A stretch of 37,572 nucleotides of DNA, taken from IMG/VR virus record IMGVR_UViG_3300027985_000763, positions 1 to 37,572 of that record. The stretch is one strand, 5' to 3'. How positions within the stretch are numbered: position 1 is the first letter of the stretch; every line of letters starts with the position of its first letter. The position numbers and the translations under genes were made by a program. Source of the DNA: a virus. Shown here in pieces: positions 1 to 37,572 of this stretch. A model generated the notes under the pieces. It was not told where the DNA came from. It searched no databases and was given only the letters and a program-made list of their open reading frames with translations.

Positions 1-307
1 CAATACTGCATACACAAGTCGCCTCCTGCCAGCAACATCATATTACAATACAGATACAACTTTTATTTACAAAAAATTTACAGATAACTCACAACAATTA
101 TGGATAAATGGTGTTCTTGTTGCAAGCGGTGCAGGAACTTCATATACAAATCAGCAATCTTATCTTTGTACTAATGCGGGATGCAAGGCCGCCGGAATCT
201 GGCACACAACCAGTATCGATGTGGCGGCGTTACATATAGCAATGATGGCAATAGCCCCGCCCGGAAAAAATTTGATAGATGGATTTGATGGCAGGACGGT
301 GAAATGA
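1..307 (+). CDS. C-terminal part of LamG-like tail/receptor-binding protein (partial)
   Basis: An open frame enters at base 2 and stops with TGA at 305-307 (101 residues visible). The stretch with WINGVLVASG followed by a Gly/Ser turn resembles the strands of LamG/concanavalin-like domains, which phages use for receptor or glycan binding. It sits directly upstream of a tail-associated gene whose ATG (304) overlaps this stop. The gene beginning at 37300 at the other end is the likely N-terminal half if the molecule is circular, but it is one base out of frame with this part when the ends are joined directly. Family assignment is by pattern only. Confidence 0.55.
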   Translation, partial: NTAYTSRLLPATSYYNTDTTFIYKKFTDNSQQLWINGVLVASGAGTSYTNQQSYLCTNAGCKAAGIWHTTSIDVAALHIAMMAIAPPGKNLIDGFDGRTVK

Positions 308-2304
308 GATATTTTTATCCAGATATATTTGGCGATTACATTTTGTTTGCGGTGCAATGCAGCTCCGCAGACGGGGCCAAGACCGACCCGACAGCCTACA
401 GTCTCGCCGTGTACGAGATTGACGGCAGCGTCGCCACGATTGCGGGGACGGCGATCACCGGTAGCCCATTCACACCTGCCCAGATCGCGTCAAAGACGGG
501 ATTATGGGCGGCAAAAATTTCCAAAACCGCATTTACGGTCGGCAAACAATATCTGTTTGTGTGGGAAATGACGGTTGCCGGGATCACAGCCGCGAAACAG
601 GAGATATGGTGTGCTGTCAACGCGGCCAGTTTTAAGGCTGACGTTTCCGGTCTCTCTATTTTTGATCCGGCGACCGATACAGTGATAGTGAGTAATACCG
701 AGGCCTGCAAAGCCGATATATCTGGCGTCACAAGCGGTTTAGCGGCGCTCACAGGACGCCTCACAGACGTCAGGGCAGGTTATCTTGATAATCTCAATAT
801 AACCAGTGGGGCCATAGCGACAACGGCCATCACAGACGGCTTGGCGCTGGAAGAAACATCACAGTTGATTTTGTCGGAAATTGAACAGGCGGTCCTGACT
901 CAGACCAATATCACTTTTGTAGCCGATTCCGTGGCAGTTAATGCCGGAACACCCGCCGGATTAATAACAAATACAAATACACACGACGAGACATATTATT
1001 CGGTCGCCGCCGCATCTAATGCGATAGATTTTGAAGTTGATTTTAACATCGGCCTACAGCGGTCACCAGTTTCTCTCACCGTTCACGGGCGGCTTGTCGA
1101 GGGGATAGCTCCTTTTGAAGATAGCATAGATATATATGCCTACAACTATAATACACTATCGTATGACCACGTTTCCCCTATTTCAGGCGATTTTGTGCAT
1201 TCAACTGATGATGTGATCAAGTCAGTTAATTTTAATCAATATCATGTTAGTGATACCGGTAATGTCAAGGTCAAGTTTTCTGGTGCAAGCCTTGATACGG
1301 CGACCGCATTTTATATCGACTATATCTATGTTGAGGCAGCAATCAATACGGCAGTATTCGCAACATACGATCAGGCCGATACGATCCTATCTATTACTAC
1401 AGAGGCCCGGCTCTCCAAGCTGGATGTCACCGGGACACTTGCGAATACTGATAATGCCGATGCTTTCAAGGAGGCCTGCCCGGAGGCCGTAGTGGATTTA
1501 TCCGGCGTCCCCGCCGATGTCTGGGGATATACCGACAAGACCGTCAATATCGGGTCGGTTAATAATGTATCCGTATCTGGCCCCGGCGATTTCAAGGCGG
1601 ACTTTTCGGGCCTTCCGGGGCTTATCTGGGATTATTCGGAGCGCGGGATAACCGAGCCGGTTACGGTTGGGTATGTTGGGGCAACGCCGGTCACAAGCCC
1701 GGACGATTTCAAAGCCGACGTTTCGGCGCTGGTCCCGTCTGGCAGCCGCATCCTGACGGTCCAGTTTTACGAGACCGGCACGACCACGCCGGTCCCTGAT
1801 GTCCGGGTTTCGGTCAGGGCTGGTGGCGTCCTGCTGTTTTCCGGGTATTCTGATGCCGCCGGAATTTTCCGAATGGCGATCAACGACGGCGACTATCAAG
1901 TTCTGGCATATCAGGCATGGTATGTATTTGCTCCGGTTGACGTGACTGTTTCCGGAGATACATCCATAACTGTTTACGGGGACACGCAAGCAGAGAGTGT
2001 CCCAGCTCCGGATCATGCTTCTGACTGCCGGGTTTCAGTGCCACTCGCAAGCTACAGCGGCGCTGGCCGGTTGACGGAAGAGGATATTTCAAATGCCTAT
2101 GCCCGGATCAAGGTTCTACCTCTGAATGTGGGCGGGCGGTATTATTCGGGGCAACAGATACCGGCGTCTTGGGATGACACCCGGCAGGAAATCTACTGGG
2201 AAATCGTTCAGGGCGCGACGGTATATATCCACGTCCCGCTCCACAATATCCGTAAAGAAGTAGTCTTGCCTGAATCCGCATTTTATGAAGTCGGAGAGGA
2301 TTAA
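304..2304 (+). CDS. BppU-like / multidomain tail or adsorption protein
   Basis: 666 aa. The N-terminal ~110 residues have the look of a BppU-type baseplate upper-protein N-domain (short beta strands around a small-molecule-like parameter description), which attaches receptor-binding modules to a tail. The middle contains three or more copies of a short motif around FKADVSGL / FKADFSGL (near residues 110, 135, 445, 485). The region around residues 500-575 resembles a carboxypeptidase-regulatory-like beta sandwich, and a similar domain ends the tail protein at 10276. The start ATGA overlaps the preceding stop, implying translational coupling. Location between the head-completion genes and the connector genes is unusual for a Mu-type order and suggests an inserted adsorption cassette. 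Confidence 0.55.
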   Translation: MRYFYPDIFGDYILFAVQCSSADGAKTDPTAYSLAVYEIDGSVATIAGTAITGSPFTPAQIASKTGLWAAKISKTAFTVGKQYLFVWEMTVAGITAAKQEIWCAVNAASFKADVSGLSIFDPATDTVIVSNTEACKADISGVTSGLAALTGRLTDVRAGYLDNLNITSGAIATTAITDGLALEETSQLILSEIEQAVLTQTNITFVADSVAVNAGTPAGLITNTNTHDETYYSVAAASNAIDFEVDFNIGLQRSPVSLTVHGRLVEGIAPFEDSIDIYAYNYNTLSYDHVSPISGDFVHSTDDVIKSVNFNQYHVSDTGNVKVKFSGASLDTATAFYIDYIYVEAAINTAVFATYDQADTILSITTEARLSKLDVTGTLANTDNADAFKEACPEAVVDLSGVPADVWGYTDKTVNIGSVNNVSVSGPGDFKADFSGLPGLIWDYSERGITEPVTVGYVGATPVTSPDDFKADVSALVPSGSRILTVQFYETGTTTPVPDVRVSVRAGGVLLFSGYSDAAGIFRMAINDGDYQVLAYQAWYVFAPVDVTVSGDTSITVYGDTQAESVPAPDHASDCRVSVPLASYSGAGRLTEEDISNAYARIKVLPLNVGGRYYSGQQIPASWDDTRQEIYWEIVQGATVYIHVPLHNIRKEVVLPESAFYEVGED

Positions 2305-2305
2305 T

Positions 2306-2722
2306 ATGTATTGTGATTATAACGATCTGGTAGCCAAGATAGATGAATCTACGCTGATACAATTATCTGATGATAACAATGAGGGGTATGTTGACCAGAC
2401 CGTCATTGATGTAGCTATTTCATCAGCGTGCGCAGAAATTGATGGGTATTTGGCAACTCGTTATCCGGTACCAGTCACAACAGCCGTGCCTGTCCTCAAG
2501 CCGTGCGCTGTTGATTTGACTGTCTATAACATGTATTCCCGCAAGAGTGCCGGACCTCCGGAACACATTATCGGAAAATACGACAACTGGATAAAATTTT
2601 TATCCAAGATTGCCGAGGGCAAGATTGATCTGATCCCTGAAGCCGAGACTGTATCCGGCGGAACATCGCAGGTTGACGCCGGGGACCGGGTGTTTACGCG
2701 GTCTACTATGACGGGATTTTGA
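2306..2722 (+). CDS. Head-tail connector protein, DUF1320 (Mu gp36-like)
   Basis: 138 aa from ATG 2306, chosen because a GGAGAGG site lies just upstream and the longer in-frame start at 2285 would overlap the preceding gene. The opening (YNDLVAKI...LIQLSDD), the central AEIDGYLATRYP motif and the C-terminal RVFTRSTMTGF match the DUF1320 family represented by Mu gp36. In that family the protein is thought to act at the head-tail interface. Followed immediately by the gp37-like and gp38-like genes, exactly as in Mu. Confidence 0.85.
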   Translation: MYCDYNDLVAKIDESTLIQLSDDNNEGYVDQTVIDVAISSACAEIDGYLATRYPVPVTTAVPVLKPCAVDLTVYNMYSRKSAGPPEHIIGKYDNWIKFLSKIAEGKIDLIPEAETVSGGTSQVDAGDRVFTRSTMTGF

Positions 2723-2724
2723 GT

Positions 2725-3192
2725 ATGGACATAACCTATGCCGAAATCGAAAACGCAATACTGGATAAGCTGATACCACTCAAGGCGACCCTTGGCATTC
2801 GGGCGCTCGACGGGTATAACGGCGACTTTGACCCGGAAACGATTGCGATAGAGGCACTGGTATTCCCTGCGATATTTGTTGCGATTGAAGAGATGATAAG
2901 CTCTCAGATAAACAACCGGGACAACCGGCAGTTGACAGTCAGGGTTTACGCTGCTGCAAAAAATGTCAGGGGAGAGGCATCACAGAGGCGCGGTGACTCC
3001 CGAAATTTGGGAGTCTACACACTGCTGGAGAGTATCAGAGCGGCCTTAAACCGGCAGATAGTCGCCACAGCGTCCGGCCACAGATTGAGCGCGATGATAC
3101 TCAAATCTGAAAAAATCGTGGCGCATTCAAAGCAGATGGGGCTTTGCATCGCAGTCGCGGAATATCAATTAAGCACGGCGGTCATGCCGTAA
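2725..3192 (+). CDS. DUF1834 protein (Mu gp37-like, tail terminator/connector)
   Basis: 155 aa. The frame can begin at a TTG (2719), but the ATG at 2725 is preferred; it follows the previous stop by two bases. The opening ITYAEIENAILDKL and the central segment ending in NRDNRQLTVRVYAAAKN fit the DUF1834 / Mu gp37 family. Length and position between the gp36-like and gp38-like genes are as expected. Likely role: tail completion or tail terminator ring, inferred from gene order. Confidence 0.78.
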   Translation: MDITYAEIENAILDKLIPLKATLGIRALDGYNGDFDPETIAIEALVFPAIFVAIEEMISSQINNRDNRQLTVRVYAAAKNVRGEASQRRGDSRNLGVYTLLESIRAALNRQIVATASGHRLSAMILKSEKIVAHSKQMGLCIAVAEYQLSTAVMP

Positions 3193-3202
3193 GGAGATGT
3201 AG

Positions 3203-3403
3203 ATGGATTGTATTATCAATCCCGGAAACGCACTCAGTTATTATGAGGACTCCGGCGGGAGGAAAATCCCGAAGGAATTCAGGGCCGGCGACCGGGTTAT
3301 ATTGCCGGAGGGTCTGGCCGAGCAGTTGGAAAAAGCGGGGGTCGTAAGTTTTGTCCCCGCATCAAGAACAAAAAACTCAATAAACAGGACCGAAAAGGAA
3401 TAA
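3203..3403 (+). CDS. DUF2635 protein (Mu gp38-like)
   Basis: 66 aa, preceded by AAGGAGATGTAG. Small protein with the family pattern: N-terminal short strand, then RKIPKEFRAGDRVILPEGL, which resembles the VPD/IPxxG turn of DUF2635 proteins encoded between gp37 and the tail sheath or tube of Mu-like phages. The last ~15 residues are basic and unstructured. Function in the family is not established. Confidence 0.7.
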   Translation: MDCIINPGNALSYYEDSGGRKIPKEFRAGDRVILPEGLAEQLEKAGVVSFVPASRTKNSINRTEKE

Positions 3404-3406
3404 AAA

Positions 3407-4177
3407 ATGCCCAATAGAAGTCCAGAAAATCATATCATGGTAGGCAGTGGTTATGCCTATTTTGCCCTTAAAGCCGCAGACGGGAGTTACGGACCTAATC
3501 TCAATCTTGGGAATCTCACTGCATTCGAGAGCGACGTTGCAACCGAGAAGAGCGAGCATTTTTCTACTGGGTCGGGATTCCGGGTGCTTGACAAATCAGT
3601 CATCAAGAGTATTACCCCGACATTTTCGATAACGCTTGACGAATGCTCAGCCGAAAACCTTCAGAGATACAACCTCGCCGGGTCGGTAGATGTGACGCAG
3701 GTTGCAGTAACTGCCGGGGCCGGGACAATCACGATTGCCGCAGATGACGCGGTGGTCAACAGCCTTCATGATTTGGGCAAGGTCTATGTGACTGACGTTA
3801 CAATCACGACACCTGCCGGGATGGTCGAGGGGACTGATTACGCTGTCAACGCCGCAGCAGGTCGCCTCGAAATCCTTCCGGGGTCCGGCATGATAGGTCA
3901 GGCCGTCGCCGGGACATTCAATGCCGCAGGCGTCACGTACAAAAAGCTCACTCCGTATGTTACCACAAAACTTGAGGGCCGTCTGACATTTGTCGGCGAC
4001 AACCCTTCAGGGCCGGGTCTGTTGGTCAGGGAACAACTTGTCGAAATGTCGCCGACAGGATCAATGTCATATATCAGCGATGATATTATCACTATCCAGT
4101 TCGAGGGGACGTTTCTGAAAAGCACTGACACAACCGCTCCTTTTGGGACTATGCTCATAGATGCAGTGGTAGCATAG
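3407..4177 (+). CDS. Major tail tube protein (siphovirus type)
   Basis: 256 aa. Position after the gp38-like gene and before the tail-assembly chaperones is where Mu has sheath then tube; here a single beta-rich protein is present. The N-terminal third carries an acidic turn-rich segment followed by ITPTFSITLDE, and the C-terminal third has MSYISDDIITIQFEGTFLKS, both typical of tail-tube beta-sandwich proteins. A central insertion (about residues 95-170) may be an extra surface domain. Absence of any sheath gene supports a non-contractile tail. A GC-rich hairpin follows the stop. Confidence 0.72.
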   Translation: MPNRSPENHIMVGSGYAYFALKAADGSYGPNLNLGNLTAFESDVATEKSEHFSTGSGFRVLDKSVIKSITPTFSITLDECSAENLQRYNLAGSVDVTQVAVTAGAGTITIAADDAVVNSLHDLGKVYVTDVTITTPAGMVEGTDYAVNAAAGRLEILPGSGMIGQAVAGTFNAAGVTYKKLTPYVTTKLEGRLTFVGDNPSGPGLLVREQLVEMSPTGSMSYISDDIITIQFEGTFLKSTDTTAPFGTMLIDAVVA

Positions 4178-4189
4178 TTTAACTACACC

Positions 4190-4208
4190 GGGCCGGAATC
4201 ACCGGCCC
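4190..4208 (+). terminator. GC-rich hairpin after tail tube gene (weak terminator or mRNA stabiliser)
   Basis: Perfect 7-bp inverted repeat GGGCCGG / CCGGCCC with a 5-nt loop, followed only by TTAATAT. Without a proper U-tract this is at best a partial terminator. It sits between the abundant tube protein and the low-copy chaperones, where a hairpin often sets relative expression. Confidence 0.5.
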
Positions 4209-4233
4209 TTAATATATCAGGAGATTAAAAAAA

Positions 4234-4605
4234 ATGGACAAAATTATCAAGCTGGACTCTATCAATGCGACAAAAACCATCAGCCCCCTCCGCGTCAAGC
4301 ACATCCGGGACTATGCCGTCAAGCTGGCATCCGGCAGTCTCGTTGACCTCACCGACAACGCTGCGATCCTAAAATGGATAGACAGCGAAACAGAGACAAT
4401 TCTCGAACGCTGCACGGATATCACGCCGGAAGAATTTGGGAATTTGACCTTTGACGATGTGGGGAAACTCTGGAAGGCGCTGATAGAGGTGAATGATTTT
4501 TTGTACCGGAAGGTAAGGGAGGCAATGGCAAGCGCGGCAGCAATCAAGGCAGCGGATGTAAAAGCCTCTGGGAATCCCTCTGCCGTTCCGTCGCCTGCCT
4601 CATAA
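4234..4605 (+). CDS. Tail assembly chaperone (G-like, upstream frame)
   Basis: 123 aa, good GGAGATTAAAAAA ribosome site. Its place between tail tube and tape measure is the conserved place of the tail assembly chaperone pair (lambda G/GT, Mu gp41 region). The protein is mostly helical with a central acidic patch and ends in an Ala/Pro-rich tail. The -1 frame is open from 4497 (just after a TGA at 4494-4496) to 4880 and lacks its own start before 4692, so a G-T fusion made by -1 frameshifting is likely. A perfect slippery heptamer T TTT TTG lies at 4497-4503 in the correct phase. Confidence 0.75.
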   Translation: MDKIIKLDSINATKTISPLRVKHIRDYAVKLASGSLVDLTDNAAILKWIDSETETILERCTDITPEEFGNLTFDDVGKLWKALIEVNDFLYRKVREAMASAAAIKAADVKASGNPSAVPSPAS

Positions 4606-4880
4606 GGCACGGGCATACGGGCGCGTGGGAATATAGATGGGATTTTTTTCAGATCGCCTTACAGGAGCTTGCGGACAGCAAGGGCGATGACATGCGCGAA
4701 CTGGCGACCGCCGTCCGGATGGGCGCGTGGGCGGACGAACAGAAGTGGGAAAAATTTATGAAGCCGAAACCACAGCCGAAGAGGTCCGGAAGCAGACAAG
4801 CCGCCGGAAAGCCAAATCCAATGGCGGCCATCTTGCGGATGGATCAGGATATAAGCAGGGCGCTGAATGGCAAACGATAA
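4497..4880 (+). CDS. Tail assembly chaperone, T-like frameshift extension
   Basis: Open reading in the -1 frame relative to the upstream chaperone, ending at 4880 and overlapping the tape measure start by 14 bases. The segment around WEYRWDFFQIALQELAD and RMGAWADEQKWEKFMKP looks like a genuine helical chaperone C-domain. There is no ATG, GTG or TTG in frame before ATG 4692, which would remove that domain, so I annotate it as the translated extension of the gene at 4234. The coordinate 4497 marks the slippery site; the exact slip point is not proven (a second, weaker option is AAAA at 4560-4563). Confidence 0.6.
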   Translation, partial: FFVPEGKGGNGKRGSNQGSGCKSLWESLCRSVACLIRHGHTGAWEYRWDFFQIALQELADSKGDDMRELATAVRMGAWADEQKWEKFMKPKPQPKRSGSRQAAGKPNPMAAILRMDQDISRALNGKR

Positions 4881-7800
4881 TAAATTAGAGATACTTGTAA
4901 CTCTCAAGGACAACGCAAAGGCGGGGCTGGCGGCTATTGTCGGCAACCTTGACAAAATAAAGGGGGCCGCTGATGGAGCGGCCTCTGTTGTTTTGAACCT
5001 CAAAAATGTTCTGGGCGGCTTGGGTGCAGGACTGGCCTTAAAGGATGTCGTAAGCACCTTTGCAAATTTTGATGATGTGATGCGAACCGTCGGCGCTATC
5101 ACCTATGACGCCGGAATGTCGGTCGAACAGACGGCAAAGCAAATAGCGGACATGACGGCGCTTGCCCAAAAAATGGGCGCTGAAACCCGGTATTCAGCTT
5201 CCGAAGCCGCCGAAGCCCTGAAATTTTTGGCAATGGCCGGATTTTCCGCAGACAAGGCAATGGCGGCGCTTCCGGGCGTCCTCAATCTTGCCGCAGCGGC
5301 GGGGATGGACTTAGGGGCAGCTGCCGATATCGCAACCAATGTCCTGTCCGGCCTGCAACTCCCAATCTCTGACCTCGCACGGGTCAACGACGTACTGGCC
5401 AAGGCCGCTACATCCGCAAACACAAACGTCATGGAGTTGGGCGAAGCCTTTAAGATTGCTGGTCCGGCTGCGAAGGGGTCCAACCAATCGCTGGAAGAGA
5501 CAGCCGTAGTCTTGGGAGCGCTGGCAAACAACGGTATCAAGGGCGCGGAGGGCGGACACGCCGTCAAGCGGATGTTGCTCGCGTTGCAAGCCCCGACAGC
5601 GGAAGCCAAAAAAACTCTTGACGATCTTGGTATAACGCTCAGGGATTCCGAGGGTAAGTTCCGAGGGCTTATCCCGGTAATCAAGGATTTAGGCGCGGCT
5701 GGCCTTGATCTTACCACAGCCGACGCAATTTTTGGCAAGTTTACGGCTACGGCTGCCGTTGCGGCTGCCGGTGCAGTAACGGATATAGATCGTCTAACTG
5801 TTGCGATTGATAATGCTGGCGGGACAACAGACCGTATAGCCGGGCAGATGGAGGCCGGGTTAGGCGGCGCAATCCGTGCGCTGTTAAGCGCTGTCGAGGG
5901 CTTCAAAATTGCCTTCGGGAAAGGTTTGGAAGGCGACGCGACGGAAGCTGTTGTCTTCCTGACGGGCAAAGTCCGTGAGGCTATCGAGGTCGTCAAAGGA
6001 TTAAGCGATTCAGGCGAAATTAAAAAATGGTCCGGGGCATTTGTCGCCGCGTTTAAGGACGCTGTAGAGTACATCGAGGCCTTTTTGTCCAAGGCCGGGG
6101 CAGTAGCTACCAGCATGGCCCCGGTGATAGACACATTTATCAGGTGGTCGCCTGAAATAGTCGGCGTGGCAGTTGGGCTTAAAACCCTTAGTGTAGCGTT
6201 GGGTATCGTTCAGGGCGCAATGGCCCTTACCAACGCGGCTATGGGCCTCGGCTCATGGGTTACATACCTTAAGCACGTTCAGACCGCAAGCACGGACACC
6301 AACATATTATCCGTGAGTACGGCGTCTTTGGGCAACGCTCTCACGGTTGCCGGGGCCGCAGTCGGTGCGTTTTTTGCCGGATGGCAGGTCGGCAAATTAA
6401 TATCTGCCTCGGACGCCTTTGGCCTTTTCCCGATCACGGTAGGGGAATCGGTCCAGATTGCGTTCGGGATGATCGACGGCCAGATATCCTTAATCAAGAC
6501 CGGTTTTCTGGAGGTTCGGAAGGCGTGGAACGAGGCCACTGGCGATATGGAGGAAGTCGCAGCAATACAGGCCAGTATTGACGCTGAGACCGCATACCGC
6601 GCCGAGGTCGAGGCAACAATCCTCAGTATCAAAAATAAGGGAGCCTCGGAAGCAGAAGCAACAGCCGCCAGCGTCGCCGCCGCATCCGGAAGGTCTGCCC
6701 TGATTGCCGAAGGACTGGCCGCTGATGCTGCCGCAAATGCAACACGGGTAGCCGATGCAGAGGCAGCAGCCGATAAGGTTTCCGCAGCCGAAAAAGCAGC
6801 CGCAAGAGCGGCAACCGCTGCGGCGCGGGAATCAGTCGCCGAATATCTTGCCGTACAAAAAGAAAAAAGCGAGCAGGCCAAAGCCGTGATGGAACAGCAC
6901 ATCGCGGATATTGAAATGCTTGAGGGCAAAGGTGTCCTGACGGCGAATGAGGCCCTGACCGAAAAGCTACAGGCTGAGATAAAATACAGCACCGACGCGC
7001 TCCGGATCGCTACGGAGAGCAACGCCGCAGTCAAAAAAGTTTACGGTGAAGACAGCAAGGAGTTTAAGGCGGCTCAAAAAAATAAAGAAGCCGCCCTGAA
7101 AGACGTTGCCGCCGCAAGCAAAAAAATATCCGATGAAATGCTCAAAATGGACAAGGCCGCAGCTAACAGCCGCCTGTCCGCTCAAAGCAAGATCGCTGAT
7201 TTGCGCCGGGCAGAAATGTCAGATTATGACGCATATAAGGACAAGATAGCCGAGGTTCAGCGGCTGATTACCGCAGCGGGGGCGATGGGGGTCGAAAATT
7301 CTGAGCAGGCGATTGAAATGTATAACGAGGCTATGGACAAGGCTTCGGGGCTGGGGAATGCAATAACTGAAAACGGGACCGAAATGATATCCCAGAGCGC
7401 AGCGACTACTAAGGCAATAGACCTCATAAAGGCAGCTCAGATAGGTATAGAGGGCGCTGCAATCCGTCAGAAAGACAGCCTTAAAGCTGTCGCCGGTGAA
7501 CTCGACTCTCAGAACAAGGCCGCCGCTGAATCCGTAGGCGACGCTACATCAAAGATTGACGGAATGGCGAAGGGTATCAATGATCTTAATCAGACCCTTT
7601 CAAAACTTGCGATTCCGGAACTCAAAATTGATTCAAATGAAAAAGAGGTGTTGGCTGGTATTGACCACATTGAGGACCGAATGGCTAATATTAAACACGG
7701 CATGGTCGAGCTTGATCTTGACACATCCGGGTTTGATGCCGCAATCAATGAGGTGAAATCAAAAATAGACGCATTGCGGAAGCAGGTCTCTGATGTCAAG

Positions 7801-9813
7801 ACCACAGTGGAGCTTAAAGGTAAGGCGTCCCCTGAGCGCGGCCTGACCGAAACAATGGGAAATGTGTCAAAGCTCATGACTGATTTCCAGCAGCTCGCTG
7901 CAAAGCCCATAACATCAACCGTTGAGGTCAAGGGGGACACCGGATCAGGACCGCAGGGGTATACGGCGGCAACGCAGGAAATCCTTTCCGAATATGCTGC
8001 GTTACAGGACAAGTTTGAAAGCCAAAAGCTGGCCGGATCAGTATCTTTCGAGGGGGAGTACGGCAATTTTCAGCAGACGGCAAGCATGGTTTCCAGCACT
8101 TTTAAAAGCCTGTACACCGATCTCCAGCGCGGGATATCTGACTACTCAGGCAAATTTTCCGAGGCCATGAAGGGCGTTACAGGCGCGGCAAACCAGACCG
8201 GATCAGAGTTCGGGGCGACAACCACAGGGATGTCAAGCGACATGGCAAATGTCGCTGGCAACGCGAAATTGTATGGCCAGCAGATGGTGGAGAGCCTGTC
8301 ATCAGGCAGTACTGATACTTTCGGCAAGATGACAGAGGGCTTGCAGGCATACGGCCAAGACTTTGCCGACACCATGCAGGCGCAGGTTGATGCAGCCCGG
8401 AATATGGCCGCTGACGTTATAAGCTCAGGGCAATCCATGATCCAGAGCCTGTCCAGCCAGATCAGCGGATTCGGGTCCCAGATCGCCAGCATCGAATCCG
8501 AATTATCCAGCGTCGCTGAATCCACAGCGGAGAAGATGCGGAAGCTCAATCAGGACGCATCCGGGATGGATGAGTACGAACGGCTGCTGGATGACAAGGC
8601 TCATGCAGATGAGTTGTATTACCGGGCACAGGAAGAGCTTGCCGCCGGTAATTTTGAGAAATCAAAATCCCTGATGCTGGAAGCGCAGTCCCTTGCGGAA
8701 AGTCTTGCCGGAAGCATAGAAGACAAAAATAGTGATATTTTTGCGTCTATGATGCAACTCGTTGCCGACACCGGCGCAGGCGCTGAAGAGGCTTTGCAGG
8801 GGCAAAAACAAAGCCTCGAAGCGCAACAGGAAGTCGCAAGGCAACAGCTAGAAGCAACACAGGCTGTCGTTGAGAATCTGAAAAATATGACGGCCACGAT
8901 GGGCGACTCCATGCAGTCCATGTTGGACGGGCTTTCCGAAAAACTCTCAGAAACCATAGCGGCCTTGGGAGATGAGATAAAAACCTCTCTCGTTGAAGCA
9001 GTGACCGAAGCCAAGGCAGCAGTTGAAGAGCCGTTTGTGCCGTCGGTAGATACATCAGGAGCCAAGGTCAAAATAGAACAGCTTGCAAGTTTGTATGAGT
9101 CCCAAATACAAACATTTTCAAAGCAGATTGAACTTTATAAAAATGACACAGACGCTCACTCTGGTGAGATAGTCGCGCAGCTTAAAAGCAAGTTAGCCGA
9201 TGCGATGAAGGAATATTCGGCAGCCAAAAAAAGACTCGAAAGAATGGAATACGAGGCGAATGTCAAATTTACCGGAACCGCATCACCCAAAAAACCACTG
9301 ACCGAAACGATTACGAATGTCCTTGACAAGATGCACGGATTACAGGATGATACTAACAAGGGCGCTGAATTCACCGCTTCGTTCGGCGATATGTCGGGCC
9401 AGATCAGCAAGGCCGAAGCTGCTATTTCGGACCTGAAGAAAAAAATTGAAGAGGGCGCGGAATTCAATGTCAACATGACCGGAACGGGCAGCCCGACCAA
9501 GCCACTGTCCGAGAAGCTGAAAGATATGACAGCAAGTGTTGCCGGTTTTGCCAGCGCGATTCCGCAGGCCGTCATGGATGTTGACTTTTCAGCGTTTAGA
9601 AACATCCCGGATAATATTGCAGCGTCCTTAGATACGATAACGCCAAAAGTCGCAGTAAATGCTTCTGGCCTCGATTTTGCTTCTAAGGTTAAAAATCTTG
9701 GGTCAGTTGATCTTAACAAAGATGGTAGTGGATACCCGGTTTACGGGGATGTAGACGTTTTGGGAACTCTAAAAAAGGCAATGCAGAGAGATCGAAGGGT
9801 CATGCCACGATAA
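4867..9813 (+). CDS. Tail tape measure protein
   Basis: 1648 aa, the longest gene, directly after the tail chaperones. Residues ~60-300 show the TP901/PhageMin_Tail-type core (the AETRYSASEAAEALKFLAMAG motif and the following Ala-rich helices). Two hydrophobic stretches (about residues 425-460 and 488-512) could cross the host membrane during DNA entry. The rest is Ala/Glu/Lys-rich coiled coil. A short motif of the form GxASPxxxLTE occurs at about residues 985, 1468 and 1538. At roughly 1.5 angstroms per residue the length predicts a tail of about 250 nm. The ribosome site is weak, consistent with translation coupled to the chaperone extension that overlaps its start. Confidence 0.92.
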   Translation: MANDNKLEILVTLKDNAKAGLAAIVGNLDKIKGAADGAASVVLNLKNVLGGLGAGLALKDVVSTFANFDDVMRTVGAITYDAGMSVEQTAKQIADMTALAQKMGAETRYSASEAAEALKFLAMAGFSADKAMAALPGVLNLAAAAGMDLGAAADIATNVLSGLQLPISDLARVNDVLAKAATSANTNVMELGEAFKIAGPAAKGSNQSLEETAVVLGALANNGIKGAEGGHAVKRMLLALQAPTAEAKKTLDDLGITLRDSEGKFRGLIPVIKDLGAAGLDLTTADAIFGKFTATAAVAAAGAVTDIDRLTVAIDNAGGTTDRIAGQMEAGLGGAIRALLSAVEGFKIAFGKGLEGDATEAVVFLTGKVREAIEVVKGLSDSGEIKKWSGAFVAAFKDAVEYIEAFLSKAGAVATSMAPVIDTFIRWSPEIVGVAVGLKTLSVALGIVQGAMALTNAAMGLGSWVTYLKHVQTASTDTNILSVSTASLGNALTVAGAAVGAFFAGWQVGKLISASDAFGLFPITVGESVQIAFGMIDGQISLIKTGFLEVRKAWNEATGDMEEVAAIQASIDAETAYRAEVEATILSIKNKGASEAEATAASVAAASGRSALIAEGLAADAAANATRVADAEAAADKVSAAEKAAARAATAAARESVAEYLAVQKEKSEQAKAVMEQHIADIEMLEGKGVLTANEALTEKLQAEIKYSTDALRIATESNAAVKKVYGEDSKEFKAAQKNKEAALKDVAAASKKISDEMLKMDKAAANSRLSAQSKIADLRRAEMSDYDAYKDKIAEVQRLITAAGAMGVENSEQAIEMYNEAMDKASGLGNAITENGTEMISQSAATTKAIDLIKAAQIGIEGAAIRQKDSLKAVAGELDSQNKAAAESVGDATSKIDGMAKGINDLNQTLSKLAIPELKIDSNEKEVLAGIDHIEDRMANIKHGMVELDLDTSGFDAAINEVKSKIDALRKQVSDVKTTVELKGKASPERGLTETMGNVSKLMTDFQQLAAKPITSTVEVKGDTGSGPQGYTAATQEILSEYAALQDKFESQKLAGSVSFEGEYGNFQQTASMVSSTFKSLYTDLQRGISDYSGKFSEAMKGVTGAANQTGSEFGATTTGMSSDMANVAGNAKLYGQQMVESLSSGSTDTFGKMTEGLQAYGQDFADTMQAQVDAARNMAADVISSGQSMIQSLSSQISGFGSQIASIESELSSVAESTAEKMRKLNQDASGMDEYERLLDDKAHADELYYRAQEELAAGNFEKSKSLMLEAQSLAESLAGSIEDKNSDIFASMMQLVADTGAGAEEALQGQKQSLEAQQEVARQQLEATQAVVENLKNMTATMGDSMQSMLDGLSEKLSETIAALGDEIKTSLVEAVTEAKAAVEEPFVPSVDTSGAKVKIEQLASLYESQIQTFSKQIELYKNDTDAHSGEIVAQLKSKLADAMKEYSAAKKRLERMEYEANVKFTGTASPKKPLTETITNVLDKMHGLQDDTNKGAEFTASFGDMSGQISKAEAAISDLKKKIEEGAEFNVNMTGTGSPTKPLSEKLKDMTASVAGFASAIPQAVMDVDFSAFRNIPDNIAASLDTITPKVAVNASGLDFASKVKNLGSVDLNKDGSGYPVYGDVDVLGTLKKAMQRDRRVMPR

Positions 9814-9841
9814 AAAAGGATAAGTTATAGTGGGAAACTAC

Positions 9842-10273
9842 ATGAAGGCAAGCGAAAAGTGCATGGCAATTATCCGTGAATTTGAGGGATGCCGCTTGAA
9901 AGCATACAAATGCCCGGCTGGAATATGGACAATAGGATATGGCCATACCCGGAAAGTTTTGCCGGGCCAGACAATTACAAATGAAGAGGCCGAAAACCTT
10001 CTGGATCAGGATTTGTGGCCGGTTGAGGAAAATCTTAACCGACTTGGTTTTGATCTGAACCAGAACCAGTATGATGCGCTGATATCCTTTATTTTTAATG
10101 TCGGATGGGGGCATTTTTCCGAATCCACCTTGCTGAAAAAAATTCGCATATCGCCGGATCACAGAGACATCCCTGCTGAATTCAAAAAATGGGTCAAGGC
10201 TGGCGGCAAAAAATTGCCAGGCCTTGTCCGCCGTCGTAAGGCCGAGGCTGATCTTTACACGGCGGCGGAATAG
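9842..10273 (+). CDS. Endolysin, GH24 (T4/P22-type) lysozyme
   Basis: 143 aa from ATG 9842 (GTG 9830 is an alternative with an AAGGA site 9 bases upstream). It hydrolyses the MurNAc-GlcNAc bond of peptidoglycan. The catalytic pattern E-8aa-(D/C)-5aa-T of phage GH24 enzymes is visible as E15, C24 and T30, within FEGCRLKAY and TIGYGHT. Downstream LISFIFNVG and LVRRRKAEADLY are family landmarks. There is no N-terminal hydrophobic segment, so it is neither a SAR endolysin nor secreted and would need a holin. It is embedded in the tail operon, so a virion-associated lysin is an alternative. Confidence 0.9.
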   Translation: MKASEKCMAIIREFEGCRLKAYKCPAGIWTIGYGHTRKVLPGQTITNEEAENLLDQDLWPVEENLNRLGFDLNQNQYDALISFIFNVGWGHFSESTLLKKIRISPDHRDIPAEFKKWVKAGGKKLPGLVRRRKAEADLYTAAE

Positions 10274-10275
10274 TC

Positions 10276-12240
10276 ATGACTGACACCCATACATGCAAAA
10301 TTGAAATCCGTGACGTGGCCGGGATATGGGTAGATATAACGGAGGCTGCGGACGGGTGGGGGATAGACATGAAGGAATCCGGCGCGTTTTGTTGGGACTT
10401 CAGTCTATCCATCACCGGCCTCGATTTTTTTTCAATTTGTGACCCCGATATTGACCCCGGCGTCGGGCGGTGCAAGATCACTCTTGACGGCACGGCGTAC
10501 CTGTTCCTGATTGAGGAACGCGGCGAAACCGTTACGGCACGGGCGTTTACATTCAATATTTCTGGCCGGTCTTTGCAGGCGCTGTGGGGAGAGGGATTCT
10601 CCGGGACAATATCCGATACGGACAATACGGCCCCGACGTGTGCAAATTATCATTACGATAAATGCTATGCGCAGGCTGATTGTGAGGCATCTGGAGGCGT
10701 CTGGGATGCAGCCACCGGGACATGCAGTCAAGACCCGGAAAACCCTATAGCCCCAATCGCGCCGCATCCTTGGCAGTCGTCAGGCGTGTGTACCGTACAG
10801 GATATTATTGATTATCTACAGGCGTCCGATCATCTGCCGGCAGGCGCTCCGGCGGTAACGTGGACGGCCCTGAATTATGATATTTTGCCGGGAGACTTGG
10901 CAGTTGATAACATGACGCCAATCGCCATAATAGCGCTTCTCGCTGAAGAAATCGGCGCAGAATTATATCCGCAACCAGACGGATCACTATTGGTCGCGGC
11001 CTTTTCCGTGGATACGGAAGCTCCGGGCGCGGTGGCAGTCTATACCGATGATGACGATATTATTCAGTTCAATTCTGCAACAGTTGCCGGCGGGGCCTAT
11101 AATGCAATAACGGTCATTGGTGGCGTTGACATAGACGATGAAAACACGAAGGCGTCACCGTATCTCTCCGCAGAAAGACATGACGGCAGCGCGGCCATAA
11201 CGCCTGACGTGCCTCATACCGTCAGAGTCTATTATTATTCGGCGGATAATGCCGGGATAGATATCTATAAAGACACTGATGTATTGACGGAGATTGCGGC
11301 AGGGTCGGGGACCAAAACTATAGATGAAACTGTCAACCTGCAATACGGCAGGGGTAACACGTCGAAGCCAAATTTGTCAGGGTTTACCGAGATTGATGTC
11401 CCGGCAGATGCTGAAAAACCATTTTCGGACAAGGCCGTATCGTATCAGTGTAGATACAAGGACTATGAGATAACGGCGACCGAAATTGGTGAATATCAGG
11501 TAGCTTTTCTTTTTGATGATGACACGGCGATGGCCACATATTCTTTTTCTGTGGTTGCAGTCACACCACCGGCGTCATACATTAGTGCAAAAATAATTTC
11601 CGAAACTCCTGTCAATATCAATACAGGGTGCATAGTCAGGGTATATGAGTATCATACTGACCAGCCCCCGGATATCCGGTGGGCGTGGGATGTAACTGAT
11701 ACCGGGCTATCAGCAAGCGCCGGGGCTGGCGGATGGGAAAATAAAACCGAATCAATCCAGCTTAAATGGGGCGCAGGGCAGTACTCAATGACCGACCAGA
11801 ACGGCGTCAAGGATTACTACAACGCCCTGTACGCAGATGACAGGCTACGGACGGTTGAAGTAACCTATGTTGTGCTGTATTATGATTTTATTGTAACGCC
11901 GTCGGCATTGGGGGCACATTCGGTCACCTTTTATTTTTTTGACGAATCCGGGGAGGCGTCAGTATCTTTCGAGGCCGTTGACCCATCGCCAGCGCCCGTT
12001 CTCAGGGATTATCCGATACGGTTCCGCGAACGTGGGACAACAGAGGTCTGGCTTCCCGGGGTCACAGTCTACCTTGACGGGGCATCAGTAGGGACAACCG
12101 ACGCAAACGGTTGGATCACGCTGGTGGACGTAGAGGTGGGCCGGGAATATGCAATCAGGGCAACAAAAACAGATTATCAGGATACAGATACAGATGATCT
12201 TATCAACGATAATATCACAATCCCTGCGGAGACGCCATGA
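10276..12240 (+). CDS. Distal tail / tail-hub-associated protein
   Basis: 654 aa, unrecognised at family level. Residues 1-130 look like a compact beta domain, residues ~120-150 carry a Cys-rich insert (about four Cys near CANYHYDKCYAQADC), residues ~180-260 resemble a tail hub segment, and the middle is made of two homologous-looking beta units (each containing a RVYYY or RVYEY strand and a NLQYGRG / QLKWGAG strand). The last ~80 residues form a carboxypeptidase-regulatory-like domain similar to one in the protein at 304-2304. Location after the tape measure and lysin fits a distal tail or baseplate component. Confidence 0.6.
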   Translation: MTDTHTCKIEIRDVAGIWVDITEAADGWGIDMKESGAFCWDFSLSITGLDFFSICDPDIDPGVGRCKITLDGTAYLFLIEERGETVTARAFTFNISGRSLQALWGEGFSGTISDTDNTAPTCANYHYDKCYAQADCEASGGVWDAATGTCSQDPENPIAPIAPHPWQSSGVCTVQDIIDYLQASDHLPAGAPAVTWTALNYDILPGDLAVDNMTPIAIIALLAEEIGAELYPQPDGSLLVAAFSVDTEAPGAVAVYTDDDDIIQFNSATVAGGAYNAITVIGGVDIDDENTKASPYLSAERHDGSAAITPDVPHTVRVYYYSADNAGIDIYKDTDVLTEIAAGSGTKTIDETVNLQYGRGNTSKPNLSGFTEIDVPADAEKPFSDKAVSYQCRYKDYEITATEIGEYQVAFLFDDDTAMATYSFSVVAVTPPASYISAKIISETPVNINTGCIVRVYEYHTDQPPDIRWAWDVTDTGLSASAGAGGWENKTESIQLKWGAGQYSMTDQNGVKDYYNALYADDRLRTVEVTYVVLYYDFIVTPSALGAHSVTFYFFDESGEASVSFEAVDPSPAPVLRDYPIRFRERGTTEVWLPGVTVYLDGASVGTTDANGWITLVDVEVGREYAIRATKTDYQDTDTDDLINDNITIPAETP

Positions 12241-12902
12241 CGGACTACATTATTGATATGACCCCGCTTAATTCTTCCGGCGAGCCGATTACGTCTATCG
12301 GGATCACATATGTCAACGACAATCAGGGGATTTCCGGGGACGTTATTGATATGCAGCCTTACGGTCTGATAGTTGACTATGCTATCATAGACATGATTAT
12401 GCCCGCCGTTCCGGAGTGGCACAAAGCTATAGGGATGGTAGGCCAAGTCTTTTATAGGGCCGTTTCTGACCCGATGATACCGTATCCGCCGGGAATAATG
12501 TCGTCTGAAGACGAGTACGAAGCGGGATATACTATAACCTTCGATGAGTCATGGGATGAACAGTGGAATGATTATTCCGATAGCGACGTCATTTATGTCA
12601 GCGCAGATGGAGACTGGTGGGCCGGGTTCAGGCCCTCGAAATGCAGGGTATATATATCCTTTCAGGAGCCGGGATATATTATTGTAAGGGACAAGGACGG
12701 CAACCAGATAGGCCTCAATGATTATAGTACATCTCCACCAGAAGTTTTCCGCAACGGTGAATGGGTCTATCAATTCGAGATACAACTGTCCGGGCAAACT
12801 GCCGATATAGACAGAATCGAGTTTAGATATATCCTTGATGGACACGAGATGGGCATATATTTCTTTTTTCGCGGTGTAGAATTTTTTGGGGTACGTTCAT
12901 GA
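12237..12902 (+). CDS. Tail protein of unknown function
   Basis: 221 aa, starting in an ATGA overlap with the previous stop. No family recognised. It is acidic and rich in Tyr, Ile and Asp, with many predicted short strands (for example around RVYISFQEPGYIIVRDKDG), suiting a virion beta-structured protein. Its tight coupling to neighbours on both sides (4-base overlaps) indicates that it is part of the distal tail set. Confidence 0.55.
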   Translation: MTDYIIDMTPLNSSGEPITSIGITYVNDNQGISGDVIDMQPYGLIVDYAIIDMIMPAVPEWHKAIGMVGQVFYRAVSDPMIPYPPGIMSSEDEYEAGYTITFDESWDEQWNDYSDSDVIYVSADGDWWAGFRPSKCRVYISFQEPGYIIVRDKDGNQIGLNDYSTSPPEVFRNGEWVYQFEIQLSGQTADIDRIEFRYILDGHEMGIYFFFRGVEFFGVRS

Positions 12903-13222
12903 TAGTTAGGATCAAGAGGGGTGCCGGGGACCGTTCGGCTGAAACCATCACGGCGTCGCTGTGCCGGACGCAAGAAATGTGTGTATCAAGAGGACAGCGA
13001 GAACTTGACGACCCGGAGAAAGCGGGGTATTGGCGGGTCAAGGCTTATACGTTGCGGGTTCCGCATCGTGGGGCGATGGTCCTTCCGGGCGCTATCATCA
13101 GCGTCACATGCACGCGCCTAGGCTTATCGGCAAAAAAAATGAGGGTCAAATCATACAGTATATCAGGGGCGCCCGGAGAAATCTGGGGAGATATGATAGC
13201 GGAGGTATATACAGCGCCATGA
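12899..13222 (+). CDS. Small tail/baseplate protein
   Basis: 107 aa, ATGA overlap with the upstream gene and with the downstream gene. Basic, with a central RVKAYTLRVPHRGAMVLPGAIISVTC segment (residue groups seen separately in the frame) that suggests an OB-like beta barrel. In transposable siphophages several small proteins of this kind follow the tape measure and hub. No specific function assignable. Confidence 0.55.
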   Translation: MIVRIKRGAGDRSAETITASLCRTQEMCVSRGQRELDDPEKAGYWRVKAYTLRVPHRGAMVLPGAIISVTCTRLGLSAKKMRVKSYSISGAPGEIWGDMIAEVYTAP

Positions 13223-13482
13223 TAACAAAACAAATCAAGGATTTGGCAGATAGCAGCGTCACTAAGAAAGCCCCGGCGATGATACAGGGGGCGGTCCTGA
13301 GGGCGGGCGCTGCGGCTGGAACTTATGATATCAAGCTCAAATCCGGGACGCTGCTCTATGCCGTAGCAGGTATCGCAGGATACCGCCGGAACGATAGCGT
13401 TCTGTTGTCAAGGCAGGGCGGACAATATACGGTAATCGCCCCCGCAACAGGTAAGGGCGAAATTGTGGAGGTGACGGCATGA
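13219..13482 (+). CDS. Small tail protein with OB-like fold
   Basis: 87 aa from ATG 13219, which overlaps the previous stop as ATGA; the much longer upstream frame is a shadow of the preceding gene. The C-terminal half alternates hydrophobic strands with a YRRNDSVLLSRQ turn reminiscent of the OB-fold used in gp5/gpV-type spike and baseplate assemblies. No spike repeat is present. Function inferred from neighbourhood only. Confidence 0.55.
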   Translation: MITKQIKDLADSSVTKKAPAMIQGAVLRAGAAAGTYDIKLKSGTLLYAVAGIAGYRRNDSVLLSRQGGQYTVIAPATGKGEIVEVTA

Positions 13483-13943
13483 CGACAACCATAACGCGTA
13501 TAGACACCGGCAATACTGCCGGGATATCCCTGTTGACAGATACGGCGGTCGTACTGGATGAGGATATGACATGGACCGACGAATACGGCTGGTCAATGAT
13601 TATCGGGAGCGCTACCGAGACAATTTCCGGCGGAACGCATCGGCAGAGTTACACGCGCCCATCCCAAAAAGGCCGCCCGATCACGCTCGAAAGCGTGGAT
13701 GACATGGGGAGCCAGAAAAAATCTACAGTGAATAAACTGGTGGCGCAGTCTGAAATTGCCGGGGCGTTGTATAAGCTGGACATTGCCAGTCCCGGCGAAA
13801 CACTTGGGGCTGTTGTCGTGTACCGGGCAGAGGATAACCCGGTACAGTTTAAACTTAAATATAATATCAATGAGTTGCCTGATAATGATTTTTATTATTC
13901 CGGGGCGATAATGCTGTCAATGGACATCTGGCCGCCGGTATAA
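13479..13943 (+). CDS. Distal tail protein, last gene of the late operon
   Basis: 154 aa, ATGA overlap with the upstream gene. N-terminal half contains DEDMTWTDEYGWSMI and a GGTHRQSYTRPSQKGRPITLES strand-turn stretch (given as two separate pieces), typical of phage virion beta proteins. It is the last plus-strand gene before the convergent early operon; its stop lies 17 bases before the convergent terminator hairpin. No family recognised. Confidence 0.55.
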   Translation: MTTTITRIDTGNTAGISLLTDTAVVLDEDMTWTDEYGWSMIIGSATETISGGTHRQSYTRPSQKGRPITLESVDDMGSQKKSTVNKLVAQSEIAGALYKLDIASPGETLGAVVVYRAEDNPVQFKLKYNINELPDNDFYYSGAIMLSMDIWPPV

Positions 13944-13959
13944 CCCCACCAAAAAGGAA

Positions 13960-13991
13960 AAGCGCGAACCGGGTGGAGCCGGAACGCGCTT
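13960..13991 (-). terminator. Rho-independent terminator of the minus-strand early operon
   Basis: Read on the minus strand: a 7-bp stem AAGCGCG / CGCGCTT, a 2x2 internal loop, a CCGG/CCGG inner stem and a 6-nt loop, followed by TTCCTTTTTGG. On the plus strand the hairpin is not followed by a U-tract, so it acts mainly on minus-strand transcripts. The 145 bases between it and the stop at 14137 hold no other clear feature. Confidence 0.75.
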
Positions 13992-14136
13992 GAATTGGGT
14001 GCATAAACACTATCAACCATGCAGGGGAATCGGAACCTCTAAGACGGGACAGGCTTATGCGATGAACAAGGCTGAAGCTACAATAGCATATCGCCGGAAA
14101 AAGTCAACATGTTTCTGTTATGCGCACCCGAAATCC

Positions 14137-14409
14137 TCACCACTTACGCCCCTTGACAAAACCGTCTATACACTCATTTTTGAGTATCCCTACCTCGGTA
14201 GCGGCCCGTATGCGGATGTCAGGTTTAGGCCTGCTTGAGCCGTACCGGACTGTTGCGGCCTGCTTGCGAACCCTCATCATCGCCTTGATAGCATCCCTGA
14301 CAAATTTGCGCGGCGTCTCCCCTATCCTGCATACTGACCGGATGCCAGCCAGATCATGATTAGAGAGTGAGATTGTCAAGCCGCCATTGCCGTCCTGTCT
14401 TATTTCCAT
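14137..14409 (-). CDS. Hypothetical protein (promoter-distal early gene)
   Basis: 90 aa from ATG 14409, one base after the upstream stop, with GGGGAG as ribosome site; a longer in-frame start (14541) would overlap the upstream gene and is rejected. Basic protein with a MRVRKQAATVRYGSSRPKP patch (19 residues) that could bind nucleic acid. No family recognised. Last gene of the minus-strand unit. Confidence 0.6.
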   Translation of the reverse strand: MEIRQDGNGGLTISLSNHDLAGIRSVCRIGETPRKFVRDAIKAMMRVRKQAATVRYGSSRPKPDIRIRAATEVGILKNECIDGFVKGRKW

Positions 14410-14410
14410 G

Positions 14411-14950
14411 CTATATATTTCTCCCCGCCACGATATCTCCGTGGAGGCTCCTGTGAATATACGTTTCGTCAGATGCTTGTTCGCAATATCCATCAAAAAC
14501 AAGCATATCGTTCTTGTCATAATCGTTGAGATATATATCAAGTTTTATCCGCTCCGGGCGGTAATCCGGCAGGATGGCCTTGATTTTGGCAACCGCGTCC
14601 CTGTAAATACTCCGCAATTCAGGGGCGAATGAAGTTGTATTTGTGGTTGCGTTTTCAGGCGTTGCTACATCCTGCATGTTATCTGCGAGCAAATCAAAGA
14701 GGCCTGCTAAATAATGAGCCGTAAAATAATCCTGCATTGAGCCGACTACATCTGGGGTATAATCATCAGGGTCTTCTTCTTGTATCCATACCCTGTACAG
14801 CTCTATTTCGTCATCCGGATTTTCAAAGGTTTCTTCCGGATTGGAGTTGCAACCTCGATTTGAAAATATATCACCAGCCATCCTTAGCAATCTAGCCGCC
14901 AATCTGAAGACTTCTGGCGACGCTGTTTTCCATTTATCTGTGTTCACCAT
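14411..14950 (-). CDS. Hypothetical acidic protein
   Basis: 179 aa, excellent AAGGAGG site. Acidic and largely helical, with an opening that reads like an enumeration of developmental small proteins (KWKTASPEVFRLAARLLRMA) and a central stretch of Asp/Glu. Resembles generic phage early hypothetical proteins; no catalytic motif seen. Co-transcribed with the genes on either side (15-base gap upstream, 1-base gap downstream). Confidence 0.65.
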   Translation of the reverse strand: MVNTDKWKTASPEVFRLAARLLRMAGDIFSNRGCNSNPEETFENPDDEIELYRVWIQEEDPDDYTPDVVGSMQDYFTAHYLAGLFDLLADNMQDVATPENATTNTTSFAPELRSIYRDAVAKIKAILPDYRPERIKLDIYLNDYDKNDMLVFDGYCEQASDETYIHRSLHGDIVAGRNI

Positions 14951-14965
14951 TTGGCCTCCTTAAGA

Positions 14966-15289
14966 TTATCTATGCACCGATATTGTCGCGTCAGGGTTTT
15001 CGACGCAAGCGTTAAGCAACTCCTCTACCCACTTGACCAAACCGTCGTAATCTCCCCACCCGTTGTCAGGGTTCATGCCCTTGAAAAAATCGGGTTCATC
15101 ACGGAGCCTTTTGAGGCCTATTGCCAGCGGCGCGATAAGGTCATGAGCCTTTTTGACGCCTGCCTCTTCAGGTCGCCACAAACACTTGTATATTCCTGCT
15201 GCGCTGGCCATAGTATTGAGGTTATGAGTTATGTTGCCGCTAAAAACATTCGTTGGTCGGTTCGCTATCAAATAAAATGTCAAGCTCAT
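14966..15289 (-). CDS. Hypothetical protein
   Basis: 107 aa from ATG 15289 with GGAG upstream; the longer frame to 15382 lacks a ribosome site and is rejected. The sequence has a DNGWGDYDGLVKWVEELLNAC segment (21 residues shortened here to DNGWGDYDGLVKWVEEL) near the C-terminus that resembles phage proteins found next to small-molecule metabolism genes, but I cannot name a family. Part of the accessory end of the early operon. Confidence 0.55.
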   Translation of the reverse strand: MSLTFYLIANRPTNVFSGNITHNLNTMASAAGIYKCLWRPEEAGVKKAHDLIAPLAIGLKRLRDEPDFFKGMNPDNGWGDYDGLVKWVEELLNACVENPDATISVHR

Positions 15290-15348
15290 TTCCCGAACTC
15301 CATTCCCGGCGGCCCCGTGTGGAGCCGACCTTGAATCAGTGCATCCGG

Positions 15349-15468
15349 CTAAATTATCCCAAAATGAACCAGAGCCTTGCAAATGATATACACGACAACA
15401 GCAACGCCCGCCGATCTCAAAATCAGGTTGAAAACAGACCCGATCACAGCCCTTTCATAAACCTTCAT
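15349..15468 (-). CDS. Small single-pass membrane protein (39 aa)
   Basis: 39 aa. The ATG overlaps the stop of the upstream diphosphohydrolase-like gene as ATGA, so it should be translated by coupling. One strongly hydrophobic segment (about residues 10-38, with the VAVVVYII core) follows a basic N-terminus, giving an inside-N membrane orientation. Small phage membrane proteins of this size include holin-like, antiholin and superinfection-exclusion factors; there is no evidence to choose between these. Confidence 0.5.
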   Translation of the reverse strand: MKVYERAVIGSVFNLILRSAGVAVVVYIICKALVHFGII

Positions 15469-15764
15469 TTATCGCCCCTTTCAGATAGTGACAACGCCAG
15501 CAAGAACAAAGCGTTGCAAGCAAAGTGCGCCATGTGTGACAACCCTGAATCCGGGTCTATAAGATTGCCCTGCCTATACTCATCCCAGTGCCGCATCAAC
15601 GCGGAAAAATATCTGTCTCTCCACTCCGGGACATGCCTCCATGATTCGGCCCCATATCTCCCAGCGCCATATGCCATGACATCTGAAATCAACCCGATTG
15701 CCGTCCACGGGAGCAGATGCCAAGGGCGCTTTCCGGCATCATCCTTGCGGCCATCAACGCTCAT
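15465..15764 (-). CDS. dATP/dGTP diphosphohydrolase-like protein (DUF5664 type)
   Basis: 99 aa. The pattern RPWHLLPWTAIGLISDVMAYGAGRYG, then RYFSALMRHWDEYRQG, then IDPDSGLSHMAHFACNALFLLAL (each quoted in part from the frame) is characteristic of the phage dATP/dGTP diphosphohydrolase N-terminal family, an all-alpha NTP pyrophosphatase-like group. Likely role: hydrolysis of deoxypurine triphosphates, altering the host pool during infection. Catalytic assignment is by family resemblance. Start ATG overlaps the stop of the Cys-rich gene as ATGA. Confidence 0.78.
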   Translation of the reverse strand: MSVDGRKDDAGKRPWHLLPWTAIGLISDVMAYGAGRYGAESWRHVPEWRDRYFSALMRHWDEYRQGNLIDPDSGLSHMAHFACNALFLLALSLSERGDK

Positions 15765-15964
15765 ACTTGTGGTTCCTCGTCGTCTATAAATATCGGCTCA
15801 TGGCAATCACACTCCGTAACATCCGACCATGTGCCATAGATTATCCCACAGTTGCACCTATACAGGCATCCCCTGACACTTTTTATCTCGTCAACTGCAA
15901 CGCAGCACAGCGTTGCAAGCCCTATGTCATCGTACCTACATCCGCAATATACGCACTCCAACAT
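15761..15964 (-). CDS. Cys-rich zinc-ribbon-like protein (paralogue of 20226-20579)
   Basis: 67 aa from ATG 15964 (a GTG nine bases earlier is possible); TGATATG coupling to the preceding stop. Ten cysteines in the pattern CxxCxC ... LCC ... CxxxCxC ... ECxCH, suggesting two or more small metal-binding knuckles. The first half and the ECDCHEP-type end match the protein at 20226 (CxxC, YxD, A.LCC, C.CG, ECxCH), so the two are paralogues. Each sits just after a KOW/SH3-like gene and overlaps or abuts it. Function unknown; RNA or protein binding is plausible. Confidence 0.68.
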   Translation of the reverse strand: MLECVYCGCRYDDIGLATLCCVAVDEIKSVRGCLYRCNCGIIYGTWSDVTECDCHEPIFIDDEEPQV

Positions 15965-15965
15965 A

Positions 15966-16562
15966 TCACCCACCTATCTTGTCATAGATGTCGTCAAGCA
16001 GTGCGTCAACTAGATTACACTGATCTATATTAGTTCGCCAATCAGGGCACTCGTAATCCATCAGATCGCATATCAGCCGCCAGTTTTTGACGATAGCAGC
16101 CCATCTTGGTGAGGCCTCTGACATGAGGTAAAATTTGCCGGACACATCTGGGACAGCCTCGCAAAATTTTCTGACCGAACAAACTCCGATATGTGTCATC
16201 GGGGCATATATAATAATAGTAGCCATAGGGCCGTACAGATGATAAGCCATGCCCCTTGCGACTGCATAATTATTTTGAGAAATATATTTGGCGACTGCTT
16301 CCGGAAGATGGTCGCTTCTGGCCGGCATACTCCTAATAGCATCCCGGCAGTCGAGACCGGGAGGAGCGCCGTGGTGAAAACGATCATCATCGGGTGTCGG
16401 GGAAATTTCAGGTAGCATCTCTATGTTTTGAGCCAATACCCTATAATTACGTTTGCCGTCGCCATAGCTGACCCGGACAAAGCCCGTTTCGCAGCCTACA
16501 ATCACACCGGTCCTGCCAGTTGTCACTACTCTAACATTTTTGCCAATAATGTCATCCGTCAT
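15966..16562 (-). CDS. KOW/SH3-like N-domain protein, paralogue 2
   Basis: 198 aa from ATG 16562 (GGAG seven bases upstream; the track start ten residues earlier lacks a site). The N-terminal ~45 residues contain IIGKNVRVVTTGRTGVI, a KOW/SH3-like barrel signature shared with the genes at 16579-17160 and 20576-20968. The C-terminal ~130 residues are helical and unrecognised. It is followed by a Cys-rich protein, the same order as at 20576/20226. Confidence 0.62.
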   Translation of the reverse strand: MTDDIIGKNVRVVTTGRTGVIVGCETGFVRVSYGDGKRNYRVLAQNIEMLPEISPTPDDDRFHHGAPPGLDCRDAIRSMPARSDHLPEAVAKYISQNNYAVARGMAYHLYGPMATIIIYAPMTHIGVCSVRKFCEAVPDVSGKFYLMSEASPRWAAIVKNWRLICDLMDYECPDWRTNIDQCNLVDALLDDIYDKIGG

Positions 16563-16578
16563 AATATTACTCCTTGTT

Positions 16579-17160
16579 TCAGACTCCAGCATTAATCAAC
16601 CTGCAAGCCCATGCGCCCTTGTAATTGCAGGCGGTATATCCGTCGGCCCCATTGACAATTACGCGATTCGCGAAACCTTTTTCAATGAGGCTATCTCTAT
16701 CACTCTTGCTGATTACATCCCCATCTTCAACAGGCCCATCATCAAAAAGTTGTATCAAGGACTCTCTTTCTGAATGTGAGAGCGATTGCGTTGCGATGAT
16801 CAGTTCACAACCTGATGCGAGTTCATCTTCTGTTGATAACGCAACGCTTTTGTGAAGCACTTCGAGCATTTCTGACAACTTCATTTTGCGTCGTGCTACA
16901 TCAGGGCTGCCAAGATTTACAGCATCATTAACTGTATCTTTTTTATGGATTTCGATTTTATAATCGGGGGCATAATCTGAGGTTAAAATGGTATCAGGCT
17001 TCCCGGACAAGAGAACACAATTCCTCCGTAAGCACCTGCTTGTTCTTACTCCATCGTGAGTAACCCAGATATAATTCCAACTAACCCTGACTATTCTAGC
17101 CAGTCTGCCGGAACTCTTTACAATGACATCTCTGCCTATAAGATGTTCCATTTTTGTCAT
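16579..17160 (-). CDS. KOW/SH3-like N-domain protein, paralogue 3
   Basis: 193 aa, GGAG close to ATG 17160 (ATG 17151 is an alternative). The N-terminal ~45 residues, LIGRDVIVKSSGRLARIVRV, align with the KOW/SH3-like domain of the two neighbouring paralogues. The last ~45 residues contain a strand-rich GADGYTACNYKGAWACRL motif typical of small phage binding domains. Function unknown; the shared N-domain suggests RNA/DNA or complex binding. Confidence 0.62.
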   Translation of the reverse strand: MTKMEHLIGRDVIVKSSGRLARIVRVSWNYIWVTHDGVRTSRCLRRNCVLLSGKPDTILTSDYAPDYKIEIHKKDTVNDAVNLGSPDVARRKMKLSEMLEVLHKSVALSTEDELASGCELIIATQSLSHSERESLIQLFDDGPVEDGDVISKSDRDSLIEKGFANRVIVNGADGYTACNYKGAWACRLINAGV

Positions 17161-17171
17161 AATCTCCTATC

Positions 17172-17381
17172 TTAATCTTTTGCTCGACGCATCAACGTCA
17201 TAAATTTTGTAGCGTGCTTCCGGAAGTGTTCGCGCTTTATTTTCTCAAATTCGATATCTTGTCTATCAATCTCTTCAAGCGCTTTCCGTTCCGCCTCTTC
17301 TCTCGTTGAGGCTATAACAGTCACCTCGACGTTTTCCCCGAATCCGTTTAATACCGAGAAGGTCCAGTCGTATTCGTCCAC
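17172..17381 (-). CDS. Small hypothetical protein (GTG start)
   Basis: 69 aa. The GTG at 17381 is preferred because AAGGAG lies seven bases upstream and immediately follows the previous stop; the longer frame would run back through the HTH gene. Sequence DEYDWTFSVLNGFGENVEVT then a Glu/Lys/Arg-rich amphipathic helix: a typical short-beta then helical phage early protein that may bind another protein. Confidence 0.6.
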   Translation of the reverse strand: MDEYDWTFSVLNGFGENVEVTVIASTREEAERKALEEIDRQDIEFEKIKREHFRKHATKFMTLMRRAKD

Positions 17382-17385
17382 TACG

Positions 17386-17610
17386 CTACTCCTTTTTCTT
17401 ATCGTAGCTGCCTGCAAGCCTTGCCGCCCTGTTTTTCCCCCGGCCAGACCTGACATATTCGGCGGCTGCGTCAATGTCTGTGATTACTGTAATCCGACCG
17501 GCTTTAACAGCAGCGCCTATATCTCGTAATTCGCTTGCTATGTGTTGCATCAATCGGACCGACCGGCCTGTTTTGTGTGCCAAATCCTTCAACGAATATA
17601 TTTTTTCCAT
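17386..17610 (-). CDS. Small HTH DNA-binding protein (MerR/excisionase-like)
   Basis: 74 aa from ATG 17610 with GGAG five bases upstream. The first ~30 residues, KIYSLKDLAHKTGRSVRLMQ, form a winged-helix recognition unit like those in MerR or excisionase-type regulators, and the C-terminus is basic (SGRGKNRAARLAGSYDKKK). It is the first gene of the accessory early unit and is driven by its own promoter at 17638-17666, so a local regulator is likely. Confidence 0.62.
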   Translation of the reverse strand: MEKIYSLKDLAHKTGRSVRLMQHIASELRDIGAAVKAGRITVITDIDAAAEYVRSGRGKNRAARLAGSYDKKKE

Positions 17611-17637
17611 CGGTCTCCTTTTTTTGTTGTGTGGCTT

Positions 17638-17666
17638 ATATTGCACAAAAACGCAGATGGCGTCAA
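17638..17666 (-). promoter_or_regulatory. Promoter for the accessory early unit
   Basis: On the minus strand TTGACG (rc of 17661-17666), a 17-base spacer and CAATAT (rc of 17638-17643). It faces the HTH gene at 17610 and everything down to the terminator at 13960. Confidence 0.6.
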
Positions 17667-17710
17667 GTCTTTTTTTGCATCAAAACGATTTTTACGAGTA
17701 GTGGGGGCCG

Positions 17711-17890
17711 TTATCCCCTGTCCCCGCGAGAGAAATTCTTTGGGACGTTGCTGGATAGCCGTACTTGTTTTTTCTCATGCATTTCGCAGGCCGGGAATTC
17801 CGTTGTAAAACACGGAAAACTTTCCCTTTTTGCCCGGCAAAACGTAACGTTGAAATGCCTACATGTTTTACAGGTATCTTCAGTTTCCAT
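17711..17890 (-). CDS. Small Cys-containing protein
   Basis: 59 aa from ATG 17890, GGGAG upstream; only this C-terminal part of the longer frame is real. Cysteines in a CxxC pair near the start, then single Cys at about 18, 27 and 35, resembling a small zinc-binding protein. It is the last gene of the initiator/loader transcription unit and has no recognisable family. Confidence 0.52.
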   Translation of the reverse strand: METEDTCKTCRHFNVTFCRAKRESFPCFTTEFPACEMHEKKQVRLSSNVPKNFSRGDRG

Positions 17891-17915
17891 CCGTCGCTCC
17901 CTATTTATGGCTATC

Positions 17916-18581
17916 TTATTTCGGCATGGGCTGCCATTGCCCCCTATTTGCCATTTTTTTGAGTGCATCCATGCCACAAGCCGCGTTCCCAGGAAAAGTC
18001 TGTTTATGGGGCATCTGAGGCCGTCCAGCGGCCATATGCGGTGATGGCCTGTGGTCCAGTTTGCCGGGCTGGTCATCAAAACCAAGCTCGGCTCTACAAT
18101 CCGGGGCAGGAAGCTGCTTGACTTGCCGGACGATATCGGCGCGTATCCGGTTGAAGAAAGCATCCCTGAAAACTTTCAGGGCCTCCCAATCCTTCGCCCT
18201 GTAGTGTCCGTAAACCCTCTTCCAGCCGCCGCAACATTTAGCAGCCCATCCAGCTGACGTGTCCTCAAGGGCCTCACACGTCCCCGCCTTGATAGCCGCC
18301 CTGATTACTGACCACCGGCTTTCCAGCGCAGCGTTGATTTCAGTATCCTGCCGGGCCTTCTTCGCAAGTTCGACACGCCGAATAATTTCTGCCGGGACCG
18401 GGAAGTATGTAAGCTCTTTCCGCGCGGAAGATACAGCAGCCTTGATGTCCCGGAAATCGTACTCTGAAAAATCATAAATCCATTCCACGATTGTCATCTC
18501 TGACGGTGCATCCTTGCCAGCAAGTGATGCCGCAAGGCCCATCATACAGCCGACAAACTGTTTATGCTCAGATTCTTTCAT
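17916..18581 (-). CDS. Helicase-loader-like replication protein (DUF6475 / lambda P-like)
   Basis: 221 aa, AAGGAAGG site. The N-terminal ~70 residues hold the motif WxYDFSEYDFRDIKAAV...FPVPAEIIRR, shared by phage replication proteins that sit just after the initiator (lambda P analogues, DnaC-like loaders) and by the DUF6475 group; GGW at 118-120 is a second landmark. Likely recruits the host DnaB-type helicase to the origin. It sits immediately downstream of the initiator gene, separated by 3 bases. Confidence 0.72.
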   Translation of the reverse strand: MKESEHKQFVGCMMGLAASLAGKDAPSEMTIVEWIYDFSEYDFRDIKAAVSSARKELTYFPVPAEIIRRVELAKKARQDTEINAALESRWSVIRAAIKAGTCEALEDTSAGWAAKCCGGWKRVYGHYRAKDWEALKVFRDAFFNRIRADIVRQVKQLPAPDCRAELGFDDQPGKLDHRPSPHMAAGRPQMPHKQTFPGNAACGMDALKKMANRGQWQPMPK

Positions 18582-18584
18582 GTG

Positions 18585-19625
18585 TTATCCTTCCTTTCTT
18601 TTTCTCAGTATTTCCAGCGCCCTGATTCCAGACAAAATCCCTTCATGCTCCTTCCCTGATAGCCGCCGACCGTCCGGCATCACCCACCGGGTGCGGTCCT
18701 TAACAGCCCCGGTTACAGGGTCAACATATCCATCTTGCCAGCTTTCTTTTGCCATCCGTGCCGGTTGGCCAGCGCCGCCGTGGATAATCTCAAAAGTCCC
18801 AAACTCCTGCTGTTGAGGCGCTGGCGAAGGACGGGCCTGTAATGAGGGTTTCCAGTTTCGGAGGCAGCCTTGAAGAAACCGCTCTTTTTTGTTCCCGGTC
18901 AGATTATCCTCTTCCCGGATCAGGATTTTTATGCAGTCCTCTACGGCTTCAGCAGGAAACTTTTCCCAGTACTCAGCTTCGGCCAGAAGAACTGAATCCT
19001 TGACCTTGCCGGTTCTGCGGCATCTGGCGATTATCCGGAAGGCCTCCTGAATCAGATCGTTCTGCGAAGAAGTGTATCGGGATAGCTTCCCGGCAATTGC
19101 TCCTGACAGGTCGGGTTCGGGCTGAACGGCAGATGACTTGACTTTTTTTGCAGGCCTTTTTTTCTCAGGGGCGTCGGTGGACAAAATAATATTATTAATA
19201 TCAGTCTCAGTTTTAGTATTAGTATTTATAGTAGTGTCCTGCTCGTTGTCCTGTCGTTGTCCTGTTGATGTCCAATCGTTGTCCTGCGGACGCCGCGAAG
19301 CCTTTGTGTCAATGAATCTTACTTGTCCTGTTGATGTCCTATCGTTGTCCTGTCGTTGTATCGTTCGATGTCCTTTTATTTTGCCGAGGCCCTGCCTGCT
19401 ATGCAACCCTGCATATTCAATTTCAAGGCCGTATCGTTTGAGGAAGGTCCTTACTTTGCTCCGGCTCCATTTCCACGCAGCGGCGTAGCCAGACACAGAA
19501 ACAGTCTTGTCGTTATCATAGTCGAGCTGGACAGATATAAGCGCCTCATGCTCTCCATACGGCCTATCTGTCGGGAAAAGTGAGACGATAAACCTTGATA
19601 TGCCTATCCACTCGCCTCTATCCAT
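18585..19625 (-). CDS. Replication initiator (lambda O-like) with internal origin
   Basis: 346 aa. The N-terminal ~95 residues are basic and resemble a winged-helix DNA-binding domain (KWSRSKVRTFLKRYGLEIEY). A low-complexity linker (about residues 95-140, rich in Asp, Asn, Gln, Thr) is encoded by 11-bp tandem repeats, and the C-terminal ~150 residues form a helical domain likely to bind the helicase loader encoded next. The gene start overlaps the Xre gene by 8 bases. The layout of initiator gene, iterons within it and an adjacent AT-rich stretch is that of lambda O. Confidence 0.75.
   Translation of the reverse strand: MDRGEWIGISRFIVSLFPTDRPYGEHEALISVQLDYDNDKTVSVSGYAAAWKWSRSKVRTFLKRYGLEIEYAGLHSRQGLGKIKGHRTIQRQDNDRTSTGQVRFIDTKASRRPQDNDWTSTGQRQDNEQDTTINTNTKTETDINNIILSTDAPEKKRPAKKVKSSAVQPEPDLSGAIAGKLSRYTSSQNDLIQEAFRIIARCRRTGKVKDSVLLAEAEYWEKFPAEAVEDCIKILIREEDNLTGNKKERFLQGCLRNWKPSLQARPSPAPQQQEFGTFEIIHGGAGQPARMAKESWQDGYVDPVTGAVKDRTRWVMPDGRRLSGKEHEGILSGIRALEILRKRKEG
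19183..19374. repeat. Origin of replication: AT-rich stretch plus 11-bp iterons
   Basis: Two clusters of an 11-bp unit (best copies TCGTTGTCCTG at 19243, 19254, 19276 and 19342; degenerate copies at 19265, 19320, 19331, 19353 and 19364). Within each cluster the units are head to tail with exact 11-bp spacing, separated by about 30 bp. Immediately beside the first cluster, 19183-19232 is strongly AT-rich. Iterons inside the initiator gene next to an AT-rich unwinding stretch are the classic lambda-type origin. Inference: this is the replication origin and the N-domain of the gene product binds the repeats. Confidence 0.72.
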
Positions 19626-19836
19626 TCATTGTCTCCCCATCCGCTGTCCTGAAATGCTCCGGTTTAATTCCTGTCTTCATTTCTATGACCATCAGATACG
19701 GAGGGGACGGCGGCCTTACACCGATTTCCCAGTCCCGAACAGTGTAGGGCGATGCCCCGATCATGACCCCGAACCGAATCCTTGACGCATCAAGAGATTT
19801 TCTCGCACTCCGAACATATGCACCGTAATCAATCAT
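19618..19836 (-). CDS. Xre/Cro-like HTH regulator
   Basis: 72 aa, GGAGG seven bases before ATG. Classic lambda-repressor-like helix-turn-helix: IRFGVMIGASPYTVRDWEIG spans helices 2-3, with the conserved W before the end of helix 3. Too short for a full CI repressor; resembles Cro. It leads the initiator operon and is preceded by a promoter with a 10-bp palindrome, so it probably represses its own unit and the one at 21010-21038, whose promoter carries the same core. Confidence 0.82.
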   Translation of the reverse strand: MIDYGAYVRSARKSLDASRIRFGVMIGASPYTVRDWEIGVRPPSPPYLMVIEMKTGIKPEHFRTADGETMNG

Positions 19837-19872
19837 TCCAAGCCTCCGTTTGTTGTGATTAGAGTATCTTTA

Positions 19873-19913
19873 AGCTATAGCTACAAACTACACTATTTTA
19901 AATTTTATGTCAA
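19873..19913 (-). promoter_or_regulatory. Promoter and operator of the Xre-initiator unit
   Basis: Minus strand: TTGACA (rc of 19908-19913), 17-base spacer, TAGTTT (rc of 19885-19890). The palindrome AGCTATAGCT at 19873-19882 lies about at the transcription start, where a bound repressor would block initiation. Its core GCTATAGC recurs in the promoter at 21010-21038. Confidence 0.65.
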
Positions 19914-19920
19914 CCTGAAA

Positions 19921-19953
19921 CTGCCGGGGCCACGATTTTTGCAGTCCCGGCAG
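19921..19953 (-). terminator. Terminator after the HTH gene (upstream transcription unit)
   Basis: 8-bp perfect stem CTGCCGGG / CCCGGCAG with a 17-nt loop; on the minus strand it is followed by TTTCAGGTT, a weak U-tract. It separates the upstream HTH gene from the promoter of the Xre unit, 8 bases away. Confidence 0.6.
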
Positions 19954-19964
19954 ATGAGATTATA

Positions 19965-20168
19965 TTATGACCGAGGGCTTATCCGGGGCTTGACATTTTC
20001 CAGCAGCCATTCCACTGCCGACGGGTAATAGAGCGTTGTCTTCCGCCCCGCCTTTTCGGCGAGACCGGCCTCTACAAACATTTTGGAGTGGTTGGTGACG
20101 GTTTTGCGTGATAAGCCGGTCAATTTCGCAACCTCACCGCAGAACATTTTGTCGTTTAATATCACCAT
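19965..20168 (-). CDS. Winged-helix/HTH DNA-binding protein
   Basis: 67 aa from ATG 20168, chosen because GGAAGG lies just upstream; the earlier ATG (20180) contributes that Shine-Dalgarno. The sequence FCGEVAKLTGLSRKTVTNHSK forms an HTH of the MarR/GntR or terminase-small style with a following strand region (KAGRKTTLYYPSAVEWL). Encoded last in its unit, between the Cys-rich gene and a terminator. Probable transcriptional regulator. Confidence 0.65.
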   Translation of the reverse strand: MVILNDKMFCGEVAKLTGLSRKTVTNHSKMFVEAGLAEKAGRKTTLYYPSAVEWLLENVKPRISPRS

Positions 20169-20225
20169 GTATCCTTCCATCCACGGCGCTGTGGCCGGTG
20201 GGTTTTTTATATTATCGCATTATTT

Positions 20226-20579
20226 TTAGGCGCAATCAGCAAGGTGCATCTGGCCGGGCAATTCCGGAGTCCAGCGGCCTGCGCCGCCACAGCAGTAACC
20301 GGTCCTGTCCGGATGCCCGCATATCGGGCAAAGGTCGTATCCTTCCGGGTTATGGCATTCGCAGGATTCAACGGCGCACATGCACTCGTAAAATTCGCCA
20401 CAATGGCACAGATACCCGCTGATACACCCGACATCGCAACAGTCTTCCGCGTCGTCCTCGTCATCATGCACGACCCCGCAGCAACAACATTTGTAACAGG
20501 TGTCCGTGTCTACACAGCACAGCCGGGCGTCATTTTTATCTTCATATTCCGCGTCACAATGGGCGCATTGCCATGTCAT
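20226..20579 (-). CDS. Highly Cys-rich protein (paralogue of 15761-15964)
   Basis: 117 aa from ATG 20579, which overlaps the upstream stop as ATGA; the longer frame is rejected. 23 of 117 residues are Cys, including a CCCC and several CC pairs, arranged as at least four CxxC or CC-x(n)-CxC knuckles with spaced Asp/Glu. Its first part matches the 67-aa protein at 15761 (CxxCxxxYxD...A.LCC...C.CG...ECxCH). It probably binds several metal ions. Role unknown; no family name recognised. Confidence 0.7.
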   Translation of the reverse strand: MTWQCAHCDAEYEDKNDARLCCVDTDTCYKCCCCGVVHDDEDDAEDCCDVGCISGYLCHCGEFYECMCAVESCECHNPEGYDLCPICGHPDRTGYCCGGAGRWTPELPGQMHLADCA

Positions 20580-20968
20580 GCCGGAACCGGCTGGAATTGC
20601 CGGGTATAACTCTGATGCGGCAGACAGATGTTGCGTCGGTAGCGGGGCCGCGTATCCAGCCATTCGGGGAGCGGCGCGGCAAAATTTTCCGGGGGGACAC
20701 TGACCAGCTTTCCGCAACATTCGCACCGGGAATATATCGCCGCGCTTGTATATGCGATGTGCCTTTGAACCCGATGTTCGCAGGGCGCGGGGAGCATCAG
20801 GAGCGGAGCGGCCTTTTCTGCTGCCGTGGGTTCCGGTATTTCAATCTGTTCCGTGATGACAATGATGCTTTCCGGGTTCAGGCTGCCTGATGTGGTATCC
20901 GCTGCCTCGATAACACCGGTCTTGCCGGTACGAGCGTGCTGTACTCTTTTACCAATAAGATTGTTCAT
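20576..20968 (-). CDS. KOW/SH3-like N-domain protein, paralogue 1
   Basis: 130 aa, AAGGAGG site. The N-terminal ~45 residues (LIGKRVQHARTGKTGVIEAAD) match the N-domains of the proteins at 15966-16562 and 16579-17160, a probable KOW/SH3-like barrel. The C-terminal ~70 residues contain a C-x2-C pair (CECCGKL) and a basic tail. It is followed by a large Cys-rich protein, in the same order as the second copy of this pair at 15966/15761. First gene of its unit. Confidence 0.62.
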   Translation of the reverse strand: MNNLIGKRVQHARTGKTGVIEAADTTSGSLNPESIIVITEQIEIPEPTAAEKAAPLLMLPAPCEHRVQRHIAYTSAAIYSRCECCGKLVSVPPENFAAPLPEWLDTRPRYRRNICLPHQSYTRQFQPVPA

Positions 20969-21006
20969 GTTTGACCTCCTTGTTAAGGTTGTTGTCAGCG
21001 TTGTAA

Positions 21007-21038
21007 GGGCTATAGCCCTATAGGCCCTACAATGTCAA
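21007..21038 (-). promoter_or_regulatory. Promoter with palindromic operator, KOW/Cys-rich unit
   Basis: Minus strand: TTGACA (rc of 21033-21038), 17-base spacer, CTATAG (rc of 21010-21015). The -10 lies inside the 12-bp palindrome GGGCTATAGCCC (21007-21018), which is itself within a longer imperfect palindrome beginning TTGTA and ending TACAA (about 21001-21032). The GCTATAGC core is identical to that at the Xre promoter, so a common repressor is likely. Confidence 0.68.
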
Positions 21039-21071
21039 TAAAAAAATGCAAGGTAAGTAAAAAAAATAACA

Positions 21072-21098
21072 GGGATAACCGCAGATGCCTGTTATCCC
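21072..21098 (-). terminator. Terminator after ssb
   Basis: 8-bp perfect stem GGGATAAC / GTTATCCC; on the minus strand it is followed by TGTTATTTTTTTT, a strong U-tract. The plus strand also continues into TTGATATTTTTT, so it could act both ways. Ends the recombination/SSB unit. Confidence 0.8.
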
Positions 21099-21135
21099 TT
21101 GATATTTTTTCAGGCTGACCACGCAGGATTCCGGA

Positions 21136-21624
21136 TCAGAAGGGAATATCGTCATCATCCGGATAACCGTTACCCTGTCCCTGATAGGAGGGTTGATGTG
21201 GCGGAGGCTGATAACCGCCGGGAGGAGCATATCCGCCGCCCTGTTGCGGAGGCTTCTGGTATCCCCCGCCCTGCGGTGGTGCATAACTGCCCTGTTGACC
21301 GGCATCTCCCCTTGATTCGATAAACTCGAAGCTGTTGACGATAATATCGGTAGTATAGTGTTTTATTCCGTCTTTCTCATATTGCCCGTAACTGAGCTTC
21401 CCCTCGATATATATCTTGCTGCCCTTGCGGAAATGCTTGGCAATGACTTCCGCCCGCCGTTCAAACGCTACACAGCGGTGCCATTGGGTGACTTCCGTGC
21501 CATCCTTGCGCTTGTCGGATGTCGCTATAGAAAGCCTGCATGTCGCCATGCCGCTCTGCGTATAGGTCAGTTCCGGGTCGCGTCCCAGATTTCCGAGAAG
21601 GATTACTTTATTTACACCGGCCAT
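21136..21624 (-). CDS. ssb: Single-stranded DNA-binding protein
   Basis: 162 aa, AAAAGGAG site. The N-terminal ~105 residues are a complete OB-fold SSB (opening NKVILLGNLGRDPEL, then WHRCVAFERRAE, KGSKIYIEGKL, TDIIVNSFEF). A Gly/Gln/Pro-rich linker follows, and the acidic tip DDDDIPF is the bacterial SSB C-tail that docks replication proteins. It coats single-stranded DNA during phage replication and recombination. It is the last gene of the unit and is followed by a strong terminator. Confidence 0.95.
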   Translation of the reverse strand: MAGVNKVILLGNLGRDPELTYTQSGMATCRLSIATSDKRKDGTEVTQWHRCVAFERRAEVIAKHFRKGSKIYIEGKLSYGQYEKDGIKHYTTDIIVNSFEFIESRGDAGQQGSYAPPQGGGYQKPPQQGGGYAPPGGYQPPPHQPSYQGQGNGYPDDDDIPF

Positions 21625-21650
21625 TTATATGCGCTCCTTTTACACACTTC

Positions 21651-22034
21651 TCATAATTCAACGATGTCATCGAGACGATATTCTGTGCCGTCAGGCCGCC
21701 GTCCCCACAAAAACTTCAGAAAACCGTAATAAGCGCCCTCTGAATTCGCTTTAAAATCTGAGAATTCCTGCGGGTTGTCCCAGATATACTGGCACGTTCT
21801 GACCAGATTTTCTTCCGGGACATCCATTTCAAATTCGACTTCGCTCCCGTAAATTTTACACATCGCAGTAGGGGCAGGCTGTTGAGATGCTGCGGTAATG
21901 GCGGCTTCAGCCGCTGCTTCCCACGCCTCCCTCGCTTGCTCGGTAATCATCATCCATCTTTGTGACGTCCTCCCGAACAACACGCGGTGGAAAGCCTCGA
22001 AAGCTATCAGCCCCGATGTTTTAGTATCTGTCAT
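21651..22034 (-). CDS. Hypothetical protein (recombination unit)
   Basis: 127 aa from ATG 22034 (AGGAGGG upstream); the longer start 48 bases upstream is rejected. Helical N-terminal half (FEAFHRVLFGRTSQRW) then an acidic stretch; C-terminal LKFLWGRRPDGTEYRLDDIVEL is strand-rich. No family recognised. It lies between the bactofilin-like gene and ssb, so a role in DNA metabolism is possible but not shown. Confidence 0.55.
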   Translation of the reverse strand: MTDTKTSGLIAFEAFHRVLFGRTSQRWMMITEQAREAWEAAAEAAITAASQQPAPTAMCKIYGSEVEFEMDVPEENLVRTCQYIWDNPQEFSDFKANSEGAYYGFLKFLWGRRPDGTEYRLDDIVEL

Positions 22035-22136
22035 TTTTGTCCCTCCTGTTGTAACCGTTTGTGTCTGACATGATCCTCTCAAATTTTGCAGTGTCGCTGC
22101 GCCATGCGGCGATGAGGAGTGAACTATATTTTTCGT

Positions 22137-22157
22137 GCCCCGGAGGTGGACCGGGGC
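22137..22157 (-). terminator. Intergenic hairpin after the bactofilin-like gene
   Basis: GCCCCGG / CCGGGGC, 7-bp stem with a 7-nt loop, no U-tract on either strand. Probably an mRNA-processing or stabilising hairpin rather than a real terminator. Confidence 0.35.
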
Positions 22158-22166
22158 GGTTGGGCA

Positions 22167-22586
22167 TTAAAATTTAATACCGCCATTTATAGTAGCGTTA
22201 TTTCCGACAACTCCAACTCTGTTGCCTTTACGGTTGACGCTTCCACCGGCATCAATCCCGCCGCTGACATAGCCACAGTTCACTGAGCCGCCAGCATTTA
22301 CATTCCCATTAATATCACCACAGTTCACTGAGACGCCAGCGTCAACTTTGCCAGTGATGCTGCCCGAACACTGTAATGCCCCATATGTCTTGACGTTCCC
22401 GTGCACATTGCCATTGACTGTAACAGGAGCTTCGGAATTAATGCTTGCCGTTTCTCCGGAAATAACAACTTCCAAAATTTTACCGGAAGAGTCTCCAGCA
22501 TTGACTTCCTTACCGTCGATAAAAACGCGATCATTTATAACCGTGATATTTGACCCGTGGAAGGTCTTGCCGTTTATTGTAATCAT
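22167..22586 (-). CDS. Bactofilin-like right-handed beta-helix protein
   Basis: 139 aa, GAGGAG site. After a short N-terminal segment (MITINGKTFHGSNITVINDR) the protein consists of repeated 5-8 residue strands: ISGETAS, VTVNGNVHGNV, SGSITGKVDAG, CGDINGNVNAG, CGYVSGGIDAG, NRKGNRVGVVG. This is the stacked-strand pattern of bactofilins/polymer-forming cytoskeletal proteins. Whether it polymerises is unknown. Repeated Cys-Gly pairs are unusual. It lies between the annealing-protein gene and a small gene before ssb. Confidence 0.65.
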   Translation of the reverse strand: MITINGKTFHGSNITVINDRVFIDGKEVNAGDSSGKILEVVISGETASINSEAPVTVNGNVHGNVKTYGALQCSGSITGKVDAGVSVNCGDINGNVNAGGSVNCGYVSGGIDAGGSVNRKGNRVGVVGNNATINGGIKF

Positions 22587-22661
22587 CTAATTTTCTCCTC
22601 ATATCTCTGTTAATGTGGTCTATCTACCCAAGCCCATGCCACAGAGTCGGGGCGGTTAGTA

Positions 22662-23315
22662 TCAATCTTTTTTTTGCGTTGTCCCGGCTGCCTGTTGGAT
22701 ATTCGGGCCAGTAGGGGGCGGATTGCCAAACCCCATATCCGCCGGGGTTGCTGGCTGGACTGACTGCTCGGTGGTTGCCTTAGTTGTCTCGATATTGAGC
22801 ATATCCTCCATTTCCGCATCGGACGCCATGAAAGCCATTTGTCCAACTAGGTCAAGGGTGGCCCGTCGTTTTGCCTTCGTCTCCGCTTTCATGATCGCGT
22901 GACAAAAATCAGTCCCGGTCATCAACTGCCCTTTGGCTGATGATAATAATGATACAGCGCCGCAATTTTCAGTATACCGTCCGTCCGGAAGCGTTGCCCT
23001 GACTGTCACTATATAGCAATCGTTAACTGTCTCGCGTGAAATTACGCTGTGACTGATCTTGTGCAGGTGATTAAGCTGTTGCGCTCCAGACCGTCCGCAA
23101 TATAAGACCTCTTTCCCTTGAAATTTTACGATCTGGAGGGGCTGCGTCATGGGATCAAGGCCGAGCCTCTTACACACGGCGTGATAATACGCTACCTTAT
23201 CGGCAATCGACAGTACTGCGAGATTCCCTTCGATCACGAGATTTCCGATAATGTAATCTTCCTGCGGCGTAAGTTCCTGCGGCGTCACCGCTGCTACCAT
23301 GCTGTTGCTTGTCAT
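22662..23315 (-). CDS. Putative single-strand annealing / recombination protein (Rad52/ERF-like)
   Basis: 217 aa, AAGGAGG site. Next to a RecE-like exonuclease, its expected partner. The central MKAETKAKRRATLDLVGQ (about residues 145-160) with TENCGAVSL before it is the signature of a phage protein group that accompanies such exonucleases; annealing (ERF/Rad52-like) activity is inferred. The C-terminal ~35 residues are Gln/Pro/Ala-rich, ending KKD. I cannot state whether it is a RecT homologue. Confidence 0.6.
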   Translation of the reverse strand: MTSNSMVAAVTPQELTPQEDYIIGNLVIEGNLAVLSIADKVAYYHAVCKRLGLDPMTQPLQIVKFQGKEVLYCGRSGAQQLNHLHKISHSVISRETVNDCYIVTVRATLPDGRYTENCGAVSLLSSAKGQLMTGTDFCHAIMKAETKAKRRATLDLVGQMAFMASDAEMEDMLNIETTKATTEQSVQPATPADMGFGNPPPTGPNIQQAAGTTQKKD

Positions 23316-23325
23316 GTGCGCCTCC

Positions 23326-24252
23326 TTACAGATAGAGTTTTATACTTTCAGGGTTTCTGTATCCACGCGCCGGGCATCCGGATGTTTTCCAGTCATGATA
23401 TTCGGAAACGAGCGATTTGTAAGCCTGCATAGCATATTCCCGGCTCTGGCTGTCTATTGTCAAGGCTTGGCATAAAAACGGCGGCTTTTTTTCGGCAAAA
23501 AGAAAAATCATTGGGAAGGTGTGACCTGACTTGACTGCTGATAGTCCCTCCGTGTAATGTATATCCTGTATCCAGTATCTGCTTTTGACCATCGCCCGGC
23601 CTTGCGACATTGATGCACTTGTTTTTAAATCAAAAACAAGTGTTGCATTATCAGCCGAGCGCGTAATATAAGCGTCCGGCAGGGCTTTCTTGTCGCTCCA
23701 GTAGAGCGGCTGCTGGAAGGTGCACATCGTAAAAAAATCGCCGACCTTGCCGCGTACAGTCTGCCCGGAGCGTAGTTCAGGATAGATAAATTCTGTTTTG
23801 AGCATGTTCACCGCCATCTGGCAAAGCATCGCGAATTCATCGGCAGCAATCGGATAGCAACCGGGGTGTTCCTGACAGGCGTCAAGTATTGCATGTAGCG
23901 CCTTATATGTTCCGTTTAGGGCCGGGGATTCATCTTTTTTCGCTTTCTTGTTGTAGATGTAAAATTGACCAAGATTCGCAGCAGATTCAATCCACGCTGG
24001 ATTGTATGATGCCGGTATATTACCGGAATGCACAAAAAAGCCCTTGCCAAACTCGCCATAAACCGGGTCTTTTCCGGAAAGAGTGTCCAGCAGGACAGCC
24101 TCGAAAGCATTACCGATAGCCATCTCTTGTGACATACGCCTTTCGGCCAACCGCATCAGGGCTATGTCGGGACCGTCATAAAAATCAGCTAGCGAGGAAT
24201 AGTTGATCCCTCCATGCTGCCTATATTCGGATATTTCTTTTTTGTTTGCCAT
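23326..24252 (-). CDS. RecE-like PD-(D/E)XK exonuclease
   Basis: 308 aa, GGAGG site. The PDDEXK core is visible: GNAFEAVL (residues 47-54), the PD-x(14)-D-LK block with D193, D208 and K210 (ALPDAYI ... FDLKTS), and the QxxxY motif at 229-233 within WIQDIHYTEGL. This layout is that of RecE/DUF3799 exonucleases that resect 5' ends so that an annealing protein can act. It is directly upstream of the annealing-like gene. Confidence 0.82.
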   Translation of the reverse strand: MANKKEISEYRQHGGINYSSLADFYDGPDIALMRLAERRMSQEMAIGNAFEAVLLDTLSGKDPVYGEFGKGFFVHSGNIPASYNPAWIESAANLGQFYIYNKKAKKDESPALNGTYKALHAILDACQEHPGCYPIAADEFAMLCQMAVNMLKTEFIYPELRSGQTVRGKVGDFFTMCTFQQPLYWSDKKALPDAYITRSADNATLVFDLKTSASMSQGRAMVKSRYWIQDIHYTEGLSAVKSGHTFPMIFLFAEKKPPFLCQALTIDSQSREYAMQAYKSLVSEYHDWKTSGCPARGYRNPESIKLYL

Positions 24253-24267
24253 GTGACCTCCATTCTT

Positions 24268-24288
24268 CCCCCGGCATTAAACCGGGGG
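24268..24288 (-). repeat. Hairpin in the 46-base gap before the exonuclease start
   Basis: Perfect 7-bp stem CCCCCGG / CCGGGGG with a 7-nt loop, 5-10 bases upstream of the exonuclease GGAGG. No U-tract, so it could instead affect translation or mRNA stability. Confidence 0.4.
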
Positions 24289-24298
24289 ACTGATTATA

Positions 24299-24733
24299 TT
24301 ACCAGATCGGTTCGATCTCAAATCTGACGGTCAACCAGACAGACGGAGGCTTGTCAATCTCGCTGCCGTAATCGTGTGCGATCTCGTACCCGGCAACAAG
24401 TCGGAGGTCAGGGTATCCGTCGTTTTTTATCGTCTCATACTCATCAACAACATATTCCTGTATGAGGGACATGACATCATGCCCGTCCTTGATAAGATTG
24501 CGGTCAGAGCATCCGTCAGGTGCCGTCATCGGAAATCCATATAGGCACATTGTGACCGGAGGGAAATCGGGGGAATCATATTCAGTCTCCTTTCCGCCGT
24601 ATGTCCCAAGATCATCATTGTGCCGTGTGTCGGTTACATAAAATCCTTCGGTCGTGTCAACTGTTTTGATATGCTTTTCAACGGCCTTTATGATCTCGGC
24701 TATCCAGTCAGATTTGATTGATACAACTATCAT
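24299..24733 (-). CDS. Hypothetical protein, first gene of the recombination unit
   Basis: 144 aa, AAGGAG site. Acidic mixed alpha/beta sequence with an N-terminal amphipathic helix (DWIAEIIKAVEKHIKTV), a Gly/Tyr/Asp-rich loop and C-terminal strands. No family recognised. First gene after a very good promoter, so it is likely made early and in quantity; an inhibitor of a host function is a possible but unproven guess. Confidence 0.55.
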   Translation of the reverse strand: MIVVSIKSDWIAEIIKAVEKHIKTVDTTEGFYVTDTRHNDDLGTYGGKETEYDSPDFPPVTMCLYGFPMTAPDGCSDRNLIKDGHDVMSLIQEYVVDEYETIKNDGYPDLRLVAGYEIAHDYGSEIDKPPSVWLTVRFEIEPIW

Positions 24734-24783
24734 AATTATATCTCCTTGGTTGTGGGTTTCAGTTTTTTTTAAATCTGGGAAGA

Positions 24784-24812
24784 TTTATAGTTTATCCACA
24801 TGCGGTTGTCAA
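24784..24812 (-). promoter_or_regulatory. Strong sigma70-like promoter for the recombination/SSB unit
   Basis: Minus strand: TTGACA (rc of 24807-24812), 17-base spacer, TATAAA (rc of 24784-24789). This is the best sigma70 match in the window; it starts 50 bases upstream of the first gene of the unit and covers everything to the terminator at 21072. Confidence 0.75.
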
Positions 24813-24834
24813 TTAAATATTTTTTATAAACACT

Positions 24835-25053
24835 TTATTTTTTGATTTTCGGCCGTCCAGTTGGTCTGTATTCTACATAGTCAATAGCGTCATCAGAAAA
24901 CAGGTAAACCTTTGTTTTTTTTACGCATACGCCACTGCGGAGAAGGTTGTTTTTGGCTTGCAATAAGAGAGCAGTCATTGATATTTTGTGCCCCCTATCT
25001 CTTATCATTTCAAGCAGTTCACGCGTTGTAATATGATAAACCCTTACTGTCAT
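24835..25053 (-). CDS. Small DNA-binding protein with AT-hook-like tail
   Basis: 72 aa from ATG 25053 (GGAGG six bases upstream). The first ~50 residues look like a winged HTH (ELLEMIRDRGHKISMTALLLQ), and the C-terminus ends PTGRPKIKK, an AT-hook-like basic motif. It is the first minus-strand gene of the divergent control region, so it is probably a regulator of early transcription. Confidence 0.62.
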   Translation of the reverse strand: MTVRVYHITTRELLEMIRDRGHKISMTALLLQAKNNLLRSGVCVKKTKVYLFSDDAIDYVEYRPTGRPKIKK

Positions 25054-25099
25054 CAACACCTCCAGTTGTTATGTTCCCAGTTAAAAATAAATCTGTTTA

Positions 25100-25141
25100 T
25101 AAATAATATTATTTGACAGGCATGTCAATATATATTATGGT
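25100..25141. promoter_or_regulatory. Divergent promoters with a palindrome joining the two -35 boxes
   Basis: Plus strand: TTGACA (25113-25118), 17-base spacer, TATGGT (25136-25141), facing the gene at 25201. Minus strand: TTGACA (rc of 25123-25128), 17-base spacer, TATTTA (rc of 25100-25105), facing the gene at 24835-25053. The two -35 boxes form the palindrome TTGACAGGCATGTCAA. A factor bound there would control both directions at once. Confidence 0.68.
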
Positions 25142-25200
25142 CTATCATGTCGATGACGCGGAATAAGCAAACTTTTTTGGATTGATAAAGGAGACGACAA

Positions 25201-25368
25201 ATGATGATTGATACACGGCTCACTGAAGACCAGATACGCAATATGAGCAAGAAGGAACGCGCCGAATTGAAGATAAAACTTGAAGACCGTATCCGCCAGA
25301 AACTGGAAGCGCTGGATGACGACACGCTGGACATGCTTGCAAAACTTTTCGACGGCGCCAGAAAGTAA
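25201..25368 (+). CDS. Small hypothetical protein (early right unit)
   Basis: 55 aa, GGAG upstream; either of two tandem ATGs may serve. Strongly helical and charged (TEDQIRNMSKKERAELKIK, then EALDDDTLDMLAKLF), resembling a short coiled-coil protein. First gene of the plus-strand cluster driven by the divergent promoter. No family recognised. Confidence 0.6.
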   Translation: MMIDTRLTEDQIRNMSKKERAELKIKLEDRIRQKLEALDDDTLDMLAKLFDGARK

Positions 25369-25374
25369 CCGTAA

Positions 25375-25388
25375 GGGCTGGCCAGCCC
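25375..25388. promoter_or_regulatory. 14-bp palindrome GGGCTGGCCAGCCC before the HTH gene
   Basis: Perfect palindrome 21 bases before the ATG of the HTH protein at 25409, within a 40-base intergenic gap. Possible operator or RNA hairpin. Its left part belongs to a 17-bp repeat also present at 25916-25932. Confidence 0.4.
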
Positions 25389-25408
25389 CGCCCGGAAAGG
25401 ATAGGAAT

Positions 25409-25792
25409 ATGATGACAAGTAGGGAAGTCAGGCGGTTCCGGGAACTTTCAGAATTGACTGTCAAGGCCTGCGCTAAAAAATGCGGCTGGACCGACAGAAC
25501 ACAACATGAAATTGAGAAACATAAGCCCCCTGCCGCTTATCAGGTCGCCGCCCTTTGCAGGGTATTCGGGATCGGCTATGACCTTTATCTCAAACCGATG
25601 GTGGCCAGCTCCCATAAATCGTATTTTTATTTTCTGAAATATGGGACTTCGTTCAAGGAAATTGTATACAGGGCCGGGATGTCAGAGAAAAGTTGCCGCG
25701 CTATCTTAAAGGGTAAAATCAAAGCGTCCCGAAAAGCAGAGGCCGCCTTATGGCGAGCGGTTGAAGAGATTGAGGAGGAGATGAATGACTGA
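25409..25792 (+). CDS. HTH regulator with two DNA-binding-like units
   Basis: 127 aa from ATG 25409 (AAAGGATAGG upstream); the longer frame from 25280 is rejected. Residues ~5-55 form a Xre/lambda-repressor-like HTH (REVRRFRELSELTVKACAKK, then the TQHEIEKHK recognition region). A second HTH-like unit follows at ~70-110 (TSFKEIVYRAGMSEKSCRAI). Because no integrase or CI-like repressor is evident, this may be the main switch regulator or an antirepressor-like factor; direct evidence is lacking. Confidence 0.65.
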   Translation: MMTSREVRRFRELSELTVKACAKKCGWTDRTQHEIEKHKPPAAYQVAALCRVFGIGYDLYLKPMVASSHKSYFYFLKYGTSFKEIVYRAGMSEKSCRAILKGKIKASRKAEAALWRAVEEIEEEMND

Positions 25793-26207
25793 AAGCGAAA
25801 TACAGAGAGAGAGCCTAAAAATACTTAAGATGCTTGAGGTCTCCGGTGCTCCCGTCTATTCCACCCGGACAAATTCCGGTAGTGTAAAGGCCAACGGCGG
25901 GTATGTCCACTTATGCCGTAAGGGCTGGCCAGACGTGACTTGCTGTATCGCGGGTCGGTTTGTCGGGATCGAGTTTAAATCTGCAAAGGGCAGCCAATCG
26001 GCAGACCAAAAGGCCGCTGAGGCTGCTATCACAGCGGCGGGCGGCAGGTACGTTGTTATCAGGAGCACTGGCGACTTATTCGATTTTGTTGAAACGGCGT
26101 GGAGCCGGGCGATTAATGACAACACCTTGGCAACCGTGCGGCGGAAATATAATAAGACGGTTGACAGGTTACGCTTGGAGGAGGAATGCACTGGACAGAT
26201 CACTTGA
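25785..26207 (+). CDS. VRR-NUC domain nuclease
   Basis: 140 aa, GGAGGAG site, overlapping the upstream gene by 8 bases. The core KGWPDVTCC (D50) then GIEFKSAKG (E63, K65) and Q76 is the PD-(D/E)XK pattern of the VRR-NUC family, used by phage resolvases and structure-specific nucleases. Length is close to the phage stand-alone form. Likely role: branch cleavage or processing of replication intermediates. Confidence 0.82.
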   Translation: MTESEIQRESLKILKMLEVSGAPVYSTRTNSGSVKANGGYVHLCRKGWPDVTCCIAGRFVGIEFKSAKGSQSADQKAAEAAITAAGGRYVVIRSTGDLFDFVETAWSRAINDNTLATVRRKYNKTVDRLRLEEECTGQIT

Positions 26208-26449
26208 ATAGGATGGCTGGCAAACGGCATATTACTAGACGGCAAATACGCGATGCGATTGAGAGGCCCGTGTATGCGGTTGGGCGCAAGAAAGCGCAAC
26301 TGCTACACCGGGACGGGGTAACTGTCGTTGTCAGAGATAGCGGTATAATCACGGCGTTCCGGCAGACACGGCGAAAGTTTTGGACCAAGCTTGACCGGGC
26401 GCGCCAATTGGCGGAAAAACAATATATTGCGGGGGTAGCGAAATGGTAG
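26186..26449 (+). CDS. DUF4258-like small basic protein
   Basis: 87 aa, overlapping the nuclease by 22 bases, GGAGGAG site. The pattern RHITRRQIRDAIERPVYAVG...VTVVVRDSGIITAF is that of DUF4258, a RelE-superfamily-like fold found in toxins and in phage accessory proteins. Basic C-terminus. A toxin or RNA-binding role is possible; no antitoxin is obvious except the small downstream protein. Confidence 0.55.
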   Translation: MHWTDHLNRMAGKRHITRRQIRDAIERPVYAVGRKKAQLLHRDGVTVVVRDSGIITAFRQTRRKFWTKLDRARQLAEKQYIAGVAKW

Positions 26450-26655
26450 ATATTAATGATAATGATCGGGCGGAAATCGAAAGACTGTCTGAAGAAGTGT
26501 ACACTCTCAGACAGGGATTAATCGATCTGAATTTAATGCAGTCAAGCGCCGAGGTTGATAAGGCGTATAATGTACAGGAATGCAAACTCAGGATCGCAAG
26601 GAAAAAACTGGCAAAAGTAATGAACAGAGCTGTTGACAGCGCGGTCAATGGTTGA
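26443..26655 (+). CDS. Small coiled-coil protein
   Basis: 70 aa, overlapping the upstream gene by 7 bases. Heptad-like hydrophobic spacing (EIERLSEEVYTLRQGLIDL) gives a predicted coiled coil; acidic at the front and basic at the back. Could act with the upstream DUF4258-like protein as a small pair, which is inference from overlap only. Confidence 0.55.
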   Translation: MVDINDNDRAEIERLSEEVYTLRQGLIDLNLMQSSAEVDKAYNVQECKLRIARKKLAKVMNRAVDSAVNG

Positions 26656-26673
26656 TATGTTTCAGTTAAAAAT

Positions 26674-26841
26674 ATGCGACGGCGTGGATGGACACGCGGT
26701 ATATCCCCCATAAGCATGGGAACGAGGATAACTCCGATAAAATCACGGATAGCCGGTATCAAGCCCGGCCCGCACATCAAATTTGAGGCTGGCGGCGTGG
26801 AAGGGGACACGCGCAGGTATGGAAGGATCAGGCACGGATAA
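26674..26841 (+). CDS. Possible small basic protein (weak)
   Basis: 55 aa, ATG with no clear Shine-Dalgarno (ATG 26716 is an alternative, 41 aa). Strongly basic with several Arg-Xaa-Pro and Gly repeats (MRRRGWTRG, GGVEGDTRRYGR). GC at third positions resembles the real genes, which is the only positive sign. Also a short frame 26648-26713 overlaps the upstream stop. Low confidence. Confidence 0.28.
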   Translation: MRRRGWTRGISPISMGTRITPIKSRIAGIKPGPHIKFEAGGVEGDTRRYGRIRHG

Positions 26842-26959
26842 ATACGTTTAGGCGAGCCGAAACCCGCTTGCGATAGCGGTGCCTGCATGTAGTGCACGAC
26901 ATAAAGCCGGAGTGACGCCCGGTCCAGTCTCAAGTCTCAAAAAAAAAGAAAGAGTATCT

Positions 26960-27097
26960 ATGATACATATTATCGCATATACCAAAATCACAGCGGAAGC
27001 CTTTGGGCATTGCGATATGCTGCCTCGATGTAGGGGCGATACCAATAGGCCAAACGGTTATTACAACAGTATCAGCACAGGTGGTTGGAACCTGTAA
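26960..27097 (+). CDS. Possible small protein overlapping the structured RNA (weak)
   Basis: 45 aa from ATG 26960 with AAAGAAAGAG upstream. It shares its 3' half with the RNA structure at 26987-27114, so either the RNA or the protein reading may be accidental. No family recognised; I favour the RNA interpretation. Confidence 0.2.
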   Translation: MIHIIAYTKITAEAFGHCDMLPRCRGDTNRPNGYYNSISTGGWNL

Positions 27098-27160
27098 GCT
27101 GGTCCCGCTGTGATATATAATTCAAGCCCGTCGCGGTTAATCCGGTCGGGCTTTTATTTT
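26987..27160 (+). ncRNA. Candidate structured RNA with four-helix junction and terminator
   Basis: P1: ATCACAGCGG (26987-26996) pairs perfectly with CCGCTGTGAT (27105-27114), enclosing three arms. P2: GGGCAT (27005-27010) with ATGC (27017-27020) and CC (27023-27024). P3: GATAC/GTATC (27038-27042 with 27069-27073), topped by AATAG-CC/GG-TTATT (27044-27062, one bulged G). P4: AGC-ACAGGT (27074-27082) with ACCTGT-AA-GCT (27090-27100). It is followed directly by a terminator. Such a closed, multi-arm architecture in the plus orientation, in a region without a good gene, suggests a functional RNA. It does not fit tRNA. Confidence 0.5.
27124..27160 (+). terminator. Rho-independent terminator
   Basis: Stem AAGCCCG (27124-27130) / CGGGCTT (27147-27153), followed by TTATTTTTTTGG. 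Ends the plus-strand early-right transcript containing the structured RNA. Confidence 0.82.
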
Positions 27161-27165
27161 TTTGG

Positions 27166-27194
27166 TTGACAAGTAGGCACATTTGTCGTATGGA
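27166..27194 (+). promoter_or_regulatory. Promoter for a second short RNA
   Basis: TTGACA (27166-27171), exactly 17 bases, TATGGA (27189-27194); immediately follows the preceding terminator, so it starts an independent transcript. Confidence 0.6.
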
Positions 27195-27201
27195 TAAAGC
27201 A

Positions 27202-27363
27202 TTACAGCGGGGCATGTCCTACGCTGGTGCTCTTTATATAGGCCTTTTTCTCGCATGAGTTGAGCCAGCCTTTTTTTTGTGAGGCTTGGTGGTCCGACCA
27301 AGCGCGTATCTAAATTATGAGTTCTATGATAGACCTCATAACGCCGATACGCGCTTTCTTTTT
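27202..27363 (+). ncRNA. Candidate attenuator-like small RNA with alternative hairpins
   Basis: Three hairpins in a row share arms. H0: CCAGCCT (27265-27271) with AGGCTTGG (27282-27289). H1: GCTTGGT (27284-27290) with ACCAAGC (27297-27303). H2: AAGCGCGTATC (27300-27310) with GATACGCGCTT (27346-27356), containing an inner TTATGAG/CTCATAA stem and followed by TCTTTTTTT. H0 and H1 exclude one another, as do H1 and full H2. No credible gene is present between promoter and terminator. It may be a small RNA or a regulated terminator whose readthrough would run antisense to the ferritin-like gene. Confidence 0.45.
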
Positions 27364-27370
27364 TTAATGA

Positions 27371-27883
27371 TCAATATTTGTGCCGGACACATTCCACTTT
27401 GACCATGCACTCGTACTTTTCCCGCAATTCCTCATCCATGCTCGCCACTGTCGCGCCAGCCTTTTTGAACATCATATCAACTCCAAAAATCTCATTTCTT
27501 TCTTTCATCAGTTTTCTTCTCCACTTGCCCATTTTTTCAAGGGCCAGCGGATCGCTTTCAACGGCTATCATAGCATGTTCATTCAGCAAGCTGATAGTCT
27601 CAGCCTCACATTTTTTCATAACGGTGAGGGCATCAAGCGGGTTGGCATACTCCTGTCGGGGAGCTTCACGGACGGTAATATCCGGCCTGCCGTCGTGGAG
27701 CATGATAAGTTCCGCGATCTTGTGGCCGTAGTGCCAGCGTTCGTGACTCTCATTGAGGGCGAAATGGCTCATGCCGTCAAGCCCGGCAACCATAGCGCTG
27801 ATGGCGATTGCATAGTAAGTGTTCGCAACGTCAAAAAGATGATTCATCAACTTATTATACATATCATACGTTGTTTCGTGCAT
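27371..27883 (-). CDS. Ferritin-like protein
   Basis: 170 aa, AGGAGAG site. Predicted four-helix bundle: ANTYYAIAISAM, then NESHERWHYGHKIAELIMLHDG with an ExxH (E48-R-W-H51) pair, PLDALTVMKKCEAETISLL as helix 3, and a KWRRKLMKERNEIF helix. This is the ferritin/bacterioferritin/Dps-like pattern. The first-helix glutamate that ferritins use as an iron ligand is replaced (T22/Y23 region), so ferroxidase function may be altered. It lies 25 bases after a terminator U-tract, so it may be expressed by readthrough from the operon at 28803 or by attenuation. Confidence 0.68.
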   Translation of the reverse strand: MHETTYDMYNKLMNHLFDVANTYYAIAISAMVAGLDGMSHFALNESHERWHYGHKIAELIMLHDGRPDITVREAPRQEYANPLDALTVMKKCEAETISLLNEHAMIAVESDPLALEKMGKWRRKLMKERNEIFGVDMMFKKAGATVASMDEELREKYECMVKVECVRHKY

Positions 27884-27921
27884 TGCCGTCTCTCCTGATA
27901 TAAGATTTTGAAAAAAAATAA

Positions 27922-27958
27922 AAAGCCCGGCCCGTTATCTACCAACAAGCCGGGCTTT
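27922..27958 (-). terminator. Terminator or attenuator upstream of the ferritin-like gene
   Basis: 10-bp perfect stem AAAGCCCGGC (27922-27931) / GCCGGGCTTT (27949-27958). On the minus strand it is followed by TTATTTTTTTTC, a strong intrinsic terminator. It lies between the 17-codon ORF and the ferritin-like gene, 25-30 bases before the latter's ATG. Confidence 0.82.
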
Positions 27959-27960
27959 AG

Positions 27961-28014
27961 TCAACAGCCGTTGCTACAGTGAGCGACGGGTCTGAGCATA
28001 TACTTACGTGTCAT
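27961..28014 (-). CDS. 17-residue leader-like peptide (MTRKYMLRPVAHCSNGC)
   Basis: ATG 28014 with AAGGAG five bases upstream, a better site than many long genes here; stop TGA at 27961. Basic, with two C-terminal cysteines. It starts 10 bases after the preceding stop and ends two bases before the terminator hairpin, with the ferritin-like gene beyond. The layout resembles leader-peptide attenuation. Alternatives: a small secreted or toxic peptide. No homologue recognised. Confidence 0.5.
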   Translation of the reverse strand: MTRKYMLRPVAHCSNGC

Positions 28015-28023
28015 AACGACTCC

Positions 28024-28803
28024 TTAAGAAGAACTGCCGCCGCAAGTGGCCTGAATAGCGGCAAGAATTGCGTTCGTCTGTGCCTGTATGGTAGCGACAA
28101 GTACATTGTTCTGGTTCGACTGACTCAGGGCAAGGCGCTGTTCGGCAATTACCTGATCTTTTTCGTCAATACGATCATTCAGCAGGTCGATATTCTGCTG
28201 GTTGAGCTTGTCGATGATCGCCTGCGTGTTACGGGTTGATTCCTGCGTCAGGGTCATGGTCTGCATCTGGATAGCTACCTGTGTGGCGCAGGCCGTTTTG
28301 TCAATCTCGTTCTGAGTCCGCAGGGCTTCGATCCGATTATCACAGCAGCACTGTGCAATCTGCGCTTGCAAATCACGGGTGTCGTTGCAGGCCTGAAGCT
28401 GGAGTGCGGCAAACTTGCTGGCAACGTCAGCGTTAACACCGGCAAGGCCAAGCTGGAGAGCGGTTGTCTGATTGGCAATGCCCAGTTGGGTATTGCAGCA
28501 ACATGCGGCCTGATCTGCGGCAATGCGGTTCATCGCCTCGGCGGTCATAGCGTTATTGGACGCGCCTGCCTGCAGCAGAGTGCTGGTCTGATTTGCAGCA
28601 GCAACCGCAGCGGCGCTGGTGTCCTGAGAAATACGGCCCAGAGCGTCTGCGGTTGCAGTGTCCCGTGTACCGCCGAAGCCCATGCCGCCATTGGCGATCA
28701 GGGCAAACCAGATCAGCGGCCACCACGGCTCGGATTTGCTGTTCCCCTGCGTCAGGGCCATGATATCAGCCGGGTTCATTCCTGTTCCGTTCATTCCATT
28801 CAT
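28024..28803 (-). CDS. Cys-triplet protein of gut-phage type
   Basis: 259 aa, GGAG site. N-terminus Met/Asn/Gly-rich with a short hydrophobic segment (PWWPLIWFALIANGGMGFGG); centre made of Ala/Gln/Asn-rich helices; Cys clusters CCCN (about residue 99) and CCCDN (about residue 151), each followed by basic helix, and a Gln-rich coiled coil at the end with TCGGSSS. Similar proteins occur in phages of anaerobic bacteria; their function is not known to me. It is unlike its neighbours in amino-acid composition. Confidence 0.58.
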   Translation of the reverse strand: MNGMNGTGMNPADIMALTQGNSKSEPWWPLIWFALIANGGMGFGGTRDTATADALGRISQDTSAAAVAAANQTSTLLQAGASNNAMTAEAMNRIAADQAACCCNTQLGIANQTTALQLGLAGVNADVASKFAALQLQACNDTRDLQAQIAQCCCDNRIEALRTQNEIDKTACATQVAIQMQTMTLTQESTRNTQAIIDKLNQQNIDLLNDRIDEKDQVIAEQRLALSQSNQNNVLVATIQAQTNAILAAIQATCGGSSS

Positions 28804-28830
28804 TTTCGGAGTCTCCTTATTTTGTTGTTG

Positions 28831-28848
28831 ACAGAACGGATATTCTGT
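28831..28848. promoter_or_regulatory. Operator-like inverted repeat ACAGAA-N6-TTCTGT
   Basis: Perfect 6-bp arms (28831-28836 and 28843-28848) in the 60-base gap between the divergent genes at 28803 and 28864. It could control both. A TTGACA overlaps its left arm but no well-placed -10 is seen. Confidence 0.45.
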
Positions 28849-28863
28849 GGGAAGAGTTTTTCT

Positions 28864-29103
28864 ATGAAGAAATTTCTTTTATTTCGGCATCCGTCCGAAT
28901 TATTGCAGTCACGGACAGAAGTTTTAAGGATATACGTCACTGATGATGTCAAAAAAGAGATTGAAGAATTAGCGGCTGATGAAGGGTTGAAAGCCGGTCA
29001 ATTCCTGTATCAGGTTTTGATGGGCTTTTTATACCATGCCAAATATCGGAACGAAACGACTGGCGGGGAACTGCCAGAGGGCGACAAAAAGCCCTTTTGT
29101 TGA
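28864..29103 (+). CDS. Ribbon-helix-helix-like protein
   Basis: 79 aa from ATG 28864 (GGGAAGAG upstream). The stretch VLRIYVTDDVKKEIEELAAD, followed by GLKAGQFLYQVLMGFL, fits the strand-helix-helix of Arc/MetJ-type DNA-binding proteins (a strand ending in a basic residue, then two helices). It opens the late cluster, so a late regulator is plausible. The frame to 28366 is a shadow of the Cys-triplet gene. Confidence 0.55.
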   Translation: MKKFLLFRHPSELLQSRTEVLRIYVTDDVKKEIEELAADEGLKAGQFLYQVLMGFLYHAKYRNETTGGELPEGDKKPFC

Positions 29104-29129
29104 TAACCAAAATTATTAAGGACAAAAGC

Positions 29130-29321
29130 ATGAAATATTTGAGAGTTGGAGTTTTTCTGGGAGTGGCATTGACAGCACTGGTGATCGGCACGGATTATAG
29201 GCTTGTGAAGCCCGATTTTATCGCGGGGATTACAGTTGCTCAGGATGATGACCGGGAGCCGGAAGAGACAACGGAACCCCACTGTCCCGAAGAGAACGCG
29301 AGCGATGTAAGGGGGGCGTAA
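29130..29321 (+). CDS. Small membrane-anchored protein
   Basis: 63 aa from ATG 29130 (AAGGA site). N-terminal hydrophobic segment of about 17 residues (VGVFLGVALTALVIG) then a soluble acidic tail of DDDREPEET type: either a signal-anchored protein or a lipoprotein-like lysis accessory. Not recognised. Just upstream of the pre-terminase genes. Confidence 0.5.
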   Translation: MKYLRVGVFLGVALTALVIGTDYRLVKPDFIAGITVAQDDDREPEETTEPHCPEENASDVRGA

Positions 29322-29323
29322 AA

Positions 29324-29680
29324 ATGGACCAGATAGGCAGATGGAAAGATCACCTTATGGCCGTCGGGCAAATTCTGAGCATGGTCAAGCCTGCGATTCC
29401 CGGAAATGTTCCGCAGTCGCTTATTGACGCTAACGATGCGTACATCAAGGAGATAGAGGCTGTTAGCAATGCTTTGGCCGCAGCGCCGCAAATTGACATT
29501 AACCGTCTCTATGAAATGTCAGGACAGTTAAGACAATACGCTCACCCCTTACAGTCTGTGCCTGCTAACCAAATGACGGGCCACGCTGTGGATTACGGGA
29601 TGCCGCAGCATCAAACCTCAATGCCACAACCGTCAGGGCAGCCAATCGGTAGCATCTGGCCGCAGGGATGGAAGAAATAA
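29324..29680 (+). CDS. Hypothetical protein before terminase
   Basis: 118 aa, starting 3 bases after the previous stop. N-terminal helical half (WKDHLMAVGQILSMVKPAI) and Pro/Gln-rich C-terminal half ending PQGWKK. No family recognised. Position between the small membrane proteins and the terminase suggests a lysis or packaging-adjacent role. Confidence 0.5.
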   Translation: MDQIGRWKDHLMAVGQILSMVKPAIPGNVPQSLIDANDAYIKEIEAVSNALAAAPQIDINRLYEMSGQLRQYAHPLQSVPANQMTGHAVDYGMPQHQTSMPQPSGQPIGSIWPQGWKK

Positions 29681-29683
29681 CGC

Positions 29684-30040
29684 ATGGATATTCCTGCGAT
29701 TTTAGGTATCGGCGGGGCTGCGCTGACAATATCAGGGCTTGTGTACCGACTCGGAATAATACATGGCAAAGTCGTCAATATCGAGACACGTATCAAGGCG
29801 CTTGAAGATAGCAGCGTAACTTTCCATGATCGATTTTTCCGTGATGGCCGAACAATATTCGTCCAGCAGCACGAGTGCGAGCGGCAGGTCGAAGCGATTA
29901 TGGCGGCGGCAAAGGAGAACCGGATTGCCTTATGTGAAGCAGTGAAGGAGCTTAAAGCTGCTGTGCTGAAGGTCGATATAGACCGCGAGGCGCTGTCAAC
30001 CCAGATGGCGCGGCTTGAAGAGCGGTTGAGGGAGCGGTAG
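29684..30040 (+). CDS. Membrane-anchored coiled-coil protein (spanin/holin-like)
   Basis: 118 aa. Residues ~4-22 are a transmembrane helix (IPAILGIGGAALTISGLVY), and the rest is a charged coiled coil with a Cys near residue 64 and a basic tail (RLEERLRER). This layout is seen in i-spanins and in holin-associated phage proteins. The endolysin lies elsewhere in the genome (9842), so the lysis genes would be split. A precise role cannot be given. Confidence 0.5.
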   Translation: MDIPAILGIGGAALTISGLVYRLGIIHGKVVNIETRIKALEDSSVTFHDRFFRDGRTIFVQQHECERQVEAIMAAAKENRIALCEAVKELKAAVLKVDIDREALSTQMARLEERLRER

Positions 30041-30041
30041 T

Positions 30042-30416
30042 ATGGGTAGGGCATTGAAAGAGATAAATAAAAAAGAGTTTGAAAAGTTATGCTCTTTACA
30101 ATGTACCGAGGTCGAGATTTGCGACTGGTTCGATTGTTGCGAGGATACGCTGGTGGCTTGGTGCCAGCGGACTTACGGTAAAAATTTTTCGGAGGTTTTC
30201 CAACAAAAAAGGGCTGGCGGGAAAATATCCCTGAGGCGTACCGGCTGGAAAATGGCAGAGGAAAACCCGGCAGTGTGGATTTTCCACGCAAAAAACCATT
30301 TGGGGATGTCCGACAAGCCCGAACCCGACAAGCCCGCTGAAGACACTGCAAAAAATTTAGCAGACGCTTTGAAAATTTTGCGTGGAGAAATGGCAGAGCC
30401 GGGTGAAGGGGCTTAA
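30042..30416 (+). CDS. Terminase small subunit-like protein
   Basis: 124 aa. An N-terminal HTH-like segment (EINKKEFEKLCSLQ, then EVEICDWFDCCEDTLVAWCQ, residues about 5-40) precedes a basic helix and an acidic C-terminus. This matches Mu gp27-like small-terminase proteins, which recognise DNA and recruit the large subunit. It overlaps the large-subunit gene by 35 bases. Confidence 0.72.
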   Translation: MGRALKEINKKEFEKLCSLQCTEVEICDWFDCCEDTLVAWCQRTYGKNFSEVFQQKRAGGKISLRRTGWKMAEENPAVWIFHAKNHLGMSDKPEPDKPAEDTAKNLADALKILRGEMAEPGEGA

Positions 30417-31632
30417 TCAGAGACAGATAGAGTTCCTTTTGACCCCAGAGTTTGGCCGCTTTACGCTGTGTTGCGGATCGGTTCGTTCCGGGAAAACTTA
30501 CGGGCTGTATTTTTTGATCCTGTACCTTGCCAACACCATGCCGGGCAAGGGAGTGCTGGTAGCCAAGACCCTTGAAACTCTCCGGGAAAATGTCCTTGAC
30601 CCGCTGAAATCCATTGCGCCAGATTCGGTCTCTTATAAGGATTCTGGGCGGCAAATCCTGATAAGCGGTCATGAGGTCCGGGGAGTTGGGTGTAATGATG
30701 AGCAGAGCAAAAATAAAATCCACGGCGGGACATTGTGGTGGGCGGTTGGGGACGAAGTAGCGCTCTGGCCAAAAACTTTCCTCCAGATGCTGCTTACTCG
30801 GCTTTCGACGCCGGGCGCTAAACTGTACGGATCATGTAACCCTGAAGGCACTCAGCACTGGCTTAAAAAAGAATACATAGACAAGGGCCTCGTCCAGTAT
30901 CACCATTTCAAGCTGTCCGATAACCCAACCTTGCCGCCGGAATACGTTGCCGCGTTGGAGCGCGAGAATACCGGCGTCTATTATGAGCGTTACATTCTGG
31001 GCAAATGGGTAGACGCTGAGGGCCAGATTTACAACATCCCGGAAGAACTTTTTGACCCGGAATGCAGCAAGCGAAAATACCGGCGGTATATCGTCGGCAT
31101 GGATTACGGCACGACAAATCCGATGGTTTTTTTGCTCATCGGGTACAACACGCCGCAGGACATCGCGGTGGTAAAAGAGTATTACTATGACAGCAACGCG
31201 ACCGGCCAGCAGCTGACCAAGACAGACACACAATACGCAGATGATTACGAGGCATGGGCAAAAGAGGCTGGAGTACATATAGACGCAATATATCTTGACC
31301 CGTCAGCCGCAAGTTTCCGGGCGGAATTATACTGCCGCCGTCTGCCGGTTATTCAGGCAGATAACGATGTTGAAAACGGGATAAAGTACGTCATGGGGCT
31401 GTTCGGGAATAGGTATTTGCGGATAAGCCCAGAATGTGTAAATACTTGCCGGGAACACAAGGGGTACGCTTGGGACCCAGAGGCGCAGGCGCGGGGGGAA
31501 GACAAGCCGCTTAAAGCAGATGACCATTCTCCGGATGCCCTGCGGTACGGGGCCTACACTGGGATACGAAACATAGCCCCGATTGCAGATTACGAGACGG
31601 TTGATAGCCGACACAGCAGAGGACCACTTTGA
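30382..31632 (+). CDS. terL: Terminase large subunit
   Basis: 416 aa; GTG start at 30382 (GTG 30403 is an alternative). Walker A GSVRSGKT at residues 32-39; a Walker B-like GDEVAL near 123-127; the RNase-H-like nuclease has GMDYGTT (about 240), YLDPSA (about 305) and DDHSPDALRYG (about 380). Motor that cuts and pumps concatemeric DNA into the capsid; related to Mu-type terminases by gene order. It is followed by a portal starting with TTG in a 4-base overlap. Confidence 0.92.
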   Translation: MEKWQSRVKGLNQRQIEFLLTPEFGRFTLCCGSVRSGKTYGLYFLILYLANTMPGKGVLVAKTLETLRENVLDPLKSIAPDSVSYKDSGRQILISGHEVRGVGCNDEQSKNKIHGGTLWWAVGDEVALWPKTFLQMLLTRLSTPGAKLYGSCNPEGTQHWLKKEYIDKGLVQYHHFKLSDNPTLPPEYVAALERENTGVYYERYILGKWVDAEGQIYNIPEELFDPECSKRKYRRYIVGMDYGTTNPMVFLLIGYNTPQDIAVVKEYYYDSNATGQQLTKTDTQYADDYEAWAKEAGVHIDAIYLDPSAASFRAELYCRRLPVIQADNDVENGIKYVMGLFGNRYLRISPECVNTCREHKGYAWDPEAQARGEDKPLKADDHSPDALRYGAYTGIRNIAPIADYETVDSRHSRGPL

Positions 31633-33179
31633 CACAACTTTTTGATCAATTCGGACGGCCAACTTCAGCCGCAAAAAAACCAGCCCGGAGACCGCTCCCG
31701 GATGCCCCTATCCAGATGTCTGGCCGGGAATATGTTTCGCACGGCCTTACGCCGCAGCGGCTTGCGTCAATTTTCCGCGACGCGGATGCCGGGGACGTGC
31801 GGCGACAAATCGAGCTTTTCACACAGATTGAGGAGCGCGACGGGCATCTTGCGGGAGAGAAAAGCAAGCGGTGCAATGCTGTCCGGGATGTCAATTTCTT
31901 ACTGGAACCCGCGTCTGATGATAAGCGGGACATTAAGATTTATGATTTTGTGCAGGCCTTTTTTGACAGCATGACGGAATGGTCAGACACGCTCGTGTCA
32001 ATGCAGGACGCGATTGGTAAGGGTTTCGCAGCGCTGGAAATCAAGTGGGACGTGTCAACCAAGCAGGCCATGCCGACTGGCTTTGATTTTATTGACCAGC
32101 GGCGGTTTATCTTTTACGGGCGCGACGGGATGCTCCGGCGGTATCCGCTCCTCATAACAGATGACGACCCGGCAGGGATAGATATACCGGCGTGGTCAAT
32201 GATGATGCACATTTACAATGGCATGACAGGCCACCCGACGCGATCCGGACTTTTTAGGGTATCGGCGTGGATGGACATGTTCAAGAATTATTCTGTTAAG
32301 GATTGGCTGGCCCTGATAGAGGTTTACGGGATGCCGGTGCGCCTTGGCAAATATGACATATCGGCGTCACCTGATGATATATCAGCCCTTAAGACAGCCG
32401 TCAGGCGGATAGGCGTTGACGCATCAGGCGTGATTTCAAAAAATACGGAAATAGAATTTGTTGAAACCGTATCGGGAGCGCTCGGAAGCGGTATATATGG
32501 CGACCTTATCCGCTTTTGTGATCGTGAAGTTAGTAAGGCGTGGCTAGGTCATGCACAGGCGGCAGATTCGGGAACGCCCGGATCATACGCGTCTGATAAT
32601 CTTAAAAATGAGGTCCGGCTCGATCTTGTAAAGTCTGATACTTTCGCGATTGCGGCGACGGCGCGTAACCAGCTATTCCGCCCACTTGTCGGATTCAATT
32701 TTGGGTGGGACTCCAAATTACCGTTGTATTATCCGGATTGGGAAGAGTCAGAGGACTTGGTAGCCAAGGCCAACTGGATGACAGCCCTTATGGACCGGGG
32801 TGTCAAAATGCCGTTGACATATGTCCGCAGGGAGTTCTCGATCCCGGATACCGAGGACGGAGAGGAGGAGGTTGGCGGCCTTCCCACAACCCCGATGCCG
32901 AGCGCTGTCCCGGCGACGCCCGTTGCTGCAAAGCAGTTATTGCCGGGGGATAATAGATCGCAAGACTCAGCCGAGGCCGTCGCCAAGAAGGCGCTGGAAG
33001 GCGCGCCGGAAGATTACTGGAAACCGATTGACGACCTTATCCAGACCGCAGAAAGCCTCGAAGAGGTCAAGGACAAGATACTCTCCCTCAAACTGCCAAT
33101 GGACCAGACCGGCGAATATATGGCCCGTGCTATGGCGCTGGCGAACCTGATAGGGCGGTACGATGCCAACAGTAATTGA
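31629..33179 (+). CDS. Portal protein, DUF935 (Mu gp29-like)
   Basis: 516 aa starting at TTG 31629 in TTGA overlap with terL, with AGAGG upstream. LFDQFGRPT at the N-terminus and the family blocks FDFIDQRRFIF, GLFRVSAWMDMFKNYS, DWLALIEVYGMPVRLGKYD and GSYASDNLKNEV are diagnostic for the DUF935 portal family. It forms the dodecameric DNA channel at the unique capsid vertex. Confidence 0.93.
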   Translation: MTQLFDQFGRPTSAAKKPARRPLPDAPIQMSGREYVSHGLTPQRLASIFRDADAGDVRRQIELFTQIEERDGHLAGEKSKRCNAVRDVNFLLEPASDDKRDIKIYDFVQAFFDSMTEWSDTLVSMQDAIGKGFAALEIKWDVSTKQAMPTGFDFIDQRRFIFYGRDGMLRRYPLLITDDDPAGIDIPAWSMMMHIYNGMTGHPTRSGLFRVSAWMDMFKNYSVKDWLALIEVYGMPVRLGKYDISASPDDISALKTAVRRIGVDASGVISKNTEIEFVETVSGALGSGIYGDLIRFCDREVSKAWLGHAQAADSGTPGSYASDNLKNEVRLDLVKSDTFAIAATARNQLFRPLVGFNFGWDSKLPLYYPDWEESEDLVAKANWMTALMDRGVKMPLTYVRREFSIPDTEDGEEEVGGLPTTPMPSAVPATPVAAKQLLPGDNRSQDSAEAVAKKALEGAPEDYWKPIDDLIQTAESLEEVKDKILSLKLPMDQTGEYMARAMALANLIGRYDANSN

Positions 33180-33861
33180 GTCCGCGCTTAACCAGCCCTT
33201 TGATGCGGCCATCGAATTTTTCCGGAAGAAACTCCAGCTTGGCACGACATCATGGCTGGACATCTGGGAAGAGGCCCACAGTGAGGCTTTTGTGGTTTCG
33301 GGAGCGATGCAGAAAGACCTGCTGGCCGATCTCTATGCAGCTATTGACAAGGCGATAAAAGACGGCACGACCCTTTCCGATTTCCGCAAAAGCTTTGCCG
33401 ATACCGTCGCCCGGAATGGATGGGAGTATTACGGCACGATGGCATGGCGGACGGCCTTAATCTACAATACCAACCTGAGTATGGCCTACCATACCGGTCA
33501 TTATCAGGCGATGCTCGATCCTGAAGTTCTGGACGCCCGTCCTTACTGGCGATATGTCGAGTCAAGCAGCCGAAGGCAGCGCCCTGAACATCTAAGATGG
33601 GTTGGCACGGTCTTGCCGGCAACTGATCCGTGGTGGAACACACATGCACCGCCCAACGGATGGAATTGCCGGTGCGGTGTCGTATCCATGTCAGCAAGAG
33701 AGGTGGAAATTTTGGGGAATAAATACCCCGACGTTATCAAAACGCTGGCTCCACCCATAAGATATTACGATTGGAAAAACCCGAAAACCGGAGAGATTAT
33801 CAAAGTCCCGGATGGTATTGATCCGGGGTGGGCTTATCATCCGGGGCTAAAAAGGAGATAA
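33163..33861 (+). CDS. Mu gpF-like head morphogenesis protein
   Basis: 232 aa, overlapping the portal gene by 17 bases. The C-terminal HAPPNGWNCRC motif (two Cys and the conserved Trp) and the preceding segment WGTM-type helices are typical of the Mu F (gp30) / phage head morphogenesis family. Assists head assembly and may be cleaved. Confidence 0.9.
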   Translation: MPTVIESALNQPFDAAIEFFRKKLQLGTTSWLDIWEEAHSEAFVVSGAMQKDLLADLYAAIDKAIKDGTTLSDFRKSFADTVARNGWEYYGTMAWRTALIYNTNLSMAYHTGHYQAMLDPEVLDARPYWRYVESSSRRQRPEHLRWVGTVLPATDPWWNTHAPPNGWNCRCGVVSMSAREVEILGNKYPDVIKTLAPPIRYYDWKNPKTGEIIKVPDGIDPGWAYHPGLKRR

Positions 33862-33865
33862 AAAA

Positions 33866-34024
33866 ATGGAAATGACAGCACATGCAGGCCACAAATTTCT
33901 GAAGTCAACCCCGATGACACGCGGTGAATATAATGAATTCAGGGGCTGGAAAGTCCCGGAAAACGAGAACCCGGACGATGACGGCTTTCTGGTTGAATAC
34001 GAACCGGTGCGCTGGAAGCACTGA
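33866..34024 (+). CDS. Small protein preceding the Tad2-like gene (possible split N-part)
   Basis: 52 aa from ATG 33866 with AAGGAGATAAAAA. The sequence MTRGEYNEFRGWKVPENE then PDDDGFLVEYEP occurs as a conserved block in phage proteins, and the next frame (-1) encodes Tad2-like sequence starting inside its tail. It ends with TGA at 34022-34024, 8 bases before the next ATG. Either a separate protein or one half of a frameshifted gene. Confidence 0.5.
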   Translation: MEMTAHAGHKFLKSTPMTRGEYNEFRGWKVPENENPDDDGFLVEYEPVRWKH

Positions 34025-34032
34025 AGCGAAAA

Positions 34033-34245
34033 ATGAAAGTGGCAAGGACCGGATGGAATGGCAAGGGAATGTATCTTTTTCTGGTGGATATTTTTGAATT
34101 CCACACAGATGCGGATATCGCAGATTTGGGACCGGATGTGCTGGTCCATGAAGCTATCGCCATGAAAACCGCAGATGGTTCAGTCTGTATGGGTTGGCTG
34201 GCAAGTCAGGTGGATATGCTGGCCGAAGACTGGACCGTTGTTTGA
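34033..34245 (+). CDS. DUF2829 / Tad2-like anti-Thoeris protein (possibly truncated at N-terminus)
   Basis: 70 aa from ATG 34033. KVARTGWNGKGMYLFLV, then MKTADGSVCMGWLASQVDMLAEDWTVV, is the DUF2829 signature. Characterised members (Tad2) sequester the Thoeris signal molecule gcADPR and block this defence. Conserved residues GALEALK continue in the same frame upstream of the ATG to about 33997, but no start codon exists there, so the N-terminal helix may be supplied by frameshifting, a start such as CTG, or a sequence error. Inserted between head genes, where it is unusual. Confidence 0.68.
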   Translation: MKVARTGWNGKGMYLFLVDIFEFHTDADIADLGPDVLVHEAIAMKTADGSVCMGWLASQVDMLAEDWTVV

Positions 34246-34248
34246 ACC

Positions 34249-34686
34249 ATGACAGGTAGCACAATCACCGTCAATGCCGATGATCTCATTAAGTCGCTCA
34301 AAGAAGCCCAAAAAAAAATGGCCAACCCGGAACCGATTATGAAAATCTGGGGGCAAGTTATCCGCACGTCGGTAATCCGAAATTTCGAGGTTCAGGGCCG
34401 TCCGAAAAAATGGCGGAAGCTGGCCCCTAAAACGGTCAAGCGGCGTGGGGCGGCAGGTCCGATACTGAGGCGGCAAGGATTCGCCGGGGGGCTGATGGGA
34501 AGCATCAACGTCAAGACTACAGCGTCAAGCGTTTCTGTAGGGACGAATAAAATTTATGCGGCAACACATCAGTTCGGGGACGCGCGGCGAAACATCCCGC
34601 AACGACAGTTTCTCATGATCCAGCGCCCAGTGGATGTAAACGAGATGAAGGCAGCATTGATGAAGTATTTAGGGATAAAAAAATGA
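34249..34686 (+). CDS. Phage virion morphogenesis protein (Mu gpG-like)
   Basis: 145 aa. The N-terminal DDLIKSLKEAQ helix and the C-terminal HQFGDARRNIPQRQFL fit the phage virion morphogenesis (P2 gpS / Mu gpG) family, with the IPxRxF(L) turn as landmark. Acts in tail or connector completion. Position before the protease follows Mu order. Confidence 0.82.
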   Translation: MTGSTITVNADDLIKSLKEAQKKMANPEPIMKIWGQVIRTSVIRNFEVQGRPKKWRKLAPKTVKRRGAAGPILRRQGFAGGLMGSINVKTTASSVSVGTNKIYAATHQFGDARRNIPQRQFLMIQRPVDVNEMKAALMKYLGIKK

Positions 34687-35729
34687 GAGCAAAACTATTA
34701 ATCCTCAAAGCCGCCGGGAAGCTGAACGCCGAAGCCCCGGAGTGGATACAGGTTTTCAGGGCTGGCACGGTCGAAATAGAGGACGGAGAACCGGCGGTCA
34801 TGGACGCGGCAGGCGCAAAAGCTATCATTGATTATTTTGAGCGCCTAAAGCACGACATGGTTGTAGATTATGAGCATCAGACTTTGACAGGGGAACAGTC
34901 TCCTGCGGCTGGCTGGATTCGGGCGCTGGAATGGCGCGGCATTGACGGCCTCTGGGCAAAGGTTGACTGGACCGACAAAGCTGCGGCTTATATCGCGTCT
35001 GGTGAATACCGGTATCACAGCCCGGTTTTTGTGGTCAGGGAAGGCGACCGGAAAATAACAAAACTGTATAACGTGGCGTTGACTAACCAGCCGCGAACAA
35101 TTGGCATTGCTGCATTGGCGGCAAAGAATATCGGAATGGAAATAGAACAGGGAGATGCAAGAATGTTTGAAAAATTGTGTGCGCTTTTGGGCCTTGACCC
35201 GGCGACCGCGACGGAAGATGATGTAACGGCAGCAGTCGAGAAAATGGTGGCAGACATGGCGGCAGCGGCAGAGGCAGCGAAAAACGAGCCTGCCCCGGTT
35301 GCCGCTAAGTCTGTGCTGGCGGCTCTGGACTTGCCTGAAAATGTGACGGTTGAAACTGTCATCGCAAAACTTGAATCTTTTAAAGCCCCGGCCACAGCAG
35401 CGGCCAAGATGTCCGGGGAGCTTATCGCGCTTAAGGCGGAAATAGCAGGTATCAAGGCAAAAGAACTGATCAATACGGCGGTCTCTGAAGGCAAGATTAC
35501 GCCGGACGAACTCGAAAAATGGGGCACTGAACTCGCAAAGAGCAACCCGGAACAGTTCCGGCTTATTGTGCTTTCCCGGCAGCGTGGCAGCATGATCCCT
35601 GTTGATGGCCTTCCGGCGAGTAAAGTAGTGGCCGGGGCGGCGATAACCGATGAAGATATGGAAGTGTGCAAGCAACTCGGCATTTCTCCTGACGACTGGA
35701 AAAAATACAACGGAAAGGCGACGAAATAA
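34683..35729 (+). CDS. Prohead protease (Mu gpI-like), with probable internal scaffold
   Basis: 348 aa, ATGA overlap with upstream gene. The N-terminal half has AIIDYFERLKHDMVVDYEHQ, GWIRAL and the YHSPVF block of the Mu I protease family (catalytic Ser/His region). The C-terminal half is Ala/Glu-rich, as in fused scaffolds. An internal ATG at 35163 has GGGAGA upstream, so a separate scaffold (188 aa) is likely translated from the same frame, as with Mu gpZ. Confidence 0.85.
   Translation: MRAKLLILKAAGKLNAEAPEWIQVFRAGTVEIEDGEPAVMDAAGAKAIIDYFERLKHDMVVDYEHQTLTGEQSPAAGWIRALEWRGIDGLWAKVDWTDKAAAYIASGEYRYHSPVFVVREGDRKITKLYNVALTNQPRTIGIAALAAKNIGMEIEQGDARMFEKLCALLGLDPATATEDDVTAAVEKMVADMAAAAEAAKNEPAPVAAKSVLAALDLPENVTVETVIAKLESFKAPATAAAKMSGELIALKAEIAGIKAKELINTAVSEGKITPDELEKWGTELAKSNPEQFRLIVLSRQRGSMIPVDGLPASKVVAGAAITDEDMEVCKQLGISPDDWKKYNGKATK
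35163..35729 (+). CDS. Internal scaffold protein (Mu gpZ-like, nested in the protease gene)
   Basis: 188 aa from ATG 35163, in the same frame as the protease gene, preceded by GGGAGA at 8-9 bases. Opening MFEKLCALLGLDPATATEDD and an Ala/Glu-rich helical body match capsid scaffolds. Such nested scaffold genes are known for Mu (I/Z) and lambda (C/Nu3). Alternative: only the long product is made. Confidence 0.55.
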   Translation: MFEKLCALLGLDPATATEDDVTAAVEKMVADMAAAAEAAKNEPAPVAAKSVLAALDLPENVTVETVIAKLESFKAPATAAAKMSGELIALKAEIAGIKAKELINTAVSEGKITPDELEKWGTELAKSNPEQFRLIVLSRQRGSMIPVDGLPASKVVAGAAITDEDMEVCKQLGISPDDWKKYNGKATK

Positions 35730-36130
35730 TGGCACAGCGCAAAATCACAGAATCCCCCCTTATCACTTACGGTATCCCGATTGCAGCGGCAACGACAATC
35801 GAGTATGGCCACATCGTGGCGTGTGACGCATCTGGCAACGCGGTCCCGGCGGCAGATACAGCTAGCCTCACGGTTATGGGCGTCGCCGTTAATACGGACC
35901 CAGATGCAATAGACAATTCAGCAGGGGCGGCAGGCGACAAAACCGTGGTTGTCAAACGGGGGCCGTTTGCCTTTGACAACTCCTCCACCAGTCCGGTCAC
36001 GGCAGCGCAGAAGGGCGGCAACTGCTACATTGAGGACTCCGTAACAGTCGCCAGCGCAGGGAGCAACAGTATCGTGGCTGGCAAGGTAATGATGATTGAC
36101 ACCGATGGCGTCTGGGTCAATATCGGATAG
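35729..36130 (+). CDS. Head decoration-like protein (DUF2190-type)
   Basis: 133 aa, starting in a TAATG overlap with the protease stop. Sequence is Ala/Thr/Val-rich, with a PITYG-like opening and repeated short strands (TVVVKRGPFAFD, KVMMIDTDGVWVNIG), as in head-fibre/decoration proteins that sit between protease and capsid genes. Exact family is a resemblance. Confidence 0.65.
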   Translation: MAQRKITESPLITYGIPIAAATTIEYGHIVACDASGNAVPAADTASLTVMGVAVNTDPDAIDNSAGAAGDKTVVVKRGPFAFDNSSTSPVTAAQKGGNCYIEDSVTVASAGSNSIVAGKVMMIDTDGVWVNIG

Positions 36131-36159
36131 GCCTGATGGCCCCATGAAAGGATTTTTTT

Positions 36160-37035
36160 ATGTCTGTCATTAATAATGTAAGCTCGGTTTTCAAGGGCTT
36201 CAACGTCGTCTTTAACGAGGCTTTCAAAACAGCGGAAGCCTTGTGGCCCAAGATTGCGATGGAGACCAAGTCCATGAGCCGGGAGGAGGTTTATCTCTGG
36301 CTCGGAGAGTTCCCGCAAATGCGGGAGTGGGTTGGCGACCGCTTTATTAAAGACCTTGAATCTTTTGAGTATGTTATCAAAAACAAAAAATTCGAGGCGG
36401 CTATCAAGCTCAAGGGCGATGATATAGCTGATAATACTCTTTCCGGATACACCCCCCGCGTGCAGGAAATGGCCCGCAGCGCGAAAAAACACCCGGACAA
36501 GCTGGTATTTCAGGCACTTTCCGCTGGTTTCACATCCCTGTGTTGGGACGGCCAGTATTTTTTTGACACCGATCATCCTGTGGGCGGAACGTCGGTTTCA
36601 AACTTCCAAGGCGGAACCGGGACCGCGTGGTATCTGATGGATTTGTCAAGGTATATCAAGCCTATCGTTTTTCAGACTCGTCAGGCACTCAAAACAACGA
36701 ATCTGGACAAGCCGACGGACGAGCGCGCCTTTATGAGAGACGAATATGTGTACGGAGTAGACGCAAGACACAACGTCGGTTACGGTTTTTGGCAGTTGGC
36801 ATACGCGAGCAAGGAGACTCTTAACGCTACCAATTACGCGGCAGCAAAGGCGGCGTTTGAATCACAGAAGGATTCCGAGGGCGAGCCGTTGGACATCACG
36901 GCGACAACCCTTGTGTACCCGCCGTCCCTTGAAAGCGCAGCCCGGACCCTTATTGAAGCACAGACAGACGCTACCGGAGCCAGTAACATCTGGTATAAAG
37001 ATGTCGAGCTTCTCAAAGTCCAGCGACTTGCATAA
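36160..37035 (+). CDS. Major capsid protein (Mu gpT-like)
   Basis: 291 aa, AAAGGA site. N-terminal AFKTAEALWPKIAMETKSMSREE and YLWLGEFPQMREWVGDR (quoted in part) together with the central FDTDHPVGG turn are typical of the Mu gpT / Mu-like major head protein family, HK97-fold capsid subunits. Length is near that of other members. Confidence 0.9.
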   Translation: MSVINNVSSVFKGFNVVFNEAFKTAEALWPKIAMETKSMSREEVYLWLGEFPQMREWVGDRFIKDLESFEYVIKNKKFEAAIKLKGDDIADNTLSGYTPRVQEMARSAKKHPDKLVFQALSAGFTSLCWDGQYFFDTDHPVGGTSVSNFQGGTGTAWYLMDLSRYIKPIVFQTRQALKTTNLDKPTDERAFMRDEYVYGVDARHNVGYGFWQLAYASKETLNATNYAAAKAAFESQKDSEGEPLDITATTLVYPPSLESAARTLIEAQTDATGASNIWYKDVELLKVQRLA

Positions 37036-37046
37036 GGAGAGTGTCA

Positions 37047-37247
37047 ATGATTGAGATTACTTCAAAAAAAGCTGGATTCCGACGGGCCGGGATCGCTCAC
37101 AAATCTGAAACAGTAATTTATCCGGACGACCGGTTTTCCGAGGCAGAGCTTGCCGCCCTTGAAGCGGAGCCGATGTTGATTGTCCGGCGAGTGGAAACAC
37201 CGCAGGTAGCACCGCGCCGCAAACCGACACAAGGGCAGCCTGAGTAA
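37047..37247 (+). CDS. Mu gp35-like small protein (FluMu N-terminal-domain type)
   Basis: 66 aa from ATG 37047 with AAGGAG; a GTG two codons earlier is less likely. The motif ITSKKAGFRRAGIAHKSE followed by YPDDRFSEAELAALEAEPMLIV (quoted in pieces) is the HI1506/Mu gp35-like pattern. It stands after the capsid gene, as in Mu. Function unknown. Confidence 0.78.
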   Translation: MIEITSKKAGFRRAGIAHKSETVIYPDDRFSEAELAALEAEPMLIVRRVETPQVAPRRKPTQGQPE

Positions 37248-37300
37248 TGGCCGGTCTTGATGCCAACGCCGTCCTGCTTGTAAAGGGGGCGGCTACCTAA
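37247..37300 (+). pseudogene. 17-codon ORF, possible decayed N-terminus of LamG tail protein
   Basis: ATG in TAATG overlap with the upstream stop; encodes MAGLDANAVLLVKGAAT and ends with TAATG leading into the next gene. Phage LamG tail proteins often open with a similar GxDANTVLLL stretch, so this looks like a leftover of such an N-terminus now separated from the body by a stop. It could instead simply couple translation. Confidence 0.35.
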
Positions 37301-37572
37301 TGACTTGGTATGATAGCGCATTCTGGGCGGTCGAATCCATTTATGCAAAAGATGCGGCTGCGGCAAAAATTGACCGTACCGGTGGTGGGCGCAATCTCGT
37401 TTTTAATCCGACATGGGCGAAAGACTCTGGCTGGACAAGCGCCGCTATATCACAGTTACAGACACTTTTACCCGCAGCAGGAACAACAGGATATACGGCT
37501 GCATGGCGTGGAATAATAACAAGCCGGAGTGATGCCTATTGCCCCCTGTTCGCAGCAGCCACGCCGGAAACG
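37300..37572 (+). CDS. N-terminal part of tail/receptor-binding protein (partial)
   Basis: 91 residues visible before the window ends without a stop. Opening MTWYDSAFWAVESIYAK, then DRTGGGRNLVFNPTW and a segment GYTAAWRGIITSRSD. The LamG-like C-terminal end at 1-307 is its likely continuation if the genome closes, but direct joining is out of frame by one base. Confidence 0.55.
   Translation, partial: MTWYDSAFWAVESIYAKDAAAAKIDRTGGGRNLVFNPTWAKDSGWTSAAISQLQTLLPAAGTTGYTAAWRGIITSRSDAYCPLFAAATPET

Follow-up and report, generated by a model that had tools for sequence, protein, structure and literature searches.

Our analysis argues for a theta replication origin that lies inside a phage initiator gene: the initiator would bind ten sites and open an adjoining AT-rich element, to which a helicase would be delivered. 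We give this reading a probability of about 0.88. The window, i.e. the whole stretch of DNA that was analysed, is a 37,572-base virus record of a tailed phage in which a major tail protein, a tape measure protein and a large terminase are present. Its minus strand carries a block consisting of an exonuclease VIII-like protein, a single-strand binding protein (SSB), two small HTH genes, the initiator gene and a loader-like gene:

23326..24252, minus strand: exonuclease VIII-like recombination gene, in the same block as the initiator (phrog_412, E 9.5e-17)
21136..21624, minus strand: SSB gene of the replication/recombination block (PF00436, E 2.5e-30; phrog_44, E 2e-49)
19618..19836, minus strand: 72-aa HTH gene, directly upstream of the initiator and overlapping its start
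18585..19625, minus strand: initiator (replisome organizer) gene, P0001, 346 aa (from translation, AlphaFold and homologues)
17916..18581, minus strand: P0002 (221 aa), a probable helicase-loader-like protein whose gene follows the initiator directly on its downstream side

The non-coding stretch between the two small HTH genes (19840-19965) contains an overlapping palindrome at 19860-19895 and reaches 78% AT at 19859; it is likely a control region. A 9-bp repeat, CTATAGGCC, is found in two copies near a gene start at 21010-21029.

The core GGACA (TGTCC on the plus strand) occurs nine times in the initiator gene (18585-19625, minus strand), each time inside 19235-19373, a 139-bp stretch for which well under one copy is expected by chance. 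Together with a degenerate core (ATACA, plus strand TGTAT, 19357-19361) the nine perfect copies make up ten sites at steps of 12-11-11-11-44-11-11-11-12 bp. On the plus strand the cores start at 19235, 19247, 19258, 19269 and 19280 on the AT-proximal side and at 19324, 19335, 19346, 19357 (degenerate) and 19369 on the AT-distal side. Since the clusters are 44 bp apart (4 x 11), both share one 11-bp register. No inverted repeat was found in the iterons; the sites are ten non-palindromic 5-bp cores at 11-bp steps. The elements of the array are as follows:

19369..19373, minus strand: iteron site 1; its core is GGACA and the step to site 2 is 12 bp
19320..19363, minus strand: AT-distal cluster of four 11-bp units, cores 19324-28, 19335-39, 19346-50 and 19357-61 (degenerate ATACA)
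19285..19323, no strand assigned: inter-cluster spacer, 39 bp between cores and 44 bp core to core, encoding the VRFID segment
19243..19286, minus strand: AT-proximal cluster of four 11-bp units, cores 19247-51, 19258-62, 19269-73 and 19280-84
19235..19239, minus strand: iteron site 10, adjoining the AT-rich element; its core is GGACA and the step to site 9 is 12 bp
19184..19233, no strand assigned: putative DNA-unwinding element, AT-rich (84% AT) and containing 6-bp repeats of the TATTAG type

An earlier, sequence-only reading had described two head-to-tail clusters of 11-bp units inside the gene, and these are indeed present, cluster 1 (19243-19286) with four units. The exact 11-bp phase that it gave for 19320-19374 holds for the first four units (to 19363), but the last core (19369-19373) sits 12 bp further on. 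It had overlooked the site at 19235-19239, and also that the first and the last step measure 12 bp and that the 44-bp gap leaves both clusters in one register.

Scored for the ten-site layout, the array reaches 48/50; elsewhere in the window the score stays at or below 28/50, the array's own shifted placements aside. No codon permutation out of 5000 attained 48/50 (max 31), nor did any of 5000 synonymous shuffles (mean 40.1, sd 1.7, max 46), which shows that the DNA is under selection beyond the protein's demands. This layout test supersedes one on plain lag-11 identity, which was moderately significant (64 vs 52.4 in synonymous shuffles, sd 4.5). One might still suppose that the repeat is merely a low-complexity protein linker whose code looks periodic by accident. 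The encoded linker is of low complexity, as had been noted before (its translation runs QDNDRTSTGQ-like twice, then TTINTNTKTETD), and the protein sequence alone scores high, with a synonymous-shuffle mean of 40/50. However, 11 is not a multiple of three, so that successive units are read in three different frames, and the observed score lies beyond every synonymous shuffle; we consider an accidental periodicity very unlikely.

The IMG/VR motif scans (counted among the matches listed) gave no sign of an excess of GGACA over other 11-bp cores. The control scans at 11 bp, for GACAG and GCAAG, are both poor controls, the former because it overlaps the GGACAG unit and the latter because some GCAAG arrays resemble iterons of other initiators. 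Arrays of the TTGCAAGTTAG type with an 11-bp step were also seen (L216, L228, L232, L234, L237, L248, L249, L262, L281 and L295), in several cases shortly before an ATG; these may be another origin or operator class.

The AT-rich stretch flanking the array, previously placed at 19183-19232, was recovered at 19184-19233. Though coding, it is the most AT-rich 50-mer of the 37.6-kb window and also the thermodynamically least stable one (nearest-neighbour dG -48.6 vs a mean of -69.8, sd 5.0). Codon choice within it is skewed towards codons ending in T: threonine is encoded by ACT in 6/6 cases vs 3/15 elsewhere in the gene (Fisher p 0.0015), and asparagine by AAT in 4/4 vs 1/8 (p 0.01). On the coding strand the element begins beside the last site with a conserved CACTACTATAAAT, and in the DNA alignment its start is kept across relatives as CACTACTATAAATCCTAA. 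A DnaA-trio-like reading of the conserved ATAGTAG beside the array was dropped, because the linker's ACT codons yield ATAGTAG as easily. The AT-rich element is itself repetitive in the initiator family, with 6-bp repeats of the CCTAAT/CCTGAT type; the loci listed for such elements are the window (19184-19233), L338, L331, L333 and L006. Pseudomonas and Vibrio phage initiator genes carry 7-bp CTAACCA repeats mid-gene. A GC-skew check for the origin was uninformative, as the skew tracks gene orientation, with no extremum at 19.2 kb.

P0001 comprises an N-terminal winged helix (aa ~11-72), an iteron-encoded low-complexity linker (~84-150) and a helical C-domain (~174-258). AlphaFold predicts the winged helix with a pLDDT of about 80-94 for aa 11-70. 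In structure comparison this domain best matches winged helices of a generic kind, with Z 5-5.5 across some 50 residues, and so low a Z supports the fold class only; Foldseek gave no significant match for either model. The iteron-coded stretch is modelled with low confidence, the linker being probably disordered by this prediction, and the helical C-part with low to middling confidence. P0001 has no Pfam match, no Phage_rep_O match up to E 1, and reaches no curated family threshold; 13 members of the initiator family were likewise without a Phage_rep_O match up to E 0.1. Against phrog_186 (DnaD-like helicase loader) P0001 gives a weak E of 0.011, and its N-domain alone finds weak matches, Staphylococcus phage initiators among them. 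Members of the family match PHROGs for replication initiation, replisome organizers and DnaD-like loaders: relatives in A1 match phrog_2514 (up to E 8e-33), and the distant relative L342 matches 'replication initiation O-like' (E 1e-18). The C-domain is common to P0001 and L321/L322, which match DnaD-like loader PHROGs (PHROG 186, 2514 and 4880 being DnaD-like loaders/replisome organizers). Among relatives it is also exchangeable, and the C-domains present there have matches to named replication proteins, replisome organizers and DnaD-like loaders. Judged from such matches, P0001 seems, weakly, to be closest to the DnaD-like/replisome-organizer phage initiators.

Scans of IMG/VR for four GGACA or four GACAG at 11-bp steps yielded at least 12 loci with P0001 homologues, at 25-33% identity in alignment among the matches listed (phmmer E 2e-30 to 2e-9 among pooled ORFs). 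Homologues of P0001 as a whole come from uncultured phages and from contigs of Desulfobacterota, Chlorobiota and Geobacter. Those obtained by the motif scans share the ten-site layout; in a sub-group the step at the distal end is 11 bp, not 12, and the protein is shorter before the first cluster. As they were found via GGACA/GACAG patterns, the presence of sites in them is not independent, whereas their 44- and 12-bp steps are. A protein search with P0001 alone found nothing in IMG/VR, GTDB contigs or INPHARED. Protein-profile searches of IMG/VR and GTDB contigs were used because searching with the sites is circular, and those relatives were scored that were newly found by protein profile and reach over the linker. 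In relatives found by protein similarity only, namely L307/L336 (Desulfosarcina cetonica), L309, L319, L337 (Chlorobiaceae), L338 (Desulfobacteraceae), L340 (a Cellvibrionaceae MAG) and L342 (Geobacter), the layout score is 36-48/50. Cores have drifted to GAACA, GAGCA or GATCA in most of the protein-found relatives; the adjacent CACTACTATAAAT is retained in relatives, also where the core has become GAACA or GAGCA. In L314-L317 the second cluster is replaced, at the same length, by about four copies of CACAATCTCCC with an exact 11-bp period (33/33). This repeat adjoins the same CACTACTATAAAT; by the ten-site score L314-L317 do not fit. Period and layout thus persist while core and peptide change, and that L314-L317 retain a period of 11 bp in DNA coding for quite another peptide again speaks against a mere linker. 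The 44-bp gap lies where the protein alignment has no gaps, and its length may therefore be fixed in part by constraint on the protein. In L341 (Chlorobiaceae MAG, 584-895) the initiator frame stops after 103 aa within the iteron region and the C-part lies in a separate frame; this break is a decayed prophage or a sequence error.

The same comparison bears on the idea of a minisatellite made by slippage and devoid of function. Slippage does generate short head-to-tail repeats, and viral contigs contain 11-bp arrays built on many different cores. Yet in the present family the positions between the cores vary while the core and the ten positions are kept at 25-33% protein identity, the irregular 12- and 44-bp steps included, and we regard such an origin by slippage as extremely improbable.

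Directly after the initiator, L306, L309, L318, L313, L147, L182 and L338 carry a DnaB-like helicase (phrog_19, E 9e-62 to 4e-114), and L305 and L310 a small loader-like protein of the P0002 kind. P0002 itself resembles two proteins: in Vibrio phage vB_ValP_FGH (E 5e-4) the neighbour of 'primosomal protein I', and in L310 (pairwise E 4e-5) the product encoded directly after the initiator, which in turn matches a PHROG helicase loader weakly (E 0.026). From its position and these weak matches P0002 is probably a helicase loader. No DnaB-like helicase gene was found within the 37.6-kb window.

Alternatively, instead of an origin, the sites could be operators through which the gene is autoregulated, or an array of the partition/centromere-like type. 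Iteron arrays have a partition role in other replicons (parC iterons, PMC6669507), and small HTH genes lie just upstream of the initiator. The array, however, is deep in the coding sequence instead of at a promoter, and in relatives it is tied to the adjacent melting element and to helicase/loader genes. We therefore hold a purely regulatory or partition array to be unlikely; the array may have a double role, as origin and as operator or partition site.

An origin embedded in the initiator gene, as proposed by the sequence-only reading, is supported by the layout (a winged-helix N-domain, then iterons in the DNA that codes for the linker, the AT-rich stretch and a C-domain), by the conserved site geometry, by selection at the DNA level and by the helicase or loader-like gene downstream in relatives. 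We infer binding by P0001, melting at 19184-19233, helicase loading and origin activity. In the proposed mechanism the N-terminal winged helix would bind the ten GGACA sites with about one protomer per helical turn. The protomers would all lie on one face (11-bp steps, with the 44-bp gap equalling four turns), with cooperative loading and a nucleoprotein complex built over about 140 bp. Since the sites recur every 11 bp and the DNA helix makes a turn about every 10.5 bp, the face would shift gradually from site to site and the complex would form a gentle superhelix. Strain from this complex would open the AT-rich element next to it (19184-19233), and there the host DnaB helicase would be delivered by the C-terminal domain and the loader-like P0002. 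More tentatively, and as a conjecture that we think could well be wrong, the family may represent a separate class of phage origins in which the geometry and not the sequence is invariant. Two phased five-site blocks would carry a one-face winged-helix filament that pulls open an AT-rich element with its own 6-bp repeats, the core being free to drift or to be swapped together with the initiator.

For a set of uncultured phages and prophages, with relatives in contigs of Desulfobacterota, Chlorobiota and Geobacter, the analysis provides a predicted origin. It would also give a simple rule for finding origins in unannotated phage genomes, namely to look in initiator genes for ten sites with this fixed spacing. 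A fixed geometry with drifting cores also offers a natural system for studying the co-evolution of an initiator and its sites, both of which are written in the same DNA. In the open literature we found no paper on the 11-bp iterons of the P0001 initiator family; an earlier mention of similar arrays is possible.

The two models worked out by experiment are phages lambda and SPP1. Phage lambda has four iterons and Stx phages six, each an inverted repeat, in the middle of gene O (PMC7466680). The likeness to these phages lies in iterons for initiator binding (predicted in our case) that sit mid-gene in the initiator's own coding sequence and adjoin an AT-rich tract (PMC7466680), in a companion helicase-delivery gene that comes next (P in lambda, here probably P0002), and in iterons that encode a disordered linker, as in lambda O (predicted here). 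The term 'lambda-like', as originally applied to this region, hence stands for the layout but not for ancestry: P0001 has no Phage_rep_O match, and in place of four inverted-repeat iterons the gene carries short GGACA units, ten in all and none palindromic, which follow one another at one per turn within two phased blocks. Bacillus phage SPP1 has oriL in gene 38, the loader gp39, the helicase gp40 and a second origin, oriR (PMC6316719). There, too, a replisome organizer binds direct repeats in its own gene beside an AT-rich unwinding element (binding being predicted in our case), with loader and DnaB-type helicase genes in the module. Unlike SPP1 with its oriR, the window yielded no second ten-site array, nor a helicase gene; the likeness to SPP1 is one of layout. 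In a set of 17 initiator genes, chosen from named phages by protein similarity, the strongest period is 11 bp in Lactobacillus BH1, phiAT3 and Enterococcus EH-TP1 and 22 bp in Staphylococcus phi879 and Pseudomonas vB_PaeS_AV001; the rest have 7, 8, 13, another period or none above chance. BH1, phiAT3, EH-TP1 and phi879 resemble the present locus in an 11-bp (or 22-bp) period mid-gene followed by an A-rich stretch; their initiator genes are preceded by SSB or recombination genes and have loader genes behind them. They differ in their units (GAACAGCTACC, GTCAATCAAnn, AACGACAGCAA and others), and the ten-site split layout was not seen in them. One-turn intragenic arrays are thus not rare in such initiators, with unit sequences that differ, and the origin described here belongs to a known kind and not to a new one; what appears to be new is the set of ten short one-turn sites in two phased blocks, common to a family of uncultured phages.

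Follow-up and report, generated by a model that had tools for sequence, protein, structure and literature searches.

A Mu-like head operon carries a Tad2 gene of the two-domain type, probably broken by a deletion

Among described systems, gp49 of Escherichia phage N4 (DUF2829; PHROG 872 type) combines an N-terminal domain with a following Tad2 domain in one uninterrupted gene of 160 aa, next to the gene for the virion RNA polymerase. The Tad2 protein of SPO1 (Gp34.65; PDB 8SME, 8SMF, 8SMG), on the other hand, is a complete single-domain protein, whose structure consists of V-shaped dimers that interlock along helix 1, making this helix the dimer-dimer (tetramer) interface; protomers that belong to different dimers jointly form each ligand pocket, the loops of which follow helix 1 in the sequence (reviewed in PMC12043709). 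Further members of the family, namely AcrIIA7/HgmTad2 (PDB 8KBI, 8KBJ), SptTad2 (8WJD) and ModTad2 (9EIB), are likewise complete genes, some of them with a long cyclic-dinucleotide insertion. A different arrangement is found in IMG/VR locus L326 (IMGVR_UViG_3300007542_003117, positions 1471-2020), where the N-terminal domain and then a sponge are encoded by separate ORFs in direct succession, both of them complete and the sponge belonging to Acb4 (PF13876) rather than to Tad2. The locus that we describe here shares with N4 gp49 the order of an N-terminal domain followed by Tad2, but differs from all of these systems in its state: its two halves are damaged, lie in two frames between the F- and G-like head genes, and include a Tad2 domain that is devoid of the cyclic-dinucleotide insertion and whose helix 1 is severed from any start codon. 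It is most probably a deletion-broken member of the known two-domain Tad2 type, and adds one more locus to the Tad2 family, albeit a broken one in an unusual place.

The window, by which we mean the whole stretch of DNA analyzed, is an entire virus record from IMG/VR (37,572 bases) and contains a Mu-like head module (Table 1). The F stop (33861) and the G start (34249) are separated by 387 bases that hold two ORFs of 52 and 70 aa. In related head modules, F and G are either adjacent or overlapping (Chromohalobacter phage YPCBV-1, Pseudomonas phage Fc02, Stenotrophomonas phage Bhz63, and loci L128, L129 and L133), or are separated by a short, unrelated ORF (e.g., Vibrio phage vB-Vv-ZX4290, HS6 and B3). 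None of the relatives had Tad2 between F and G, and neither Tad2 nor the N-terminal domain was present, within the stretches fetched, in any of 40 further head modules located via their portal proteins; in one relative (L087), Tad2 occupies a different site, ahead of a related terminase. The preliminary description had viewed the two ORFs as a cassette that had been added between F and G, and its absence from the comparable F-G junctions examined bears this out: As far as sampled, the cassette is a lineage-specific insertion. The F protein of the window has 232 aa, whereas most F proteins of the Mu-like relatives fetched have about 400 aa or more and a C-terminal extension, and several Mu-like head modules (among L140-L150) have the order portal-G-F-protease, the reverse of that in the window. 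Elsewhere in the record, a 139-aa ORF on the minus strand (22167-22586) has a sub-threshold match to bactofilin (PF04519; 19.7 bits, cut-off 27.9), which is unusual in a phage.

Table 1. Coordinates of the split gene, its signals and the surrounding head genes in the window.
Feature	Position	Strand	Evidence and remarks
Mu-like head module	31629-37035		Portal, F, G, protease, gpT
Portal	31629-33179		PF06074
Mu F-like minor head gene, 232 aa	33163-33861	+	PF04233, E 7e-18; PHROG 220; upstream neighbor
Shine-Dalgarno-like AAGGAG within last F codons, serving ATG 33866	33849-33858	+	Sequence; anti-SD duplex
52-aa ORF, N-terminal domain of PHROG 872/N4 gp49-type protein	33866-34024	+	PHROG 872; tblastn; intact homologs
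Deletion junction; anchor points 8 bases apart (81-120 in intact homologs)	34001-34008	+	Anchor spacing; codon alignment
Tad2 (PF11195, DUF2829) domain frame, including start of helix 1 (GALEALK)	34003-34242	+	79 bits; AlphaFold; Foldseek
70-aa ORF, Tad2 core without helix 1	34033-34245	+	ATG 8 bases past TGA of 52-aa ORF; weak SD
Mu G-like virion morphogenesis gene	34249-34686	+	PF05069, E 3e-18; downstream neighbor
Protease	34683-35729		PF10123
gpT major head gene	36160-37035		PF10124

The back half of the cassette lies in an open stretch (33997-34245) that is in the -1 frame relative to the 52-aa ORF and reads IRTGALEALKRKMKVARTGWNGKGMYLFLV...TADGSVCMGWLASQVDMLAEDWTVV. A Pfam search of the whole record placed PF11195 at 34009-34242, and the frame scores 79 bits (E 3.8e-22; cut-off 25) with its upstream residues as opposed to 68 bits from ATG 34033 alone, a match far beyond chance. 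The first ATG, GTG or TTG of this frame is ATG 34033, downstream of GALEALKRK, and the rise in score confirms, along with the presence of a Tad2/DUF2829-like domain, the earlier suggestion that the GALEALK residues ahead of the sole ATG are part of that domain. A Tad2 fold was predicted by AlphaFold for the 80-aa frame (pLDDT 89), and all 24 PDB matches that Foldseek returned for this model at E <= 0.001 were Tad2 or AcrIIA7: SptTad2 was the best fold match, the SPO1 protein shared the fold over the 80-aa frame (E ~1e-5; 42-46% identity where aligned), and AcrIIA7/HgmTad2 and ModTad2 were relatives by both sequence and fold. Because the family also includes AcrIIA7 and cyclic-dinucleotide binders, any anti-Thoeris label for the window copy should be read as putative.

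The front half has a start of its own: At ATG 33866, the anti-SD duplex reaches -8.7 kcal/mol, against a median of -2.9 kcal/mol at random sites. The 52-aa ORF matches positions 12-58 of PHROG 872 (E 1.1e-11; length 172), the same PHROG whose positions 94-171 are matched by the Tad2 frame (E 1.3e-21), and the two are therefore halves of one protein family. By tblastn, the 52-aa ORF has matches in 117 phage records, and in cultured phages (among them N4, with its gp49, and the Escherichia phages IME10, Louie and Huey) a single uninterrupted match runs across both parts and the linker. (The two-domain homologs in Louie and Huey carry the annotation "anti-CRISPR protein", a label probably inherited from the name AcrIIA7.) Both parts occur in 41 IMG/VR loci; 39 of these have them in the same frame, with fixed anchor points that lie 81, 108, 111 or 120 bases apart, and the remaining two are distant, unrelated pairs. 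The preliminary description had listed a fused gene, with the 52-aa ORF as its front part, among its options and had suggested that an equivalent segment be sought in fused form; such fusions exist, N4 gp49 being one of them.

What separates the window copy from these genes is a missing segment rather than a misread base. Aligned by codons with two of its close relatives that are intact (L186 and L180), the locus is short of one continuous block of 73 bases, although both the breakpoints and the length (73 or, e.g., 103) depend on the linker type of the parent; because 73 is not a multiple of three, the reading frame is shifted. The lost block encodes the SWSP-F motif and MTFG, with which Tad2 helix 1 begins. 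The SWSP-F segment is kept in all 37 distinct tails of N-domain homologs (36 by search pattern, one as AWSP) and is absent from the window locus in all three frames, where the 52-aa ORF ends in GFLVEYE, followed by six out-of-register residues and TGA. As modeled by AlphaFold for an intact relative, the lost segment corresponds to a strand (residues 48-52) and a helix (53-59), both missing from the 52-aa product, and Tad2 helix 1 spans residues 68-76. Since the N-terminal domain is thereby deprived of its final strand and helix, and Tad2 helix 1 of its beginning, both halves are damaged, and no single-base correction restores either. Hence the idea of a simple frameshift that resequencing of 33990-34035 might cancel does not hold.

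The two frames overlap by 28 bases and the shift required to join them is -1, such that programmed ribosomal frameshifting might be invoked to fuse them. The stretch 33985-34024, which covers the overlap, contains no slippery heptamer of the form X XXY YYZ, and a fused product would still be devoid of the linker that is conserved in all intact homologs, making this reading extremely improbable. We also consider it very unlikely that the phage does carry the 73 bases and that a metagenome or draft assembly dropped them. Only one IMG/VR record represents the window, and neither phage records nor an exact-pattern search of viral contigs yielded a near-identical, independent copy of the region; base-calling error, however, cannot drop 73 bases, and both flanks as well as the entire head operon read normally.

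Instead, we think it quite likely that the locus is the remnant of a two-domain anti-defense gene that was inserted between F and G and was later broken by the loss of about 73 bases, although no near-identical intact copy turned up that would prove the deletion directly. The parent, presumably functional, would have resembled N4 gp49, with a PHROG-872 N-terminal domain joined to a Tad2 immune-signal sponge domain, and the later loss would have taken away the tail of the first domain and the front of the second and thrown the latter out of frame. Translation that begins at 33866 would then produce a truncated domain of 52 aa, with a stop at 34024, and the Tad2 core would be obtainable only through re-initiation at ATG 34033, without helix 1. 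Decay is thus the best fit among the three options originally offered, the others being a frameshifted fusion and the use of CTG as a start.

Tad2 helix 1 (FGxA...LKxG) is present in all 53 other aligned Tad2 homologs (F in 98%, G in 94%, K in 96% and G10 in 96%) and in every solved Tad2 structure that sequence searches retrieved. In the window, its F and G columns are missing, G10 is replaced by K, and no ATG, GTG or TTG precedes the helix, so that the copy is probably without the tetramer helix. The preliminary description had named as evidence against itself the case that homologs begin exactly at the equivalent of ATG 34033 and have no GALEALK helix; none start there, and all those aligned keep the helix. 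Because Tad2 dimers interlock along helix 1 and the pockets form between dimers, the 70-aa product from ATG 34033 is probably not a working sponge. Annotation pipelines would label this ORF anti-Thoeris, though the tetramer helix is probably missing.

It is nonetheless conceivable, if unlikely, that the gene still functions, with re-initiation at ATG 34033 (or at a CTG) yielding a short, signal-binding Tad2 that acts by itself or joined by the 52-aa peptide as a second chain. ATG 34033 is only 8 bases past the preceding stop, the core is intact, the pocket loops lie beyond the missing helix, and L326 sets a precedent for separate N-domain and sponge ORFs, though there both are complete. On the other side stand the ubiquity of helix 1 and its role in joining dimers, the damage to the 52-aa product, which as a second chain would be without its last strand and helix, and the weak initiation signals: Anti-SD energies are -3.3 kcal/mol at ATG 34033, -3.0 at CTG 34012 and -3.3 at CTG 34021, all close to the random-site median, and the proposed CTG start accordingly finds no ribosome-binding support at either codon.

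The state of the Tad2 core also has to be reconciled with a remnant. Its invariant residues (R15, GWNGKGM, W65, S68, Q69, D71 and D76; alignment of 54 sequences) are all kept, no stop interrupts the core, and with a leave-one-out score of 104 (mean, 110) it ranks 35 of 54, on a par with its relatives. This intactness speaks against a wreck and looks as would a gene still in use; because the core is as conserved as in its relatives, either the gene was broken recently or its core remains in use, and we favor the former. Under the deletion scenario, the remnant ORFs may still carry ribosomes from F into G by translational coupling: The successive stop-start gaps from F to 33866, to 34033 and to G amount to 4, 8 and 3 bases, and the G ATG, 3 bases past the Tad2 stop, has no SD of its own (-3.0 kcal/mol). 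Judging from this spacing, such passage could be a reason why the remnant has stayed open.

The main value of the locus lies in the N-terminal domain, which came to light through the missing half of the gene and which stands in front of three unrelated sponge families. The domain (approximately 62-72 aa) has neither a Pfam match nor a PDB match of its own, and its consensus is GTKxIxAxPMTRGEYNxxRGWxxPxxENPxDxGYLVEYxDG..SWSPKxxFExAY. When fusions were traced by similarity of the N-terminal domain itself, 224 distinct C-terminal tails were classified by local models as Tad2 (178), crAss001_48 (PF21825; 22), Phage_gp49_66 (PF13876; 11), Tad1 (9) or other (4); Pfam gave 54, 10, 7 and 4 on a 76-tail subset. 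Sampling began from queries linked to Tad2, Acb4 and PF21825, which biases these proportions and, to a lesser degree, the range of partners. PF13876 corresponds to the Acb4 family of sponges (PMC11722364), tails were assigned to Tad1 through a match to the solved structure 8KBB (E 7e-17), and Tad2, Tad1 and Acb4 are structurally unrelated according to a published study. Since the N-terminal domain is fused to these three unrelated sponge families as well as to the uncharacterized family PF21825, its distribution suggests a general sponge-associated domain. A description of the shared domain was not found in the literature searched, in which subscription papers were mostly outside coverage, and a search of 398 genomes from the phylum of the genome of L129 (recorded as Ralstonia), run without a positive control, gave no match.

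The association also extends to gene neighborhoods: At least two of Tad2, Acb4 and PF21825 occur together in 57 of the loci of about 3 kb that we fetched, 40 of which combine Acb4 with Tad2, in what looks like clusters of counter-defense genes. Profile comparison of the PF21825 tails with the Tad1 hairpin detected no relation. With slightly more doubt than confidence, we propose that the N-terminal domain is a general companion of sponges, such that PF21825 would be an unrecognized sponge or another anti-defense domain. If the N-terminal domain does serve counter-defense, it offers a search handle for unknown sponges, with PF21825 first in line. In three loci (L251, L260 and L261), the domain is fused to yet another, unclassified tail, which bears the motif AW[AS]WHCNIAM.
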